Source of the DNA: Leifsonia xyli
Lineage (GTDB): Bacteria; Actinomycetota; Actinomycetes; Actinomycetales; Microbacteriaceae
Direction of reading: 5' to 3'
DNA: 64,000 nt
Assembly (NCBI GenBank): GCA_001647635.1
Contig: CP014761.1
Span: 1,550,001 to 1,614,000 of the forward strand
Shown here: positions 1 to 64,000 of the stretch, piece after piece
Numbering within the stretch: position 1 is the first letter of the stretch
Layout of the letters: every line of letters starts with the position of its first letter
Translations under genes and position numbers: made by a program
The notes under the pieces: generated by a model
Seen by the model: the letters and a program-made list of their open reading frames with translations, nothing else
What the model was told of the DNA's origin: nothing
Databases searched by the model: none

Positions 1-495
1 GAGCCGGTGATCGCGTCCCTGCGGGCGCCCATCCCCGAGGGGCCTGGCTTCGCGTGGTTCTCGCGCTTCACCAACGTCCCCGGCGATCCGCTCGCCGGCA
101 ATGCGGACGCCGCCGCGCGCGCGGTGCTGGACTGGCTCGACGACCAGCCGGCGACGCCGACCGGGCTGCTCGGCTTCTCGCAGGGCGGCGCGATGGCCCT
201 CCAGCTGCTCCGGCTGGCGCCCGAGCGGTTCGACTACGCCGTGCAGCTCTCCGGATTCGTGGTGAAGGGCGAGCAGTCGGGCGACGCCGACCTGGCCGAG
301 GCGCCCGTGCCGGTGTTCTGGGGGCGCGGCACGCTCGACGACACCATCCCCGCCTCGTCGCTCGACCGCACCACCGCGTGGCTGCCGGAGCACACGGCCC
401 TCGACGCACGCATCTACGAGGGGATGGGGCACGCGATCTCCCCCACGGAGCTCGGCGACATCTCCTCCTTCATCCGCACGCATCTGCCTCGCTGA
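1..495 (+). CDS. Alpha/beta hydrolase, phospholipase/carboxylesterase type (5' end outside window)
   Basis: The frame is open from base 1, so the N-terminus lies outside the window; about 164 C-terminal residues are visible. The nucleophile elbow GFSQGG, a later acid region (GRGTLDDTIP) and the histidine motif GMGHAIS give the Ser-Asp-His triad of the phospholipase/carboxylesterase branch of alpha/beta hydrolases. The FSQGG context and the closing segment with ISSFIRTHL are usual for these roughly 210-residue cytosolic esterases. The natural substrate cannot be read from sequence. A GTG at 7 is in frame but is unlikely to be the real start, because the oxyanion-hole strand would then be missing. 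Confidence 0.85.
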   Translation, partial: EPVIASLRAPIPEGPGFAWFSRFTNVPGDPLAGNADAAARAVLDWLDDQPATPTGLLGFSQGGAMALQLLRLAPERFDYAVQLSGFVVKGEQSGDADLAEAPVPVFWGRGTLDDTIPASSLDRTTAWLPEHTALDARIYEGMGHAISPTELGDISSFIRTHLPR

Positions 496-558
496 GCGTT
501 CTCCACAGGTCCGGCCGACGGCCCTGACAGTGTCGGTGGTCGGGTGGAGGATGGAGGG

Positions 559-3500
559 ATGAGCAACGTGCTCGACCGATTCTCCCCCGCGACCCGCGAG
601 TGGTTCCGCGGGGCCTTCGCCGCGCCCACGGCCGCACAGGAAGGCGCATGGGAGGCGATCTCGCACGGCAAGCACGCGCTGGTGATCGCGCCGACCGGTT
701 CGGGCAAGACCCTGGCGTCGTTCCTGTGGGCGATCGACCGGCTGGCGAGCGAGCCGCGGGCCGCCGACGCGAAGCCGGGCACGCGCGTCCTCTACATCTC
801 GCCGCTCAAGGCGCTGGGCGTCGATGTCGAGCGCAACCTCCGTGCGCCGCTCGTCGGCGTGACGCAGACCGCGAAGCGGCTCGGGGCCGAGCCCCCGCAC
901 GTCAGCGTGGGCGTGCGGTCGGGCGACACGCCGGCCTCCGATCGCCGGGCGCTGCTGAGCAGCCCGCCGGACATCCTGATCACGACGCCCGAGTCGCTGT
1001 TCCTCATGTTGACGTCGCAGGCGCGCGAGACGCTGACCTCGGTCGAGACGGTCATCGTCGACGAGGTGCACGCGGTCGCCTCGACGAAGCGCGGCGCGCA
1101 CCTCGCGCTGTCGCTGGAGCGGCTGGACGAGCTGCTCGAGAAGCCGGCGCAGCGCATCGGCCTCTCGGCGACGGTGCGGCCGCCGGAGGAGGTGGCGCGG
1201 TTCCTGGGCGGGCAAGCACCCGTCGAGGTGGTCGCGCCTCCCGCCGGCAAGCGCTTCGATCTGCGCGTGGTCGTGCCCGTCGAGGACATGAGCGAGCTCG
1301 GCACGTCGACCTACGCGAGCGAGAACCCCGGAGACGGCTCGCCACCCCAGGCGGGATCGATCTGGCCGCACGTCGAGGAGGCGATCGTCGACCGCGTGCT
1401 CGAGAACCGGTCCACGATCGTGTTCGCGAACTCGCGGCGTCTGGCCGAGCGTCTGACCGCACGCCTCAACGAGATCTACGAGGAGCGGCTGCTGGGCGGC
1501 GAGGTCGAGGAGGCCGGTGCGCGACGCGCGCCTGCCGAGCTCATGGGCGGCTCCGGGCAGACCCGCGGCTCGCAGGCCGTCGCCGATGAGGACACGCTGG
1601 TGCTGGCCCGAGCCCACCACGGCTCCGTCAGCAAGGAGCAGCGGGCCCTCATCGAGGATGATCTGAAGTCGGGCCGCCTGCGCTGCGTGGTGGCCACCTC
1701 CAGCCTCGAGCTCGGCATCGACATGGGTGCGGTCGACCTGGTGATCCAGGTCGAGGCACCCCCGTCGGTCGCGAGCGGGCTGCAGCGGGTGGGACGCGCC
1801 GGCCACCAGGTCGGCGAGATCTCGCGCGGTGTGGTCTTCCCGAAGCACCGGGCCGACCTCATCCATTCCACGGTCGCCACCGAGCGGATGACGGCCGGGC
1901 TCATCGAGTCGCTCAAGGTGCCGGCGAACCCGCTCGACATCCTCGCCCAGCAGACCGTGGCGGCCGTCGCGCTCGAACCGGTCGACGCGGACGACTGGTT
2001 CGACGCGGTGCGTCGGAGCGCTCCCTTTGCGACCCTCCCGCGGAGCGCCTACGACGCGACGCTCGACCTGCTCGCCGGGCGCTACCCGTCCGACGAGTTC
2101 GCCGAGCTGCGGCCGCGCATCGTCTGGGACCGCGACACCGGCACCCTGACCGGCCGGCCGGGCGCGCAGCGGCTCGCGGTGACGAGCGGCGGCACCATCC
2201 CCGACCGCGGGATGTTCAGCGTCTACATGGTCGGCGAGAAGGCCAGCCGGGTCGGCGAGCTCGACGAGGAGATGGTCTACGAGTCGCGCGTCGGCGACGT
2301 GTTCGCCCTCGGCTCGACCAGCTGGCGCATCCAGGAGATCACCCACGACCGCGTGCTCGTGACGCCGGCGTTCGGCGAGCCCGGGCGGCTGCCGTTCTGG
2401 AAGGGCGATGGGATCGGACGGCCGGCCGAACTGGGGCGCGCGGTCGGCGCCTTCACCCGCGAGCTGAGCACCGCCTCCCCCGCCGACGCCGAACTGCGCT
2501 GCGTCGAGGCCGGGCTCGACGCCTGGGCGACCAACAATCTGCTGGCCTTCCTCCGCGAGCAGAAGGAGGCGACGGGTCACGTGCCGACTGACCGGACGCT
2601 GGTGGTCGAGCGCTTCCGCGACGAGCTCGGCGACTGGCGCGTCGTGCTGCATTCCCCGTTCGGCATGCAGGTGCACTCGCCGTGGGCGCTGGCGGTGCAG
2701 GCGCGCGTGCGCGAGCGGTACGGGATCGACGCCGGGGCCATGGCGGCCGACGACGGCATCGTGGTGCGCATCCCTGACACCGAGGCGCAGCCGCCCGGCG
2801 GCGAGCTGTTCGTCTTCGAGCCGCAGGAGCTCGACGAACTGGTGACGTCGGAGGTCGGCGGGTCGGCCCTGTTCGCGTCACGGTTCCGCGAATCGGCGGC
2901 CCGGGCGCTGCTGCTGCCGAAGTACAACCCGGGCAAGCGCTCGCCGCTCTGGCAGCAGCGGCAGAAGGCCGCGCAGCTGCTGGATGTGGCGCGCAAGTAC
3001 CCGACGTTCCCGATCATCCTCGAAACCATCCGCGAGGTGCTGCAGGACGTCTACGACCTCGGTGCGCTGACCGACGTCGCCAAGCAGATCGAGCAGCGCA
3101 GCATCCGGCTGGTCGAGGCCGCGACCGAGACGGCGTCGCCCTTCGCCCGGTCGCTGCTGTTCGGATATGTCGCTGCGTTCATGTACGAGGGCGACAGGCC
3201 GCTCGCCGAGCGCAGGGCGGCCGCGTTGTCGCTCGACGCGGGCCTGCTCGCGGAACTTCTCGGCCGGGCCGAGCTGCGCGAGCTGCTCGACTCGCAGGTC
3301 ATCGAACGGGTGGAACTCCAGCTGCAGCGACTCGCGCCCGAGCGCCGCGTGCGCGGCGTGGAGGGCGTGGCCGACCTGCTGCGGCTGCTGGGTCCGCTCT
3401 CGGTGGACGAGGTCGCGGAGCGGCTGGAGGCGGAAGGTGCAGCGGCCGCCACAGGCGCTGACAGCGAGTCCGACGCCCCGGTCGCCGCGCCGCACGCCGA

Positions 3501-5235
3501 TCGCGCGGCGGCTGCCGCCCACCTCGCCACCCTGGTCGACACCCACCGCGCGCTCGCGGTGTCGATCGCGGGCACCGAGCGGTTCGCCGCCATCGAAGAC
3601 GCCTCGCGTCTGCGCGACGCGCTCGGCGTGCCGCTTCCGATCGGTGTGCCGCTCGCCTTCATCGAGCCGGTCGACGACCCGCTCGGCGACCTCGTGAGCC
3701 GGTTCGCGCGCACGCACGGTCCGTTCGAGACCGCCGACATCGCGTCGCGGCTCGGACTCGGGCCGGCGATCGTCCACGACGCGCTGCGCCGCCTCGCCCG
3801 CGACGGGCGTGTGGTCGAGGGCGAGTTCCGCCCGCACGCGCAGGGCAGCGAGTGGAGCGACGCCGAAGTGCTGCGGCGCCTGCGGCGGATGTCGCTCGCG
3901 GCGCTCCGGCACGAGGTCGAGCCGGTCGACACCCCCACCTTCGGGCGCTTCCTTCCGGAGTGGCAGCACGTCGGATCCACGCTCCGCGGAGTGGATGCGG
4001 TCGCCTCCGTGATCGAGCAGCTGGCGGGTGCACGCATCCCCGCTTCGGCGTGGGAGTCGCTGATCCTGCCGAGCCGGGTCTCGGACTACAGCCCGGCCAT
4101 GCTCGACGAGCTCACCGCCACGGGCGAGGTGATCTGGGCCGGTGACGGCAGCCTCCCCGGCGACGACGGCTGGATCAGCCTGCACCTCGCCGACTCGGCC
4201 CCGCTGACCCTCGATCCGCCCTCCGACCACGAGCCGGATGAGCTGCAGCGCGGCATCCTCGACGCCCTCGGCCGCGGCGGCGGGTACTTCTTCCGTCAGC
4301 TGTCCGACGCACTCGGCACCGAACGGGGCTCGGCGATCGACGACTCGGAGCTGGTGACGGCGCTCTGGGACCTCGTCTGGGCGGGACGCATCACCAACGA
4401 CACCCTCGCCCCGCTGCGCACCCTGACCGCCGGCGGCTCCGGCGCGCACAAGCGACCGCGCCAGCCGACCCGTGCGCGCATGTACCGGGGACGTGTCCCC
4501 ACCCGATCCGCGATGGTCACCCGGATGGGACCTCCGACCGTCGCCGGGCGCTGGTCGCTGCTGCCCGAGCGCGACCTCGACTCGACCGTCCGCGCCCACG
4601 GGCAGGCCGAGACGCTGCTCGATCGCTACGGCGTCGTGACGCGCGGCTCGGTGATGAACGAAGGCACGCCGGGCGGCTTCGCCCTCGCGTACAAGGTGCT
4701 GAGCGGCTTCGAGGAGACCGGGCGTGCGCGCCGGGGCTACTTCATCGAGACGCTCGGTGCCGCGCAGTTCGCGAGCGGCGCCACCGTGGACAGGCTGCGG
4801 TCGTACGCCCGCGACCACACGCAGGAGCGGCCGAACGAAGCGATCGCACTTGCCGCGACCGACCCGGCCAACGCGTACGGCGCCGCCCTCCCCTGGCCGG
4901 CCGTCCCGGGCGAGACCGGGACCGGCCACCGTCCGGGCCGGAAGGCGGGCGCCCTCGTCGTGCTGGTCGACGGTGAGCTGACGTTCTACGTCGAGCGCGG
5001 GGGCAAGAGCCTGCTGTGCTTCGTCGATCCGACCGCCGACGGCGCCGACGAGACGGCGGGCCCGATCCTGCGCGCCGCCGCGCGCGCCCTGGCCGCGCTG
5101 GTCACGGCTCGCCGGGTCGACAAGCTGGCGATCGAGACGGTCAACGGCGAGTTCGTGCTGGGCTCGCCGCTGGGCGACGCGCTCTCCGAGGCCGGCTTCC
5201 TCGCGACACCGCGCGGATTGCGGCTGCGCGGATGA
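559..5235 (+). CDS. lhr: Lhr-like ATP-dependent DNA helicase
   Basis: A 1558-residue superfamily 2 helicase, the full length of bacterial long Lhr proteins. Walker A APTGSGKT is at residues 44-51 and the DEVH box at about 168-171. Motif VI lies in the QRVGRAGHQ segment, followed by the winged-helix/Lhr core and the long bacterial C-terminal extension. Lhr translocates 3' to 5' on single-stranded DNA and unwinds DNA and RNA-DNA hybrids; in mycobacteria it is linked to DNA damage repair. I chose ATG 559 because GGAGG at 546-550 lies 8 nt upstream; GTG 544 is in frame but would place the ribosome site inside the gene. The Nei-type glycosylase follows 42 bp downstream, a common actinobacterial pairing that suggests joint repair work. 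Confidence 0.95.
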   Translation: MSNVLDRFSPATREWFRGAFAAPTAAQEGAWEAISHGKHALVIAPTGSGKTLASFLWAIDRLASEPRAADAKPGTRVLYISPLKALGVDVERNLRAPLVGVTQTAKRLGAEPPHVSVGVRSGDTPASDRRALLSSPPDILITTPESLFLMLTSQARETLTSVETVIVDEVHAVASTKRGAHLALSLERLDELLEKPAQRIGLSATVRPPEEVARFLGGQAPVEVVAPPAGKRFDLRVVVPVEDMSELGTSTYASENPGDGSPPQAGSIWPHVEEAIVDRVLENRSTIVFANSRRLAERLTARLNEIYEERLLGGEVEEAGARRAPAELMGGSGQTRGSQAVADEDTLVLARAHHGSVSKEQRALIEDDLKSGRLRCVVATSSLELGIDMGAVDLVIQVEAPPSVASGLQRVGRAGHQVGEISRGVVFPKHRADLIHSTVATERMTAGLIESLKVPANPLDILAQQTVAAVALEPVDADDWFDAVRRSAPFATLPRSAYDATLDLLAGRYPSDEFAELRPRIVWDRDTGTLTGRPGAQRLAVTSGGTIPDRGMFSVYMVGEKASRVGELDEEMVYESRVGDVFALGSTSWRIQEITHDRVLVTPAFGEPGRLPFWKGDGIGRPAELGRAVGAFTRELSTASPADAELRCVEAGLDAWATNNLLAFLREQKEATGHVPTDRTLVVERFRDELGDWRVVLHSPFGMQVHSPWALAVQARVRERYGIDAGAMAADDGIVVRIPDTEAQPPGGELFVFEPQELDELVTSEVGGSALFASRFRESAARALLLPKYNPGKRSPLWQQRQKAAQLLDVARKYPTFPIILETIREVLQDVYDLGALTDVAKQIEQRSIRLVEAATETASPFARSLLFGYVAAFMYEGDRPLAERRAAALSLDAGLLAELLGRAELRELLDSQVIERVELQLQRLAPERRVRGVEGVADLLRLLGPLSVDEVAERLEAEGAAAATGADSESDAPVAAPHADRAAAAAHLATLVDTHRALAVSIAGTERFAAIEDASRLRDALGVPLPIGVPLAFIEPVDDPLGDLVSRFARTHGPFETADIASRLGLGPAIVHDALRRLARDGRVVEGEFRPHAQGSEWSDAEVLRRLRRMSLAALRHEVEPVDTPTFGRFLPEWQHVGSTLRGVDAVASVIEQLAGARIPASAWESLILPSRVSDYSPAMLDELTATGEVIWAGDGSLPGDDGWISLHLADSAPLTLDPPSDHEPDELQRGILDALGRGGGYFFRQLSDALGTERGSAIDDSELVTALWDLVWAGRITNDTLAPLRTLTAGGSGAHKRPRQPTRARMYRGRVPTRSAMVTRMGPPTVAGRWSLLPERDLDSTVRAHGQAETLLDRYGVVTRGSVMNEGTPGGFALAYKVLSGFEETGRARRGYFIETLGAAQFASGATVDRLRSYARDHTQERPNEAIALAATDPANAYGAALPWPAVPGETGTGHRPGRKAGALVVLVDGELTFYVERGGKSLLCFVDPTADGADETAGPILRAAARALAALVTARRVDKLAIETVNGEFVLGSPLGDALSEAGFLATPRGLRLRG

Positions 5236-5277
5236 GGCGCAGCGTGACCCCGGCCCGACGCGCGACCGGAGTGCACC

Positions 5278-6054
5278 ATGCCTGAGGGCGACACCGTCTA
5301 CCAGGCGGCCCACCGGCTCGACCGCGCCCTCGCGGGCCGCATCCTCACCGAGACGGACTTCCGCGTGCCCGAGTACGCGACCGTCGACCTGTCCGGCCAG
5401 AGGATGGATGAGGTCGTCCCGCGCGGCAAGCACCTCCTGATGCACGTCGGCGAGCACACCATCCACAGCCACCTCAAGATGGAGGGCTCGTGGGAGGTGT
5501 ACCCGCCGGGCGGCCGGTGGCGGCACCCTGGGTACCAGGCGCGCGCCGTCCTCCGCACCGAGGACGCGCAGGCGGTCGGCTTCCTGCTCGGCGTCCTCGA
5601 GATCCTCCCGCGCGACCGCGAGGAGGAGGCCGTCGGCTACCTCGGCCCCGACCTGCTCGGCCCTGACTGGGACGCCGCTGAGGCGTTACGGCGCCTGGAG
5701 GAGCATCCCGAGGTCCCCGTCGCGGTCGCCCTGCTCGACCAGCGCAACCTGGCCGGACTCGGGAACGTCTACGCGAACGAGCTGTGCTTCCTGCGCGGGA
5801 TGCTGCCCATCCGGCCCGCGGGCGAGACCGACCTCGCCGCCGCGGTCGACCTCGGCCACCGCCTCATCGTGGCGAACCGCGACCGCCCGCTGCGGGTCAC
5901 CACCGGCGACACCCGCCGCGGCAGGAACACGTGGGTCTACGGCCGCAAAGGCCAGCCCTGCCGGCGCTGCGGGACGCCCATCCGCTCGGGCTCGCTCGGC
6001 CGCACCGAGCTCGAAGAGCGGGTGACGTACTTCTGCCCGGTGTGCCAGACGTAG
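5278..6054 (+). CDS. nei: Fpg/Nei-family DNA glycosylase (endonuclease VIII type)
   Basis: A 258-residue bifunctional glycosylase/AP lyase for oxidised bases. After Met removal, Pro2-Glu3 (MPEGDTVY) supply the Schiff-base nucleophile and catalytic acid; GDT is typical of the Nei rather than the Fpg branch. The conserved lysine of the GKHLLMH segment follows, then the helix-two-turn-helix, and a C-terminal zinc finger with CRRC and CPVC pairs and an Arg-rich loop. It sits directly after lhr in the same direction, so co-transcription is likely. A very strong hairpin overlaps its stop codon. Which Nei paralog this is (Nei1 or Nei2) I cannot fix from sequence alone. Confidence 0.93.
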   Translation: MPEGDTVYQAAHRLDRALAGRILTETDFRVPEYATVDLSGQRMDEVVPRGKHLLMHVGEHTIHSHLKMEGSWEVYPPGGRWRHPGYQARAVLRTEDAQAVGFLLGVLEILPRDREEEAVGYLGPDLLGPDWDAAEALRRLEEHPEVPVAVALLDQRNLAGLGNVYANELCFLRGMLPIRPAGETDLAAAVDLGHRLIVANRDRPLRVTTGDTRRGRNTWVYGRKGQPCRRCGTPIRSGSLGRTELEERVTYFCPVCQT

Positions 6055-6071
6055 GCAGCACCGGGCAGAAG
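6030..6071. terminator. Hairpin terminator overlapping the nei stop codon
   Basis: CTTCTGCCCGGTG (6030-6042) is perfectly complementary to CACCGGGCAGAAG (6059-6071). Inside it TGCC (6043-6046) pairs with GGCA (6054-6057), leaving a 7-nt loop and one bulge, so about 17 bp are paired. It lies between two converging genes and can serve both strands. There is no U tract, as is common in high-GC actinobacteria. The left arm encodes the CPVC of the glycosylase zinc finger. Confidence 0.75.
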
Positions 6072-6090
6072 CGTGTCGTGCGAGGGAGGG

Positions 6091-6678
6091 TCAGGCTGCC
6101 GCCTCGTCCTCGTCCTCCTCGGCCGCCGCGCGGACGGTCTCGAGCGCAGCGGACCACGCCTCGAGCTGGTCGAACAGCGGGGTGAGCGCGGCGGTCTGCT
6201 GATCGGTCGGCTTGAGCTGCCAGTTCTCGAAGTCGTGCGCCAGGCTCAGGCCCACGTGGGCGCTGACCGTGGCCACCTGGAGCTGCGACAGCACGAGGCG
6301 CAGGTGCTCGACCGCACGGGCGCCGCCGAAGACGCCGTAGCTGACGAACCCGGCCGCCTTGTTGTACCACTCGGCGCCGACGTAATCGATCGCGTTCTTG
6401 AGGGCACCGGAGGTGCTGTGGTTGTACTCGGGGGTGACGAACAGGTAGCCGTCGAACTCGGCGATCTTCGCCGCCCAGGCCTTGGTGTGCTCGCCGGCGT
6501 ACTGCCCCATCGCGGCGGGCATGGCCTCGTCGAGGTGCGGCAGGTTCCACTCCGCCAGGTCCACGAGCTCGTACTCGACGCCCGTGCGCTTGGCGGCGTT
6601 CTCGTACACCCAGCGGGCGACGGCCTCGCCGTTGCGTCCGGGGCGCGTGCTTCCGATGATGATCGCGATCTTCGTCAT
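6091..6678 (-). CDS. NADPH-dependent FMN reductase family protein
   Basis: A 195-residue flavodoxin-fold oxidoreductase. The phosphate-binding loop GSTRPGRNG is at residues 9-17, and the TPEYNHSTSG segment that contacts the isoalloxazine ring and dimer partner is intact. Family members use NAD(P)H to reduce FMN, quinones, azo dyes or metals. The C-terminus ends in a Glu/Asp/Ala run with no predicted function. The gene is monocistronic and converges on nei; the divergent membrane-protein gene starts 76 bp away. The specific substrate is unknown. Confidence 0.9.
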   Translation of the reverse strand: MTKIAIIIGSTRPGRNGEAVARWVYENAAKRTGVEYELVDLAEWNLPHLDEAMPAAMGQYAGEHTKAWAAKIAEFDGYLFVTPEYNHSTSGALKNAIDYVGAEWYNKAAGFVSYGVFGGARAVEHLRLVLSQLQVATVSAHVGLSLAHDFENWQLKPTDQQTAALTPLFDQLEAWSAALETVRAAAEEDEDEAAA

Positions 6679-6754
6679 GTCAGCCTTCCTTTTGATGACG
6701 TGTCACCATTCTGAACCATCCCGGCGCAGGATGCATTCCCGGTAGGCTCGCGGC

Positions 6755-7297
6755 ATGTCCGACGACCGCGCCGACCGCAGGGACGACATCCATCTGCCCG
6801 CCGACGCGACCGAGGAGGAGCGGCGCGAGGCCGGCGACCGGCTGCGGGAGCGCATCTACGTGACGTTCACGGCGCTGGCGATCCTCATGGCGATGAACGC
6901 GCACGGCGAGCTCGACTCCCCGACCGTACTGTGGACGCTCGTCGTCTCCGTCGTCGGTGTGCTGCTTGCCGGGCTGGCCTCCGACATCGTCTCCCACATG
7001 ATCGTGCACAGCCGGCTCCCGTCGGTGAAGGAGTTCCGGCACATGGTCGCGGTTTCCTCGCGCGCGCTCGGCGTGCTGGTGGTGCCCGTAATCGCCGTCG
7101 CCCTCGCCGTCTTCGACGTCATCGAGGTCCGCACGGGCATCACGATCGCGATCGTCGCCCTGATCGTGGCGCTGGTGGTGATCGCCCGCATCGCCGTCTC
7201 GCGCACCGGCATCTCGGGCTGGCGGCAGCTCGCCGCGATGACGGTCCTCGCGGCGCTTGGCGTCCTCGTCGTGTTCCTCGAGGCGCTCGTCCACTAG
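6755..7297 (+). CDS. Multi-pass membrane protein of unknown function
   Basis: A 180-residue protein with a charged, acidic cytosolic N-terminus (about 34 residues) followed by about five hydrophobic segments near residues 35-50, 58-80, 100-120, 127-147 and 158-178. No catalytic motif is visible. The first two helices flank a short AHGELDSP loop. The MarR-type gene starts 26 bp downstream in the same direction, so the two may be co-transcribed and the membrane protein may be under that regulator. I do not recognise the family. Confidence 0.75.
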   Translation: MSDDRADRRDDIHLPADATEEERREAGDRLRERIYVTFTALAILMAMNAHGELDSPTVLWTLVVSVVGVLLAGLASDIVSHMIVHSRLPSVKEFRHMVAVSSRALGVLVVPVIAVALAVFDVIEVRTGITIAIVALIVALVVIARIAVSRTGISGWRQLAAMTVLAALGVLVVFLEALVH

Positions 7298-7323
7298 CCG
7301 GCCCGGGCGTGTCAGGATGGGTT

Positions 7324-7830
7324 ATGGCCACCGTGCAGACCCGTCCGGACCCGAGGAAGCTGTCGGACGACGAGCTGGAGCTGTTCCGTGCCTTCCACCT
7401 GATGCGCCGTGGCTTCGACCGCACCCTGGATGCTCAGCTCCAGCACGACGACGGCATCTCCATCTCCGAGCTCGAGGTGCTGATGGCGCTTACCCGCGCG
7501 CCCGGACGGAGGCTACGCGTGCGCGACCTCGTGGACGCCACCGGCTGGGAGAAGAGCCGCGTCTCGCACCAGGTGAGCCGCATGGCCGCCCGCGGTTTCG
7601 TCGAGCGGCAGGACTGCGCGGAGGACCGCCGCGCCACCTGGATCCATCTCACCGGCGACGGCCGCCGAGTGGTCGTGCGGGCACTGCCGAAGCACTCGGC
7701 GACGATCCGCCGCATCCTGTTCGACGCCCTGTCGCCGGAGCAGCAGGATGAACTGCTGGGCATCGCCCGGACGATGAACGCGGCCATCACCGCCGAGGAC
7801 TGCGTGCCGCCGGACGACGGCGACGACTGA
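7324..7830 (+). CDS. MarR-family transcriptional regulator
   Basis: A 168-residue winged-helix regulator. An N-terminal dimerisation helix leads to a MarR core with the recognition helix around EKSRVSHQVSRM and the wing RQDCAEDRRATWIHLT. I used ATG 7324; an upstream open frame in the same phase is only the shadow of the preceding gene. Typical MarR proteins repress efflux or detoxification genes and release DNA on binding a phenolic or oxidant ligand. The ligand here is unknown. Cys in the wing is present but not at the OhrR position. The upstream membrane protein is the closest candidate target. Confidence 0.88.
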   Translation: MATVQTRPDPRKLSDDELELFRAFHLMRRGFDRTLDAQLQHDDGISISELEVLMALTRAPGRRLRVRDLVDATGWEKSRVSHQVSRMAARGFVERQDCAEDRRATWIHLTGDGRRVVVRALPKHSATIRRILFDALSPEQQDELLGIARTMNAAITAEDCVPPDDGDD

Positions 7831-7960
7831 GGGTTCTCGCAGGTCGCGTACATCGGAGGTCGTAATTCTGCTGGGAAGCGATCGCGGATTCGCTGGCCAT
7901 TCGTCGGGAACACCGGCGGAAACCAGCCGGTTCCAAGGCGGCTCCCCCTAACGTTTCCGT

Positions 7961-9667
7961 GTGCGACGCCCGAACTATCCCGCTTCCGGATCCGGTGCCG
8001 ACGGCCGCGACGAGCAGCTGCCGGCGACCCGGGTCATCGGACGCGTGCCTCCCGCGGATCCGCGACGCCCGGTCCGGGCGACCCGGCCGGCGTCCGGCGT
8101 GCCCACCGGAGGGTCGCCCGCGCCGTTCGACCCGTTCGGGATGGGCGGGGACGCGCCCGGGCTCGGCGGCGGGGGCGCCGGTCGCGACGGCAATAGCGGC
8201 CGGGGCGGCAACGGCGGCGGCGGGAACGGCGGCGGCGACACCGGCGACGACGGCACCGGCTCGACGCCCGGCAAGCCCCCGCGCAGACGCCGCCGTGCCA
8301 AGCGGATCGTCGCCTGGACCGCGGCGGCCCTCGCGGTCATCCTCGTGGTCGTCGGCGGCTACGCCGCGTACAGCTACTTCCGTTTCGTCGGCGGCGTGAA
8401 GCACGTCGACGTCATCTCCAAGCCCGCGAACGACGTCGACGGCCAGGACCAGAACATCCTGCTGGTCGGCGATGACCACCGCCCCGACGGCGCCAGCCAG
8501 GCCGAACTCGACCAGCTGAGCACGACGAGCGACGGCGGCGGAACGAACACCGACACCATGATGGTGCTGCACATCCCCGCGAACGGGAAGTCCGCGACCC
8601 TCATCTCGCTTCCCCGCGACTCGTGGGTGGATGTGCCGGGCCACGGCATGAACAAGCTCAACTCCGCCTTCTCGCTGGGCGGCGGCGGCAGCGACCCGAC
8701 CGCGGGGGCGAAGCTGCTCATCCAGACGGTCCAGAATCTGACCGGCCTCAGCATCGACCACTACGTGCGCGTGTCGCTGCTCGGTTTCTACACGATCGCG
8801 CAGGCCCTCGGACCGGTGCAGGTCTGCCTCAACAACGCGGTCGACGACCCGTACTCCGGAGCGAACTTCCCGGCCGGCGTGTCGACGCTCGACGCGAAGC
8901 AGGCGCTCTCGTTCGTCCGTCAGCGGCACGGGCTGCCCCGCGGCGACCTGGACCGGGTGGTCCGGCAGCAGTATTTCCTGTCGGTCGAGGCGCACAAGTT
9001 CCTCTCCGCCGGGACCCTCCTCAACCCGGCCAAGCTGACCAACACGCTGGATGCGGTGAGCGGCTCGCTCGAGACCGATCCCGGCCTCAACTTCCTGCAG
9101 CTCGCCGCGCAGCTGCAGGGGCTGACCGGCGGCAAGATCCAGTCGGCGACCATCCCGATCTCCGGCACACCGACGATCACCGTCGACGGGAACGACGTGT
9201 CGATCGTCGAGGTGGACACGGCCGCCATGCCCGCCTTCATCCAGGGCCTGATGGGAACGCCGACCGCGTACGACAATGCGACGGCGGCGAAGCCGGCCGA
9301 CACGACGGTCACCGTGCTCAACGGCGGCAGCGCGAACGGCGCGGCGACCACCGCGACGCAGACGCTCACCGCCGCGGGCTTCAAGACCGGCACCCCCGGA
9401 GACGCGGACACCCGCGCGACGACAGTCATCCAGTACAAGTCGGGCCAGGAGGCGCAGGCCAAGGCCGTCGCGGCCTACCTTCCGGGCGCTGCCGTGCAGC
9501 AGACCGACGCGGTCAGCACCGTCACCCTCGTCCTCGGCGACGACGGCCTGATGCCGACCGCTCCGGCCGCCGCCGGCTCCGCTCCCGCCGCGCCTGCCGC
9601 CCCGGCCTCCACGCCGACCCCCTCCGGCCCCGCGACGAACTACAGCTCCACCGTCTGCATCAACTAG
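7961..9667 (+). CDS. LCP (LytR-CpsA-Psr) family cell-wall glycopolymer ligase
   Basis: A 568-residue LCP protein that attaches glycopolymers to peptidoglycan outside the membrane. An unusual 110-residue cytosolic N-terminus rich in Pro, Arg and Gly (with GGGGNGGG-like runs) and a basic RRRRRAKR stop precede one transmembrane helix (about 118-140). The LCP domain follows, with the phosphate/pyrophosphate-binding residues in LPRDSWVDVPG and the FVRQRHGLPRGDLDR segment, then a LytR_C domain (about 425-515) and an Ala/Pro-rich tail. The GTG start at 7961 is the only reasonable one. Its stop codon overlaps that of the convergent pox gene at 9664-9667. Confidence 0.92.
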   Translation: MRRPNYPASGSGADGRDEQLPATRVIGRVPPADPRRPVRATRPASGVPTGGSPAPFDPFGMGGDAPGLGGGGAGRDGNSGRGGNGGGGNGGGDTGDDGTGSTPGKPPRRRRRAKRIVAWTAAALAVILVVVGGYAAYSYFRFVGGVKHVDVISKPANDVDGQDQNILLVGDDHRPDGASQAELDQLSTTSDGGGTNTDTMMVLHIPANGKSATLISLPRDSWVDVPGHGMNKLNSAFSLGGGGSDPTAGAKLLIQTVQNLTGLSIDHYVRVSLLGFYTIAQALGPVQVCLNNAVDDPYSGANFPAGVSTLDAKQALSFVRQRHGLPRGDLDRVVRQQYFLSVEAHKFLSAGTLLNPAKLTNTLDAVSGSLETDPGLNFLQLAAQLQGLTGGKIQSATIPISGTPTITVDGNDVSIVEVDTAAMPAFIQGLMGTPTAYDNATAAKPADTTVTVLNGGSANGAATTATQTLTAAGFKTGTPGDADTRATTVIQYKSGQEAQAKAVAAYLPGAAVQQTDAVSTVTLVLGDDGLMPTAPAAAGSAPAAPAAPASTPTPSGPATNYSSTVCIN

Positions 9668-11400
9668 TCGAAGAGGCGGCGGAAGACGTTCGTGTCGGCC
9701 AGGTCGATGAGCTCGTCGCCGCGGCCGTTCACGATCGTGCGCAACGCGTAGAGCGTGAAGCCGCTGACCTGCTTCGCGGTGATCGCGGGCGGGATGCTGA
9801 GCTCCTGGCGGGCCGTCACCACGTCCACCAGCGCCGGGCCCTCGTGCGCGAAGGCCGCCCGCAGCGCGCCCTCGAGGTCGTCCGGCTTCTCGACGCGCTG
9901 GCCGTGCAGGCCGATCGCCCGGGCGACCTCGGCGAAGTCCGGATTCTCGAGCCCGGTGCCGAAGTTGACGAACCCGGCCGCCTTCATCTCCACCTCGACG
10001 AAGTTCAGCGAGGAGTTGTTGAAGACGACGATCTTCACCGGCAGCTTGTTCTGCCGCAGGGTCAGCAGCTCCCCGAGCAGCATCGCGAGGCCGCCGTCGC
10101 CGGCGAGCGCGACCACCTGCCGCCCGGGGAACGCCGTCTGCGCGCCGATCGCCTGCGGCAACGCGTTCGCCATGCTGCCATGCGTGAAGGACCCGATCAG
10201 GCGCCGTCGGCCGTTCATCCGCAGGTAGCGGGCGGCCCACACCACCGGCGAGCCGACGTCCGGGATGAACACCGCGTCGTCCGTCGCCAGCTCGCTGATC
10301 AGCCGCGCGACGTACTGCGGGTGGATGGGCGTGCGGTTGCGGTCGTTGACGGCCAGGTCGTCGAGGCTCTTGCGCGTCTTCTCGTAGTGCGCGAGGGAGG
10401 CGTCGAGGTGCTTGCGGTCCTTCCGCTCTGCGAGCAGCGGGAGCAACGCCTCCACCGTGTCCTTCACGCTGCCGACGAGCCCGAGGTCGAGCGGCACGCG
10501 GCGGCCCAGGTTCTCGCCGCGGAGGTCCACCTGGATGATCTTCGCCTTCGACGGGAAGAACTGCTGGTACGGGAAGTCCGTCCCCAGCATGAGCAGGGCG
10601 TCGCACGACTCCATCGCCCGGTAGCCGGAGGAGAAGCCAAGCAGGCCGGTCATGCCGACGTCGTAGGGATTGTCGTACTCGATGAACTCCTTGCCGCGCA
10701 TCGCGTGCACGATCGGGGCCTTCAACGCCTCGGCGACGGCGACGAGCTGGGGATGCGCACCCTCGGCTCCCGCGCCGGAGAGGATCGTGACCTTCTTGGC
10801 CGCGTTCAGGATGTCCGCCGCCGCCTGCAGCTCCGGATCGGTCGGCCGGGTGACCCGCGGCGAGAACGCGATCGGCGCGGACTTGCGGCGCCCGGCACTG
10901 TCGGCGAGGAAGATCTCGCCGGGGACGACGATCACGGCGACCCCGCGACGCTCCACCGCGGTTCGCATCGCGATCTCGAGGATGCGCGGCAGCTGGTCGG
11001 CCTGGCTGACGAGCTCGGTGTAGACCGCGGCCTCGCGGAACAGCTCCTGCGGGTGCGTCTCCTGGAAGTATCCGCTGCCGATCTCGGCCCCGGGGATCTG
11101 CGCCGCGATCGCCAGCACGGGGACCCGGCTGCGGTTGGCGTCGTACAGCCCGTTGATGAGGTGTGTGTTGCCCGGCCCGCAGCTCCCCGCGCACACCGCC
11201 AGCTCCCCGGTCAGCGCCGCATCCGCCGACGCGGCGAAGGCGGCCGCCTCCTCGTGCCGCACGTGTTCCCAGTGCAGCCCGCCGCGGCTCCGGCGGATCG
11301 CGTCGGTGAACCCGTTGAGCGAGTCGCCGGGGATGCCGTAGACCCGGCTCACCCCCGCGTCCTCCAGGATCTCGACGATGGTGTCGGCGACGGTGGGCAT
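9664..11400 (-). CDS. poxB: Pyruvate dehydrogenase (quinone)/pyruvate oxidase, TPP-dependent
   Basis: A 578-residue ThDP enzyme of the PoxB type, which decarboxylates pyruvate to acetate and CO2 and passes electrons through FAD to menaquinone. The N-terminal PYR domain carries YGIPGDSLNG and the catalytic Glu in HEEAAAF. A central FAD-binding domain follows. The C-terminal PP domain has the GDGG...NN diphosphate/Mg motif (GDGGLAMLLGE with VVFNNSS). The C-terminal tail is suited to peripheral membrane attachment. The start is ATG at 11400. A TetR gene is divergent 134 bp away, with a GAAC-ATC-GTTC element between them, suggesting control by that regulator. Confidence 0.9.
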   Translation of the reverse strand: MPTVADTIVEILEDAGVSRVYGIPGDSLNGFTDAIRRSRGGLHWEHVRHEEAAAFAASADAALTGELAVCAGSCGPGNTHLINGLYDANRSRVPVLAIAAQIPGAEIGSGYFQETHPQELFREAAVYTELVSQADQLPRILEIAMRTAVERRGVAVIVVPGEIFLADSAGRRKSAPIAFSPRVTRPTDPELQAAADILNAAKKVTILSGAGAEGAHPQLVAVAEALKAPIVHAMRGKEFIEYDNPYDVGMTGLLGFSSGYRAMESCDALLMLGTDFPYQQFFPSKAKIIQVDLRGENLGRRVPLDLGLVGSVKDTVEALLPLLAERKDRKHLDASLAHYEKTRKSLDDLAVNDRNRTPIHPQYVARLISELATDDAVFIPDVGSPVVWAARYLRMNGRRRLIGSFTHGSMANALPQAIGAQTAFPGRQVVALAGDGGLAMLLGELLTLRQNKLPVKIVVFNNSSLNFVEVEMKAAGFVNFGTGLENPDFAEVARAIGLHGQRVEKPDDLEGALRAAFAHEGPALVDVVTARQELSIPPAITAKQVSGFTLYALRTIVNGRGDELIDLADTNVFRRLFD

Positions 11401-11484
11401 GGCGGACTCCCCTCGGTGGGCGATGGTTGCGACGCCGGTCGGCCCCTGTGCACGTCCGACAGGCGCAACGCTACGCCACGGAGC

Positions 11485-11495
11485 GAACATCGTTC
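11485..11495. promoter_or_regulatory. Candidate TetR operator between poxB and the ScbR-like regulator
   Basis: GAAC-ATC-GTTC is a perfect inverted repeat with a 3-bp spacer, lying in the 134-bp gap between the divergent poxB and TetR genes, 40 bp before the TetR start. The half-site and spacing resemble other TetR sites in this window. It could serve autoregulation and pox control together. A single short site is weak evidence. Confidence 0.45.
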
Positions 11496-11534
11496 ATCCC
11501 CGGCAGAGGAACTGTGCGTTAACGTGAGCGCATC

Positions 11535-12164
11535 ATGGTCAAACAGGTGAGGGCCCAGGTCACGCGCGACACCATCGTCGACGGCGCGGCGCAGGTGTTC
11601 GGGCGCCGCGGCTACGGTCTCGCCTCGATCGCGGACATCGCGGAGGCCGCGGGAGTCACGAAAGGCGCGTTGTACTTCCACTTCCCGTCGAAGGACGAGC
11701 TCGCGCGAGCCGTCATCGACGAGCAGCACCGCAGGACGATGGACGCCGCGGGCGTTGTCGTGGCCGAGGGGCGTCCGGGGCTGGAGACGATGGTGCTGCT
11801 GAGCGCCGTGCTCGCGCGTCAGCTGCTCACCGACCCCGTCGTGCAGGCGGGCATTCGGCTGACGACCGATGTGGCGTCTCTCGACGACCCGGTCACGGGG
11901 CCGTACCGCGACTGGCTGCACACGGCCGAGCGGTTGTTCCGACAGGCCGTGGAGGAGGGCGACCTGCGAGCGGACTTGGATCCCGCGCTGCTGTCCCGCG
12001 TCGTCGTCGCGTCGTACACCGGAGTGCAGCTCGTGTCCGAGACCTTCTCGCACCGCGCCGACCTGCTGCAGCGGGTGCGGGAGCTGTGGATCGTGCTGCT
12101 TCCGGGCATCCTCGCGTCCGACCGCAAGGACGGGCTGGGCGGCCTCCCCGAGCTCATCCGCTGA
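11535..12164 (+). CDS. TetR-family regulator of the gamma-butyrolactone receptor (ScbR) type
   Basis: A 209-residue TetR protein. The opening MVKQVRAQVTRDTIVDGA and the helix-turn-helix SIADIAEAAGVTKGALYFHF closely follow the ScbR/ArpA pattern (family knowledge), where the protein senses gamma-butyrolactone autoregulators in streptomycetes. The C-terminal ligand domain keeps family length. No butyrolactone synthase (AfsA-like) gene is visible nearby, so the ligand may differ. The gene is divergent from poxB, with an inverted repeat in the gap. Ligand identity is unproven. Confidence 0.87.
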   Translation: MVKQVRAQVTRDTIVDGAAQVFGRRGYGLASIADIAEAAGVTKGALYFHFPSKDELARAVIDEQHRRTMDAAGVVVAEGRPGLETMVLLSAVLARQLLTDPVVQAGIRLTTDVASLDDPVTGPYRDWLHTAERLFRQAVEEGDLRADLDPALLSRVVVASYTGVQLVSETFSHRADLLQRVRELWIVLLPGILASDRKDGLGGLPELIR

Positions 12165-12373
12165 GCCCGGGCATTGCGGCCGACCCGGCCGCAGCGCCCC
12201 CAATCCGCTACGGCCGCGCCGGGCTCGCATGCATTCTACGGCAGAACCGGACGATCGGTATGAACTCGCTGCGCGCTCCCAGCACGGCCCTGCCCGGATG
12301 CGCGGCGGCCGTCCCGTAGACTTGCCCGACGGGGAGCGCCGGCGACGGCGGAAGCGGTTGGGGAGGATGCAGG

Positions 12374-12754
12374 ATGCCGCCGAAGGGCAAGCCGAAGAAC
12401 CGGCGCGCGACGATGCGACTGGTCTACATCGACTTCTGGTCGGCGTTGAAGATGTCGTTCCTCGTGAGCATCATCGTCGCCGCCATCACCGTGGTGCTGA
12501 GCCTGATCGTGTGGTCGCTCATGGAGCGGTTCGGTGTCGTCGCGTCGGCCAGCGGCTTCCTCGAAGACATCGCGGGCGCCCAGGGCGCCAACCTCGTCGC
12601 GGGGCTCACCTTCCCGAACGTGATGACGTTCACGCTGGTGGTCGCACTGCTCGAGGTGATCGTGGTGTCGGCCCTCGGCGCGATCTTCGCCGCGCTGTTC
12701 AACCTGGCCGTGCACGTCGTCGGCGGCTGGAAGGTCACCTTCGGGAGCGACTGA
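12374..12754 (+). CDS. DUF3566 membrane protein
   Basis: A 126-residue protein with a basic N-terminus, then MRLVYIDFWSALKMSFLV, the hallmark opening of DUF3566, and two hydrophobic helices (about 33-58 and 81-115) joined by a segment with SGFLEDIAGAQG. In most actinobacteria this family sits just after gyrA and its role is unknown. Here there is no gyrase, so this is either a second copy or a moved one. Its last 20 bases overlap the end of the convergent TetR gene. Confidence 0.85.
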   Translation: MPPKGKPKNRRATMRLVYIDFWSALKMSFLVSIIVAAITVVLSLIVWSLMERFGVVASASGFLEDIAGAQGANLVAGLTFPNVMTFTLVVALLEVIVVSALGAIFAALFNLAVHVVGGWKVTFGSD

Positions 12755-13340
12755 GCTCCAGCCCGCCCACGAGCAGGCCGACACCGAACGCGAAGGCCGC
12801 CGCCGGATCGTCCTCGTCGAGCGGTGACGCCGGCTGATCCGCCAGCACACCGAGCGAGTCGTACTGGATGCGCTGCTGCTCGTGCGAGACATGGCCGAGC
12901 ACGAAGTGCAGCAGCGCGGTCGCCGCGCGGCGTGAGGTCTCGGCCTCGAACCCGCCGCGGGCGACCGCGCGCGCCAGGCGGTCGAGAGTCTCCGGCGACC
13001 CGAGGCCCAACGCCAGGGTGCTGGACACGACCTCGGCCCCGTCGCGGTACGAGAGCAGCGCGTCGCGGAGGGCGTCCGCATCGGCGCGCACCGCATCCTG
13101 CCACGTCGCGTCGGCCGGGAGGGCGTCGGGGCGGCGCGCGGCGACGATGCGGTCGGCGACCTCGGCGAGCATCGTCTGCTTGTTCGGGAAGTGCCAGTAC
13201 AGCGCACTCGGCTGCACGTCGAGCGCCGAGGCGAGGCGGCGCATGGTGAGGTCGGGCAGGCCGAGGTCGTCGAGGATGCGCAGCGCGGCCTCCGCCACGT
13301 CGTCGCGCGAGTGCCGTCGTCCGGTTTCGTTCCCTGCCAC
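12735..13340 (-). CDS. bioQ: TetR-family repressor, BioQ-like (biotin regulon)
   Basis: A 201-residue TetR regulator with HTH residues LTMRRLASALDVQPSALYWHFPNK and a TetR_C-like ligand domain. It is divergent from bioYMN with a 56-bp gap holding two perfect TGAAC-N3-GTTCA palindromes. BioQ of Corynebacterium glutamicum (a known TetR repressor) binds a TGAAC-N3-GTTAC-type site and controls biotin genes, so context and operator support the name. A TATACT hexamer on this strand at 13352-13347 lies only about 7 nt from the GTG start, so the mRNA may be leaderless. Confidence 0.82.
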   Translation of the reverse strand: MAGNETGRRHSRDDVAEAALRILDDLGLPDLTMRRLASALDVQPSALYWHFPNKQTMLAEVADRIVAARRPDALPADATWQDAVRADADALRDALLSYRDGAEVVSSTLALGLGSPETLDRLARAVARGGFEAETSRRAATALLHFVLGHVSHEQQRIQYDSLGVLADQPASPLDEDDPAAAFAFGVGLLVGGLELSRSRR

Positions 13341-13353
13341 CTCGTCAGTATAG

Positions 13354-13381
13354 TGAACGCTGTTCAGGTGAACACCGTTCA
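13354..13381. promoter_or_regulatory. Two tandem BioQ-type operators and overlapping promoters
   Basis: TGAAC-gct-GTTCA (13354-13366) and TGAAC-acc-GTTCA (13369-13381) are both perfect 13-bp inverted repeats, 15 bp centre to centre. They sit between the divergent repressor and bioY starts. A TATAGT hexamer (13349-13354, plus strand) and TATACT (13352-13347, minus strand) overlap the first site. Repressor bound here would block both promoters. Confidence 0.82.
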
Positions 13382-13396
13382 GGTAAGGATGCTCCC

Positions 13397-14041
13397 GTGA
13401 CCCTCTCGACTCCCACCCGCCGCCGGCTGGACGCTACCGACCTCGCCCGCGTCGCCGTCTTCGCGGCGATCGTCGCCGTCCTCGGCCTTCCCGGCGGCAT
13501 CAGCGTCTTCGGCTCGGTGCCCATCACGGCGCAGACGCTCGGCGTGATGCTGGCCGGCGCCATCCTGGGCCCGTGGCTCGGCGCGCTGTCGATGGCTGTG
13601 CTGCTCGCGCTGGTCGCGCTCGGTCTGCCCCTGCTGTCCGGCGGCACCGGCGGCCTCGGCGTGTTCGTCGGCCCGACCGCCGGCTACCTGTTCGGCTGGA
13701 TCGTCGGGGCGCTCGTGATCGGGCTCATCGTCCACGCGGGCAACCGCAAGCCGGTGTGGTGGCGCACGTTCCTCGGGATGGTCGTGGGCGGCATCCTCGT
13801 CGTCTACGCGTTCGGGATCCCGGTGACCAGCCTGGTGCTGCGACTGCCGCTCGACGTGATCGCGAAGTCCGCCCTGGTGTTCGTGCCGGGCGACCTCGCC
13901 AAGGCGGTGATCGCGACCGTGATCGTGATGACGCTGGTGCGCGCCTACCCGCGGGCGTTCCGGCGCACCTGGCTGACGCGGCGCGACCAGGCGGCGCCCG
14001 CCTCCGCCGCGTCCGAGCCGGCCGAGCCTCGGGTGCCGTGA
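13397..14041 (+). CDS. bioY: Biotin transporter BioY (ECF S component)
   Basis: A 214-residue six-helix membrane protein of the BioY family, the biotin-binding subunit of an energy-coupling-factor importer. The segment GLPLLSGGTGGLGVFVGPTAGY contains the GG-rich helix and the conserved PTxGY motif that line the biotin pocket. It has a GTG start with AAGGA at 13385-13389 as ribosome site. It heads a bioY-bioM-bioN operon, with a GTGA overlap into bioM, and is preceded by two BioQ-type operators. No biotin synthesis gene is in the window. Confidence 0.95.
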   Translation: MTLSTPTRRRLDATDLARVAVFAAIVAVLGLPGGISVFGSVPITAQTLGVMLAGAILGPWLGALSMAVLLALVALGLPLLSGGTGGLGVFVGPTAGYLFGWIVGALVIGLIVHAGNRKPVWWRTFLGMVVGGILVVYAFGIPVTSLVLRLPLDVIAKSALVFVPGDLAKAVIATVIVMTLVRAYPRAFRRTWLTRRDQAAPASAASEPAEPRVP

Positions 14042-14730
14042 CGTCGCGCGCCCTGCTGCTCGACGGCGTCGCCGTCCGCCTCGGCGAGGTCGACGCGCTG
14101 CGGGACGTCGACCTCGACCTCGACGCGCGGACGATCGCCGTCGTCGGTGAGAACGGCTCGGGCAAGTCGACCTTCGCGCGCCTGGCCGCCGGGCTGGTGA
14201 CGCCGACGGCGGGCACGGCGCGCATCCTGGGCCTCGACCCGCTGCGGCAGGCCGCTGAGCTGCGCCGCCGAGTGGCCGTGGTGTTCAGCAACCCCGATGC
14301 GCAGATCGTCATGCCGACGGTCGCCGAGGACGTCGCGTTCTCGCTGCGTCCCGATCGACTCGGCCGGGACGAGACCCGGCGGCGCGTGGAGGAGACTCTC
14401 GCGCGCTTCGGTCTGTCCGAGTTGCGCGAGCGGTCGTCGCACGAGCTGTCCGGCGGCCAGAAGCAGCTGCTCGCGCTGGCCGGCGCGTTCGTGCGTCGCC
14501 CCGAGCTGGTGATCGCGGACGAGCCGACCACCTACCTCGATGCGCGCAACGCGCGGCTCGTGGCCGACCACCTGCTGGAGGACGCCGGTCACCGGCTCGT
14601 GCTGGTCACGCACGACCTCGCCCTGGCGGCGCGCTGCGACGCCGCCGTGCTGTTCGCGCGAGGGCGGGTGGAGGCGGTCGGCCGTCCCGCGGACGTCATC
14701 GCCGAGTACGAGACGGCGCTCGCATGCTGA
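14038..14730 (+). CDS. bioM: ECF transporter ATPase BioM
   Basis: A 230-residue ABC ATPase with Walker A GENGSGKST, Q-loop near VFSNPDAQI, signature ELSGGQKQ and Walker B LVIADEPT followed by the TYLD D-loop and the switch His in VTHDLA. It powers biotin uptake with BioY and BioN. The Q-loop reads NPDAQIV, typical of ECF A-subunits. The GTG start overlaps the bioY stop by 4 bp and its own end overlaps bioN by 7 bp, which indicates translational coupling of the three subunits. Confidence 0.94.
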   Translation: MTSRALLLDGVAVRLGEVDALRDVDLDLDARTIAVVGENGSGKSTFARLAAGLVTPTAGTARILGLDPLRQAAELRRRVAVVFSNPDAQIVMPTVAEDVAFSLRPDRLGRDETRRRVEETLARFGLSELRERSSHELSGGQKQLLALAGAFVRRPELVIADEPTTYLDARNARLVADHLLEDAGHRLVLVTHDLALAARCDAAVLFARGRVEAVGRPADVIAEYETALAC

Positions 14731-15335
14731 GCCTCTATCGGCCGGGGGACGGCATCCTGCACCGGATGCCCGCAGGTCCTAAGCTGCTGCTCCTGCTGGC
14801 GCTGGTGCTCGCCGTGTCGCTGCTGCCCTCGCGCTGGTGGGCGGCCGTCGTCGCCGCCGGTGCCGTCGTGGTCGTCTACGCTTGCGCCGGCCTGCGCGAC
14901 GGCATGCTCGGGATGCGCGAGCTCGCACGCCAGACGGTGGCGCTCCGCTGGCTGATCGTCGTCACCCTCGCGCTGCAGCTGATCTTCCTCGGACCGGAGG
15001 CGGCGGTCGCCAACACGACCCGCGTCACCGGCGCCGTGTTGCTGGCCGGCCTGCTGTCGCTGACCACGCGCGTGAGCGACCTGCTGGACGCGGTGGAGCA
15101 CGGACTGCGCCCGCTCGACCGCCTCCGCTTCGACTCGGAGCGAGCGGCCGTGCTGCTGACCGTGACGATCACGACCGTCCCCGTGCTCGCGCGGCTCGCG
15201 GGAGAGGTGCGGGAGGCGCAGCGGGCGCGCGGCGTCCGCCCGGGCGTACGCTTCTTCGCGGTGCCGTTCCTCATCCTGTCGCTCAAGCACGCCGACCAGC
15301 TCGGCGAGGCGCTGTCCGCGCGCGGCGTCCGATGA
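14724..15335 (+). CDS. bioN: ECF transporter transmembrane protein BioN (EcfT)
   Basis: A 203-residue membrane protein with four to five helices. It carries the two Ala-Arg-Gly coupling motifs of EcfT proteins: ARGVRPG after the long cytosolic helices, and a terminal ARGVR. These motifs dock into the ATPase grooves and transmit ATP hydrolysis to BioY. The start ATG lies inside the end of bioM and its stop overlaps the next start (ATGA), so the CHY zinc-finger gene is translated in the same unit. Confidence 0.93.
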   Translation: MLSLYRPGDGILHRMPAGPKLLLLLALVLAVSLLPSRWWAAVVAAGAVVVVYACAGLRDGMLGMRELARQTVALRWLIVVTLALQLIFLGPEAAVANTTRVTGAVLLAGLLSLTTRVSDLLDAVEHGLRPLDRLRFDSERAAVLLTVTITTVPVLARLAGEVREAQRARGVRPGVRFFAVPFLILSLKHADQLGEALSARGVR

Positions 15336-15652
15336 CGCGGCCCCGTGTGCTCGGGCCGGTCGTCGACGACGAGACCCGCTGCATCCACTACCGGTCGCCG
15401 CTCGACGTGATCGCGATCCGCTTCGCCTGCTGCGGCGAGTTCTACCCGTGCCACCTCTGCCACGCGGAGGCGGCCGGCCATCCCGCGCGGCAGTGGCCCC
15501 TCGCCGACCGCGACCGGGAGGCCGTCCTGTGCGGCGTCTGCGGCAGCGAGCTGACCATCGCCGAGTACCTCGCCGCCGACGCCTGCCCCCGCTGCGCCGC
15601 CCCCTTCAACCCCGGCTGCCACCTCCACACCCACCTGTACTTCGAGGTCTGA
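15332..15652 (+). CDS. CHY zinc-finger protein
   Basis: A 106-residue CHY-type zinc-finger protein with the diagnostic CIHY opening, CCGEFYPCHLCH, a CGVCGSE pair and CPRCAAPFNPGCHLH. These residues coordinate about three zinc ions. In eukaryotes CHY fingers occur in RING proteins; bacterial stand-alone versions have no settled role. The ATGA overlap with bioN suggests it is made with the biotin transporter, though a link to biotin is only inferred from position. A strong hairpin follows directly. Confidence 0.88.
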   Translation: MTRPRVLGPVVDDETRCIHYRSPLDVIAIRFACCGEFYPCHLCHAEAAGHPARQWPLADRDREAVLCGVCGSELTIAEYLAADACPRCAAPFNPGCHLHTHLYFEV

Positions 15653-15656
15653 ACGC

Positions 15657-15693
15657 ACGAACGACCCCGGAGCAGGGCTCCGAGGTCGTTCGT
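15657..15693. terminator. Bidirectional hairpin terminator
   Basis: ACGAACGACC (15657-15666) pairs with GGTCGTTCGT (15684-15693). Within it CGGAGC (15668-15673) pairs with GCTCCG (15677-15682) around a 3-nt loop, giving 16 bp with one C/A mismatch. It sits exactly between the ends of the bio operon and the converging nuclease gene, so it can stop transcription from both. Confidence 0.85.
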
Positions 15694-15705
15694 GTCACCT
15701 GCCGG

Positions 15706-18700
15706 TCAGAACCAGCCGAAGATGCGGTCCAGGAGGTCGATCAACCAGTCGATGACGGGGATGCCCGTCGACGGCTTGTCCGCCTTGACCTTGAGGGTGG
15801 TCCAGCCGACGACACCGTTGGACGCGTTCTGCACGGACAGCTTGTGCTGGCCGTTGCCGGCGTCCTTCGGGAGGGTCAGCTTCACCACGCCGCTCGCGGG
15901 CACCTGCACCCAGCCGCCGCTGATGTTCTGCGGCTTCGAGTACAGCCAGACCGACACCCACTCGCCGGCGTGCTTCGCGCCGACGGTGACCAGGACGGTG
16001 TCGCCCGGACGGTAGGTGTCCTTGTCGACGGTGACCTTGTCTTCGAGCGCCTTGGTGAGCGCCGACTCCTTGGCCGCCTTCGGGTCGGTGCCCGGCTTCG
16101 GATTCGTCGGGGCGTCCGCCACGGCGAGCGGCACGCGGACCGTCGTCCCCGAGTCCGGGGCGGTCAGCACGAGGGCGCTCGCGCCGGCGGCGTCGGCCGG
16201 GACGGTGAACGTCACGGTCGCATTGCCGGCCGCGTCCACCGGCGCGCTGCCGATCGCCGTCTTGCCGTTCCAGGAGAGGTCGAGCTTCGTGTTCGCCGGG
16301 CTGCCGAGCGAGGTGAGGTTCAGCTTGGACACCTGGAGGGTGACCTGCTGACCGCGCTGCAGGGTGCCGGCCGGCACGCCGCTCACGCCGACGCCGAGCT
16401 TCTCGAAGCTGGGCGAGAGCGGGCTGTTCTTCTGGATGTAGCTGATCCAGGCGTCCCGGTCGATGAGACCGGAGTCCTTGGTGTTGGTCCCCGCCGCGAA
16501 GGCGCGGAAGTTGTCACCGCCCTGGAGAAGGAACGAGAACGACCCGATCCGGTACGACTTCGCCGGGTCGATCGGCGCACCGTTCACCAGGATGCTGGTG
16601 ATGCGGTCGCCCTCGGGCCGGGTGACGTCGTAGGTGTAGTGGACGTTCTTCGACAGCCCCAGGTTGAGGAACGGCCGGCTCGGCACGGTGCCGTCGGCGT
16701 TGCGCTGCCACTGCTGCTCGAGCGCCTGCTTGAACTGGGCCCCGGTGAGGGTCGTGGTCCACAGGTTGTTCACGAACGGCAGCACCGCGTTGGCCTGGGC
16801 GTAGGTGACCGATCCGTCGGTGCCGAAGAGCAGCTCCGCACGCAGGCCGCCCGGGTTCACGACGCCGATCTCGGCGCCGCCCTGGTCGGCCGGCGACAGC
16901 GTGGCGAGCAGCGAGTCGGCCACCAGGTTGCCCAGGGTGGACTCGCTCGACCGGTCGTCGCGCGCGCCGTTCAGGTAGGCGGTGGTGATGTCCTTCGTCA
17001 CCGTGCCGACCTTCTGGTTGCCGATCACCGCTGCATCGGCGAGCGCCTTGTCGACGATCGTCTTGACGGCGGCGACCCGCGGGTACGCGGCGACGAGGGA
17101 GGCGTCGGCGTCGGTCGTGCGGGCGACGTTGCGGGCGGTGTACGCGGTGACCCCGTCGGTCTCCGGGTCCACCGTCAGCGTGATCTGCCCGATGTTCTCG
17201 CCGTAGCTTCCGGTCTGGAGGATCGGGCGCGTCTTGCCCGTCACGCCTGGGATGGGCGCATCCCACGCGTACTGCTTGTGCGTGTGACCGGTGAAGATCG
17301 CCGCGACCTTGGCGCTCGTCTTGGTGACGATGTCGGCGAAGGCGCCGCCTGCCGCGACCTCCTGGTCGAGCGTGGCACCCTCGGGCGTGCCGAAGCCGGC
17401 GCCCTCGTGGTACTCCGCGACCAGCACGTCGGCCTCGCCGTTGGCGGGGTCGCCGTCGGTGAGCTCACCCGCAACGCGGTTGACCGCCTCCACCGGGTCT
17501 CCGAAGTCGAGCGTCGAGACGCCGCCGGGCGAGACCAGCGTGGGGGTCTCCTGCGTGACGGCGCCGATGACGCCGACCTTCAGGCCGTCCACGTCGAACT
17601 CCGCGTACTCCGGCAGCGCTGGGGTCTTGGTGCCCTTCTCGTAGACGTTCGCACCGAGATACGAGAAGTCCGCCGCGTCCTTGACCCGGCCGGTGAGGTC
17701 CGCGTAGCCCTTGTCGAACTCGTGATTGCCCACCGCGCTCGTCTTCAGGTCGAGGGCGTTCAGCACGTCGAGGGTCGGGATGTCGCCGGCCGAGGCCGAG
17801 GCGAACAGGGAGGCGCCGATGTTGTCGCCCGCCGAGAGGAAGAGCGAGTCGGACTCGCCCGCCTCCGCGCGGAGCTTCTCGATCGTGCCGGCGAACTTCA
17901 CGGTGTTGGCGTCGATCCGGCCGTGGAAGTCGTTGATGTTCATCAGGTTGAGCGTCACAGGCTTCGCCGCAAGGCCAAGGCCCACCACGATCGGGTCGTG
18001 GTCGGAGGACCGGTACGGGTCGGCCGCGTAGAAGTTCGTGACGTTGTAGTTGTAGCGGCTGTACTCCAGCGCCACCGACTCACCCGAGTTGATGTTCCAG
18101 ACGTCCGCGCCGGTGATGGCCGCGTTCGCCGCGGGCGACGCGAGCACGTGGTCCAGCGAACCGGTGGTACCGCCGAAGGAGTAGGTCGCCTTCGAGGTGC
18201 GGGTGCTGACCTGATCGACGTAGCCGGCGTCGGTCAGGACCGTGATCGGGTCCTCCTTGAGGTACGCGTTGAAGTCGCCGATGAGGAGCACCTTGTCGGT
18301 CTTCAGCGCCGCCTTCCGCTCGTCGGCGAAAGCGACCAGCGCGTTCGCCTGCTTGATGCGGGAGGCGTTGGACGCGCCCTGGCCGTCACCCTGGTCCGCG
18401 TCGGCGCCCGAGCCGGAGCCCTTCGACTTGAAGTGGTTCACGATCGCGAGGAACGCCTGCGAATCCTTCTCGCCGACCTTCTTGAAGGCCTGCGCGAGCG
18501 GCTGACGGGCGTTCGAGAACGCCGGGTCGTCGAGGATCTTCGAGTCGCCCACCGGGACCGCGTTCGCCTTCTTGTAGATGAACGCGGTGCGGATGACGTC
18601 CTCCGTCGCGGGGAGCTGCGAGGGCGACTTCACGAACGCCCACACCTCGGAGCCGGCGGCCGCGTTGAGCGCGCCGACGAGGGTGGAGAGGGCCGAGTCG

Positions 18701-20475
18701 CGGTCCTCGCCGAAGCGGGCCGAGTTCTCGATCTCCTCGAGCGAGACGACGTCCGCGCCGAGCCCGTTGATCGCCGCGACGATCTTGTCCTGCTGGCGCT
18801 TCAGGTTCTCCGCGTTCGCGGCGCCGCGGGCGTCGCATCCGCTGTTCACCGTGATGGGGTTGCCGTCGCGGTCGGTGTAGAACGTGCAGCCGCTGAGCTG
18901 GTCGCCGGTGGTGGTGAAGTAGTTCAGCACATTGAAGGTCGCGAGACGCAGGTCGCCTCCCACGTTCTCCGGGGCGGCCGTGCGGGTGTTCGTGAACGAC
19001 ACCGGCTGCACCGTCGCGGCGTTCGCCGGGGTGAGCTCGGAGGTCGGCTGGAACTTCCACGCGTTGTTGCGGTAGTCGAGGATGACCGGCTTCGTGAAGG
19101 TCACCGGCTCGCCGACCCGCACCGGGTTGTCGAGCGACAGGTACGGCAGCGGCTTCGACTTGTTCGCGTTGCTCAGGAAGTTGGTCGAGGCGCCGTCGTC
19201 GAGAGTGACCGCACGAGCCGCGTTGTCGGCCACCACGGCCGCGTACTCCGGGGTTCCGGGACGCGCGGCCTCGGTCGGCTGCACGAGCGTCTTGTCGCCC
19301 GCGGCCAGGCCGATCTCGCCGTACTGGTTGGCGGAGTACACGTCGGTGACGGTGAATGCGCCCTGCGGTGCGAGCAGCATCCCCTCGAGGCTCTCGCGCT
19401 GCGCCGCGGTGCCGGGCAGGCCGACCGTGGCGGGCGCCGGCGCGACGATGCCGGTCGCGTCCTGCTTGGCGACGGCGGTCGCGGTGATCTCGGTCAGTCC
19501 GTTGAATTCGCTGACCGCACCGGTGACCTTCACGTAGTCGCCGACGGCGACCGTCCCGGCGAAGGACGAGCCGAACACGAAGACCGCGTCGGACGCCGTG
19601 TGCGTCGCAAGGTCGACCGCGCCGCCGGTGCCCGGGGTCTGGAGGTAGAAGCCGTTGAAGCCGCCGGTCGCGTACTGCGCGGTGACGACGCCGACCGTGG
19701 TGACCGTCTGGCCGGCCTTCGGGCTGGCGTCGCCCGTGCCCTGGATCTCGGCGATCGGGGTCGTGTCGGCCGGCGTGCCCGGGTCCCCGGTGCCGGGGTC
19801 GCCCGTGCCCGGGTCGCCCGGGGCGGAGGCCGCGTTCTGCGGGGTGATCGTGGCGCTGAGGGCGAAGTCGGCGCTGTTGTCGTCGGTGTCCTTCGCGGCG
19901 CTGCGCACCAGCGACTTGACGTCGGTGTTGCCCGACGGCGCGGCGGCCTTCGCGGTCTCGAAGGTGTTGGAGGTGCCGTAGCCGAGGACGTCGGCGACGC
20001 TCGCGTTACCTGTCACCGAACCGGTCGGCAGGGTGAGGGCCGACGCGGACTTCGCGAGGATGAGGGTGCCGGTGGTGCCGCTGGGGTTCAGGGCGTTGCT
20101 CGCCACATCCGGGGTCGGCAGCGCCTGGCCGTTCGTGCCGTTGGAGCCGCCGCCGACGAGGTAGTAGCCCTTCGCCGCGATGGATCCGGTCAGCGGCACG
20201 ACACCGGTGGACGCGGCCGTGCCGGTCGCCGGGCGGTACTGGAGGCTCCAGCCGCTCAGGCTGACGGCGCTGTCGCCCGGGTTGTAGAGCTCCACGAACT
20301 TGTTCGTGTAGGCCGCGCCGGCGCTTCCGCCGGAGAGGTAGGCCTCGTTGATGACGACACCGGTGCCGTCGGTGCTCGCGAAGGCGGGAGTGGCGACGAG
20401 CGCCCCGGCGGCGAGTCCGGCTCCGGCGATCGCGGCGGCGGCGGCGCGCGCCAGCCTGCCGAATCTGGTTGACAT
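15706..20475 (-). CDS. Secreted ExeM/NucH-type nuclease fused to UshA-type 5'-nucleotidase
   Basis: A 1589-residue exported multidomain enzyme. A signal peptide (about 1-32, ending TPAFAS) is followed by a lamin-tail domain (about 36-150) and a PGTGDPGTGDPG linker near 225. An endonuclease/exonuclease/phosphatase nuclease spans about 508-825 (ATFNVLNYF, SLEEIEN, SSDHDPIVV). A calcineurin-type 5'-nucleotidase begins near 842 (NINDFHGRID, AGDNIG, GNHEFD). The 5'-nucleotidase C domain lies about 1160-1330, then an Ig-like domain and a hydrophobic tail ending in IFGWF. It could cut extracellular DNA or RNA and release phosphate and nucleosides. ATG 20475 has an upstream GAGGAG; an in-frame extension lacks signal-peptide logic. 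Confidence 0.92.
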   Translation of the reverse strand: MSTRFGRLARAAAAAIAGAGLAAGALVATPAFASTDGTGVVINEAYLSGGSAGAAYTNKFVELYNPGDSAVSLSGWSLQYRPATGTAASTGVVPLTGSIAAKGYYLVGGGSNGTNGQALPTPDVASNALNPSGTTGTLILAKSASALTLPTGSVTGNASVADVLGYGTSNTFETAKAAAPSGNTDVKSLVRSAAKDTDDNSADFALSATITPQNAASAPGDPGTGDPGTGDPGTPADTTPIAEIQGTGDASPKAGQTVTTVGVVTAQYATGGFNGFYLQTPGTGGAVDLATHTASDAVFVFGSSFAGTVAVGDYVKVTGAVSEFNGLTEITATAVAKQDATGIVAPAPATVGLPGTAAQRESLEGMLLAPQGAFTVTDVYSANQYGEIGLAAGDKTLVQPTEAARPGTPEYAAVVADNAARAVTLDDGASTNFLSNANKSKPLPYLSLDNPVRVGEPVTFTKPVILDYRNNAWKFQPTSELTPANAATVQPVSFTNTRTAAPENVGGDLRLATFNVLNYFTTTGDQLSGCTFYTDRDGNPITVNSGCDARGAANAENLKRQQDKIVAAINGLGADVVSLEEIENSARFGEDRDSALSTLVGALNAAAGSEVWAFVKSPSQLPATEDVIRTAFIYKKANAVPVGDSKILDDPAFSNARQPLAQAFKKVGEKDSQAFLAIVNHFKSKGSGSGADADQGDGQGASNASRIKQANALVAFADERKAALKTDKVLLIGDFNAYLKEDPITVLTDAGYVDQVSTRTSKATYSFGGTTGSLDHVLASPAANAAITGADVWNINSGESVALEYSRYNYNVTNFYAADPYRSSDHDPIVVGLGLAAKPVTLNLMNINDFHGRIDANTVKFAGTIEKLRAEAGESDSLFLSAGDNIGASLFASASAGDIPTLDVLNALDLKTSAVGNHEFDKGYADLTGRVKDAADFSYLGANVYEKGTKTPALPEYAEFDVDGLKVGVIGAVTQETPTLVSPGGVSTLDFGDPVEAVNRVAGELTDGDPANGEADVLVAEYHEGAGFGTPEGATLDQEVAAGGAFADIVTKTSAKVAAIFTGHTHKQYAWDAPIPGVTGKTRPILQTGSYGENIGQITLTVDPETDGVTAYTARNVARTTDADASLVAAYPRVAAVKTIVDKALADAAVIGNQKVGTVTKDITTAYLNGARDDRSSESTLGNLVADSLLATLSPADQGGAEIGVVNPGGLRAELLFGTDGSVTYAQANAVLPFVNNLWTTTLTGAQFKQALEQQWQRNADGTVPSRPFLNLGLSKNVHYTYDVTRPEGDRITSILVNGAPIDPAKSYRIGSFSFLLQGGDNFRAFAAGTNTKDSGLIDRDAWISYIQKNSPLSPSFEKLGVGVSGVPAGTLQRGQQVTLQVSKLNLTSLGSPANTKLDLSWNGKTAIGSAPVDAAGNATVTFTVPADAAGASALVLTAPDSGTTVRVPLAVADAPTNPKPGTDPKAAKESALTKALEDKVTVDKDTYRPGDTVLVTVGAKHAGEWVSVWLYSKPQNISGGWVQVPASGVVKLTLPKDAGNGQHKLSVQNASNGVVGWTTLKVKADKPSTGIPVIDWLIDLLDRIFGWF

Positions 20476-20641
20476 TGTTCTCCTCGGTCGGTGAGGTGCG
20501 GGATGAGTCCGCGGGCCACGGTAGGGAAGCTGTGGAACGGGACTGTTTCTCGTGTGTGAACGTACAGAAAACTCGTTCGGGGGTAGGACGCTCATTTGAG
20601 CACCGATCGGGTCACGTTCGGTTTGCGCCATGATGAGAGGC

Positions 20642-21517
20642 ATGCGCATCGACGAGCTCGCCCACTTCCGGGCCCTGGTCGCCGAGGGCTACCCGGCCCT
20701 CGCGGCGGAGACCCTGGGCGTCTCGCAGTCGACGCTCACCCGCTCCCTCGCCCGCCTGGAGCAGGAGATGGGCGTCGAGCTGTTCGACCGCCGCCGCGGG
20801 CACCTCGAGCTCAACCAGTACGGCGAGATCCTGCTGGCCCACGCCGTGCGTGCGGAGTCGGAGCTGGACAACGCGCGCGCCCGCATCGAGGCGCTTCGCG
20901 ACCCGTCCGGCGGAACCGTCTCACTGGCGTACGTATCGTCGTTCGGGGGGTGGCTCATCCCGCGCGTGATCAGCGAGTACCGCGCGCTGTTCCCCGACAT
21001 CCGCTTCGTTCTGCGCGGCGGCACGGCCGACACCGTCCTGGATGCGCTGCGCGACGGAGCCGCCGACCTCGCCTTCCTCAGCCCCGACCCGCGCGACCCG
21101 GACATCGAGTGGAAGCCGCTCACCGCCGAACGGCTCGTGCTCGGCGTGCCCGAGGACCATCCCCTCGCCGGGCGGGACGCCGTGAGCGTGCCCGACCTCG
21201 ACGCCTACGACCTGGTGGCGCTTCGGACCGGGTCCGGTCTGCGGCACATCGCCGACGCGTATTTCGCGGCGCACGGCGTGGTCATGAACCCGGTCATCGA
21301 GGTGACCGAGCTGTCGACACTGCGCGGACTCGTCCGCGACGGGGTCGGCGTCGCGCTCATCCCGGACACCCCTGCCGAGCCCGGGATCGTCGCGGTGCCG
21401 CTGCGCGACGAGGCGACCCGCATCATCGGCCTCGCCCGCAACCGCACCCGTTCGCAGTCGGCGGCGGCGGAGCAGTTCGCGCGCTTCGTGCACGAGGAGC
21501 TCGACTCTCTGGGGTGA
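20642..21517 (+). CDS. LysR-family transcriptional regulator
   Basis: A LysR regulator of 291 residues with N-terminal HTH (LAAETLGVSQSTLTRSLARLEQ, compacted here) and a substrate-binding-like effector domain starting near SLAYVSSFGGWLIP. The opening RIDELAHFRAL lacks the usual 'L..F..V' form but aligns well. I favour ATG 20642; ATG 20630 and 20633 are in frame and possible, since no start has a well-spaced ribosome site. It is divergent from the secreted nuclease gene (155-bp gap), making that gene a candidate target. The effector is unknown. Confidence 0.88.
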   Translation: MRIDELAHFRALVAEGYPALAAETLGVSQSTLTRSLARLEQEMGVELFDRRRGHLELNQYGEILLAHAVRAESELDNARARIEALRDPSGGTVSLAYVSSFGGWLIPRVISEYRALFPDIRFVLRGGTADTVLDALRDGAADLAFLSPDPRDPDIEWKPLTAERLVLGVPEDHPLAGRDAVSVPDLDAYDLVALRTGSGLRHIADAYFAAHGVVMNPVIEVTELSTLRGLVRDGVGVALIPDTPAEPGIVAVPLRDEATRIIGLARNRTRSQSAAAEQFARFVHEELDSLG

Positions 21518-21547
21518 GACTCCACACCCGGGACGAGTAGTCGCGCG

Positions 21548-22024
21548 TCAGCAGGAGTCGGCCCACAGCCGGCGCGGCCGCTCGGGGTCGGTGTCGTCCA
21601 GCAGGACGGACGCGACCTCGCGGGGCGCGCCGAGCGGGTCCTTCTGGCCGGTCGTCACGAACGACCAGTCGGGACTCCGCTCCGGATCGTGCTCGACCCA
21701 CAGGGAGAAGTTCCAGAAGCCGCGGAATTCGGGAGTCAGCAGCCCCGCGCCGTCGACGACGAGCACGCCGTCGCGGGAGCGGAAAGGCGCGACGACGTCC
21801 TCCCGGAACACGTCTGCCGTCGTCCCTCCGGCCACTGTGAGGCGCTCGGTCTCCTGCCCCGCGTCGCGCAGCGCCGCCGCGAACGCGTCCGCCACCCGCG
21901 TCGGGTCGGCGTCCGGAACGCCGGTCACCGCGACGAACCGGGGCCCGCGGCCGTAGTGCTGCAGGAACTCCCCCGCCACCCCCGAGTAGAACTCGGTCTC
22001 CTGACCCTGCTGCGTGTCGGTCAT
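21548..22024 (-). CDS. Hypothetical protein with uridine-kinase-like layout but no Walker A
   Basis: A 158-residue soluble protein. The order RFVAVTGVPDADPTRVADAF, then DVFREDVVAPF, then DGVLVVDGAGLLTPEFRGFWNFSLWVE, follows the layout of uridine kinase-like P-loop proteins. The GxxGxGKT loop is replaced by TGVPDADPTR, so ATP binding in the usual way is unlikely. The start ATG 22024 has GAGGAGG upstream. It converges on the LysR gene and is followed by a lipoprotein gene 56 bp behind it. The kinase resemblance is my inference; a simple unknown family is the alternative. Confidence 0.7.
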   Translation of the reverse strand: MTDTQQGQETEFYSGVAGEFLQHYGRGPRFVAVTGVPDADPTRVADAFAAALRDAGQETERLTVAGGTTADVFREDVVAPFRSRDGVLVVDGAGLLTPEFRGFWNFSLWVEHDPERSPDWSFVTTGQKDPLGAPREVASVLLDDTDPERPRRLWADSC

Positions 22025-22079
22025 GCGCTCCTCCTCGGCGTCCGTCACCCGGAACGCTACGCGCGCGCCCGCCATTCCG

Positions 22080-22448
22080 TCAGTCGTCGCGGTCGAGGGT
22101 GCCGATCTTCTTGCCGCTACTGTCGTACATCGTCATGACGTCGCCGTCGGCGGTGCCCTTGGTCGCTCCGGACAGCCAGGTGTCCACCCCCTCGCACGCC
22201 TTCTGCGTCATCGCAGCCGTGCCCAACTCGATCGTCATCCCGGAGATCGTGCCCTTGCCCGTCATCGTGTTGCAGCCGTCCGAGCCCGTGTACGAGCCGT
22301 CGCTGTTGATGGTGAGATTCGGCTGTCCCGTGTCCGTGCTTCCCCATTTGCCCGCCACCTGCGCCCCGTTGCCCTCGCTCTGCGAGCAGCCGGCCAGCAT
22401 CAGGACGGCGAGGATGACCGCGCCCGCGGTCGTTCGTGCCCTGTTCAT
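22080..22448 (-). CDS. META-domain-like lipoprotein
   Basis: A 122-residue exported lipoprotein with lipobox LAGC after a short hydrophobic signal. The mature part contains GKWGS, then NLTINSDGSYTGSDGCNTMTG, the pattern of META/HslJ-type domains (small beta barrels). HslJ is linked to novobiocin tolerance in E. coli, but the general role of the domain is unknown. I chose the Met at 22448, because the 14-residue upstream extension would disrupt the signal. It is divergent from telA, 134 bp away. Confidence 0.82.
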   Translation of the reverse strand: MNRARTTAGAVILAVLMLAGCSQSEGNGAQVAGKWGSTDTGQPNLTINSDGSYTGSDGCNTMTGKGTISGMTIELGTAAMTQKACEGVDTWLSGATKGTADGDVMTMYDSSGKKIGTLDRDD

Positions 22449-22582
22449 GGCCGGGAAGGTACGCGCGACCGCGTGCACGCGGCTAGACACCTTCCGCCTG
22501 GGCGTTCTCTGCGACCTCTCGCCAAGACGGCAATCGCGATATATCGTGTCCTCAGATCGTCGTCCGATGGGGAGGATCAGTC

Positions 22583-23770
<1,188 letters not shown>

Positions 23771-23805
23771 CCCGCGGTCCGCGCTCGACGGCTACGGTGG
23801 ACGGC

Positions 23806-24186
23806 ATGGCAGCACAACGCATCTTCGCCATGCCGTTCGCCGACGTGTACCCGCTGTATATCGCCAAGGTCGAGCGCAAGGGACGCAGCAAGGACGACGT
23901 GGACACGGTCACGCGCTGGCTGACCGGCTACGACCAGGACGGTCTGGAGGCGGCGGTCGACGCGCGCGTGGACTTCGAGACGTTCTTCGAGCGGGCTCCG
24001 CAGCTCAACCCGAACGCGTCGCTCATCACCGGCGTGATCTGCGGTGTCCGGGTCGAGGAGATCGACGATCCGCTGATGCGGAAGATCCGCTACCTCGACA
24101 AGCTCGTCGACGAGGTGGCGCGCGGCAAGAAGATGACGTCGATCCTGCGCGGCGGCGACATGGCCGCCGCGGGCGGCGGCCGCTAG
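23806..24186 (+). CDS. DUF2200 domain protein
   Basis: A 126-residue protein that begins RIFAMPFADVYPLYIAKVERKGR, the signature of DUF2200, followed by VTRWLTGYD and the FFERAPQLNPNASLITGVICG block. Family members are small cytosolic proteins without known activity. It is full length apart from a short Gly/Ala tail. The position after telA is likely coincidental co-transcription. Confidence 0.88.
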   Translation: MAAQRIFAMPFADVYPLYIAKVERKGRSKDDVDTVTRWLTGYDQDGLEAAVDARVDFETFFERAPQLNPNASLITGVICGVRVEEIDDPLMRKIRYLDKLVDEVARGKKMTSILRGGDMAAAGGGR

Positions 24187-24234
24187 CCTCGAGAGCAGCG
24201 GCCCGCGTGGCCGACGTGAAGCAGGGAGGACACG

Positions 24235-24405
24235 ATGGACGATCTGCACGGATCCGCACGGGAGCGGCTGACCCAGCTCGACGCCGCCGTCGCTCAGGGC
24301 GCCTCGGCGGAGTGGCTCGAGAAGCAGCTGCGGGCGGCCCTCGAAGAGCTGGCCGACGTCGAGCCGGTGGCCGACGCGGAGCAGGACCGGCGCGAGGACT
24401 ACTGA
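24235..24405 (+). CDS. Small hypothetical protein, 56 aa
   Basis: A 56-residue acidic, helical protein (MDDLHGSARERLTQ... ending RREDY). GGAGG at 24225-24229 lies 5 nt before the ATG, and codon use matches neighbours, which supports a real gene despite its size. Its last 7 bases overlap the end of the convergent methyltransferase gene. Composition suggests two helices; no motif or membrane segment is visible and I do not recognise the family. Confidence 0.6.
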   Translation: MDDLHGSARERLTQLDAAVAQGASAEWLEKQLRAALEELADVEPVADAEQDRREDY

Positions 24406-25064
24406 GCCGTGCGCGCGACGCCCGCGATCTGCGGGTTGAACGGCACGAACGGCGTGTGCAGCCGGTAGCGCTCGACCTCCACCTCCGCGAAGCCGGCACT
24501 GCGCACGGCGTCCTCCAGATCGCGTTCGCAGGAGCATCCCTCGAACGTCCACGCCCACGGGCGGCGCAGCACCCGCTGCGCGGTGCGGGTCGTCGTGCCC
24601 TCGGGGGCGACGACGTGCTCCACGAAGTGGAACGTTCCGCCCGGTCGCAGGATGCGGCGCACCTCCGCGAGCACCGCGTCCGGGTCGCTCACCGTGCACA
24701 GCACGAGCGACGAGATGACGGTGTCGACGCTGCCGTCAGGGAGCCCGGTGCTCTCGGCCGTGCGCTCGCGCAGGTCGAGGTGGACGCCGCGGCGGGCCGC
24801 CGCCGATCGCAGGCGGGCTTGCATGGAGCGGTTGGGCTCGACAGCGATGAGGGTCGCGCCGGGCGCCAGATACGGCAGATTCGCGCCGACGCCGGAGCCC
24901 AGCTCGACGACGACCTCGGGCAGGTCGGCGAACACGGTTCGCTTGTAGGGGCGCTGTGCGGCATCCAGGTACGGCCCCGCGGCGGCGAAGAAGGCCGCGT
25001 TGAAGGCACCGCGACCGGCGTGCTGGCGGAAGGCCGGCGGAGTGCGCTCGGTGGTCTCTGTCAT
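24399..25064 (-). CDS. Class I SAM-dependent methyltransferase
   Basis: A 221-residue Rossmann-fold methyltransferase. Motif I reads VVELGSGVGAN, the acidic strand-2 residue is in LIAVEPN, and the post-motif II segment is DTVISSLVLCTV. RILRPGGTFHFVEHV matches the Methyltransf_11 pattern and resembles the phospholipid or ubiquinone methyltransferase group, though the substrate is not deducible. The last bases overlap the end of a small convergent gene. Confidence 0.88.
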   Translation of the reverse strand: MTETTERTPPAFRQHAGRGAFNAAFFAAAGPYLDAAQRPYKRTVFADLPEVVVELGSGVGANLPYLAPGATLIAVEPNRSMQARLRSAAARRGVHLDLRERTAESTGLPDGSVDTVISSLVLCTVSDPDAVLAEVRRILRPGGTFHFVEHVVAPEGTTTRTAQRVLRRPWAWTFEGCSCERDLEDAVRSAGFAEVEVERYRLHTPFVPFNPQIAGVARTAQ

Positions 25065-25116
25065 GCCTCCAGCGTCGTGGGCGGAGGCGCCCCGCGCAGG
25101 CGTAGGACTACCCCAC

Positions 25117-26127
25117 TCAGCGCTGCGCCGCGTCCCAGGCCGCGATCTGCGCCCGCGACCGCACCCCGAGCCGGAGGCGGATGCGCTCCACGTGCCCTTC
25201 CGCCGACCGCTCCTCGATCCCCAGCCGGACGGCGATCTCGCGGTTGGTGAGCCCCTCGCCGACCAGCGCGGCCACCTCGCGCTGGCGCGGGGTGAGCATC
25301 CCGGACCCGCCGCGGGCGACCCGGAGCCCGAGGAAGCGGCGGATGACGGCGATCAGCTCGGCCGGGTCTCCCGCCCACGGCAGGTGCGAGCGGCCGGGGA
25401 GCACGCTCAGCCGGGCGTCCGGGATGCCGGCGGCGAGCGCCTCCGCCTGTGCGAGGGGAGCTGCTCGGTCGTCCGCGCGGTGCACGACGAGGGTCGGGGC
25501 GGCGACCTCCGGCAGCAGGGTGCGCACGTCCATCCGGTAGCTGAGTTCGAGCAGCGCCCGGGCGGTCGCGGCGTCGGAGGAGGCGCGCTGGTAGCGTCCG
25601 AGCTGCGCGCGGGCGGCGGATGACGCGTCCGGCGCGAACAGGTCCGTGAGCACGTCGGCGCCGAGACCCCAGTGCGATGCGACCAGCGCCAGAATGTGCT
25701 CGCGCGCGCTGGGCGGCGAGATCGCCTCGCCCTGCGCCCAGCCGCCGTAGAGCACCAGACGCCGCACGGTCTCGGGATGCGCGGCCGCCCACGCAGCTGC
25801 GACCGGCGCCCCGAGGGACGCGCCGACGAGGTCGAACCGGTCGAGGCCCAGGCCGAGAACGACGGCCTCCAGCTGCTCGAGCTCGAAGGCGAGCGTCGGC
25901 GGCCGCTCGGTGCGATCGGAGAGCCCGCACCCCGCGCGGTCGTAGCGGATCAGCCGGGCGCCTCGGGCGAGCGCTTCGTCGAACGCGCGCTCCTCGGGCA
26001 GCTGCCAGCCCAACTCGAGGTGGCTGAGCCATCCGGAGACGAAGAGGATCGGGCGGCCGTCGCCGACGGTCGCGACGGCGATCCCGGTGCCGTCCGCCGT
26101 GGTGACGCGGGTCAGGTGCTGCTGCAC
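25117..26127 (-). CDS. Alpha/beta hydrolase fused to a LuxR-type HTH
   Basis: A 336-residue two-domain protein. Residues 1-265 form an alpha/beta hydrolase with GASLGAP as nucleophile elbow, DRAGCGLSDR, a DDRAAP acid loop and RSHLPW histidine. The rest is a LuxR/GerE helix-turn-helix (LTPRQREVAALVGEGLTNREIA, GVRSRAQI). A hydrolase-like sensor could bind or cleave a small ester or lactone and pass a signal to the DNA-binding domain; that mechanism is inference. The GTG start 26127 fits the hydrolase; a longer frame is a shadow. No cognate target is obvious. Confidence 0.85.
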   Translation of the reverse strand: MQQHLTRVTTADGTGIAVATVGDGRPILFVSGWLSHLELGWQLPEERAFDEALARGARLIRYDRAGCGLSDRTERPPTLAFELEQLEAVVLGLGLDRFDLVGASLGAPVAAAWAAAHPETVRRLVLYGGWAQGEAISPPSAREHILALVASHWGLGADVLTDLFAPDASSAARAQLGRYQRASSDAATARALLELSYRMDVRTLLPEVAAPTLVVHRADDRAAPLAQAEALAAGIPDARLSVLPGRSHLPWAGDPAELIAVIRRFLGLRVARGGSGMLTPRQREVAALVGEGLTNREIAVRLGIEERSAEGHVERIRLRLGVRSRAQIAAWDAAQR

Positions 26128-26150
26128 GCTCCCATTGTGGCGGCGGTGGG

Positions 26151-27217
26151 TCAGGACCGCGCGTCCGGGATGCCGGAGGCCAGCTCGGCGAACACCTCGG
26201 CGGCGGCGTCGAAGCGGGCGAGCCCGGCGGCCTGCCCCATCCACAGCGACAGCAGCTCGGGGTCGCCCAGCTCGGCGGCGCGGCGACGGAAGACACCGGT
26301 GAGGATGTTCTGGAGCGGGAAGGACGCACGGACGCCGCCCTGCTCGATCGTCCGCACCGCGCCGTTGGGCAGCCCGCGCGCGGCGCGTCCGCTCATCGCG
26401 CGGGTGAGCATCGTCTCGTGGGCCTCGGCGGTGCGGATGCGCTCGCGGTGCACGGCGGCCGCGGCCGACTGGCGCGTGGCGAGGAACGCCGACCCGACCT
26501 GCACACCTGAAGCGCCCAGGGCGAACGCCGCCGCAACACCACGCCGGTCGGCGATCCCGCCCGCCGCGATCACGGGCAGGTCGACGGCGTCGACCACCTG
26601 CGGGATGAGGGCGAGCCCGCCGACGAGGCCGCGCTCGGGCTCGTCGAGGAAGGACGGGCGATGACCCGCCGCCTCCAGGCCCGACGCGACGATCGCATCC
26701 ACTCCTCCGTCGGCGAGGGCGCTGGCCTCCGGCACCGTCGTGGCGGCGCCGATCACCCGGATGCCGCGGCGGTGCGCCGCCTCGATGACGTCCGCCGGCG
26801 GAACGCCGAAGACGAAGCTGAGCGCAGCGGGTTCAGCGGCGAGCGCCGCCTCCAGCTGGGCGTCGAACGACGGGAGCGGCTGCACGGGCCATGACGGCGG
26901 CTCGACGCCCGCTGCCTCGAACAGCGGCCTCAGCGCCGCGACCGCGCCGTCGAACTCGTCGCGATCGAAGGCCGCGCCGACAGGCCGCTCCCCGGCGCCT
27001 GGAGGGGCAGCCACAGGTTGAGGGCGAACGGCTTCGCGGTGCGCTCCCGCAGCTCGCGGGCGACCTCGTGGATCCGGTCGGGGCCGAACCCGTAGAGGCC
27101 GAACGACCCGAGCCCGCCCGCCTCACTGACCGTGGCGGTCAGTTCGACCGACGACATGCCTCCGAACGGCCCGAGGACGATCGGCGTCTCGACGCCCAGC
27201 AGTCTCGTCAGCTTCAT
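26151..27217 (-). pseudogene. Nitronate monooxygenase, frameshifted by one missing base
   Basis: A nitronate monooxygenase (2-nitropropane dioxygenase type) that oxidises alkyl nitronates with FMN. The N-terminal part (from ATG 27217) has TPIVLGPFGGMSSVELTATV and NLWLPL. The rest continues in another frame with EFDGAVAALRPLFEA, GIRVIGAATT and PVIAAGGIADRRGVA, and runs to 26151. Both pieces are needed for the FMN barrel. A single base missing near the C4 run at 26990-26993 or the G4 run at 27004-27007 would join them into 355 residues. It may be a sequencing error rather than a dead gene. Confidence 0.85.
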
Positions 27218-27293
27218 GGCGGTGGCTCCCTCCGGCCGACGGAATCGGTTGCGGACCCGCAAGCGCCGACCGTGTCGAGTCTATGCTCGGGGG

Positions 27294-27926
27294 TCAGTCG
27301 TCGTCGAAGTCGACGACACGTCCTCGGAGGGCGCCGATGGCCTTCGCGCCGAGACGGACGGCGGCGACGGCCACGAAGGCGGAGATGACGAGCGCAAGTG
27401 CAGGGTCCAGCCAGAACCAGCCGCCGGTCGCGAGGATCACCGCCCCGGCGATCGCCACTCCTGCCGCGGCCGCGGCGTCGGCGAACGCATCCACGAGCAC
27501 GGACCTCATGTGCAGGTCCTCCTGCGCCGCGGACAGCCCGAGCACCGCTGCACCGACCAGCATGACGATCACGGTCACGACGCTGGCGATGACGACCGGC
27601 AGGCCGTCGACCTCGGGCGACCCTTCGGCGAGCCGGGCGACGGACTCGACGCCCACCGTGATCGTGACCGCCAGCAGCAGGGTCGCGTTGACGAGCGCGG
27701 CCACCGCGATCGGACGCTGCGCGTGTGGATGGCCCGGATTCCGGTCGCGCAGCGCGATCGCGATGAGCCCGAGCACGAGCCCGACGCAGTCGCCCACCGT
27801 GTCGCCGGCGGCGGCGAGGAGGCTCACGGAGTTCGCCGCCAGGGCCGCCACGATCAGGCCGACGATGAGCGCGGCGTTGAGCGCGAGCACGATCGAGATG
27901 CGTCGACGCTGTGACCAGCGGGGCAT
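27294..27926 (-). CDS. Cation diffusion facilitator (CDF) family transporter
   Basis: A 210-residue, six-helix CDF exporter without a long cytosolic C-terminal domain. The A-site Asp pair is in AAAGDTVGD and the second in SVLVDAFADAAA. Members export divalent metals such as Zn, Co, Cd or Fe in exchange for protons; substitution of His by Asp here may alter selectivity. It follows arsR by 7 bp on the same strand, so it is under the same operators. A role in arsenical handling itself is doubtful; metal efflux is likelier. Confidence 0.85.
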   Translation of the reverse strand: MPRWSQRRRISIVLALNAALIVGLIVAALAANSVSLLAAAGDTVGDCVGLVLGLIAIALRDRNPGHPHAQRPIAVAALVNATLLLAVTITVGVESVARLAEGSPEVDGLPVVIASVVTVIVMLVGAAVLGLSAAQEDLHMRSVLVDAFADAAAAAGVAIAGAVILATGGWFWLDPALALVISAFVAVAAVRLGAKAIGALRGRVVDFDDD

Positions 27927-27933
27927 CCGGGGC

Positions 27934-28284
27934 TCAGACGGAGGTCAGGAAGGACGACGCCGCATCGAGCGAGCCCGGGACGATCCGGTAGTACGCCCAC
28001 GTGCCTCGCTTGCTCCGGCTGAGATACCCGGCATCGACCAGGATCTTGAGGTGATGCGACACCGTCGGCTGCGACAGCCCGAGCGGCTCCGTCAGGTCGC
28101 AGACGCAGGCCTCGCCGTCGGCGTGCGCGGCCACCATCGAGAGGAGTCGCAGTCGGGCGGGATCAGCCAGGGCCTTCATAGCGCGCGCGACCGAGACGGC
28201 GTTCTCCTCGCTGATCACCTCGCGCGTGATGGGGGCGCAGCATGCCTGCAGGTCGCGCAGGGGCAGGAGCTCGGTGATCGCCAT
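27934..28284 (-). CDS. arsR: ArsR-family metalloregulator with Cys15-Cys16 and a Cys-Val-Cys
   Basis: A 116-residue winged-helix repressor. Adjacent cysteines at residues 15-16 (QACCAP) and a Cys-Val-Cys at 60-62 (ACVCDLTEPL) resemble the arsenite site of C. glutamicum ArsR, where N-terminal vicinal cysteines plus one from the HTH helix bind As(III). The HTH reads LGLSQPTVSHHLKILVDAG. The start is ATG 28284. Its promoter region with two palindromes faces the microprotein/arsC side. It heads arsR-CDF. Confidence 0.92.
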   Translation of the reverse strand: MAITELLPLRDLQACCAPITREVISEENAVSVARAMKALADPARLRLLSMVAAHADGEACVCDLTEPLGLSQPTVSHHLKILVDAGYLSRSKRGTWAYYRIVPGSLDAASSFLTSV

Positions 28285-28300
28285 GCGTCGATTCTCGCCG

Positions 28301-28324
28301 ATACATTGACAACCGTCAATGTAT
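28301..28324. promoter_or_regulatory. ArsR operator 1 (perfect palindrome)
   Basis: ATACATTGAC-N4-GTCAATGTAT is a perfect 24-bp inverted repeat, 17 bp before the arsR start. The TTGAC/GTCAA half-sites with a 4-bp spacer match the general ArsR-family site. It can control arsR-CDF and probably the divergent arsC unit. Confidence 0.85.
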
Positions 28325-28338
28325 TCGTTCACTCTGGA

Positions 28339-28360
28339 TTCATCGACAGCCGTCGATGAA
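28339..28360. promoter_or_regulatory. ArsR operator 2 (perfect palindrome)
   Basis: TTCATCGAC-N4-GTCGATGAA is a perfect 22-bp inverted repeat with the same core spacing as site 1, centred 37 bp from it. It lies 16 bp before the microprotein start, so it should control the rightward transcript. Half-site difference (TCGAC against TTGAC) may give graded affinity. Confidence 0.8.
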
Positions 28361-28375
28361 GAAGGGAGAATGATC

Positions 28376-28441
28376 ATGGGATGTTGCGACGACGACTGCC
28401 AGGTGCTGCCGGACGGCTCCTGCTCGCCCGACTGCTGCTGA
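28376..28441 (+). CDS. 21-residue Cys-rich microprotein upstream of arsC
   Basis: A 21-residue reading frame beginning MGCCDDDC and ending SPDCC, with six cysteines at positions 3, 4, 8, 16, 20 and 21 and four of the other residues Asp. GGGAGA about 7 nt upstream is a fair ribosome site. It lies between the second ArsR operator and a 28-nt hairpin, then arsC. Two roles fit: a metal(loid)-binding peptide, or a cysteine-sensing leader peptide. Poly-Cys uORFs acting as cysteine-responsive attenuators are known in mycobacteria. I do not recognise a named family. Confidence 0.6.
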   Translation: MGCCDDDCQVLPDGSCSPDCC

Positions 28442-28446
28442 CAGCC

Positions 28447-28474
28447 CGGGGCCGTCGCCCGAGCGGCGGCCCCG
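28447..28474 (+). terminator. Strong hairpin between the microprotein and arsC
   Basis: CGGGGCCG (28447-28454) pairs with CGGCCCCG (28467-28474), and TCGC pairs with GCGG (one wobble) around a CCGA tetraloop, giving about 12 bp. It starts 5 nt after the microprotein stop and ends 20 nt before arsC. It may be an intrinsic terminator or an attenuator; no U tract follows. Confidence 0.65.
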
Positions 28475-28493
28475 ACCGACCACCGGAGGAACC

Positions 28494-28904
28494 ATGACCA
28501 CCACCCCCACCGTCCTCTTCGTCTGCGTCCACAACGCGGGGCGTTCGCAGATGGCCGCCGGCTACCTGCGGGCGCTGGCGGGCGACCGCGTCGAGGTGCT
28601 CTCGGCCGGATCCGAGCCGGGTGACCGCATCAACCCTGTCGCCGTCGCCGCGATGGCCGAGGAGGGCATCGACATCGCCGGCAATGCGCCGAAGGTCCTG
28701 ACCACCGAGGCCGTGCAGGAGTCGGATGTCGTCATCACCATGGGCTGCGGCGACACGTGCCCCATCTTCCCCGGCAAGCGGTATGAGGACTGGGAGCTCG
28801 ACGACCCGGCCGGGCGCCCGATCGAGGAGGTGCGCCCGATTCGAGACGAGATCAAGCGCCGTGTCGAGGCGCTGCTGGCGGAGGTCGCACCGCTCGTGCA
28901 ATGA
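28494..28904 (+). CDS. arsC: Arsenate reductase (arsenate-mycothiol transferase type)
   Basis: A 136-residue low-molecular-weight phosphatase-fold ArsC. The P-loop CVHNAGRSQ has nucleophile Cys11. Cys85 and Cys89 in TMGCGDTC match the thiol-linked ArsC set, and the DPAGR Asp general acid is present. In corynebacteria and relatives such enzymes form an arseno-mycothiol adduct that mycoredoxin then reduces. GGAGG before the ATG is well placed. Control by ArsR is expected from the operators upstream. Confidence 0.92.
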   Translation: MTTTPTVLFVCVHNAGRSQMAAGYLRALAGDRVEVLSAGSEPGDRINPVAVAAMAEEGIDIAGNAPKVLTTEAVQESDVVITMGCGDTCPIFPGKRYEDWELDDPAGRPIEEVRPIRDEIKRRVEALLAEVAPLVQ

Positions 28905-28907
28905 TGG

Positions 28908-28926
28908 TTAGTGTCCTAATCATTAG
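28908..28926. promoter_or_regulatory. Candidate MarR/OhrR operator
   Basis: TTAG-N4-CTAA (28908-28919) overlaps CTAAT-C-ATTAG (28916-28926), an interlaced pair of inverted repeats just before the ribosome site of the small zinc-ribbon gene. MarR-type proteins commonly bind such AT-rich repeats. The regulator encoded downstream in the same operon is the likely binder. Confidence 0.55.
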
Positions 28927-28939
28927 CGCAGGAGGAATC

Positions 28940-29149
28940 ATGGCCGGCCGGTTCTGGCGGTTCTACGAGCGGGCCAACGACGTCGTCCGCACCTTCACCG
29001 GCCCCGCACAGCTCGGCGCGGGCCACCCGGAGGAGCCCGACATCCGGCGCGCCGACGCCGCGTGTCCGCTCTGCGGCCAGCCGCTGGACCAGCACCGCAT
29101 CGAGAGGTTCGCCGACTCGCGCACGTCCACCCGCATCCACTGCCCGTGA
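28940..29149 (+). CDS. Small zinc-ribbon-like protein, 69 aa
   Basis: A 69-residue protein with a tryptophan/arginine-rich start (MAGRFWRFYERAND), a variable middle, and a metal-site-like end: CPLCGQPLDQH and a final HCP. A CxxC plus His and Cys could hold one zinc. GGAGG sits 5 nt before the ATG. It overlaps the following OhrR-like gene by GTGA, so both are translated as a unit and probably share function. I do not recognise a characterised family. Confidence 0.75.
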   Translation: MAGRFWRFYERANDVVRTFTGPAQLGAGHPEEPDIRRADAACPLCGQPLDQHRIERFADSRTSTRIHCP

Positions 29150-29583
29150 CCGTGGAGGCGAACCCGCTGGCCCTCGAGAGCCAGGTCTGCTTCGCGCTCT
29201 CGGTCGCCGCCCGGTCCGTCATCGCCGCGTACCGCCCGGTGCTCGAGCCGGTCGGGCTGACGCATCCCCAGTACCTGGTGATGCTGGCGCTGTGGGAGAA
29301 CGAGCAGCTCTCGGTCCGGCGCCTAGCCGAGCTTCTCGCGCTGGAGCCGGCCACGATCTCGCCGCTGGTGAAGCGGCTGGAGGCGCTCGGCTACGTCATC
29401 CGCCGGCGAGCGGCGACGGACGAGCGGGTGATGGAGATCCGGCTCACCGATCGCGGGCGGGAGCTGCGGGCCTACGCGGAGACCATCCCGGCCACGATGA
29501 TGCAGCGCCTCGGGATGGACGCGGACGAGCTCCGAGCGCTGCATCGGACCATGACCTCCGTGATCGCGGCCGCGCGGGGATAG
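29146..29583 (+). CDS. MarR-family regulator of the OhrR type
   Basis: A 145-residue MarR protein. The N-terminal pattern LESQVCFALSVAARSV, then PVLEPVGLTHPQYLVMLALWE, is that of OhrR, and the Cys in VCFAL matches its reactive redox cysteine. The HTH (LAELLALEPATISPLVKRLEALG) and wing (RAATDERVMEIRLT) are intact. OhrR normally represses an ohr peroxidase gene, but none is nearby. It is coupled to the zinc-ribbon gene, and the TTAG/CTAAT element upstream is a probable autoregulatory site. Confidence 0.87.
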   Translation: MTVEANPLALESQVCFALSVAARSVIAAYRPVLEPVGLTHPQYLVMLALWENEQLSVRRLAELLALEPATISPLVKRLEALGYVIRRRAATDERVMEIRLTDRGRELRAYAETIPATMMQRLGMDADELRALHRTMTSVIAAARG

Positions 29584-29629
29584 GAGCGGGTTCTTCCCAT
29601 CCGGGCGCCCCGCGGGGCATCCTGTGCGC

Positions 29630-30274
29630 ATGAGCGAAGCGGATGCCGCCCGGCGCGACGCGCGGAGGACCCGACGCCTGCTGACCGGGGTGGCGGCGGC
29701 AGTCGGCGCCGCGGTCGCCCTCGCGTCCGCCGTCGGCGCCCGCCGCGGCACACCCTCCCACCCGCAGACACCGCTCGGCGGCATCACCCGGGGAGCGGCC
29801 GCCGGCGTCGTCGGCACGCTCGCCTTCGACCTCTGGCTGTACCTCCAGTACCGGCGCGGCCACGGCCACGAGGACTTCGCCGACTGGGAGTTCTCGGCGG
29901 ACGTCACCGGCTGGGACGGCGCACCCGCCCCCGCCCAGGTCGGCCGGCGGATCGTGAACGGCCTGTTCGAGACCGACCTCCCCGACAGCCGGGCCGCCCT
30001 GTTCAACAACATCGCGCACTGGGCCTACGCACTCGGCGGCGCGACGGCGTACGGGGTGCTCGCCGGCTCGTTGCGGCGGCCGCACACGGGCTACGGGCTG
30101 CTGCTCGGCGCCGGGATGTGGCTGTCGGGCTACGTGATCCTGCCGCCGATGCACCTGTACAAGCCGATCACCGAGTACGACGCGAAAACCCTCGGCAAGG
30201 ATCTCGCCGCCCACCTCGTCTACGGGGCGGCGACCGGCGCGACGTTCTCGGGGCTCAGTCGTATCCGAGGATGA
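29630..30274 (+). CDS. Membrane protein, possibly YagU/DUF1440-like
   Basis: A 214-residue inner-membrane protein with about four hydrophobic stretches: near 18-38, a GVVGTLAFDLWLYL segment, IAHWAYALGGATAYGVLAG, and LLLGAGMWLSGYVILPPMHLY. The repeated Gly-rich helices with W and P near the membrane edge resemble the YagU (DUF1440) group; that link is my impression, not certain. ATG 29630 is the likely start. Function unknown. Confidence 0.7.
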   Translation: MSEADAARRDARRTRRLLTGVAAAVGAAVALASAVGARRGTPSHPQTPLGGITRGAAAGVVGTLAFDLWLYLQYRRGHGHEDFADWEFSADVTGWDGAPAPAQVGRRIVNGLFETDLPDSRAALFNNIAHWAYALGGATAYGVLAGSLRRPHTGYGLLLGAGMWLSGYVILPPMHLYKPITEYDAKTLGKDLAAHLVYGAATGATFSGLSRIRG

Positions 30275-30419
30275 CCGCGTCGAGCCCCTCGAAACCGCGG
30301 ATCGGGCCCGGCCATAGCACGGCCGTCGCGGCATCCCGGACGGCGCTGGACCGCTCGGCCTCGACGTCGGCGTTCGTGCTCATGTCCGGAAGGCTAGTGC
30401 GGGTGCGCGCGCGCTGAGC

Positions 30420-30436
30420 ATGTACACCGTGTACAT
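30420..30436. repeat. Orphan 17-bp palindrome, TetR-operator-like
   Basis: ATGTACAC-C-GTGTACAT is a perfect 17-bp palindrome. A further GTGTACA half-site lies at 30459-30465. The elements sit in the gap between two small convergent frames, with no TetR gene adjacent. A remote regulator or remnant of a lost gene is possible. Confidence 0.6.
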
Positions 30437-30470
30437 CAGCCGGCATGATGACGCCGACGTGTACAGCCTG

Positions 30471-30698
30471 TCAGACGATGCCGCCGAGCATCGCATCCCG
30501 GCGGAGCTGGTCGTGCGTCGCGTGGAACTTCCCGTCCGCCGTCCACCATGCCTCGTGCCCTGCGGCGTCGGGATGCTGCTCGACGACGGCCGGCCAGTGC
30601 TCGCGGATGTTCTTCACGTAGTACCGCAGCTCGTCGCCCACGGTGCGCTTCTCGAGCTTGTCGGAGGCCTCGAGCTGGTCCTGCGTCGGGTCGGTCAT
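30471..30698 (-). CDS. Small hypothetical protein, 75 aa
   Basis: A 75-residue soluble protein (MTDPTQDQLEASDKLEKR..., then YYVKNIREHWPAVVEQHP and EAWWTADGKFH). Codon use is typical of the genome and the Trp/His-rich pattern suggests a genuine fold, perhaps a small helical family conserved in Microbacteriaceae. No motif, signal or membrane segment is seen. The palindrome downstream does not serve it as a promoter because it lies at the 3' side. Confidence 0.65.
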   Translation of the reverse strand: MTDPTQDQLEASDKLEKRTVGDELRYYVKNIREHWPAVVEQHPDAAGHEAWWTADGKFHATHDQLRRDAMLGGIV

Positions 30699-30864
30699 GC
30701 GGCCATCATAGGGGCGCCGCCCGCGGACGGCCGGCCGTGACGTTTGTCATGCGTTGTTCACACGAGACCCTGGCATCCCATAACGACCGGAAGTTACGGT
30801 GGGAACGCATCCACACTCCTGCAGCACCGTCCCACAGCATCGCGAAGCTCATCCGGAGGGAACC

Positions 30865-31689
30865 ATGGGCACAGTCACCACGTCAGACGGCGTCGAGATC
30901 TTCTACAAGGATTGGGGAACCGGTCAGCCGATCGTCTTCAGCCACGGCTGGCCACTGTCGGCCGACGACTGGGACACGCAGCTGCTGTTCTTCCTGCAGC
31001 ACGGCTACCGCGTCGTCGCCGCCGACCGCCGCGGCCACGGCCGCTCGACCCAGACCGGCGAGGGCCACGACATGGATCACTACGCCGCCGACCTGCGGGC
31101 GGTGGTCGAGGCGCTCGACCTGCACGACGCCATCCACGTCGGCCACTCCACGGGAGGCGGCGAGGTCGCGCACTACATCGCCACCTACGGCGAGGACCGC
31201 GTCGCACGCGCTGTGCTGATCAGCGCCGTACCGCCGATCATGGTCCAGACCGAGAACAACCCCGGCGGCCTGCCGAAGAGCGTCTTCGACGACCTGCAGG
31301 CGCAGCTCGCGAAGAACCGGTCGGAGTTCTACCGGGCGCTGCCGTCCGGTCCGTTCTACGGCTTCAACCGACCCGGTGTGGAGTCGTCGGAGGCGATCAT
31401 CGAGAACTGGTGGCGTCAGGGCATGATGGGCGGCGCGAAGGCGCACTACGACGGCATCGTCGCCTTCTCGCAGACCGACTTCACCGAGGACCTGAAGAAG
31501 ATCAGCGTGCCGGTGCTGGTGATGCACGGCGAGGACGACCAGATCGTCCCCTACGCCGACTCCGGCCCCCTCTCGGCGAAGCTCGTGCAGAACGGCACGC
31601 TGAAGTCGTACCCGGGCTTCCCGCACGGCATGCCGACCACGCAGGCGGACACGATCAACGCCGACCTGCTGGAGTGGCTGCAGTCCTAG
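30865..31689 (+). CDS. Alpha/beta hydrolase (non-heme chloroperoxidase/arylesterase group)
   Basis: A 274-residue alpha/beta hydrolase with oxyanion region FSHGWPLSADDW, nucleophile Ser95 in GHSTGG, acid near 227 (MHGEDDQIVP) and His near 256 (GFPHGMP). The GWPLSADDWD opening and HSTGGGEVAHYI block mark the cofactor-free haloperoxidase/arylesterase group, which in practice act as esterases and perhydrolases. CCGGAGGG precedes ATG 30865. It stands alone with a strong hairpin downstream. Natural substrate is unknown. Confidence 0.92.
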   Translation: MGTVTTSDGVEIFYKDWGTGQPIVFSHGWPLSADDWDTQLLFFLQHGYRVVAADRRGHGRSTQTGEGHDMDHYAADLRAVVEALDLHDAIHVGHSTGGGEVAHYIATYGEDRVARAVLISAVPPIMVQTENNPGGLPKSVFDDLQAQLAKNRSEFYRALPSGPFYGFNRPGVESSEAIIENWWRQGMMGGAKAHYDGIVAFSQTDFTEDLKKISVPVLVMHGEDDQIVPYADSGPLSAKLVQNGTLKSYPGFPHGMPTTQADTINADLLEWLQS

Positions 31690-31700
31690 CCGTCCCGCGC

Positions 31701-31736
31701 CGAGGGGCCGTCGTCCGATCGGGCGGCGGCCCCTCG
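31701..31736 (+). terminator. Hairpin terminator after the hydrolase gene
   Basis: CGAGGGGCCG (31701-31710) pairs with CGGCCCCTCG (31727-31736). Inner bases (TCGTCCGATCGGGCGG) extend the stem by up to six pairs with wobbles around a GATC loop. It begins 12 bp after the hydrolase stop and closes that unit before the VOC gene. Confidence 0.8.
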
Positions 31737-31750
31737 CCGTACCATGCAGC

Positions 31751-32194
31751 ATGGACATCAGACTCGAGAACGTCGGCATCGCGGTCCGCGACATCGACGA
31801 GGCCGTGTCGTTCTTCACCGACCTCGGGCTGACCGTGCTCGGCCGCGACACGGTGAGCGGCGGCTGGGCCGACACCGCGGTCGGACTCGACGGCAACCAC
31901 GCGAAGGTCGCGATGCTGCAGACGCCGGACGGCGGGGGCCGACTCGAGCTGTTCGAGTACCTGCACCCGGATGCGATCGAGACCGCGCCGACGCTGCCGA
32001 ACGAGATCGGGATGCACCGCGTGGCCTTCCAGGTCGACGACCTGGACGCCGCCCTGGACATCGCCGCGAGGCACGGTTGCGAGCCCCTGCGAGGCGTGGC
32101 GCAGTACGAGGACGTCTACCGGCTCACGTACCTGCGCGGGCCGAGCGGCATCATCGTCATGCTGGCGCAGGACCTGCGACGGAACCCGGCGTGA
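31751..32194 (+). CDS. VOC (glyoxalase-fold) family protein
   Basis: A 147-residue vicinal-oxygen-chelate protein with two beta-alpha-beta-beta-beta modules (IRLENVGIAVRDIDEAVSFF and MHRVAFQVDDLDAALD). Metal-site candidates are the first-strand residue (here Val/Gly, not a His), the LELFEYL Glu, and the C-terminal strand. Partial loss of metal ligands makes lyase activity uncertain. The last 38 bases overlap the tail of the convergent reductase gene. Confidence 0.88.
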   Translation: MDIRLENVGIAVRDIDEAVSFFTDLGLTVLGRDTVSGGWADTAVGLDGNHAKVAMLQTPDGGGRLELFEYLHPDAIETAPTLPNEIGMHRVAFQVDDLDAALDIAARHGCEPLRGVAQYEDVYRLTYLRGPSGIIVMLAQDLRRNPA

Positions 32195-32750
32195 CGTCGT
32201 AGCGGAGCCGGCGGTACTCCTCATAGACGACCCGCCCGCCGAACGTCCGGGTGCCGACCAGTGTGAGCGGCATCCGGCGTTCGAGCGGCGGCCAGTAGCG
32301 CGTCCCGTTGCCGATCACGACCGGGTAGCGGAAGAGGCGGTACTCGTCGATGAGGTCCAGGTGGATGGCCTCGGCGGCGAGGTCCGCGCCGCCGATCGAC
32401 ACGTCTCCCGCCGTCGAGGCGAGGGCCGCAGCGACCTCGTCCTCGACCGTCCCGGTCGCGAGGCGGGCGTTGCCGTCGACGGAAGTGAGGGTGCGGCTGA
32501 ATACGACCTTCGGCAGCGCGGCCCACGTGTCCGCGAACACGGTGGCGACGCCCGGCGTCCGGAGCGACTCGTCCGTCTCCCACACGCGCATTGTCTCGTA
32601 GAGCTTCCTGCCCATCAGGTACCCGCCGAGCCGGCCGATCTGCGCCACCTGGAACCGGAACTGCTCGTCGCCCGGCGCGGTGAAGTCGAAGCCGCCCTGC
32701 TCGTCGGCGATGAAGCCGTCGGCGGAGACGCCCATCGAGTAGATCAGCAC
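32157..32750 (-). CDS. Dihydrofolate-reductase-fold (RibD C-terminal type) protein
   Basis: A 197-residue RibD_C family reductase. SMGVSADGFIAD, YLMGRKLYE, LPKVVFSRT and SIGGADLAAEAI are the family landmarks, with the NADPH loop around GGAD. Members act in riboflavin biosynthesis or unknown reductions; these stand-alone copies are numerous and uncharacterised in actinobacteria. Convergent overlap of 38 bp with the VOC gene. The Gly/Ala C-terminus runs into that overlap. Confidence 0.9.
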   Translation of the reverse strand: MLIYSMGVSADGFIADEQGGFDFTAPGDEQFRFQVAQIGRLGGYLMGRKLYETMRVWETDESLRTPGVATVFADTWAALPKVVFSRTLTSVDGNARLATGTVEDEVAAALASTAGDVSIGGADLAAEAIHLDLIDEYRLFRYPVVIGNGTRYWPPLERRMPLTLVGTRTFGGRVVYEEYRRLRYDVTPGSVAGPAPA

Positions 32751-32803
32751 GCCTTCACGCTAGTCCGGGTCGGCGTCAACCTGAACGGTAGCCTATAGAG
32801 TTT

Positions 32804-32816
32804 CTAGCCGGGCTAG
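32804..32816. promoter_or_regulatory. Palindrome upstream of the MDR oxidoreductase
   Basis: CTAGCC-G-GGCTAG is a perfect 13-bp inverted repeat, 47 bp before the oxidoreductase start. It lies just downstream of an AT-rich CTATAGAG stretch that may be a -10 region, so a bound protein could block the promoter. The binder is unknown. Confidence 0.4.
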
Positions 32817-32863
32817 GCATATTCTGGCGTCGGGCGGAACGGCCCCGGCGAAAGGAGCACCCC

Positions 32864-33853
32864 ATGGCGAGGAAGTCCGAAGAGACGATGTACGTCGAGT
32901 ACGACGCCAACGGGGATGTGGATGTGCTCGAGAAGCGCACGCGTCCGCTCCCCACGCCCGCGCCCGACGAAGTGCTCGTCGAGGTCGTCGCCACCGGCAT
33001 CAACCACATCGACGGGTTCATCCGCAGCGGCCGCGAGGAGGCGTGGGCCGACGAGCCCTTCCCGCGCGGCTCGGGGAGCGACTTCGCCGGCATCGTGGTC
33101 ACCGGGGACGCGGCCGGACGGTTCCGGAAGGGCGCCGACGTCATCGGTCACGTCCGCAGTGGAGCCCATGCCACGCATATCGTCGTGCCGGCCGCCGCGC
33201 TCGTGCCGAAGCCGCCTCACGTCGCGTGGGAAGTCGCGGGCGGCCTCTACCTCGCCGGCGTGACCGCTCTGGATACCCTCGACGACCTCCGCATCGGGCC
33301 GGATGACACCGTCGTGATCTCCGCAGCCGCCGGCGGGGTCGGCAGCATCGAGGCGCAGCTCGCGAAGCACCGCGGCGCGCGCGTCATCGGCACCTGCGGC
33401 GACCGCAACTTCGACTACCTCCGCCAGCTCGGCATCACGCCGGTGCGCTACGGCGAGGCGATCGAGGAGCGCATCCGCGAGAAGGCGCCGAACGGCGTCA
33501 CCGCGCTCATCGACAACTTCGGCCAGGATGGACGCGCCCTGGCAGAGTCGCTGGGGGTCCCCGCCTCCCGCTACCGGTCGAGCGAGGACCGCCGCGACAC
33601 CGAGCTGCGGCTGCTACAGGACGACCCCGAGTCGGTCGCCCACGGCACGGCCCAGCTCGCGCGGCTGGCGCAGCTCGCGGACGAGCGGGCCTTCACGCTG
33701 CTCATCTCCGGCTTCTACCCGCTGGACGAGATCCGGTACGCCTACGACGACCTCCAGAACCTGCACTCGCGCGGCAAGATCGTGCTGGGGACGCATCCCG
33801 TCACGACATACCGCACGCTCAAGGCGCGGGACGTGCAGGAGGCGCGGGGCTGA
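32864..33853 (+). CDS. Medium-chain dehydrogenase, quinone-oxidoreductase type
   Basis: A 329-residue NADP-dependent oxidoreductase of the zeta-crystallin/quinone-reductase branch without the catalytic zinc. TGINHIDGFIRSG, GSDFAGIVV and the nucleotide loop SAAAGGVGSIEAQLAKHRGA identify the family. The cofactor site is AAAGGVGS. It may reduce quinones or enoyl compounds. Its 3' end overlaps the convergent MFS gene by 35 bp. A 13-bp palindrome precedes it. Confidence 0.9.
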   Translation: MARKSEETMYVEYDANGDVDVLEKRTRPLPTPAPDEVLVEVVATGINHIDGFIRSGREEAWADEPFPRGSGSDFAGIVVTGDAAGRFRKGADVIGHVRSGAHATHIVVPAAALVPKPPHVAWEVAGGLYLAGVTALDTLDDLRIGPDDTVVISAAAGGVGSIEAQLAKHRGARVIGTCGDRNFDYLRQLGITPVRYGEAIEERIREKAPNGVTALIDNFGQDGRALAESLGVPASRYRSSEDRRDTELRLLQDDPESVAHGTAQLARLAQLADERAFTLLISGFYPLDEIRYAYDDLQNLHSRGKIVLGTHPVTTYRTLKARDVQEARG

Positions 33854-35459
33854 GCGCGGAGGCGGGCTGCTCCTCCCCCGTCTCCTCGCCCTCCCTCTCT
33901 CGCCGGCCGCCGAGCGACAGCGTCGCCGCCAGGCCGACCACGAGGAAGCCGGCGGCGGAGAACGCGGCCCAGCGCGTGCCGTCGCTGAAGGCGACCTTCG
34001 CGTCCTCGGCGATCGGCGCCGTCCGCGGGTCCTTCTCAAGACCGGCGATCGCCGCGCCGGAGCTGTCGATCACCGCCGAGACGACCTGATCCCGCTGCGC
34101 GGCCGGGAGCCCGCGATCCTGGAGGCTGCTGTCGAGCACCGCGGTCGCGGAGGCGAACAGAACCGTCCCGAGCACCGCGATGCCCAACGCCGAGCCGATC
34201 TGTCGCGCCGTGCTCTGCGTCCCGGACCCCTGACCGCTCTGCTCGACCGGCACATCCCGGAGAACGACGCCGGTCAGCTGGGCGGTCGCGAGGCCCACGC
34301 CGAAGCCGTAGACGAAGAGGAACGGCAGCAGCGCACCCCACGGCGTCGTCGGGGAGATGACGAATCCGAGCCCCGCGACGCCGACGATCTCGGCGACGAG
34401 GCCGACGCGCACGACCGTCACGGCCGGGATGCGGTTGCCGAAGGCGCCCGCGAAGCCGCTCGCCACGAACGATCCGATCGCGAGCGCCAACAGGATGAGG
34501 CCCGTGTCGAGCGCGCTGTAGCCGAGCACGTTCTGCAGCCAGATCGGCAACGCCAGCACGATCCCGAACTCGCCGAGGGACACGATCGTCGCCGCGATGT
34601 TCCCGTTGCGGAAGGAGGGGATGCGGAACAGGTCGAGCGCGAGCATGGTGCTTCGCCCGGCCCGCAGCCGCGCGCGCCCCCGCAGCACGAAGAGCACGCC
34701 GCCGACGATCGACACCGCGAACGCGATCGGCACGGGCGAGATCGCCCAGGGCCAGGTCCAGTCCCCGACGGCCGGCCGCGTGTCGACCAGCCACCAGCCG
34801 TAGGTGCGGCCCTCGATCAGCCCGAAGACGAGGGACGCACTGGTCACCACCGACAGCAGGGCGCCGATCCAGTCGACGCCTCCGGCATGACGGGTGTCGC
34901 GCGACTCCTGCACGGTCGCCAGCACGCCGACGACGATCAGGATGCCGAGCGGGATGTTGATCCCGAACGCCCAGCGCCACGAGAACGCCGTGGTCAGCCA
35001 GCCGCCGAGGAGCGGTCCGAGGGCCGTCATCCCGCCGATGGTCGACCCCCAGACGGCGAACGCGAGGGCGCGCTCCCGCCCGCGGAAGGTCGCGTTGATG
35101 AGCGAGAGGGTCGTCGGCAGGATCATCGCGCCGCCGACTCCCTGAATGAGGCGGGCGCCGATCAGGAACGCCCCGGTCGGCGCGACGGCGGCGGCGACGG
35201 AAGCGAGGGTGAAGATCCCGACGCCGATCAGCAGCATCCGCCGGCGCCCCCAGCGGTCGGCGAGCGTGCCGAACACCAGGAGGAGCGCGGCGAAGACCAG
35301 CGTGTACGACTCCTGCACCCATTGCACGCCGGTCGAGCCGATGTGGAGCTCGTCGACGATCGACGGGATGGCGACGTTGACGATCGTGGAGTCGACGATG
35401 ATCAGAGCGACCGCGATGCTGATGAAGACCAGCCCTGCCCAACGCTTCCGAGGCGACAT
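33819..35459 (-). CDS. MFS drug efflux transporter, DHA2 (EmrB/QacA) type
   Basis: A 546-residue major-facilitator exporter with 14 predicted helices. Helix 1 carries IVDSTIVNVAIPSI (the D1 motif with membrane Asp); the first cytosolic loop has GTLADRWGRRRM; the antiporter motif C follows in GPLLGGWL. It probably exports drugs or toxic metabolites by proton exchange. The C-terminal tail is rich in Pro, Ala and Glu. No TetR or MarR partner is adjacent. The end overlaps the dehydrogenase gene. Confidence 0.92.
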   Translation of the reverse strand: MSPRKRWAGLVFISIAVALIIVDSTIVNVAIPSIVDELHIGSTGVQWVQESYTLVFAALLLVFGTLADRWGRRRMLLIGVGIFTLASVAAAVAPTGAFLIGARLIQGVGGAMILPTTLSLINATFRGRERALAFAVWGSTIGGMTALGPLLGGWLTTAFSWRWAFGINIPLGILIVVGVLATVQESRDTRHAGGVDWIGALLSVVTSASLVFGLIEGRTYGWWLVDTRPAVGDWTWPWAISPVPIAFAVSIVGGVLFVLRGRARLRAGRSTMLALDLFRIPSFRNGNIAATIVSLGEFGIVLALPIWLQNVLGYSALDTGLILLALAIGSFVASGFAGAFGNRIPAVTVVRVGLVAEIVGVAGLGFVISPTTPWGALLPFLFVYGFGVGLATAQLTGVVLRDVPVEQSGQGSGTQSTARQIGSALGIAVLGTVLFASATAVLDSSLQDRGLPAAQRDQVVSAVIDSSGAAIAGLEKDPRTAPIAEDAKVAFSDGTRWAAFSAAGFLVVGLAATLSLGGRREREGEETGEEQPASALSPAPPARPAP

Positions 35460-35537
35460 GCAAACTCCCTCGCTAAGAAACCAATCAGCCAGCTGACCTT
35501 CATGGTAGCGCGATGCAGCGCTCGGCGGGAGGGGTCG

Positions 35538-36137
35538 TCACTCCTCGGTGAGACCGGTCTGGTTGAAGAGGTAGTAGAAGCTGAGCACGGCGAATCCGAC
35601 GAGCATCGCCGGCGCGTACAGCACCCCGACGAGGGTGAGGGCCGGGTAGAACAGCGTGCCGACGCCGAACCGGCGCAGCGCTGCAGCGCGCTGGGACGCA
35701 TCCATCGCCCCCGCCCGCACCTGGGTGAGAAGGATGCGCGCGTAGAGGAACGTGAACGCGACCGCGAACCCCGTCGACGCTCCGCCGTAGAGCACCGCGG
35801 CGACCCGTACGTCCTCCGCACTGCCGTCGGCGAGCGCGCCCGCGAGCGTGGAGGTGGTGAACGGGATGGTGGTCACGAACATCAGCAGGACGAGGTTCCA
35901 GAACAGCAGCACCCGGTCGACGGAGAGCGCCAGCCGGAGGATCGAATGGTGGTTCACCCAGATCACGCCGATCACCAAGAAGCTCACCAGGTAGGCCGCG
36001 AACGACGGCCACGCCGCCGCGAGCTGCTCGAGAAGGCTCTCGCCCTTCCCCGGCTCCAGGTGCAGGTCGAGGACGAGCAGTGTGATCGCGACGGCGAGGA
36101 CGCCGTCGCTGAACGCCTCCAGCCTCGTCTTCGACAT
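35538..36137 (-). CDS. TMEM175-family potassium channel protein (DUF1211)
   Basis: A 199-residue six-helix protein with the FSDGVLAVAITLLVLD motif in helix 1, the RxxxFSDGV signature of TMEM175 channels, where the hydrophobic residues of that helix form the K+ filter. Bacterial TMEM175 proteins are tetramers, one repeat per subunit. VNHHSILRL and the second-half FLYARILLTQ follow the pattern. Physiological role in bacteria is unsettled. A VOC gene precedes it by 10 bp on the same strand. Confidence 0.9.
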   Translation of the reverse strand: MSKTRLEAFSDGVLAVAITLLVLDLHLEPGKGESLLEQLAAAWPSFAAYLVSFLVIGVIWVNHHSILRLALSVDRVLLFWNLVLLMFVTTIPFTTSTLAGALADGSAEDVRVAAVLYGGASTGFAVAFTFLYARILLTQVRAGAMDASQRAAALRRFGVGTLFYPALTLVGVLYAPAMLVGFAVLSFYYLFNQTGLTEE

Positions 36138-36147
36138 CGCGCGGCCG

Positions 36148-36573
36148 TCACTGCAGGTCGAACTCGTTGCCCTCGGGATCGAGCATCTGGTAGTACCGCT
36201 CGTGGAACGGACCCCAGTCCTGTTCGATCAGCCGGAAGACGGTGGCCCCCAGACCGACGAGTCGGTCCTTCTCGGCGTCGAGCTCGTCCTCCGTCGGGGG
36301 TCGCCCTTCCACGGCGCGAACGTCGATGTGGAGGCGGTTGCGCCCGGTCTTCGGCCCGCTGGCGTGATGGAAGAAGACCCGCGGACCGCTGCCGTCGGGG
36401 CTCTCCGCGACCGCCCGCTTGGCCAGATCGGCGTCCGTCAGGCCCCCTGCGAGCAGCTGCTCGCGGAACTCCCCCTCGATGCGCTGCGGCGGATACCCGA
36501 ACACCCCCGACCAGAAGTCGGCCAGCCGCTGCGGGTCGTTCGCGTAGAACACGATGTTGCTCAGGGTCGCCAT
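36148..36573 (-). CDS. VOC family protein
   Basis: A 141-residue glyoxalase-fold protein. MATLSNIVFYANDPQRLADFW and the second-half FHERYYQMLDPEGNEFDLQ match the type that binds bleomycin- or fosfomycin-like ligands or acts as dioxygenase. The C-terminal LDPEGNEFD contains the usual terminal metal Glu, and HIDVRA the middle His, so the metal site may be complete. ATG 36573 is chosen; the longer upstream frame is a shadow of the DUF2255 gene. Confidence 0.87.
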   Translation of the reverse strand: MATLSNIVFYANDPQRLADFWSGVFGYPPQRIEGEFREQLLAGGLTDADLAKRAVAESPDGSGPRVFFHHASGPKTGRNRLHIDVRAVEGRPPTEDELDAEKDRLVGLGATVFRLIEQDWGPFHERYYQMLDPEGNEFDLQ

Positions 36574-36620
36574 GCGCACATCCTGCCCGAGCACGGGTGC
36601 GGGCGTCGAGAGGGACGGCC

Positions 36621-36998
36621 TCAGCGAGGGTCGACGCGCACCGTCGCCGCCCGGGTCTTGGCGGTGACCATCGGCGGGTAGTAGGGGCTGGTGCCGTACT
36701 TCGCCTCGTAGGCGGCGTCGACGCGGTCGTTCAGCGCGTCGTCGTCGTCGATCGGGGTGAACGCGACATCCCTCTCCACCCCGCCCGCCATGATGCGCCC
36801 GGCTCGCTGACTCCGCGCGGACTGATACCAGCGCGAGGCCGTGCCGTTGTAGGCACGGACGTACACCCCGCCGTCGACGACCACCGACCAGATCCACGTC
36901 GGGGTGCCGAGCGTGGCGCCGTCCGCGCGGAACGGGGCGATGTGGAAGTCGTCGGTGGATGCGATCGCACCGAGCTCGTCGGCGGTCCAGGTGGTCAT
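36621..36998 (-). CDS. DUF2255 protein
   Basis: A 125-residue protein of the DUF2255 family: TPTWIWSVVVDGGVYVRAYNG, SRWYQSA and GGVERDVAFTP are the signature block, followed by a conserved YGTSPYYPPMVT. The fold is probably a split-barrel flavin-like domain (nitroreductase/PNPOx relatives), but the function is not established. Its ATG overlaps the stop of the MmyB regulator by 4 bp, so the two are coupled. Confidence 0.85.
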   Translation of the reverse strand: MTTWTADELGAIASTDDFHIAPFRADGATLGTPTWIWSVVVDGGVYVRAYNGTASRWYQSARSQRAGRIMAGGVERDVAFTPIDDDDALNDRVDAAYEAKYGTSPYYPPMVTAKTRAATVRVDPR

Positions 36999-37882
36999 GC
37001 TTCCTCCGTGATCGATCGGTCGTGGGCGGGTTGTTCGACGGCCCACGATGCGAGGAGCCGCAGCCGCTCGGCCGACGGCGATCCGGGCTCTGCGGTATAG
37101 ACGAGCATCACGTGGCCCGGCTCCGCCGTGATCGCCAGCTCCTCGTAGGCGAGGGTGAGGTCGCCGACGACGGGATGGTGGAACCGCTTAGTGCCCGCCC
37201 CGTGCGTCCGCACGTCGTGCGCGCCCCACAGCTGCCGGAACGTGTCGCTGCGCGTCGACAGTTCGCCGACGAGGTCTTGCAGCGCACGGTTGTGCGGGTC
37301 GCGGCCGGCCTCGGCGCGCATCATGGCGACGCACATGTCCGCGAAGAGGTCCCAGTCCGGGTAGAAGTCGCGCGAGGCGGGGTCGAGGAACTGGAACCGC
37401 GCGAAGTTCGGCGTCCGTCCGCCGTCGCCGATCATCGGCGAGTAGAAGGCGCGCCCGAGAGCGTTGAAGGCGATCACGTCGGACTGCGCATTGCGCACCA
37501 CGGCGACGCCGTCGGTGAACGCCTCCAACGCCCAGTGCAGGCTCGGACGCGCGGCCGGGCTCTTGACACTCCGGCGGCGCGGGCGCCCGGAGAGCGGGAT
37601 ACCGTCGGCCGCTCGCGCGAGGTCGAACAGGTGGGCGCGCTCGGTGTCGTCGAGCTGCAGCGCCCGAGCCACCGCATCCAGGACACCGGCCGAGGCGCCC
37701 GCGATGGCACCGCGCTCGAGCTTCGAGTAGTACTCGACGCTGACGTCGGCGAGCATCGCGACCTCCGAGCGACGCAGACCGGCCACCCGTCGGCCGGTGC
37801 CGGCCGGCAGCCCCGCCTGCTCGGGCGTGAGCTTGGCGCGGCGCGACATGAGGAACTCGCGCACGTCCGCTCGATTGTCCAT
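36995..37882 (-). CDS. MmyB-type helix-turn-helix regulator
   Basis: A 295-residue regulator: an N-terminal XRE HTH (RRSEVAMLADVSVEYYSKLERG) and a PAS-like MmyB ligand-binding domain, with WALEAFTDGVAVVRNAQSDVIAFNALGRAF and LRLLAS at the end. MmyB in Streptomyces binds fatty acids. These regulators usually control a divergent oxidoreductase operon, and here the gene faces adh-cupin-CMD-SDR. Two inverted repeats, CCCTGCC/GGCAGGG and TGTC-N3-GACA, lie between. Confidence 0.9.
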   Translation of the reverse strand: MDNRADVREFLMSRRAKLTPEQAGLPAGTGRRVAGLRRSEVAMLADVSVEYYSKLERGAIAGASAGVLDAVARALQLDDTERAHLFDLARAADGIPLSGRPRRRSVKSPAARPSLHWALEAFTDGVAVVRNAQSDVIAFNALGRAFYSPMIGDGGRTPNFARFQFLDPASRDFYPDWDLFADMCVAMMRAEAGRDPHNRALQDLVGELSTRSDTFRQLWGAHDVRTHGAGTKRFHHPVVGDLTLAYEELAITAEPGHVMLVYTAEPGSPSAERLRLLASWAVEQPAHDRSITEEA

Positions 37883-37920
37883 GCGACCCAGGCTAGGCCG
37901 GGTGGCGGTCACGAGGGATG

Positions 37921-37998
37921 CCCTGCCAGTACACCTCACGGCAGGGACTCCCTGTGCCGCGCGGAGTGCGGTGCAGTGGATGTCGTGGACACCATCCA
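37921..37998. promoter_or_regulatory. Inverted repeats in the MmyB/ADH divergent region
   Basis: CCCTGCC (37921-37927) is complementary to GGCAGGG (37940-37946), and TGTC-gtg-GACA (37981-37991) is nested in TGGATG (37977-37982) and CATCCA (37993-37998). These repeats in the 140-bp gap are candidate binding sites for the MmyB regulator at the divergent promoters. Which one is used is unknown. Confidence 0.4.
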
Positions 37999-38022
37999 CA
38001 CCGCAACGGAAGGAACCCTGAC

Positions 38023-39054
38023 ATGCGTGGAGTAGTCATGTACGCACCCGGCGACGTGCGCGTCGAGGAGCGCCCCGACCCGAGGATCGAGGAGCCGACG
38101 GACGCGATCATCCGCGTCGCCGCCGCCTGCATCTGCGGCTCGGACCTCTGGCCGTATCGGGGAACCGACGCCGTCACCGAGCCCACGCCGCTGGGCCACG
38201 AATATGTCGGCGTCGTAGAGCAGGTCGGCGAGGACGTCACGAACGTGAAGGTCGGCGACTACGTCGTCGGCTCCTTCTTCGCCTCCGACAACACCTGCGA
38301 GATCTGCCGGGCCGGGTACCAGTCCCGGTGCGTCCACGCGTTCCCGATGGGTGCACTGGGCACCCAGGCCGAGAAGCTGCGCGTTCCACTGGCCGACGGC
38401 ACCCTCGTGGTCGTGCCCGGCACCCCGACCGCGGCGCAGATGCGCAGCCTCCTCGCCGCCTCCGATGTGCTCGGCACCGGCTGGTTCGCCGCGGTCGCGG
38501 CCGAGTCAGGCCCGGGAAAGACCGTCGCTGTGGTCGGTGACGGCGCGGTCGGGCTGCTCGGCATCCTGGCCGCGAAGCAGCTCGGCGCCGAACGGATCAT
38601 CGCCATGAGCCGTCACGCCGACCGGCAGACGCTCGCCCGCCGTTACGGGGCGACCGACATCGTGGAGGAGCGTGGGGATGCGGGCGTCGCCGCCATCAAG
38701 GCCCTGACCGACGGGCTCGGCGCGCACTCCGTGATCGAAGCCGTCGGGACACAGGAGTCGATGATGCAGGCGATCAGAGCCACGCGCCCCGGAGGGCACG
38801 TCGGTTACGTCGGCGTCTCGCACGACGTGGAGCTGCCCGGCGAGGAGCTGTTCTTCTCCGGCGTGCACCTGCACGGCGGCCCCGCCCCCGTCCGCCGCTT
38901 CCTTCCCGAGCTGATCGAGTCGATCATGAATGACGAGCTCGACGCCGGTGAGGTGTTCGACCTCACCCTCCCGCTCGCCGACGCGGCGGAGGGCTACCGG
39001 GCCATGGATGAGCGTCGCGCCATCAAGGTGCTGCTGGAAACGGAGCAAGCATGA
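38023..39054 (+). CDS. Zinc-dependent alcohol dehydrogenase
   Basis: A 343-residue medium-chain dehydrogenase. The catalytic zinc ligands are in CICGSDLW and GHEYVGVV, and a structural zinc lobe is partly present (NTCEICRAGYQSRC, three rather than four cysteines). The nucleotide loop is GDGAVGLL. It oxidises an alcohol or reduces an aldehyde; the substrate is unknown. GGAAGG precedes ATG 38023. First gene of a four-gene operon, with ATGA coupling to the cupin. Confidence 0.92.
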   Translation: MRGVVMYAPGDVRVEERPDPRIEEPTDAIIRVAAACICGSDLWPYRGTDAVTEPTPLGHEYVGVVEQVGEDVTNVKVGDYVVGSFFASDNTCEICRAGYQSRCVHAFPMGALGTQAEKLRVPLADGTLVVVPGTPTAAQMRSLLAASDVLGTGWFAAVAAESGPGKTVAVVGDGAVGLLGILAAKQLGAERIIAMSRHADRQTLARRYGATDIVEERGDAGVAAIKALTDGLGAHSVIEAVGTQESMMQAIRATRPGGHVGYVGVSHDVELPGEELFFSGVHLHGGPAPVRRFLPELIESIMNDELDAGEVFDLTLPLADAAEGYRAMDERRAIKVLLETEQA

Positions 39055-39458
39055 ACATCGAACCCACCCCGCCCACGGTGAAGAATCCGCCGGAGCAGTT
39101 CGCCGGCGACGTCTGGGTCGACCCGATCGCCGGCCCGCACGACGGAGACCAGCGGATGACGGTCGCGCTGGTCCGCTTCGCCCCGGGCGCCCGCACCGCC
39201 TGGCACAGCCACGCACGCGGGCAGTACCTGCGCGTCACCGCAGGGGTCGCCCGGTTCGGCGACCGCGACGGGAACATCATCGAGGTCCATCCGGGTCAGA
39301 CGCTCTACACGCCGCCCGGCCAGGACCATTGGCACGCCGCCGTGCCGGGCTGCTTCATGGAGCACATCGCCATGCTCGAGTCCGCCGACGACCCTGCGGA
39401 CACCACCACCTGGAAAGAGCACATCACCGACGCCGAGTACGAGGGGAGGGTCTCATGA
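39051..39458 (+). CDS. Cupin-domain protein
   Basis: A 135-residue single-domain cupin. ARTAWHSHARGQYLRV supplies the two His and Gln-containing metal motif, and PPGQDHWHAA the third histidine of motif 2. The fold matches the (R)-mandelonitrile-lyase-like and carboxymuconolactone-associated cupins. The gene overlaps both neighbours by ATGA, so it is translated with the dehydrogenase and CMD proteins and may act on the same pathway. Confidence 0.9.
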   Translation: MNIEPTPPTVKNPPEQFAGDVWVDPIAGPHDGDQRMTVALVRFAPGARTAWHSHARGQYLRVTAGVARFGDRDGNIIEVHPGQTLYTPPGQDHWHAAVPGCFMEHIAMLESADDPADTTTWKEHITDAEYEGRVS

Positions 39459-39784
39459 GCGGCTGGACCGGCGGACGACGCGCGTTCGGCGATTTCGCCC
39501 CCGGCCTCGTCCACTACACCGACGAGGTGCTGTTCGACGAGGTCTGGGAGAGGCCGGGGCTGTCGAAGCGCGACCGCAGCCTCATCACCGTCACCGCCCT
39601 GCTCTCCGGCGGCAACGTCGACCAGCTGCGCTTCCACCTCCCCTTCGCCGCGCAGAACGGCGTGACACAGGAGGAACTGATCGAGTCGATCACGCACCTC
39701 GCGTTCTACGCCGGCTGGCCGAAGGCGATGTCGGCGATGACCGTCGCCAAGGAGCTGTTCGACGACGGGGGCGCCTCCGCATGA
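39455..39784 (+). CDS. Carboxymuconolactone decarboxylase family protein
   Basis: A 109-residue AhpD-like helical protein: LSKRDRSLITVTALLSGGNVDQLRFHLPFAAQNG is the core with the catalytic-site His. The CxxC of AhpD peroxidase is absent, so disulfide reduction is excluded. The CMD-type protein next to a cupin is a common actinobacterial pair, sometimes encoded as a fusion. The start at 39455 overlaps the cupin stop; the stop overlaps the SDR start. Confidence 0.9.
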   Translation: MSGWTGGRRAFGDFAPGLVHYTDEVLFDEVWERPGLSKRDRSLITVTALLSGGNVDQLRFHLPFAAQNGVTQEELIESITHLAFYAGWPKAMSAMTVAKELFDDGGASA

Positions 39785-40494
39785 TGATCCTGGTGACCGG
39801 CGCCTCCACCGGCCTCGGCCTGTCGACCGCCGACTCCCTGGCCCGCACCGGCCATCGGGTGGTGCTCCACGCACGGCGGCCCGACCGGCTGACGGACCCG
39901 GAGGTCGCCGATCGGATGCACGCGCTCGTCTTCGGTGACTTGGCCGACGCCTCCGCCGTGCTCGACGTGGCGCGTCAGGCGAACGACCTCGGACGCTTCG
40001 ACGCCGTCATCCACAACGCCGGCGTGATCGACGGTCCGGTGACCGCCGTCAACGTCGTCGCACCGTACCTCCTGATGGCGTCGCTCACTCCCCCGGACCG
40101 GTCCATCGTGCTCAGCAGCGGGATGCACCGGTCCGGCTCTCCCGACCTGGACCGCGCCTTCGCCGGCCGCGGCGACTACTCGACGAGCAAGCTCCTCGTC
40201 ACCGCGCTTGCGATGTGGCTCGCAGACAACAGCGACACGCTCTCGCACGCCGTCGATCCCGGATGGGTCCCCACCCGGATGGGCGGCCGCGGCGCTCCCG
40301 ACAGCCTCGAGGAGGGACATCGCACCCAGGAGTGGCTCGCCACCGCCGACGCGGCTTCGATCGACCCGATCACCGGCGGCTACTGGTACCACCGGCAGGC
40401 GAGGGCCCCGCATCCGGCGGCGACCGATCCGGCGTTCCAGGCACGGCTCGTCGAACGCCTGGCCGACGTGACCGGAGTCGAGCTGGGCCGCTGA
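39781..40494 (+). CDS. Short-chain dehydrogenase/reductase
   Basis: A 237-residue classical SDR with TGASTGLGL (NAD(P)-binding), HNAG structural motif, catalytic Ser in VLSSGM and Tyr/Lys in YSTSK. The end includes GYWYHRQARAPHPAA, often seen in plant-like SDRs of actinobacteria. It is the last gene of adh-cupin-CMD-SDR, an operon probably modifying a carbonyl or alcohol. The substrate is not evident. Confidence 0.92.
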   Translation: MMILVTGASTGLGLSTADSLARTGHRVVLHARRPDRLTDPEVADRMHALVFGDLADASAVLDVARQANDLGRFDAVIHNAGVIDGPVTAVNVVAPYLLMASLTPPDRSIVLSSGMHRSGSPDLDRAFAGRGDYSTSKLLVTALAMWLADNSDTLSHAVDPGWVPTRMGGRGAPDSLEEGHRTQEWLATADAASIDPITGGYWYHRQARAPHPAATDPAFQARLVERLADVTGVELGR

Positions 40495-40528
40495 ACCCCG
40501 TCCACAGCCCGCGCCGTAGGATGACGGC

Positions 40529-41185
40529 GTGAACGACGACCGCGGGGGAGCGAGCGCCGACGTCTCACCGGACGCCGAGCCGCGCGGACTGTCGCGACGC
40601 GGGTGGGTCGTCCTCGCGGCGATCACGGTGGCGGCGATGGTCGGTCTCGGCGTCGTCGGCGCGGTGACGGTGGGCGCCGCGTTCAGCGGGTCCGCGTCCG
40701 ACGCGTCCGTCACGCAGGCCCCGGCCATCCCGCGCGGTTCCCCCGCGCCCGGGCCGCTCGGCCTTCCGCCCCGGCCCACGCCGACGCAGGTCGCGACGGT
40801 GCCGTCCCAGCCCGTCGACACGCTCCGGCCCGGCGACTGCCTGCAGGTGTACCCGTCGAAGTGGGCGGACGCCTATCCTGTGGTCGACTGCTCCGCTCCG
40901 CATATCGCGCAGCTGACATCGAAAGGAGTGCTGCCGGAGCCGACCGGCGCGCCCTTCCCCGGGACCGCTGCGCTCGACACGCAGGTCGGCGACCTGTGCG
41001 CCGCGCCCGGCCTCGACTGGCACTGGGTGGCGATCTGGGGCGAGGACGTCATGACCGACCTCCGCTACCCGGCGACCGCCGCCGCGTGGGACAGCGGCGA
41101 CCGCCGCTACGACTGCTTCGTCTACACGTACTCGCGCCACGAGCTCACCGGCAGTGCGATGCCCGGCGGCGCGTCCGGCGGCTGA
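40529..41185 (+). CDS. Septum-formation-domain membrane protein
   Basis: A 218-residue protein with a cytosolic start, one transmembrane helix (about 26-48), a Pro-rich extracellular spacer and a septum-formation domain (LRPGDCLQVYPS, VVDCSAPH and a later YDCFVYTY). The Cys residues likely form disulfides outside. This domain occurs in actinobacterial proteins tied to division or envelope; the role is not known in detail. GTG start at 40529. Another hypothetical gene follows 52 bp behind. Confidence 0.85.
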   Translation: MNDDRGGASADVSPDAEPRGLSRRGWVVLAAITVAAMVGLGVVGAVTVGAAFSGSASDASVTQAPAIPRGSPAPGPLGLPPRPTPTQVATVPSQPVDTLRPGDCLQVYPSKWADAYPVVDCSAPHIAQLTSKGVLPEPTGAPFPGTAALDTQVGDLCAAPGLDWHWVAIWGEDVMTDLRYPATAAAWDSGDRRYDCFVYTYSRHELTGSAMPGGASGG

Positions 41186-41237
41186 CGCGCATCCACCGCA
41201 CCCACCCATCCCCATCCACCCCGACCGAGAGGACGCC

Positions 41238-41825
41238 ATGGACTTCTTCCCACCGGATCCGCCCGAAGACGAGCTCGAACCGCCCGAGATCGAGCAGGAC
41301 CCGCGCTGGAACGCACCCGTCGACGAGGTGCCCGCGATCGTCCCGATCGGCGAGGCGCTCGCGGTGACCGACACGGTCGCCATCGTGGTGTCGCACGCGC
41401 GCGTCTTCCAGAACGGAGTCGAGATCGTCATCGACCGGCGCTCCCGTCGCGGCGACCGCAGCCGGAGGGAATGGGAGGAGCGCCAGTGGTCGTCCCACGC
41501 ATCCTTCCCCGGAGGCGACACGGACCGGCTGCGCTACGGCATGGCCCTCGGCGACGGCCAGCACCTCCTCCTCGACGGCCCGGGGTGGAACCCGGACGAG
41601 AAGCCTGCGGAGGCTCATTCGCTGGCCCCGACCGGCGGCGGCGGCTCCGGCGGCCCCGACTACACGGTGTACCTCGATGCGATGTGGCTCTACCCGCTCC
41701 GGCCGGAGGGCCCGCTCGAGATCGTCACGCAGTGGCCGGCCGAGGGCATCCCGGAGTCGCGGGTCGTCCTCGACGGCGGAGCGCTACGAGCGCGCGCGGC
41801 GGACAGCCGGAAGGTGTGGGAGTGA
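41238..41825 (+). CDS. Hypothetical protein
   Basis: A 195-residue soluble protein with a Pro/Glu-rich, acidic N-terminus (DFFPPDPPEDELEPPE). A beta-rich core follows with two blocks, AIVVSHARVFQNGVEIVIDRRSR and DYTVYLDAMWLYPLRPEG, that look like internally related strands. GAGAGGACGCC before the ATG is a fair ribosome site. It is coupled to the following DUF1990 gene by GTGA. I do not recognise a characterised family. Confidence 0.7.
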   Translation: MDFFPPDPPEDELEPPEIEQDPRWNAPVDEVPAIVPIGEALAVTDTVAIVVSHARVFQNGVEIVIDRRSRRGDRSRREWEERQWSSHASFPGGDTDRLRYGMALGDGQHLLLDGPGWNPDEKPAEAHSLAPTGGGGSGGPDYTVYLDAMWLYPLRPEGPLEIVTQWPAEGIPESRVVLDGGALRARAADSRKVWE

Positions 41826-42301
41826 CGATGCCGGAGGCGCCCGCCTGGGCGCCCAGCGACCCCGCCTACCGGCGCGCGGAGGTGTCCGCCACCGTCGGGA
41901 ACGGTGACGGTGACTGGCGCCGGATGACGCACGACCTCCTCCGCTGGGCGGTCAAGACGCGGAGCGGCTTCCGGGTCGAGGCGGTGGGGCCGGTGCAGGC
42001 CGGACGCCCCGAGCGCATCCACGTGAGCCTGCTCGGCATGACCGTCGTGGAGCCGGTGGAGGTCGTCTCCGTCGTGGAGGCGCCCGACCGGGTGGGCTTC
42101 GCCTATCGGACGTTGCCCGGGCATCCGGTCGACGGCGAGGAGGCGTTCATCCTCCAGCGCGCCGCCGACGGCACGATCGACCTCACCGTCCGCTCGCTGA
42201 CGCGGCGAGCGCCGCAGCAGCCGTGGCACCTCCTCTTCCCGCTTCTCCTGGTGGCGCAGCGGGTGGCCAAGCACCGCTACCTGCGGGCGCTGCGATCCTG
42301 A
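41822..42301 (+). CDS. DUF1990 family protein
   Basis: A 159-residue protein (GTG 41822; ATG 41828 equally possible). RMTHDLLRWAVKTRSGFRV, then GFAYRTLPGHPVDGEEAFIL and the closing RYLRALR are the DUF1990 landmarks. The family has a START-like beta-barrel with unknown ligand; in plants a relative is a membrane-trafficking factor. The GTGA overlap couples it to the preceding gene. Its end overlaps the convergent epimerase by 25 bp. Confidence 0.85.
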   Translation: MTMPEAPAWAPSDPAYRRAEVSATVGNGDGDWRRMTHDLLRWAVKTRSGFRVEAVGPVQAGRPERIHVSLLGMTVVEPVEVVSVVEAPDRVGFAYRTLPGHPVDGEEAFILQRAADGTIDLTVRSLTRRAPQQPWHLLFPLLLVAQRVAKHRYLRALRS

Positions 42302-43257
42302 GCAGCACCGATCACCGCGCGCTCCTCGGATGCCGACAGACCCGAGCGCCGCTCCCGGTCGACGCCCCGCGCGCGTTCGTCCGCGAGAACGCGGGCGACC
42401 GTCTGCTCGAGAGGGGTCAGCCGTCCGCCGGTCTCGTGGAACGCCGTCGCCGAGCGCCGAGCGAACCCGGCGTCTGCGAGCGGAAGCCAGAGAGGAAGGG
42501 ACCGCGGGCCGGCCCAGTAGTTCACGCCCTGGGCGAGCAGGGTGTCGTCGTCGGCTTCAACGAGGTCGCCCCGGTAACCGGCGACCTCGGCAATCAGGCG
42601 GAGGACGTCGCCCATCGGCGCCGGCTCCCCCACCGCGTTGGCCGTGCCGACCGTCCTCTGGATGCTCGCCTGCGCGATCCAGGCCGCGAGGTCCGCCACG
42701 TCGATGACCTGCACGAACCGGCCGGCAGGAGTCGGGACGAGCACCGGCCCGGGGCGGCTGAAGCGCGCCGGCCAGTAGCCGAACCGGTCGGTCGGGTCGC
42801 CGGGTCCGACGATGAGGCCCGGTCGCGCGATGAGGAGACGGTCGGCGAGCCACGCTGAGGTCGCCCGCTCGGCGGCGACCTTGGCGTCCGGGTACTGGTC
42901 GAGGTCGGTCGGCTCGACGAGGGCGGCCGTCTCGTCCGCGCCCGGCTCGTCGTTGCGCGCGTAGACCGAGACGGTCGACACGAGCGTCCAGTGGGAGGCC
43001 CGATCGGCGAGCGCATCGAGCGCCGGCCGGACGAGCTCGGGGGCGTAGGCGATCTCGATGACCTCGTCCCAGTCGCCGCGCACGCGGTCGTAGGCGGCAG
43101 GGTCACGGCGGTCGGCAGGCACCAGTTGCGCGCCCTCCGGGACGGCGCCCGACTCGCCGCGCGCCAGGCAGACGACCTCCGCACCGGACGACAGCAGCGC
43201 GCCGACAATGGCGCGCCCCACCCAGCCGGTGCCGCCGAGCACCAGGACGCGTCGCAT
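42277..43257 (-). CDS. NAD-dependent epimerase/dehydratase family protein
   Basis: A 326-residue extended SDR. GGTGWVGRA is the NAD(P) loop, STVSVYARN holds the Ser/Thr and the YPDAK pair gives Tyr-Lys. These proteins act on nucleotide sugars or reduce carbonyls; this group is often called reductase-like with unknown substrate. It overlaps the S4 protein gene by one base, indicating a two-gene unit. The 3' end overlaps the DUF1990 gene. Confidence 0.88.
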   Translation of the reverse strand: MRRVLVLGGTGWVGRAIVGALLSSGAEVVCLARGESGAVPEGAQLVPADRRDPAAYDRVRGDWDEVIEIAYAPELVRPALDALADRASHWTLVSTVSVYARNDEPGADETAALVEPTDLDQYPDAKVAAERATSAWLADRLLIARPGLIVGPGDPTDRFGYWPARFSRPGPVLVPTPAGRFVQVIDVADLAAWIAQASIQRTVGTANAVGEPAPMGDVLRLIAEVAGYRGDLVEADDDTLLAQGVNYWAGPRSLPLWLPLADAGFARRSATAFHETGGRLTPLEQTVARVLADERARGVDRERRSGLSASEERAVIGAAQDRSARR

Positions 43258-43484
43258 CAGGGGCGGACCCGCACCCGGCGTCCGTCGACGGCGACGACGT
43301 CTCCGACCTGCAGCTGCCGCCCGCGACGGCGGTCGACCTCGCCGTTCACCGTGACCAGGCCGTCGGCGATGGCCTCTTTCCCGTCTCCCCCGGAGTCGAC
43401 GAGTCCGGCGAACTTCAGGAACTGCCCCAGGCGGATCGACGTACCGCCGATCGAGACGTCGGCGATCGGGGAAGACGTGGCCAT
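43257..43484 (-). CDS. S4-domain RNA-binding protein
   Basis: A 75-residue protein consisting of one S4 domain (IRLGQFLKFAGLVDSGGDGKEAI, then DGLVTVNGEVDRRRGRQLQVGDVV). S4 domains bind structured RNA, and small stand-alone versions (YbcJ/RqcP type) assist ribosomes or stalled peptides. RqcP in Bacillus works in ribosome quality control; whether this one does is inferred. It is directly divergent from the deaD helicase and leads the epimerase gene. Confidence 0.9.
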   Translation of the reverse strand: MATSSPIADVSIGGTSIRLGQFLKFAGLVDSGGDGKEAIADGLVTVNGEVDRRRGRQLQVGDVVAVDGRRVRVRP

Positions 43485-43546
43485 CTCCGCATGCTAGTCG
43501 AGCCGACCCGCGTGCGCTGGGTCCCCACCCGGGCTACCGTTGGACG

Positions 43547-45309
43547 ATGACCATGCACGGAGACTCGCCCCGCGATGACGACACCGCCGACGACGCCCTG
43601 ACCTTCTCCGACCTCGGACTCGACGGCCCCGTGCTCAAAGCCCTCAAGGACGTCGGCTACGAGACGCCGTCGGCCATCCAGGCAGCCACCATCCCCCTCC
43701 TCATGGAGGGCCGGGACGTCGTCGGGCTCGCGCAGACCGGAACGGGCAAGACGGCCGCGTTCGCGCTGCCCATCCTGTCCCGCCTCGATCTGTCCCAGAA
43801 GTCCCCGCAGGCGCTCGTGCTCGCGCCCACCCGCGAGCTCGCCCTGCAGGTGGCGGAGGCGTTCGAGAGCTACGCGACGCACATGAAGGGCGTGCACCTG
43901 CTGCCGGTCTACGGCGGCCAGGGCTACGGCGTCCAGCTGTCGGCGCTGCGCCGGGGCGTGCACATCGTCGTCGGCACGCCGGGCCGCATCATGGACCACC
44001 TCGACAAGGGGACGCTCGACCTCTCCGAGCTCAAGTACCTCGTGCTCGATGAGGCGGACGAGATGCTCAAGATGGGGTTCGCGGAGGATGTCGAGACCAT
44101 CCTCGCCGACACCCCGGACGACAAGCAGGTCGCCCTCTTCTCGGCGACGATGCCGGCGCAGATCCGCCGTATCTCCAAGAACTACCTGCACGATCCCGAA
44201 GAGATCACGGTCAAGACCAAGACCACCACCTCGGCGAACACGACGCAGCGCTACCTCGTCGTGTCGTACGCCCAGAAGGTCGACGCGCTCACGCGCATTC
44301 TCGAGGTGGAGAACTTCGAGGGCATGATCGTCTTCGTCCGCACCAAGAACGAGACCGAGACGCTGGCCGAGCGGCTGCGGGCCCGCGGATACTCGGCCGC
44401 CGCGATCAACGGGGATGTCGCGCAGGTCCAGCGCGAGCGGACGGTCGACCAGCTGAAGTCCGGCAAGCTCGACATCCTGGTGGCCACGGATGTGGCGGCG
44501 CGCGGCCTCGACGTCGAGCGCATCACGCACGTGGTCAACTTCGACATCCCGGTCGACACCGAGTCGTACGTGCACCGCATCGGCCGCACCGGCCGAGCAG
44601 GGCGCAGCGGTGCAGCGATCAGCTTCGTCACCCCGCGCGAGCGCCGCCTGCTCACCGCCATCGAGAAGGCCACGCGACAGCCGCTCACCCAGATGCAGCT
44701 ACCGAGCGTCGAGGACGTCAACGTCACGCGCCTCGCCCGTTTCGACGACGCGATCACGGAGGCGCTGAGCCAGGAGGATCGGATCGCGCGATTCCGCGAC
44801 ATCATCGGTCACTACGTAGAACACCACGACGTGCCGGAGGCGGATGTGGCAGCGGCGCTCGCGGTCGTGGCGCAGGGCGACGAACCGCTCCTGCTCTCCG
44901 ACGACGACGCCCTCTCACGGAGCGTGGAACGTGACTCCCGCGCCGACCGCTCGGAGCGGGCGGGCGGCCGCAACGACCGGCCCGCGCGTCGCGAGCGGAG
45001 CAGCACGCCCCTGGCGCCGTACCGGATCGAGGTCGGCAGGCGGCAGCACGTGGAACCGCGTCAGATCGTCGGCGCCCTGGCCAACGAGGGCGGACTGAGC
45101 CGCGACGACTTCGGGCACATCCGCATCATGCCGGACTTCTCCATCGTCGAGCTGCCGGCCGACCTGCCGGCGGACACGCTGTCCCGGCTCTCGGGCACGC
45201 GGATCAGCGGCAAGCTGATCGAGCTCCGGCCCGACCGCGGCGCACGGGCCCGGCGGGATGACCGACCGCGGCGCGACGACCGGCCGCCCGCAAGCCGCGA
45301 CACCGCTGA
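43547..45309 (+). pseudogene. deaD: DEAD-box RNA helicase (DeaD type), frameshifted near the end
   Basis: An ATP-dependent RNA helicase of about 587 residues if repaired. LAQTGTGKTAAF is Walker A and VLDEADEML the DEAD box, with motif VI HRIGRTGRAG and a C-terminal DbpA RNA-binding domain (YRIEVGRRQHVEPRQI). The natural frame should end RPPRKPRHR-stop at 45309, the family's usual RKPRH tail. One C is missing in the run 45287-45289, so the given frame reads on into antisense DNA to 46543. A TACCGT element near 43534 fits a leaderless start. Confidence 0.9.
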
Positions 45310-45355
45310 CCTTCGGCCCTCAGCGAGGACGGATGACGGCCGACGGGTCGAGGCA

Positions 45356-46216
45356 CTACTCCAGCATCGACGGCCATTCGCCGTAGCCCGAGGCCGGGGT
45401 CAAGTGCCCGCCGCCGGGGATGGTGACGACTGGGATGCCGAGGGGCCGGCCGTGGACCGCCTCTGCTCCCTCCGGATTGCACGGGTCCGCATCCGAGGCG
45501 ACGATCAGCGTGTCGGCCGCCGGGCGGCTGAGGGTCAGCTCGGCGAACTCCGCCACCTCTGGATTCTCGCGGAGGAAGCCTGGGGACGGCGGCGCGGCCA
45601 GCAGCACGCGGTCCACGGACGACTCCACGACGGAGTCCGCCGGTCGCGCACCCAGCCACAGCGCAGCCCCGAGGCTATGCGCGATCACGGTCACCTGCGC
45701 GCCGCCCTCGGCCGCTTCGCGCAGCGCCGCGTCGGCCGCCGCCCGCCACGCTTCGAGCCGCGGCTGTGCAGCATCCGGCAGCTGCGGGTAGACGACCCGC
45801 TCGCCGCGCTGCTCCAGGGCGGTGGCGAGCTCACGCTGCCAGTGGCCGGGCGGCCGGATGGACGCGAGGCCCATGACCGCGTTCCCGGCGAGCCCGACGG
45901 TCACGAACCAGCTCGCGCCGATGTACGAGAGGACGCGCTTCCGCGAGGTGCCGATCGCGAGGGGAGCCTCCGCGAACAGCTGGGCCGCGATGGTCAGCCC
46001 GGCGAACCCCACGGACAGGAAGGTGGTCTGCACCTGCCAGATGGCGGTAGCAGAGCCCGGGACCGGGGGAAGCACCGGCCGCACCCAGCCGGGATCGCCG
46101 GCGGCGTGGAGGATGACGAGCAGCACCACGCTGACGAGCAGTGCGCACGCCACGACCGTGAGTTCCCGCCACCACGCTTTCGCGGGTGCGTCCGCCCTGC
46201 CCGGCTTCTCGCGCAT
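45356..46216 (-). CDS. Chimeric protein: membrane N-terminus joined to RBBP9/YdeN-like hydrolase
   Basis: A 286-residue protein made of two unlike parts. Residues 1-120 form a membrane segment with three hydrophobic helices (CALLVSVVLLVIL, QTTFLSVGFAGLTIAA, YIGASWFVTVGLAG). From about 121 (RPPGHWQRELATALEQRG) it is an RBBP9/YdeN-like alpha/beta hydrolase with catalytic Ser in AHSLGA, Asp in SDADPCNP and His in GGGHL. The hydrolase lacks its usual first strand and HG loop, so a deletion may have joined two genes at about 45856. The start is ATG 46216. Confidence 0.65.
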   Translation of the reverse strand: MREKPGRADAPAKAWWRELTVVACALLVSVVLLVILHAAGDPGWVRPVLPPVPGSATAIWQVQTTFLSVGFAGLTIAAQLFAEAPLAIGTSRKRVLSYIGASWFVTVGLAGNAVMGLASIRPPGHWQRELATALEQRGERVVYPQLPDAAQPRLEAWRAAADAALREAAEGGAQVTVIAHSLGAALWLGARPADSVVESSVDRVLLAAPPSPGFLRENPEVAEFAELTLSRPAADTLIVASDADPCNPEGAEAVHGRPLGIPVVTIPGGGHLTPASGYGEWPSMLE

Positions 46217-46327
46217 GCTGCGACAGTACCCAACGAGACCGCGTCCGGCCTCCCCTTCTCGTGCCTTCAGATCCGCGTACCGTGTCCGGCAATCGCGGAA
46301 GCATCCGCACCGATCCAAGGAGACAGC

Positions 46328-46543
46328 ATGGGACTCGACGACAAGGTCGACGCAAAGGGCGACAAGCTGAAGGGCAAGGTCGACGAGCTCATCGGCAAGG
46401 CCACCGATGACGAGTCACGCGTCGTGAAAGGCAAGGCGGAGCAGGTCGAGGGGAGCATCAAGGACACCGTCGCCGACGCCAAAGCGCACCTGAAGGACAC
46501 CGCAGATAAGTCGCACGACGACCGTCGCGACGACGCGCTCTAG
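46328..46543 (+). CDS. CsbD family stress protein
   Basis: A 71-residue highly charged helical protein: GLDDKVDAKGDKLKGKVDEL, VVKGKAEQVEGSIKD and a Lys/Asp tail. CsbD proteins accumulate in general stress but have no assigned reaction. AAGGAG 5 nt before the ATG marks an independent start. It happens to share the frame of the broken deaD gene, so the two should not be read as one protein. Its last four bases overlap the end of the convergent monooxygenase gene. Confidence 0.92.
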   Translation: MGLDDKVDAKGDKLKGKVDELIGKATDDESRVVKGKAEQVEGSIKDTVADAKAHLKDTADKSHDDRRDDAL

Positions 46544-46860
46544 GAGCGAGTGCCGACCTCCTCGTGCTTCACAGCGAGGAGGTCGACCGTCCGCAGGTCG
46601 GGGTCCCTCGCCAGCAGGTCCGGGCCGACCTGGCCGAGGGCCTTCGGGATCTCGCCGCCGAGGTGGGCGTTCCGTGCATCCTCGTCGGCGAAGGAATCGA
46701 AGATGCCGAAGTGGGTTTCGTCGATCTGGAACGCGTACCAGGTGCGCGTTCCCGGCTCGCGCTCCACCACGTCCTTGCCGCCGATCAGGAACTCCTTCAC
46801 CTCCGCGGCCTTCTCGGGCTTCGCTTCGAGCAATGCCAGTACACCGAGCGTGAGGTCCAT
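46540..46860 (-). CDS. Antibiotic biosynthesis monooxygenase (ABM) domain protein
   Basis: A 106-residue ferredoxin-like alpha+beta dimer protein of the ABM type (PEKAAEVKEFLIGG, EPGTRTWYAFQIDETHFGIFDSF). These enzymes oxygenate small aromatics without cofactor, or detoxify quinones; many have no known substrate. TWYAFQ fits the family strand 2. The start is ATG 46860 after the AGGAG-like GAGACGGAC leader. It ends in the CsbD stop overlap. Confidence 0.9.
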   Translation of the reverse strand: MDLTLGVLALLEAKPEKAAEVKEFLIGGKDVVEREPGTRTWYAFQIDETHFGIFDSFADEDARNAHLGGEIPKALGQVGPDLLARDPDLRTVDLLAVKHEEVGTRS

Positions 46861-46900
46861 GTCCGTCTCCTCTTCGATATGTGACTCGTGATGCGACCTG

Positions 46901-47349
46901 CTAGAGAAGCAGGTCCCAGACGCGTGAAGCCTGGTCCCAGTGGCGGGTCTGCGGGTTCTTGACATCCCCGTTGAGGATGCGAAACGTCCGAGCGAGCGCC
47001 ACACCGAGTCCGCCCGCGATCTGCGGAAGCCGATCGCGCAGCTCGTCGCTGTAGACGAGGTCGAGTGGAGGGCGCCGCGTCAGCTGTTCGAGGAGCGAAT
47101 CCAACGACAGCTCCTCGTCGATCGCTTCGAAGGCCTGGACGGACTCCTGCAGTCCCTTGGTGATCGGCAGTCCTGCGGCTCGATGACGTCGCGGCCGTTG
47201 GCTCTCGCATTCGCCATGCCGCGGAGAAGCAGGTCGTAGAGTCTGTCGTTCACGAAATCGCCGAAACGCCGCAGATCATCCTTGTCCACATCGAGGCTGG
47301 CGGCCTCGCGGAAGAAGCGTTCGAACGCGGCGACACCCAGAAGTTCCAT
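46901..47349 (-). pseudogene. DUF1931 histone-fold protein, frameshifted by one missing base
   Basis: A DUF1931 protein of about 149 residues if repaired. The first frame gives MELLGVAAFERFFREAASLDV through NDRLYDLLLRG and GRDVIEPQD; the second gives SLDSLLEQLTRRPPLDLVYSDELR through NPQTRHWDQASRVWDLLL. Adding one G after 47170 restores QDLPITKGLQESVQAFEAIDEEL (split here by the missing base), the conserved middle. DUF1931 has a histone-like double fold (structure known), function unknown. It is probably a sequencing slip. Confidence 0.85.
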
Positions 47350-47356
47350 GGCGCCG

Positions 47357-47755
47357 TCACCTCTTTCCGTGGCGCTTGAACTTCTCCGCCAGCCGCTTGG
47401 CCGTCCCCTTGGTCTCCTCCTCCACCCGCTGCGCCAGCTGCTGAAGCTTCCGCAGCGAACGGATGAGGGCCGACTGCCGGTGGCTCGACTCCTCGGCCGT
47501 CTCTTCGAGCGGCACCACGATCTCATCGCCGGCGATGGTCACGACGTAGGCGGAGTCATCCGCGTTCAGCGCGATGGTCACCGGCACGGTGTCTCCCGTG
47601 TCCGGGTCGACGGCCACGGCCTCGATCGCGAGGTCCACGTGCGACCCGTCGTCGGTCTCGATGACATCCACTTCGGTGAGCGGGCCGCTCTCGATGGTGA
47701 GGACGAAGTCGTCCTGCGCGGGAGTCCTGTCGTCGTCGTTTCTCGCATCAGCCAT
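47357..47755 (-). CDS. Hypothetical protein co-transcribed with DUF1931
   Basis: A 132-residue protein. An acidic N-terminal beta-rich half (DDFVLTIESGPLTEVDVIETDDG, VAVDPDTGDTVPVTIAL) is followed by a basic helical tail (LRKLQQLAQRVEEETKGTAKRLAEKFKRHG). The charge contrast suggests interaction with nucleic acid or with its acidic half. The DUF1931 gene follows 7 bp downstream. No characterised family is recognised. Confidence 0.75.
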   Translation of the reverse strand: MADARNDDDRTPAQDDFVLTIESGPLTEVDVIETDDGSHVDLAIEAVAVDPDTGDTVPVTIALNADDSAYVVTIAGDEIVVPLEETAEESSHRQSALIRSLRKLQQLAQRVEEETKGTAKRLAEKFKRHGKR

Positions 47756-47876
47756 GATGGCTCCTTATCCGCAGCGGGGGTTGGTATCCCTGGACGCTAC
47801 GCGGCGCCGCGATCCCGGCCTATGTGCTGTCATGCCCAAAGCCACTCCGCGATTTCACCCGCGGGGCAGGACGACG

Positions 47877-49328
47877 TCAGGCGTGCTCGTCGACGGTGCG
47901 CGCGTTCGTCAGCGTGAGAGCCCCGAAGCCCGCGATCAGGCCGACCGCCACGGCGAGGATGCCGAAAACCACCTGCTCGCCGTGGAAGAACGACGCGACG
48001 AGCCCGTGGCTCCACGTCCCGTTCGGCAGCACGGTGGTGACGAGCACGGAGATGAGCGTTCCGACGACCGCTGTGCCGATGCTGGTACCGACCTCCTGGG
48101 CCGCGTCGTTCATCGCGGCGCCCATCGACGTGCGGTTCTCGGGCATCGCGCCGACGAGCGCGACCGCGCAGATCGTCATGACCGTGCGCAGGCCGATCGT
48201 CATCACGACCATGGAGATCGCGATCGCCACGTAGTTCTGCTGCACGCTCCACGCCATCAGGCCGAGTCCGGCCGCGAGAACGAGCGCGCCCACGAAGCAG
48301 GCGATGCGATGTCCGAAGCGGCGCACCATCCACTCGGTCAGCGGCGTCGCGCCGATCATCGTGAGGATGATCGGGAGGTTCGCGAGCCCCGCCATCAGCG
48401 GCGTCCATCCCCAGGCGTACTGGAAGTGGAGCACCAGCGCGAACATCACACCCGCCATCGCGATCGAGGTGCCGATCTGGGCGATGGCGGCGCCGCGAAC
48501 AGTGCCGCGGCGGAACAGCCGCAGGTCGAGCATCGGCGACGCAGCTCGGCGCTCGCGCACGATGAACAGCACGAGGGACACCGCGGCTCCGAGCGCGACC
48601 GCGATCGTCAGCGGCGACAGCCATCCGTTCTGCACCCCGCTGGTCAGCGCGTAGCAGGCGAGGCCGATCGTCAGGATGCTGAGCGCGGCGCCGGGAAGGT
48701 CGAGCCTGTCCTTCGTCAGGCCGTCGGCGGTGTCTGGCGCGACGCCGAAGTGCACGCCGAGGCACGCGATGAGGGCGATCGGCGCGTTGATGAGCAGCAG
48801 CCACTGCCAGGAGAGGTGCGCGAGCACGCTTCCGGCGAGGAGCGGACCGAGGACGAAGCCCGACATGCCGACGACCATCATCAGGGTGATCGCGCGCATC
48901 CGGAGCTTGTCGTCGTCGAACAGCCGGAAGACGAGGGAGTTCGTGATCGGCGCCATCGCGGCCGCAGCGATGCCGAGCAGGGCGCGCAGCGCGATGAGCT
49001 CGCCCGTGGTGGTGACCAGCAGCACACCGAGGCTCAGCAGCCCGAACAGGCCCAGACCGATCTGGAGCACCCGACGGCGACCGAAGCGGTCGGCGACCGA
49101 TCCGGCCGTCAGCAGCAGGCCGCCGAAGGTGAGCGAGTACGCGCCCGTGATCCACTGCAGGGAAGTGGTGTCGCCGCCAAGGCTGCGCCCGATGGTGGGG
49201 AGCGCGACGGACAGCAGGGTGTTGTCCACCATCTCTACGAAGAAGGCGAGGCAGAGGGCGGCGAGGGGCATCCACGCCGCCTTCATGGATGCGTAGGCGC
49301 GGGATCGGGTGACGGTTGCGGTGCTCAT
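47877..49328 (-). CDS. MFS transporter, DHA2 type, controlled by divergent TetR
   Basis: A 483-residue exporter with 14 predicted helices. FFVEMVDNTLLSVALPTIG, the loop SVADRFGRRRVL and the motif C segment GPLLAGSVLAHLSW are the DHA2 set. It is expected to export a hydrophobic toxin by proton antiport. The start is ATG 49328. The gap to the divergent TetR carries three operators, so it should be repressed until an inducer arrives. The end is free, with no overlapping gene. Confidence 0.92.
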   Translation of the reverse strand: MSTATVTRSRAYASMKAAWMPLAALCLAFFVEMVDNTLLSVALPTIGRSLGGDTTSLQWITGAYSLTFGGLLLTAGSVADRFGRRRVLQIGLGLFGLLSLGVLLVTTTGELIALRALLGIAAAAMAPITNSLVFRLFDDDKLRMRAITLMMVVGMSGFVLGPLLAGSVLAHLSWQWLLLINAPIALIACLGVHFGVAPDTADGLTKDRLDLPGAALSILTIGLACYALTSGVQNGWLSPLTIAVALGAAVSLVLFIVRERRAASPMLDLRLFRRGTVRGAAIAQIGTSIAMAGVMFALVLHFQYAWGWTPLMAGLANLPIILTMIGATPLTEWMVRRFGHRIACFVGALVLAAGLGLMAWSVQQNYVAIAISMVVMTIGLRTVMTICAVALVGAMPENRTSMGAAMNDAAQEVGTSIGTAVVGTLISVLVTTVLPNGTWSHGLVASFFHGEQVVFGILAVAVGLIAGFGALTLTNARTVDEHA

Positions 49329-49341
49329 GGCGGCTCCTGTA

Positions 49342-49392
49342 TCGAACAGTGTTCGAGTCTCGAACAACGTTCGATAGAATAGAACAGCGTTC
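49342..49392. promoter_or_regulatory. Three tandem TetR operators
   Basis: TCGAAC-agt-GTTCGA (49342-49356) and TCGAAC-aac-GTTCGA (49360-49374) are perfect; GAAC-agc-GTTC (49382-49392) is a partial third copy. Centres are 18 and 20 bp apart, about two helical turns, in the 78-bp gap between MFS and TetR. Repressor dimers on one face of DNA would block both promoters. Confidence 0.88.
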
Positions 49393-49406
49393 GATAAACT
49401 GCAAGC

Positions 49407-50120
49407 ATGAGCAATCCACAGCGCACCGCCCAGCAGCGTCAGCGGGCGTCGCACTCCCTCGAGTCCGTGTTGGCCGAGGCCGTCGCGATCCTCGACGAGT
49501 CCGGTGCGCAGGGACTCACCATCCGCGCCCTCGCCACCCGGCTCGGCGGAGGCCCGGCGAGCGTGTACTGGTACGTGTCGGGACGCGACGAGCTCCTCGA
49601 CCTCGCAGCCGACTCGGTGCTCGAGGGCGTCCTGGAGGCGGTGTCCGACGTGGCGTCCGACGATCCGATCGCCGACCTGCGCGCGATCGCCCGCACACTC
49701 TTCGACGCCATCGTCGACCGCCCCTGGCTGGGCGCCTACGCCATGCGCGACACCGGCCGCCAGGTCCACTCGCTGATGCTCTACGAGCGGATCGGCGAAG
49801 AGGTGATGCGTCTCGGCCTCACTCCGCGCGAGAGCTTCTACGCCGCCTCCGCCGTCGTCGGCTTCGTGATCGGCACCGCCGCCGACATGGGTCAGGAGCT
49901 GCCGGACGCCGTCCTCTCCGGCGAGCTCGACCAGAAGCAGTACCTCGCGGAGGCGACCAGGCAGTGGCGCGCGCTGGACCCCGCGGAGTTCCCCTTCATC
50001 CACCACATCGTCGACGAGTTCGCGGTGCACGAGGACCGCGATCAGTTCCGCGCCGGCCTGGACCTCCTGCTGGCAGGGCTCGAACTGCAGGCGGGACGGG
50101 CGTCCAGAGGGACCCGCTGA
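49407..50120 (+). CDS. TetR-family repressor of the MFS pump
   Basis: A 237-residue TetR protein with HTH LTIRALATRLGGGPASVYWYVSG and a C-terminal TetR_C-type ligand domain (FIHHIVDEFAVHEDRDQFRAGLDLL). It is divergent from the MFS exporter, and three TCGAAC-N3-GTTCGA sites lie between, so it likely represses both. The recognition helix with SVYWYV is usual in TetR regulators of drug pumps. The inducer is unknown. Confidence 0.9.
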   Translation: MSNPQRTAQQRQRASHSLESVLAEAVAILDESGAQGLTIRALATRLGGGPASVYWYVSGRDELLDLAADSVLEGVLEAVSDVASDDPIADLRAIARTLFDAIVDRPWLGAYAMRDTGRQVHSLMLYERIGEEVMRLGLTPRESFYAASAVVGFVIGTAADMGQELPDAVLSGELDQKQYLAEATRQWRALDPAEFPFIHHIVDEFAVHEDRDQFRAGLDLLLAGLELQAGRASRGTR

Positions 50121-50151
50121 CCACTTCCGCATTCCGGCCGATAGTTCCGGT

Positions 50152-51168
50152 ATGCGCAGAACGATCGCCACCCTGATCGGCGCAGCCCTCGTCGTGGCGG
50201 CGCTCGTAGGGGCGCCCCCGCCGGCGGCCCGCGCCGACGACCTTCCCGCCTTCGGCAGCCGCCTCTACGTCGACCCCACGAGCGACGCCCAGCGGATGTA
50301 CGACTCCCTCACCGCCCAGGGCGATACGGCGAAGGCGGCGCTCATCGGCCGGATCGCGAGCCGGCCGATGGCGGTCTGGCTGGGCGACTGGTACACGCCG
50401 ACGCTTCTGGTCAGCGTGATCCAGCGCCACCTGCGCGCGGCCGCTGCCCAGGGAGCGACACCGGTGTTCGTGACGTACGCCATCCCGAACCGGGACTGCG
50501 GCGGCTTCTCGGCGGGCGGCTACACGCCCGACCAATACCTCGAGTGGACCCGGCAGGTGGGGGCCGCGCTGGCGGGCAGCCGCGCCGTCGTCCTGGTCGA
50601 GCCGGACTCCCTCGCCATGCTCTCCAGTGCGAAATGCGCGGGTGTGGCCGCGACGCGACTTCCGCTGCTGCAGTCCGCCGTCTCGATCTTGGCGGGCTCA
50701 GGACTGTCCGCCTATCTCGACGGCGGCAACGCCCGCTGGCTGACCCCGGACGCACAATCCGCCTACCTGAAGGCCGCCGGGATCGCCGGTGCGCGCGGAT
50801 TCTTCACCAACGTCTCCAACTTCGACACCACGCAGAGCGAGCGGGACTACGCCGGGAAGATCTCCTCCCGCACCGGATGGAAGCACTTCGTGATCGACGT
50901 GTCCCGCAACGGCAACGGCTGGACCGGCACCTGGTGCAACCCGCCCGGGGCGGCGCTCGGCCAGAACCCTCAGATCACGGAGTCGGCCTCGACCAAGCTG
51001 GACGCCCTGCTCTGGGTGAAGCACCCCGGCGCCAGCGACGGCCCCTGCAACGGCGGGCCACCGGCCGGCGCCTGGTACGAGAGCGCGGCCGAGGCGCTGG
51101 TGCTGAACAGCCCGGGTCTCCGGGTGAACTCCCCGGCGATCCTCAGAGCGAGGCCGACGCGCCGCTGA
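50152..51168 (+). CDS. Secreted glycoside hydrolase family 6 (endoglucanase type)
   Basis: A 338-residue GH6 glycosidase with a signal peptide (about 1-28, ending ARADD). AIPNRDCGGFSAGG holds the catalytic acid Asp, VLVEPDSLA the central strand and HFVIDVSRNGNG the late acidic strand. GH6 enzymes cleave beta-1,4-glucan by inversion. No cellulose-binding module is attached, so soluble or short glucans are likelier than crystalline cellulose. The end overlaps the convergent LysR gene by 26 bp. Confidence 0.93.
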   Translation: MRRTIATLIGAALVVAALVGAPPPAARADDLPAFGSRLYVDPTSDAQRMYDSLTAQGDTAKAALIGRIASRPMAVWLGDWYTPTLLVSVIQRHLRAAAAQGATPVFVTYAIPNRDCGGFSAGGYTPDQYLEWTRQVGAALAGSRAVVLVEPDSLAMLSSAKCAGVAATRLPLLQSAVSILAGSGLSAYLDGGNARWLTPDAQSAYLKAAGIAGARGFFTNVSNFDTTQSERDYAGKISSRTGWKHFVIDVSRNGNGWTGTWCNPPGAALGQNPQITESASTKLDALLWVKHPGASDGPCNGGPPAGAWYESAAEALVLNSPGLRVNSPAILRARPTRR

Positions 51169-52084
51169 CCGCGGCGAACCCGTCCCGGACCGCGGCGACC
51201 AGGTGGCGGACGGCCGGCGACGAACGCCCGTCGGCGTCCTCCGGCGGCGCCGTCGCCACGTGGATCGAGCGGACGAACGACGGGTCGTCGATCGGCCGCA
51301 GCACGATGCCCGGGTGCTCCGCCGTCGTCGCCAGCCGGGGGATGATCCCGACCACCATCCGTGCGGCGGTCATCCCGAGGAGGACCTGGAAGTCGTCGGT
51401 CCGGATCGCCACGTCCAGGACCTGCCCCTCCGAAGCGAACGCGTCGGCGAGGACGCGGTCGATCGCGTCCTCCCGCGACGTGGCGCAGACCCAGCGCTCG
51501 TCGTGCAGGGAGAGCAGCGCGGCACGGTCGATCGCCGGGCGGGCGGCAAGAGCATGGCCGGACGGCAGCGCGAGCATCAGGGGATCGCGGTACACCTCGA
51601 TCGCGTGCACGGTCGGGCGGAACGGCAGCTCGTAGCCGGGCACTGTGTAGACGAGCGCGGCGTCGAGCGCGCCGCGGTTGATCCGGTCGACGAGCGCCGG
51701 GACCTCCTCGACCGTCGCGTCGATCCCGATCCCCAGGTCGCCGACCGCGGCCGCGACGAACGGCAGGATGCTGGCGGCAGCGGTCGCGAACGTCCCGAGC
51801 CGCAGACGCACCCGTCCGAGCTCGCTGAACTCGCGCGCATCCCCGATCGCACGTTCGCTGAGCGTCAAGATCTGCTGCGCACGCTCGAGGAGCAGCATGC
51901 CGACCGGGGTCAGCCGGCTGCCACGCGGTGAACGCGTCAGCACCGGCGAACCGACCAGGCGCTCCAGGTTCTTCAGGTGGTAGTCGACCGTCGGCTGACC
52001 CCACCCCAGCCGACGGGCGGCCGCGGTGACCGAGCCCTCGGCGTGCACGGCTTTGAGCGCCTCGAACTGCCTCAGATCTGCCAT
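51143..52084 (-). CDS. LysR-family regulator of the permease-USP-decarboxylase operon
   Basis: A 313-residue LysR regulator. HTH: VHAEGSVTAAARRLGWGQPTVDYHLKNLE. An effector domain follows from about 93 with LRLGTFATAAASILPFV. The pattern with VDYHLKNLE is unusual, the second helix giving more Tyr/His than common. It is divergent from the permease, and a CACATA-N5-TATGTG palindrome lies 50-66 bp from its ATG. The coinducer is probably the transported amino acid or its product. Confidence 0.9.
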   Translation of the reverse strand: MADLRQFEALKAVHAEGSVTAAARRLGWGQPTVDYHLKNLERLVGSPVLTRSPRGSRLTPVGMLLLERAQQILTLSERAIGDAREFSELGRVRLRLGTFATAAASILPFVAAAVGDLGIGIDATVEEVPALVDRINRGALDAALVYTVPGYELPFRPTVHAIEVYRDPLMLALPSGHALAARPAIDRAALLSLHDERWVCATSREDAIDRVLADAFASEGQVLDVAIRTDDFQVLLGMTAARMVVGIIPRLATTAEHPGIVLRPIDDPSFVRSIHVATAPPEDADGRSSPAVRHLVAAVRDGFAAVSGASASL

Positions 52085-52112
52085 GCACGTGCCCTGTCTG
52101 GATGGATGCCGT

Positions 52113-52130
52113 CGCTTCAGCGGCGAAGCG
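52113..52130. repeat. Inverted repeat CGCTTC-N6-GAAGCG
   Basis: CGCTTC (52113-52118) and GAAGCG (52125-52130) are exact complements with a 6-bp spacer, 30-45 bp before the LysR start and just upstream of the CACATA palindrome. It may be a second LysR site or a hairpin in the LysR leader. Short repeats of this size also occur by chance in GC-rich DNA. Confidence 0.35.
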
Positions 52131-52133
52131 AGC

Positions 52134-52150
52134 CACATACACTCTATGTG
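52134..52150. promoter_or_regulatory. LysR-type operator CACATA-N5-TATGTG
   Basis: CACATA (52134-52139) and TATGTG (52145-52150) form a perfect 17-bp inverted repeat with the T-N11-A core of LysR sites. It lies between the LysR gene and the permease gene, about 90 bp before the permease ATG. It is the best candidate for the LysR recognition site. Confidence 0.6.
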
Positions 52151-52241
52151 GGTCGGGCGGACTTTGGGGGTTCTGGTCGGCCGCGCCCACCGCGACGATG
52201 GATGGCGGATCCGATTGCCCCGCCATTCGAAGGAGACTGGT

Positions 52242-53738
52242 ATGCCCACCATCGCCCAGCAACTGCTGCGCAGGAAACCCACGACGCCTCCGGGAGCGGG
52301 TGAGGCCCAGCTCAAGCGGAGCATCGGCCTGTTCTCGCTGACCATGATCGGGGTCGGTGGGACGCTCGGCACCGGGATCTTCTTCATCCTGTCCCAGGCG
52401 GTCCCCGTCGCCGGTCCCGCCGTGATCTGGTCGTTCGTCATCGGCGGCGTCGTCGCCGGCCTGACCGCGCTGTGCTACGCCGAGATGGCGGGCGCCGTCC
52501 CCGTCTCGGGCTCGACCTACTCCTACGCCTACGCGACGCTGGGCGAGGGCACCGCCATGGCGGTCGGAGCCTGCCTGCTGCTGGAGTACGGCGTCTCCAC
52601 GGCCGCCGTCGCCGTCGGATGGTCGCAGTATGTCAACCAGCTCCTGCAGAACCTGTTCGGCTGGCAGCTGCCCGTGCAGCTCTCCCAGGCCCCGGAGCAG
52701 GGCGGCATCGTCAACGTCCCCGCGGTGATCGTCATCGTGCTCTGCTCGCTGCTGCTCCTGCGGGGAGCGCGCGAGTCCACGACGGTCAACAGCATCATGG
52801 TCGTCATCAAGATCGCCGTCGTCGTCTTCTTCTGCGCGGTCGCGTTCACGGGGTGGAACGCCGACCACTTCCACAACTTCGCTCCCGCCGGATTCGCGGG
52901 CATCGTCGGCGGAGCCGGGATCATCTTCTTCTCGTTCGTCGGCCTCGACGCGGTGTCGACGGCCGGCGAGGAGGCCAAGAACCCCAAGCGGAACCTGCCG
53001 CTCGCCATCATCTTCGCTCTGCTGATCATCATCGTGCTCTACGTCGGCACGAGCATCGCCGCCCTCGGCGCGCAGGCGCCCTCGAAGTTCGAGAACCAGG
53101 ATGCGGGACTCGCCGCGATCCTGCAGAACATCGTCGGCGCCAGCTGGCCGGGCACCATCGTCGCGATCGGCGCCATCATCTCCATCTTCTCCGTGACGCT
53201 CGTCGTGCTGTACGGGCAGACGCGCATCCTGTTCGCCATGTCGCGGGACGGGATGATCCCGCCGGTCTTCGCGAAGGTGAACCCGCGGTCGATGACCCCG
53301 GTGCGGAACACCGTCATCGTCATGATCGCCACGAGCATCCTCGCTGCCGTCATCCCGATCGACTTCCTGGCCGAGATGACGAGCATCGGAACGCTCGTGG
53401 CCTTCCTCGTCGTGTCGCTCGGCGTGATCATCCTGCGGGTGCGCGAGCCGGAGCTGGAGCGCGGCTTCCGCCTCCCGTTCGGCTGGACCATCCCCATCCT
53501 GTCGATCGCGGGCTGCATCGCGATCATCACGCAGCTGCGCCTCATCACGATCGTCGTCTTCCTGATCTGGACCGCCGCGTTCCTCGTCTTCTACTGGTTC
53601 TACGGCCGGAAGCACTCGGCGCTGCAGACGGGACAGCCGGTCGCCGGCGGCGACGCGCCGTACACGAGCAACTTCGCGCAGCCCAGCAAGAGCGAGATCC
53701 GCGAGGCGGCGGCGCGCCGGAAGGCCGGCCGGAGATGA
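52242..53738 (+). CDS. APC-family amino acid permease
   Basis: A 498-residue, 12-helix amino acid/polyamine/organocation transporter. MIGVGGTLGTGIFFIL is the consensus helix-1 motif and FFSFVGLDAVSTAGEEAKNPKRNLP the helix-6 region with the substrate-binding core. The C-terminal tail is polar (GGDAPYTSNFAQPSKSE). With a decarboxylase three genes on, an amino acid/amine exchange (substrate in, product out) is possible. ATG 52242 has CGAAGGAG upstream. The stop overlaps the USP start. Confidence 0.93.
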   Translation: MPTIAQQLLRRKPTTPPGAGEAQLKRSIGLFSLTMIGVGGTLGTGIFFILSQAVPVAGPAVIWSFVIGGVVAGLTALCYAEMAGAVPVSGSTYSYAYATLGEGTAMAVGACLLLEYGVSTAAVAVGWSQYVNQLLQNLFGWQLPVQLSQAPEQGGIVNVPAVIVIVLCSLLLLRGARESTTVNSIMVVIKIAVVVFFCAVAFTGWNADHFHNFAPAGFAGIVGGAGIIFFSFVGLDAVSTAGEEAKNPKRNLPLAIIFALLIIIVLYVGTSIAALGAQAPSKFENQDAGLAAILQNIVGASWPGTIVAIGAIISIFSVTLVVLYGQTRILFAMSRDGMIPPVFAKVNPRSMTPVRNTVIVMIATSILAAVIPIDFLAEMTSIGTLVAFLVVSLGVIILRVREPELERGFRLPFGWTIPILSIAGCIAIITQLRLITIVVFLIWTAAFLVFYWFYGRKHSALQTGQPVAGGDAPYTSNFAQPSKSEIREAAARRKAGRR

Positions 53739-54625
53739 GGATCGTCGTCGGGGTCGACCCCGCCCACCGCTCGGCGTCGGCGCTGCACCTCGCCGCGATG
53801 CTCGCCCGCTCCTCCGGCGCGGACCTCATCGTGGCCGCCGTCGTCCCGCCCGCGTGGCCCTCGACGGCCGGAGGAGCGGATGCGGAGTGGCGCGGCTACA
53901 CGAAGGAGAACGCCGACGGCGCGCTCGACCATGCCGCCGCCGTCCTCGGAGGCTCGACGGCCGCGGAATACGTGCTGCACGAAGCCCCGTCGGCTCGGCG
54001 CGGCCTCGTGGAGCTCGCCGAGCAGCGGGAGGCGTCCCTCATCGTCGTCGGCTCCGGAGCCGCAGGGCACCCGGGTCGCATCGCCCTCGGCGCCGAGAGC
54101 GACACCCTCCTGCACGCCTCTCCCGTTCCGGTCGCCCTCGCCCCGCGCGGGTACCGCGCCGCGGAGGACGCCCGCGTGAGCCGGGTCACGGCCGCCTACC
54201 GGGGCACGGGCGCCTCAGCGGCGCTGGTGCTGGGCGCCGCGGGCGTCGCGGCGGCGGTCGGTGCCGAGCTGCGCGTCGCCTCCTTCGCCGTCGTGCCGCG
54301 CGATTCCGGGACGTCGGGCGCCGGGCTCGACGCCGAGCAGCCGATCACGGACACCTGGGCGGCCGACATCGAACGCCACGCGGAGGCGGTGGTGCGCCAG
54401 GTCGAGGAGCTGCCGGACGCTCCGACCATCTCCGGTATCGCCGTCGGCACCGGTGAGTCGTGGGAGGCGGCCATCGAGGACATCGGCTGGGAGCCGGGCG
54501 AGGTGCTGGTGGTCGGCTCGAGCACGCTCGGCCCCCTCGCTCGTGTCTTCCTCGGCTCGCACGCCGCCAAGATCGTCCGCCACTCCCCCGTGCCGGTCGT
54601 CGTCGTCCCGCACGGAAGAGAGTAG
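53735..54625 (+). CDS. Tandem universal stress protein (two UspA domains)
   Basis: A 296-residue protein of two USP domains in a row. The first begins RIVVGVDPAHRSASALHLA, the second near VSRVTAAYRGTGASAAL. The first carries the nucleotide-type motif GSGAAGHPGRIALGAESD; the second GSSTLGPLARVFLGSHAAKIVRHSPVPVVVV (shortened here) with an intact GxxxG-like loop. It probably binds ATP or a nucleotide and adjusts the permease or the stress state. ATGA overlap with the permease and a 2-bp gap to the decarboxylase make a compact operon. Confidence 0.9.
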   Translation: MRIVVGVDPAHRSASALHLAAMLARSSGADLIVAAVVPPAWPSTAGGADAEWRGYTKENADGALDHAAAVLGGSTAAEYVLHEAPSARRGLVELAEQREASLIVVGSGAAGHPGRIALGAESDTLLHASPVPVALAPRGYRAAEDARVSRVTAAYRGTGASAALVLGAAGVAAAVGAELRVASFAVVPRDSGTSGAGLDAEQPITDTWAADIERHAEAVVRQVEELPDAPTISGIAVGTGESWEAAIEDIGWEPGEVLVVGSSTLGPLARVFLGSHAAKIVRHSPVPVVVVPHGRE

Positions 54626-54627
54626 CC

Positions 54628-55887
54628 ATGCCCCATCCCCTTCTCGACCTCTTCCCCGCCGGGGCCGCCGTCGACTCAGACGGCACGCTCGTGATCGCCG
54701 GGTGCCGGGTCGACGACCTCGCGAAGGAGTTCGGCACGCCCGCGATCGTCGTCGACGAGGGCGCCCTGCGGGCGAGAGCGCGCGAGTACCGCGACGCCCT
54801 CACCTCGCGCCGGCCGAACGCGCGCGTCGTCTTCGCGTCGAAGGCGTTCCCGGCGACCGCGGTTCAGCGAGTCATGGTGGAGGAGGGGCTCGGCCTGGAC
54901 GTCGCCGGCGGCGGCGAGATCCTCAGCGCCCTGCGCGCGGGCGTGGATCCCGCACTCGTTGTCATGCACGGCAACGCCAAGACCACGGAGGAGCTGCGGA
55001 TCGCGGTCGAGGCCGGTGTCGGGCTCGTCGTCGTGGACAACGAAGACGACGTGGATCGGTTGGAGCAGCTGGTCGCGCCCGGCAGCATCCAGGGCGTGCT
55101 CGTGCGCGTCATCCCCGGGGTGGTCTCCTCGACGCACCCGCACGTGCAGACCGGGCAGGTGGGCTCCAAGTTCGGGCTGACCCCCCAGGCTGCGCGGCAC
55201 GTCATCGAGCGAATCGAGGCGAGCCCGCTCCTCGACCTGCGCGGGCTGCACGCCCACGTCGGTTCGCAGGTCATGGACCCGTCGGAGCTGGCCGCGGCCG
55301 TCGCTCCGCTCGCCGCACTCGGCGCCTTCCCGGTCTACGACCTCGGCGGCGGCCTCGGCGCCCGCTACACGCTCGAGGACCGCCCCGCCTCCGTGGACAG
55401 CTACGTCGAGGCGCTGCTGGCCGCGGCGGACGAGCACCTGCCCGCCGAGGCGGAGCTCATCATCGAGCCCGGCCGCAGCATGGTGAACGCCTCCGCCTTC
55501 ACCCTGTACACGGTCACCACCGTGAAGCGCGACGCCCGGAACTTCGTCGCCGTCGACGGCGGCATGGGCGACAACCTCGAGGCCGCCCTCTTCCAGCAGC
55601 GTTACGAGGCCGTCCTCGCCGGCCGCCTCCACGACGCGGACACCGAGGACGTCGTGGTGGTCGGCCGTCACTGCGAGTCCGGCGACGTGCTCATCGATCC
55701 GCTGCGGCTGCCCGCCGCGCGGGTCGGCGACCTCCTGGCCGTCCCCGCTACGGGTGCGTACACGCACACCATGGCGAACAACTACAACGGCTACCGCCGA
55801 CCGCCGGTCGTCTTCGTGCGCGACGGCGAGGCCAGGGCCGTGATCCGCCGCGAGACGTGGGCGGACCTGTTCGCGCGGGATGTCTGA
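54628..55887 (+). CDS. Fold-type III PLP decarboxylase, diaminopimelate/ornithine decarboxylase-like
   Basis: A 419-residue enzyme of the LysA/ODC family. The PLP lysine is Lys72 in FASKAFP; HAHVGSQ is the barrel His motif, EPGRSMV the phosphate-binding Gly/Arg, and HCESGDVL the second-subunit motif with catalytic Cys and Asp. The family decarboxylates meso-DAP, ornithine, arginine or lysine. As it sits with a permease and not lysine-pathway genes, a catabolic or acid-stress role is plausible. DAP decarboxylase remains the default prediction. Confidence 0.9.
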   Translation: MPHPLLDLFPAGAAVDSDGTLVIAGCRVDDLAKEFGTPAIVVDEGALRARAREYRDALTSRRPNARVVFASKAFPATAVQRVMVEEGLGLDVAGGGEILSALRAGVDPALVVMHGNAKTTEELRIAVEAGVGLVVVDNEDDVDRLEQLVAPGSIQGVLVRVIPGVVSSTHPHVQTGQVGSKFGLTPQAARHVIERIEASPLLDLRGLHAHVGSQVMDPSELAAAVAPLAALGAFPVYDLGGGLGARYTLEDRPASVDSYVEALLAAADEHLPAEAELIIEPGRSMVNASAFTLYTVTTVKRDARNFVAVDGGMGDNLEAALFQQRYEAVLAGRLHDADTEDVVVVGRHCESGDVLIDPLRLPAARVGDLLAVPATGAYTHTMANNYNGYRRPPVVFVRDGEARAVIRRETWADLFARDV

Positions 55888-55940
55888 GTCGCTCCCGCAC
55901 GATACGCTCACGCCATGGCACATCTTGATGCCGCACGGGC

Positions 55941-56435
55941 ATGACGCGATTTCGGGGTGGCGCACCCCTGGCGACGGGCCTGCTCGCCGTTACCCTGCTC
56001 GCCGGCTGCACTCCGTTGTATACGGCCTGCTCGATGCCCGACATCCGACCCCCTCACATCGCCGCCGACGCCACCATCTGGCTCCGTCTGCATCCGGGCG
56101 GCACCGTTCACGCCTGCTTTGAAGGCGCCTGCGACCGCGAGAACGGAACGGAGCCGTCCTTCGAGGTCGTCGTCCCGAACACCGTGGACCTCACGAAGAA
56201 GCACGACCTCGTGGTCTCGCTGCACGACCAGGCGGCCACCACGACCGCCGCCGCGTCGATGGCGCTGGTGCTCATCCCGCGCCAGACGGGAGGCCCGTGT
56301 CCGATGCCCGATCAGTGGAGCCGCCAGGTCGCGATCGGGACGGACGGGCGGATACAGGTCGGCGGGGCCGACGACGGGCGCATCATCGTCCCGACCCCGG
56401 CCGAGCCATCCCCCGACGCAGGCTCAGGCTCGTGA
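55941..56435 (+). CDS. Lipoprotein of unknown function
   Basis: A 164-residue lipoprotein with a short signal and lipobox LLAGC. The mature part has five cysteines (CTPLYTACSMPD and HACFEGACDR) likely to form disulfides, and a beta-rich region with MALVLIPRQTGGPCPMP. No enzyme motif is seen. A transcript on the opposite strand may overlap its 3' end by about 124 bp. Function unknown. Confidence 0.75.
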   Translation: MTRFRGGAPLATGLLAVTLLAGCTPLYTACSMPDIRPPHIAADATIWLRLHPGGTVHACFEGACDRENGTEPSFEVVVPNTVDLTKKHDLVVSLHDQAATTTAAASMALVLIPRQTGGPCPMPDQWSRQVAIGTDGRIQVGGADDGRIIVPTPAEPSPDAGSGS

Positions 56436-57040
56436 GCGAGGCCGCGCCCGAGAACGATGCGAGCAGTGGCAGGACCCACCCTTTCGGTGTGGGCGGGCAG
56501 CTGGACGCCGACTTCGACGATCGCGTCGTCACCGTCGACGCGTCGAGCTTCCCCGTAGCGCTCCACGTCCTCGCAATAGAGCGGAACGTCTGCGCTCCGA
56601 TAGATGGAGATGCGCAGCGAATCCCCGGATCGGAGCGCCTCGTCCGGTACCGGTGATCCGTCATCCTCATGGCCGGCGGGAGAGAGGTCGTAGCCCTGGG
56701 CGGACGCCGTCTGCTTCAGGGTCTCGGAGATTCGGCCCGCGTGGGGCACCACGTAGTACGCCATCGACCACGGGGTCAGGTTGTCGGGGCCGTAGCCTGC
56801 ATCCCCGTTGCCGCAGAGCCTCGTGCCGCCCTCTTTCTCCAGGGCGACTTCGAAAGGCTTGATCTTCTTCTCCGCTTCGTTCGTCGCGAAGGGGTGGAGC
56901 GCACCGACGATGACCACCACGGTGTAGCCGGCGACAGCACAGAAGCTGAGAACCGGAACCGCGACGACGACGATCATCGCGATCGCCAGCAACCGCTTCC
57001 ATCCGCCGGCCGCGTCGCTTGGCCCCCGCTGTGCCCCCAC
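56312..57040 (-). CDS. Membrane-anchored hypothetical protein
   Basis: A protein of about 242 residues from GTG 57040, with one transmembrane helix near residues 15-40 (LAIAMIVVVAVPVLSFCAVAG) and an outer domain with CGNGDAGYGPDNLTPWSMAYYVVPHAG. No ribosome site is obvious, so the start is uncertain. The 3' part overlaps the opposite lipoprotein gene by 124 bp, unusually far; a further missing base may have moved the stop. Function unknown. Confidence 0.5.
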   Translation of the reverse strand: MGAQRGPSDAAGGWKRLLAIAMIVVVAVPVLSFCAVAGYTVVVIVGALHPFATNEAEKKIKPFEVALEKEGGTRLCGNGDAGYGPDNLTPWSMAYYVVPHAGRISETLKQTASAQGYDLSPAGHEDDGSPVPDEALRSGDSLRISIYRSADVPLYCEDVERYGEARRVDGDDAIVEVGVQLPAHTERVGPATARIVLGRGLAHEPEPASGDGSAGVGTMMRPSSAPPTCIRPSVPIATWRLH

Positions 57041-57117
57041 GTCTGGAGCGTATGGGAGATCGGGACCAGCGAGACATCCCCCGTCCGGGAGCCGAACGGC
57101 GGCCGCACGTCGCGCCT

Positions 57118-57783
57118 TCAGTCGACGCGGACTCCGTCGTCGCGACGGCCCTCGCCGCGCTGCTGAGCGCGAGCGCGCTTCCGCCGGCGGAGTGCGCTGA
57201 TCACGATCGGGGCGAGCGAGACCACGATGACGACGATCATGAGCACGTCGATGTTGTTCGCGATGAACGGGATCCCGCCGAGCAGGACGCCGAGGACGAC
57301 CATCACGACGACCCAGCTGATTCCGCCCAGGGCGTTCCACAGCAGGAACCGGCGGTAGCGCATGTTCGCGATGCCGGCCGACAGCGGGACGTAGGTGCGG
57401 ACGAAGGGGACGAATCGGCCCAGAACGAGCGACGGCCCGCCGTACTTCGCGAAGAAGGCCTCAGCCGCCTCCAGCCGTTCCGTCTTCAGGACCCGAGCAT
57501 CCGGCTTGAACAGGCCCCGCCCGAAGCGCTTGCCGATCCAGTAGCCGGCCTGGTCGCCGAGGAAGGCGGCGACGATCGCGACGACGGCGATCTGCCAGAT
57601 CTCAATGCCGAGCTTCGGGGCGAGGATCGCCGCTGTGATGAGCAGCGAGTCGCCCGGCAGGAACGGGAAGAGGACGCCCGATTCGATGAACACGATAACG
57701 GCGATGCCGAGAAGCACCCACGGTCCGAAGGCGTGCAGCCAGGTCGACGCGTCGAGCAGCGGTATGGATGCGTGCGAGATCAT
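57118..57783 (-). CDS. DedA-family membrane protein
   Basis: A 221-residue DedA protein. FIESGVLFPFLPGDSLL contains the conserved Glu and the FxxLPG(D)S motif, and GRFVPFVRTYVPLSAG the conserved arginine/proline motif required for activity. DedA proteins act as lipid scramblases or in drug and pH tolerance. Helices form the usual re-entrant pair of the family. It is monocistronic and faces the ABC operon, with a strong hairpin after the solute-binding gene. Confidence 0.92.
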   Translation of the reverse strand: MISHASIPLLDASTWLHAFGPWVLLGIAVIVFIESGVLFPFLPGDSLLITAAILAPKLGIEIWQIAVVAIVAAFLGDQAGYWIGKRFGRGLFKPDARVLKTERLEAAEAFFAKYGGPSLVLGRFVPFVRTYVPLSAGIANMRYRRFLLWNALGGISWVVVMVVLGVLLGGIPFIANNIDVLMIVVIVVSLAPIVISALRRRKRARAQQRGEGRRDDGVRVD

Positions 57784-57892
57784 CGGTCCTCCCGGGTGCC
57801 GGTCGTCAGTTCAGCGACGTGTACTCCCCCAGCGTCGCGAACCACTCCCCAGAAGCCTCTAAGAGAGGACGCCGAACGCATCCTCCCCCTGA

Positions 57893-57938
57893 GGAGAACC
57901 GGCCCGCTGTGGATGGAGGGGAAGCGGGCCGGCTCTCC
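57893..57938. terminator. Long hairpin terminator of the ABC operon
   Basis: GGAGAACCGGCCCGC (57893-57907) pairs with GCGGGCCGGCTCTCC (57924-57938) with one mismatch over 15 bp; the loop is 16 nt. It lies 11 bp after the stop of the solute-binding gene, which is transcribed leftward. It ends the ABC operon and shields the DedA gene. Confidence 0.85.
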
Positions 57939-57948
57939 TGGCTCAGAG

Positions 57949-59043
57949 TCAGCCGTCGGCGCCGGCCGGCTTGGTGGTGGGGGTGAAACCTTCGAGCTTG
58001 TTCGCCGCGTCGGCGTACTTGTTGGTGAAGGTGTCCTGGTACGTCACCTTGGAGGTGTCGACGCCGATGGTCTTCTCCATGTCGAAGATGACTTTCGGGC
58101 CGCCGGCGGGCATGATGCCGTCCGGCAGGAACTGGCCCTTGTCGGTGGCGAGACCGTCGATGTACTGCTGCTTGGTGATCGTGGCGTTCTGCACGAAGTC
58201 CTGCGGCAGCTTGTTCGCGATGTCGGCGGCGCTGTGGGAAGAGATCCAGTGCATGGTGGCGACGAGGGCGTCGACGACCTTCTGGGCCGCATCCTCGTGG
58301 CTCTTCACCCAGCTCTCGTTCGCGAGCAGGCCCGCTGCGGGCCAGTCGCCGCCGAGCGCCTTCGTCGCACCCTTGGTGGTCGCGAGGTCGACGCCGGTGA
58401 CCGCCAGCTTCTGACTGGTCAGCGCGCCGACGGTCGGCTGTGTGGTCATCACGCAGTCCGCGCTGCCGCGCTGGATGGCCGCGATGGCCGTCGACCCGGC
58501 GTGTACTGCGATCGTGTTGTACTGCTTCTTGTCCACGCCGGCCTTGGCCGCGAGGAACTGGGTCAGCTCGTCGGTGCCGGAGCCGAGGTCGGTGACGCCC
58601 ATGTTCTTGCCCTTGAAGTCGGCGGCGGAGCTCACTCCGGCCTTGGGGCTGCACATGACCCGCTCACCCGGGGCGCCGGAGAGCTGGACGAGGTTGATGA
58701 CCTTCTTGCCCTTGGACTGGAAGTCGACGGTGTGGATGTACCAGGCGCCCGCCATGTCGACCTGCCCGGAGGCCATCGCCTCCTCGGCGCCGACGCCGCC
58801 GTTCTGCTCGGTGGAGAGCTCCATGTTGACGCCGTACTTCTTGTAGTAGCCGAGGCTCTGCGCCAGCTGGTAGGGCAGGTAGATCTGCTTGTCGATGCCG
58901 CCGACCATCATCTTGACGGTCGGCATCGAGGCGCTGTCCGAGCTGGAACCGGACGAGGCGCCTCCGGCGCCGGAGCTGCAGGCGGCGAGTCCCAGCGCGA
59001 CGACTCCCGCCGCCGCGATGACACCGATGGTGCGCTTCTTCAT
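57949..59043 (-). CDS. ABC transporter solute-binding lipoprotein, NMT1/SsuA type
   Basis: A 364-residue periplasmic-type binding lipoprotein with lipobox LAAC. The core is two-lobed NMT1/SsuA: YLPYQLAQSLGYYKKYGVNME, GAWYIHTVDFQSKGKK and AVHAGSTAIAAIQRGSADC. Such proteins bind sulfonates, taurine, nitrate, thiamine precursors or aromatic acids; this one cannot be assigned. It is the last gene of the ATPase-permease-binding protein set, 62 bp after the permease. ATG 59043. Confidence 0.92.
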   Translation of the reverse strand: MKKRTIGVIAAAGVVALGLAACSSGAGGASSGSSSDSASMPTVKMMVGGIDKQIYLPYQLAQSLGYYKKYGVNMELSTEQNGGVGAEEAMASGQVDMAGAWYIHTVDFQSKGKKVINLVQLSGAPGERVMCSPKAGVSSAADFKGKNMGVTDLGSGTDELTQFLAAKAGVDKKQYNTIAVHAGSTAIAAIQRGSADCVMTTQPTVGALTSQKLAVTGVDLATTKGATKALGGDWPAAGLLANESWVKSHEDAAQKVVDALVATMHWISSHSAADIANKLPQDFVQNATITKQQYIDGLATDKGQFLPDGIMPAGGPKVIFDMEKTIGVDTSKVTYQDTFTNKYADAANKLEGFTPTTKPAGADG

Positions 59044-59105
59044 GTGGATGTTCCTTTCGTGGTGCCGGCGTGCCGGCGGTCTGCGTCGTTGCAGGGTCGT
59101 GGGTT

Positions 59106-60011
59106 CTAGATGGCCTGGGCCGACTCCGAGCGGCTCGGCGGCCGCCACTTCAGCAGCGCCTTCTCCAGGAGGGTGATGAGGTACTCGGCGATCAGCGTGA
59201 CGACGGCGACGATCACCATGCAGGCGAAGACGGTGTTCGGGTCGAAGTTGCCTTGCGACTGGCTGATGATCAGCCCGATGCCGTGCTGGGCTCCGAGCAC
59301 CTCTGCCACGAGCGCTCCGATGATGGCGAAGCCGAACGCGGTGTGGAGGCTCGCGATGATCCAGGTCATGGCCGACGGGATGGTGACGTGCCGGGCGACC
59401 TGGAACGGGGAGGCGCCGAGCACTCGGACATTGGCGACCAGGTTCTGGTCGACCTCTCGGACGCCCTGGAAGGCGTTGAAGAAGACGACGAAGAACACCA
59501 GCACCGCGGCCAGCAGCACCTTCGGGAAGACCCCGAGCCCGAAGGCGACGATGAAGATCGAGCCGAGGACGATGCGAGGGATGGAGTTGACGATCTTGAT
59601 GTAGGGACCGAACACGGACGCGAGGTAGCGGTTCGAGCCGAACAGGATGCCGATGACCACGCCTGCGACGGTGCCGAGGAGGAAGCCGAGGAACGCCTCC
59701 TGCACGGTGATCCACAGGTTCTCCCAGATGGTGCCGAACGCGGTGCCCTGGGTGAACAGCCGGACCAGGCTGTCCCAGATGCCGGACGGCTGTCCGTAGA
59801 AGAACTTGTCGACCCAGCCGGCCGCGGTGAACCACTGCCACCCGCCGATGACGAACACGGCGACGCCGATGCGTCCGACCCACACCCAGGTGGTGCGGCT
59901 GCGGCGAGCGCGCCGCCCGGCGAGCTGGAGTTCGGTCTCCCGTTGCTGCGCCGCGGCCGGGTCGGCGCCGATGGTCGTGGTGGTTCTGGATGTGCTGGTC
60001 ATGGTGCTCAC
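59106..60011 (-). CDS. ABC transporter permease, SsuC/TauC type
   Basis: A 301-residue permease with a Thr/Ser-rich cytosolic start and about six helices. The EAA loop with the conserved Gly is in LGASPFQVARHVTIPSAMTWI. It forms the homodimeric channel for the binding protein. GTG 60011 overlaps the ATPase stop (GTGA on this strand), so coupled translation is likely; ATG 60002 is the alternative. The specificity follows the binding protein. Confidence 0.93.
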   Translation of the reverse strand: MSTMTSTSRTTTTIGADPAAAQQRETELQLAGRRARRSRTTWVWVGRIGVAVFVIGGWQWFTAAGWVDKFFYGQPSGIWDSLVRLFTQGTAFGTIWENLWITVQEAFLGFLLGTVAGVVIGILFGSNRYLASVFGPYIKIVNSIPRIVLGSIFIVAFGLGVFPKVLLAAVLVFFVVFFNAFQGVREVDQNLVANVRVLGASPFQVARHVTIPSAMTWIIASLHTAFGFAIIGALVAEVLGAQHGIGLIISQSQGNFDPNTVFACMVIVAVVTLIAEYLITLLEKALLKWRPPSRSESAQAI

Positions 60012-60862
60012 GCCGCCGCCCCTGCCGTCTGCTCGTAGGCCCGCGTCACCTCGTCGCGCAGCGACTCCCAGATGCGGCCCTGGATCTCGAGGAAGCGCTC
60101 CTCGTGGCGGATCTCCTGCACGTCGCCGCGGGGACGCGGCAGGTCGACGTCGAAGACGTCCTTGACGGTGCCGGGGCTGCTGGTCATGATCACGACCCGG
60201 TCGGAGAGCGCGACCGCCTCATCCAGATCGTGGGTGATGAACAGCACGGAGGGCCGCAGCTCCTCCCAGAGGCCGAGCAGCTCGGTCTGCATGATCGCCT
60301 TGGTCTGCACGTCCAGCGCGCCGAACGGCTCGTCCATGAGAAGGATGCGCGGGTTGTTGATGAGGGCGGCCGCCATCGCGACGCGCTTGCGCATTCCACC
60401 GGACAGCTGGTGCGGGTACCGGTCTTCGAAGCCCGCGAGACCGACCCGGCGCAGCCAGTCCATCGCCAGCGCCTCCGCCTCCTTCTTCGGGGTGCCGACG
60501 AGCACGGGGCCGATCATGACGTTGCCGAGCACCGTCTTCCACGGGAAGAGCGAGTCGGCCTGGAACATGTAGCTGACGCCGCTGGTGATGCCGTCGACGA
60601 TCCGGCCGCCGACGCTCACCGAGCCGGCGCTCGGCCGCTCGAGACCGGAGACCTGCGCGAGGGTGGTGGACTTGCCGCAGCCGGTCGGTCCGACGATGGC
60701 GCAGAACTGCCCGGGTTCGACGGTCAGCGTGACGTCGTGGATCGCGGTGAAGGTGTCGCCCTTGGGGGTGAGGAACCGTTTGGTGAGCCCGACGATGTCG
60801 ATGCCGGCGGGTTGATCCGCTCCGGGGGATCCGATGGTCGTGCGGGGTCGTGGGTCGCCCAT
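60008..60862 (-). CDS. ABC transporter ATPase, SsuB/TauB type
   Basis: A 284-residue nucleotide-binding subunit. Walker A GPTGCGKSTT, Q-loop VSYMFQADSLFPWKT, signature LSGGMRKR, Walker B LLMDEPFGALD and switch His in FITHDLDEA. The segment FQADSLFPWKTV is typical of nitrate/sulfonate/taurine importers. It is the first gene of the operon and is divergent from the sensor kinase, with the shared gap carrying TTGTGCGC repeats. Confidence 0.94.
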   Translation of the reverse strand: MGDPRPRTTIGSPGADQPAGIDIVGLTKRFLTPKGDTFTAIHDVTLTVEPGQFCAIVGPTGCGKSTTLAQVSGLERPSAGSVSVGGRIVDGITSGVSYMFQADSLFPWKTVLGNVMIGPVLVGTPKKEAEALAMDWLRRVGLAGFEDRYPHQLSGGMRKRVAMAAALINNPRILLMDEPFGALDVQTKAIMQTELLGLWEELRPSVLFITHDLDEAVALSDRVVIMTSSPGTVKDVFDVDLPRPRGDVQEIRHEERFLEIQGRIWESLRDEVTRAYEQTAGAAA

Positions 60863-60933
60863 GTCGAAAGACCTCTCTGTCTTGCGGGTGTGTCGCAGTC
60901 GATGCTGCGGCCGCGGACCCCGGCCTGTCGCGC

Positions 60934-60988
60934 TTGTGCGCCATTCGCTTCGTTGTGCGCGTTGCGGCGGGTTCTGCGCATTCTGCGC
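60934..60988. promoter_or_regulatory. Four TT(G/C)TGCGC repeats in the ABC/kinase divergent region
   Basis: TTGTGCGC at 60934-60941 and 60953-60960, then TTCTGCGC at 60972-60979 and 60981-60988. The first three are spaced exactly 19 bp apart and the last 9 bp on. They lie between the divergent ATPase and kinase genes. They are candidate sites for the response regulator encoded two genes downstream. Confidence 0.6.
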
Positions 60989-61028
60989 GCGTGCGATCCC
61001 CAGGCGCGGATGACATGATGTGCTTCTG

Positions 61029-62632
61029 ATGCGACGACGGATCCGACGACTGTCGAGCCAGATACTGCTGGCTCAGGTGGTGATCCTGACCGCCTCGATG
61101 GCCATCGGGTTCCTCCTCTTCGCGCAGACCGCGCGCACGAACCTGGACGCGGACTACCAGGCGAGAGCGGCGGGAATCGCCCAGACGTTCGCGGGCATCC
61201 CCGTGGTGCAGGAGTGCATGGAGACGCCGACCGCGACGTGCGATGCGACGATGCAGTCCCTGGCATCGCAGACCGCGAACCGGACCGGCGCCGCCTATGT
61301 CGTCGTCATCGACTTGAACCGGGTACGGCACACGCATCCGGACCCGTCACTCATCGGCAAGAAGGTCTCCGAACCGATCGTCGCCCGCGACGGCAAGGTG
61401 CACCTCGGCACGGACAGCGGGGCCACCGGCGTGAACGCGAATGCCCGGGTGCCCATGTTCGGCGCCGGCGATCGCGTAGTCGGGGAGGTGTCGGTCGGCA
61501 TCCGCGAGAGCAGCGTGTCCGGTGAGCTGCTGAGCGAGCTCCCGTCCTACGCGCTGTGGTTCGCCCTGGTGCTCGCGATCGGCGCCCTTGCGTCGTTCGC
61601 GCTGGCGAGCCTGCTGAAGCGACGCACCTTCGGACTCGAGCTCGACGAGATCGCCCGGCTGCTGCAGGAGCGCGAGGCGACGCTCCATGGCATCCGCGAG
61701 GGCGTCATCGCCATCGATCCCGCAGGCCGCATCACGGTCGTCAACGACGAGGCCCAGCGGCTGCTGCGCCTCCCCGACGGAGCGCGAGGACGCCGGCTGG
61801 AGGACGTCCTCGCCGCCAGCCCGATCCGCGACACGCTCACCGGGACCAGCGAGGTGAAGGACGCGATCGCCGTCACGGACGAGTACGTCCTGGTCATCAA
61901 CCGCATGCCGGTGACCCTCGGGGGCGGGCGCACGGGGCCGTCTTCACCCTTCAGGACCGCACCGAGCTCACCGGCCTGACACGGGAGCTGGACGGCGAGC
62001 GCAGCTTCACCGAGTCCATCCGGGCCCAGCAGCACGAGTTCTCGAACCGGATGCACGCCCTCTCCGGGCTCCTCGAGCTGGGCCGCTCGGACGAGGCGTT
62101 GAGCTATCTGACCGAGATCCGGGGCACCACCGCAGACCTGGACAACACCCTGCGAACGCACATCGGCGCGCCGATGGTGATCGGGCTGCTGCTGGGCAAG
62201 GCGGCGGAGGCGAACGAGCGCGGCATCGAGCTCGTCGTCTCGCCGGATACCGACGTCTGCGAGGCACCGGACCGCGTGCAGGCGCTGACCACGATCCTCG
62301 GCAACTTGATCGACAACGCCTTCGATGCCCTCGCGGGAGCTGCTGCACCGCGTCGCGTGGTCGTCGGCATCGTCGAGACGGCGCACTCGCTCACGGTGCG
62401 GGTCTCCGACAACGGACCCGGGGTGCCGAGCGCCGATATCCCGCGGATCTTCGAGAACGGCTATACGACCAAGCGCGGTTCTCTGGTGCGGCACAGCGGT
62501 CTCGGCCTCTCGCTCGTGCACTCCACGGTGACGAAGCTCGGCGGCACGGTCACGGTCTCCGGCGACGGCGGCGCGACCTTCGAGGTCGTCGTCCCGCGAT
62601 CCGCGCCCACGGTCACCGAGGTGCGCTCGTGA
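61029..62632 (+). pseudogene. CitA/DcuS-type sensor histidine kinase, frameshifted by one missing base
   Basis: A membrane sensor of about 534 residues if repaired. Helix 1 is followed by an extracellular sCache-like sensor (YVVVIDLNRVRHTHPDPSLIGKKV, split by me) and helix 2. A cytosolic PAS domain (IREGVIAIDPAGRITVVN), an SpoOB-like DHp with the phospho-His in QQHEFSNRMH and a HATPase (LIDNAFDAL, DNGPGVP, GLGLSLV) follow. A run of five G at 61920-61924 needs one more G to join the halves as LGGRAHGAVF. This run is a candidate error or phase-variable tract. The stop overlaps the regulator start. Confidence 0.88.
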
Positions 62633-63321
62633 GCGAGAAGGAGCTGACGGTGCTGGTCGTCGACGACGACTTCCGGGTGGCGAGCGTCCACGTCGGCTTC
62701 GTCGAGGCTGTTCCGGGGTTCCGGGTAGTCGGCGAGGCGCATACCGCGTCCGAGGCGCTGACGCTCGCCGAGTCACTGCACCCGGACGTGGTTCTGATCG
62801 ACATCTACCTGCCCGATGGAGATGGTCTTCAGGTGGTGAGGAAGCTCCTCACCGCTCCGGCCCCTCCGGCGGTGATCGTCATCTCGGCGGCCAACGACAT
62901 CCCCACCGTCCGGCTCGCCGTGCAGCTCGGCGCGCTCCACTATCTGGTCAAGCCGTTCGGCTTCGCGGAGCTGTCCGAGCGCCTGACGACGTTCCGAAAG
63001 GCGCACGAGAGCATCTCCGAGTTCGGCGTCGAGGCGACACAGCACGACATCGACCGCATCTTCGAGTTGATGCGTTCCAGCCCCGCCGCTCAGACCGAGG
63101 CGTTGCGCCGCCTGGCCCCCACGCTTCAAGCCGTCTACGACGCGGTGGCGTCACGATCGGAGAGCAGCTCAGCCACCGAGGTCGCCGCCGCGATCGGCGT
63201 GAGCCGGGCCACCGCGCAGCGCGCACTGTCACAGCTGGAGCAGAGCGAAGTCCTCAAGCTCGAACTGCGCTACGGGGCGACCGGTCGCCCCGAGCACCGC
63301 TACGCCGTCCGTCGGCGCTGA
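62629..63321 (+). CDS. CitB/DcuR-type response regulator
   Basis: A 230-residue two-domain regulator. The receiver has VVDDDFRVASVHVGF, the phospho-acceptor Asp in VVLIDIYLPDGDG and Lys in YLVKPFG. After a linker comes a helix-turn-helix in SSATEVAAAIGVSRATAQRALSQLEQ, the CitB/DcuR type. The GTG start overlaps the kinase stop. CitB/DcuR regulators control uptake of citrate or C4-dicarboxylates, so the divergent ABC importer may carry a carboxylate or related solute. Confidence 0.93.
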   Translation: MSEKELTVLVVDDDFRVASVHVGFVEAVPGFRVVGEAHTASEALTLAESLHPDVVLIDIYLPDGDGLQVVRKLLTAPAPPAVIVISAANDIPTVRLAVQLGALHYLVKPFGFAELSERLTTFRKAHESISEFGVEATQHDIDRIFELMRSSPAAQTEALRRLAPTLQAVYDAVASRSESSSATEVAAAIGVSRATAQRALSQLEQSEVLKLELRYGATGRPEHRYAVRRR

Positions 63322-63444
63322 GCAGTCAACCTTTCGCCGCGACGCTTACCGCCGTTGTGCAGGAGTCGAGGAGCGAACGCATGATCAACGCCCAGGTAGG
63401 CTTCGTACCTTCGCCTGACGGATGCCGGTGGAAGGAGGCTCACA

Positions 63445-64000
63445 ATGCGCAAACTCGTCGTCGGCATCCTCGCGACAGGAGCCTTGGCGATCGGCGGTTG
63501 GCTGGCTGCGCCCAGCATCGTGGCGACGACGATGGCGGCGACCACGCCGTCGTCGAGTCCCACACCGGCCTGCCCGGCCGCGGCACCTGTCACCGTGGGG
63601 ACCATCGTCGTCCCCGCCGGTCCAGTCGCCGGCTTCTGCCAGTCCCAGCTGGTCATGGCCGCTCACATCATGAACGCGGCCCGCGACCAGGGGATCGGCA
63701 TGCACACTCAGGCGGTCGGCGTGATGACCGCGATCGGTGAGACGGGACTCCGCAACCTCGACTACGGCGACGCTGCCGGCCCGGACAGCCGTGGCCTCTT
63801 CCAGCAGCGTGACAACGGGGCGTGGGGTTCACTCGCCGACCGAATGGATCCTTATACCGCCGCGACGAACTTCTTCTCCAAGCTCACCACCATCGACGGA
63901 TGGCAGACGATGGAACCCTCCGCGCTCGCTCACGCTGTCCAGGTCAACTCCGACGCCGGCTACTACGCCCAGTACTGGGATCGGGCACAGACGATCGTCG
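63445..64000 (+). CDS. Secreted lysozyme-like protein (3' end outside window)
   Basis: A frame open to the right edge, about 185 residues visible, so 3'-truncated. A signal peptide (about 1-30) and a Thr/Ser/Pro-rich linker precede a conserved block: MTAIGETGLRNLDYGDAAGPDSRGLFQQRDNGAWG. This block is found in lysozyme-like or transglycosylase-like proteins of actinobacteria, often near conjugation or peptidoglycan genes, so cell-wall binding or cleavage is plausible. GAAGGAGG is well placed before ATG 63445. The class cannot be settled from this fragment. Confidence 0.8.
   Translation, partial: MRKLVVGILATGALAIGGWLAAPSIVATTMAATTPSSSPTPACPAAAPVTVGTIVVPAGPVAGFCQSQLVMAAHIMNAARDQGIGMHTQAVGVMTAIGETGLRNLDYGDAAGPDSRGLFQQRDNGAWGSLADRMDPYTAATNFFSKLTTIDGWQTMEPSALAHAVQVNSDAGYYAQYWDRAQTIV

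Follow-up and report, generated by a model that had tools for sequence, protein, structure and literature searches.

Metallothioneins are known from bacteria (SmtA/BmtA and MymT) and from fungi, which have metallothioneins of 25 residues, and vicinal cysteines bind many thiophilic ions. Here we describe a gene for a cysteine-rich microprotein located next to an arsenic regulator gene in Leifsonia xyli (family Microbacteriaceae). The stretch of DNA analysed is 64,000 nucleotides long and is called the window below. The microprotein and its relatives resemble metallothioneins in being small, cysteine-rich, probably metal-controlled and presumed buffers of soft metals, and some fungal metallothioneins are as short. 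The high cysteine content in a very small protein is thus shared, whereas a recognised metallothionein domain is missing. The microproteins differ further in having no Pfam match, in their length of 17-27 amino acids within the family (11 and 13 amino acids outside), in their C-terminal Cys-Cys pair, in their place divergent from a CgArsR-like repressor and in their fast sequence change. They also resemble the peptides of phytochelatin- and glutathione-type arsenite chelation, being short cysteine peptides that would chelate As(III), but they are encoded by a gene beside arsR.

CgArsR, the ArsR of Corynebacterium glutamicum (6j0e), has been reported to bind As(III) via Cys15, Cys16 and Cys55 (PMC11868830). 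For Bacillus sp. CDB3 it has been reported that a hairpin inside the ars1 operon lowers downstream expression and that its removal raised the long transcript (PMC4562236). The likeness to the locus described here is a hairpin within an ars operon that lowers, or in our case may lower, downstream expression. The CDB3 hairpin differs in sitting between arsC and arsD, where the available text of that report describes no microprotein. Mycobacterial poly-Cys leaderless ORFs are a precedent for leader peptides with Cys codons (Canestrari et al. 2020, as cited in PMC9031893). There, too, a short ORF with Cys codons precedes an operon gene; as far as the available text of PMC9031893 describes those ORFs, the microgene reported here differs by a Shine-Dalgarno sequence, a 5′ UTR that is probably present, conservation of residues other than Cys, and copies that lack a downstream arsC. 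Titles and abstract openings of papers found in searches of the open-licence PMC literature yielded no description of peptides like those reported here.

The region between arsR and arsC

A 21-codon ORF extends from position 28376 to 28441 on the forward strand, with its ATG at 28376 and a TGA at 28439-28441. Read from the sequence, it encodes MGCCDDDCQVLPDGSCSPDCC, in which six of the 21 residues are cysteines (positions 3, 4, 8, 16, 20 and 21), exactly as an earlier note on this DNA had claimed. The Shine-Dalgarno-like sequence AAGGGAG (28362-28368, forward strand) ends 7 nt before the ATG, and a purine-rich stretch resembling it is present at the same site in the other 17 loci that have this type of microprotein. 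A second in-frame ATG is located at 28370; since it lies only 1 nt after AAGGGAG and is present in 6 but absent from 12 of the 18 loci, the ATG at 28376 is the likely start.

Downstream of the ORF, an arsC-like gene (28494-28904, forward strand) codes for an arsenate reductase of 136 amino acids with the LMW phosphatase fold (PF01451, 1.4e-23). Its product also matches TIGR02689 (5.4e-30, which is under the curated cut-off of that model) and the PDB arsenate reductase 3t38 (8.3e-37). The divergent arsR gene (27934-28284, reverse strand) encodes a protein of 116 amino acids, the best solved relative of which is the ArsR 6j0e (1.3e-17); NF033788 is matched at 2.5e-28. It is followed on the same strand, 7 nt downstream, by a gene for a CDF-family cation transporter (27294-27926, reverse strand; PF01545, 4.6e-20; TIGR01297, 4.1e-28). 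On an Amnibacterium plasmid an ArsR gene is likewise followed by a cation transporter.

Two operator-like palindromes are located between arsR and the ORF. The first (28301-28324) is a perfect 10-bp inverted repeat, ATACATTGAC-4-GTCAATGTAT, and contains TTGACA; the second (28339-28360) is a perfect 9-bp inverted repeat, TTCATCGAC-4-GTCGATGAA. The core of the first, ATTGAC-4-GTCAAT, and the ATCGA...TCGAT of the second are kept in all 18 loci, and ArsR may bind at both. With these palindromes upstream and arsC downstream, the ORF lies between putative ArsR operators and arsC, in line with the earlier note. A loose operator pattern was found with both elements in 56 of 90 loci, with the first only in 27 and with the second only in one, while six had neither.

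The window ArsR contains the vicinal pair Cys15-Cys16 plus Cys60 and Cys62 (CVC at 60-62). It thus shares with CgArsR the vicinal pair near the N-terminus and a cysteine in the HTH region, which together characterise a CgArsR-type repressor, and differs from it by the extra cysteine of the CVC. Judging from the alignment with 6j0e, Cys60 would be the counterpart of Cys55; the 6j0e chain has a serine at this place. ArsRs of microprotein loci have Cys15/16 in 38 of 39 cases (the remaining one has a gap) and Cys60/62 in 39 of 39. Loci without microgenes have the same cysteines (Cys15 and Cys16 in 63 and 67, Cys60/62 in all 69 of the other ArsRs), so the cysteine set is not special to microprotein loci.

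In the slot divergent from related ArsRs one often finds arsC, ACR3 or other arsenic-looking genes. The labels arsC and ACR3 were borne out by searches, and further genes facing these regulators we take to be FAD oxidoreductases, methyltransferases and lyases. From these properties of the regulator and its relatives, control of the microgene by arsenite is likely; its placement under arsR is well supported.

A known protein family was rejected for the microprotein: MGCCDDDCQVLPDGSCSPDCC has no Pfam match at 0.001, and six members of the class described below have none up to E 10. Its PDB profile matches were all at E 1.8 or worse and were taken as chance. A known RNA element was likewise rejected, as no Rfam match was found at the locus.

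Conservation and distribution of the microproteins

Among 31 arsC loci from the genus of the window (L001-L031, including two from the window's own genome), 12 have the peptide upstream of arsC. A profile built from these 12 peptides (A2) matches 15 of 28 genomes of the genus. It also matches 13 of 398 sampled genomes of the family; nine of these belong to the same genus and two to a second genus, and the other two matches are weak, partial and were discounted. The window-type set comprises 18 loci, the window and L132-L148. All six cysteines are invariant in the 18 loci, as are the core residues Q, L, P, D and G, the codons of which change synonymously. The pN/pS ratio over 153 pairs from these loci is 0.30 (0.107/0.359), and the 14 copies of equal length vary in 6, 5 and 14 of the 21 columns at codon positions 1, 2 and 3, respectively. 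Since these loci were collected with a motif and a profile, part of the invariance of cysteines and other residues is a product of the selection, which does not apply to the synonymous bias. The earlier note had named a lack of conservation in relatives as evidence against its proposal; instead, the frame and the six cysteines recur. From this comparison we conclude that the ORF at 28376-28441 is a real gene, a status that is well supported. In three loci (L134, L136 and L145) the stop codon is directly followed by short tandem repeats of the final codons (the Cys-Cys-stop stretch), as if generated by replication slippage.

ArsR searches matched 172 of 299 genomes of the family at 1e-25 and 279 of 394 genomes of the class at 1e-20. 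For the slot divergent from arsR, 81 loci of the family were taken down the ArsR match list after its first eight rows, which are of the window type and were already counted; the 81 are 80 loci plus L197, and row G071 within that range was left out. ORFs of 7-32 amino acids were accepted if they had at least four cysteines, at least 15% cysteine, ATG or GTG as start and a Shine-Dalgarno-like motif. Altogether, 19 of the 81 loci (17 genomes) have other cysteine microproteins in the slot, compared with 1 of 81 on the opposite strand and 1 of 1476 windows drawn at random from related loci. The survey of this slot thus revealed a class beyond MGCCDDDCQVLPDGSCSPDCC that the earlier note had not seen. 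Its 19 members are 17-27 amino acids long, have 4-10 cysteines and represent 17 distinct sequences; examples are MHDCCDPVECPTNCATRCPGGPCC, MNGCCDPEEGCCEPGCC, MADGCCGTDASCCEGCCENGCCETSCC and MNADATCLELGCPPELDEQCCTTSCC. All 19 end with Cys-Cys-stop, a feature absent from the search rule, while non-Cys residues vary much across the class and the number and spacing of the cysteines are variable. A hint of common descent comes from the motif CCDP, which is present in ten of the 17 distinct sequences and also in L139, a locus of the window type. Profile A2 reported genomes with the window type but not those of the other microproteins; inspecting the slot next to a single regulator therefore brings to light microproteins that escape a sequence profile. 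In the slots of L232 and L271, longer small ORFs (about 50-55 amino acids) also seem, by reading of the sequence, to end with Ala-Cys-Cys-stop.

Microgenes start 78-103 nt from the ArsR start, with one exception at 145. They were found in 14 of 18 loci with ArsR identities of at least 74%, in 5 of 30 at 68-74% and in none of 33 below 68%. The four misses in the first band are L215 and L218, which have arsC directly in the slot, L272 with ACR3 and L238 with a truncated slot. Two of 80 named arsC loci, both from outside the family, show an ORF of this kind adjacent to a gene for a CgArsR-like protein: L055 from Nocardioides (MDDCCTGTGCC, 11 amino acids) and L081 from a Marmoricola MAG (MAENECCDCCGCC, 13 amino acids). 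Of 69 class-level loci, some of which are from the same family and one of which (L166) had only 92 nt of flank, one has a microprotein (L299, probably the same record as L055). A class-wide spread was rejected on this count. The distribution is patchy, as seen from 15 of 28 genomes in the genus, none of the 33 loci with ArsRs less than 68% identical and one of the 69 class-level loci.

Cysteine microORFs also occur elsewhere in ars operons, beside other ArsR types: L016 from the same genus (428-484, forward strand, MECCDPTVCDPSACEDCC) and L064 from Naasia (427-492, forward strand, MDTCCDGSCCTGACADGCTCC), both adjoining FAD-oxidoreductase-like genes. The whole-locus scan that detected them gave seven rows in 762,013 bases, corresponding to five ORFs of which two appear to be chance hits, versus one row in the reversed sequence.

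On the ArsR tree (108 rows), the microprotein trait needs four label changes compared with a mean of 32.0 for shuffled labels, and none of 500 shuffles was as low. One group of 38 rows contains 36 of the 37 family copies; its other two rows, L238 and L150, belong to one genome. With an SH-aLRT value of only 85 for this group, an alignment of 116 columns and 57 open forks out of 101, the tree shows clustering and not a precise history. In L238, arsR and arsC sequences lie head to head, and the arsR start, the operators and the microgene are missing, since the arsR match begins at residue 12 and abuts the arsC sequence; this looks like a local deletion.

The hairpin and the genes downstream

A GC hairpin is located at 28447-28474 (forward strand), with arms of 12 nt (28447-28458 and 28463-28474; 92% complementary, one U-G pair) and the loop CCGA. 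It begins 5 nt past the stop codon of the microgene and ends 19 nt before the arsC ATG at 28494. The 12-bp hairpin described previously at this distance from the frame is thus present, and the gap to arsC, given as 20 nt, has to be corrected. Stems of at least 12 positions, with one mismatch allowed, were found within 90 nt past the stop in 30 of 37 microgenes and in 195 of 1408 windows drawn at random from these loci; for stems of at least 10 positions in the same span the numbers are 35 of 37 and 694 of 1408. The mean folding z of the 75 nt past the stop is −2.25 for the 37 loci (mononucleotide shuffles), and the window region as a whole has a folding z of −2.02 (dinucleotide shuffles). The subgroups have stems of different sequence, and a hairpin is present even behind microgenes without arsC, which had escaped the earlier note. 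No terminator with a T run (U tract) after a GC hairpin was called. Probably, the hairpin serves as terminator or processing hairpin of the microgene, with some transcription reaching arsC.

The only neighbour common to all 18 window-type loci is the divergent arsR; according to a simple gene caller the other flanks differ. In 13 of the 18, arsC comes next. The other five (L134-L138) lack it there and are followed by a predicted convergent gene, which makes transcripts of the microgene alone likely. Among the 37 microgenes of the family, 27 directly precede arsC at less than 350 nt and ten are not directly followed by it. Two of the ten (L208 and L244) have an aquaporin-like gene and then arsC; for the other eight, the 2 kb downstream do not contain arsC, and in six of these (L228 and the five of the window type) the next predicted gene is convergent. 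Several relatives lack a Cys microORF and have arsC placed immediately after operators of this kind.

A plasmid-borne cassette was rejected after sequence searches and inspection of three of 140 plasmid records with a related ArsR. The microprotein gave no tblastn match, although the low-complexity filter of BLAST can mask queries of this type, and the window region 28200-28500 gave none. In the plasmid records, the closest ArsR (Amnibacterium pAKP20, 78.4%) faces a gene for an FAD-dependent oxidoreductase.

Proposed arsenite trapping and alternative roles

The interpretation we favour, and consider rather probable, is that the microprotein is an arsenite-inducible trap resembling a metallothionein, which would take up As(III) and perhaps further thiophilic ions. 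The divergent promoter would be under repression by ArsR and be released when As(III) binds to ArsR, and the microprotein would be made with or without ArsC. The clustered thiols, including the C-terminal vicinal pair, would hold As(III) in three-coordinate sites, so that a peptide with six cysteines could take up about two As(III) ions. Most transcripts would be terminated or processed at the hairpin behind the microgene, and the peptide would therefore be in excess over ArsC, the product of which is As(III). Translation of the microprotein, its induction by arsenite, its binding of As(III) and its excess over ArsC are what we infer. The cysteine density, the Cys-Cys pairs, the freedom of the non-Cys sequence and the arsenic-type neighbourhood fit a buffer better than a partner of an enzyme. 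Of the two functions suggested previously, a thiol peptide that traps arsenite or metal is the one that gained ground: the peptide is conserved, lies beside a CgArsR-like regulator and is one of a class of divergent cysteine microproteins that occupy this slot.

The cargo might be different. A trap or chaperone for Cd, Zn, Cu or Sb appears rather unlikely, as does a buffer that takes the inducer away from ArsR and thereby resets it. The CDF gene that follows arsR in the window may speak for Cd or Zn, but the simple gene caller showed none adjacent to arsR in any of the 17 other loci of the window type, and the arsenic-looking genes in the divergent slot of related ArsRs argue against a cargo other than arsenic.

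Another alternative, which we regard as unlikely, is that of a thiol partner of ArsC, which would provide this enzyme with reducing thiols or relay them to it, or would hand on the As(III) that ArsC releases. This would agree with the frequent arsC neighbourhood (27 of 37), and the four genomes of the genus with a microgene but no adjacent arsC (G008, G010, G020 and G022) each have arsC elsewhere. Against it, copies without arsC sit beside their own arsR, and the number and spacing of the cysteines vary across the class, unlike what is expected of a specific redox partner.

The other function suggested by the earlier note, a leader peptide tuning read-through into arsC, is quite improbable and was rejected as the main function. 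Here, ribosome stalling at the Cys codons, or a cysteine shortage induced by arsenite, would set read-through into arsC or its translation. The 27 microgenes that lie shortly before arsC, mostly with a hairpin between, would suit such a mechanism, as would the mycobacterial precedent. In the window, 9 nt of the ORF (28412-28420) are complementary to a hairpin arm (28448-28456), and single loci pair well (z of −3.26 in L211, −2.14 in L141 and −2.00 in L142). Over 35 loci (two of the 37, with stems below 10, were left out) the mean z of the pairing between ORF and arm is −0.28 for the 5′ arm and 0.00 for the 3′ arm, which is close to synonymous shuffles. Furthermore, eight of the 37 copies are without arsC within 2 kb, so that the ORF is not always upstream of the gene supposed to be regulated, and a hairpin follows most microgenes regardless of the next gene. 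Conservation is not confined to Cys codons, as in the window type Q, L, P, D and G stay invariant while their codons change; the Shine-Dalgarno sequence and the 5′ palindrome fit a leadered mRNA; and relatives with arsC straight behind the operators manage without the microORF. That the ORF arose by chance in an intergenic stretch with operator and hairpin, as its very short length and the lack of a known family might suggest, is extremely improbable and in our view already refuted by its recurrence in relatives with conserved frame and cysteines and by the single comparable ORF in the random windows.

In the genus of the window, arsC is present in 26 of 28 genomes and ACR3 was found in none of the 28, while control genomes including C. 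glutamicum gave matches. An ArsB-family match (PF02040, threshold 1e-20) above the Pfam cut-off, at 75 bits, was obtained in two of the 28, one of which (G021) has the microgene, and thus an arsenite pump is still conceivable in this genus. Replacement of the pump as a family-wide rule was rejected, because genomes with microproteins have ACR3 just as seldom (4 of 19) as those that lack them (14 of 55).

Tentatively, and at somewhat below even likelihood in our estimate, many Microbacteriaceae may answer arsenite with encoded, fast-diversifying thiol microproteins under ArsR control, a bacterial counterpart of phytochelatins in which sequestration would partly or wholly replace export by ACR3 or ArsB. 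This allows a clear test, namely whether arsenite tolerance depends on the microprotein or not. The 17 further distinct peptides, which share cysteine clusters and the C-terminal Cys-Cys, are a natural set for asking what a minimal arsenite site requires. If the proposal is true, a layer of bacterial arsenic resistance would have gone unseen because microproteins of 11-27 residues would escape the usual gene calling. The component missing so far would be a gene-encoded buffer for arsenite, some 20 residues long, and this in a family with ACR3 in only 18 of 74 sampled genomes.
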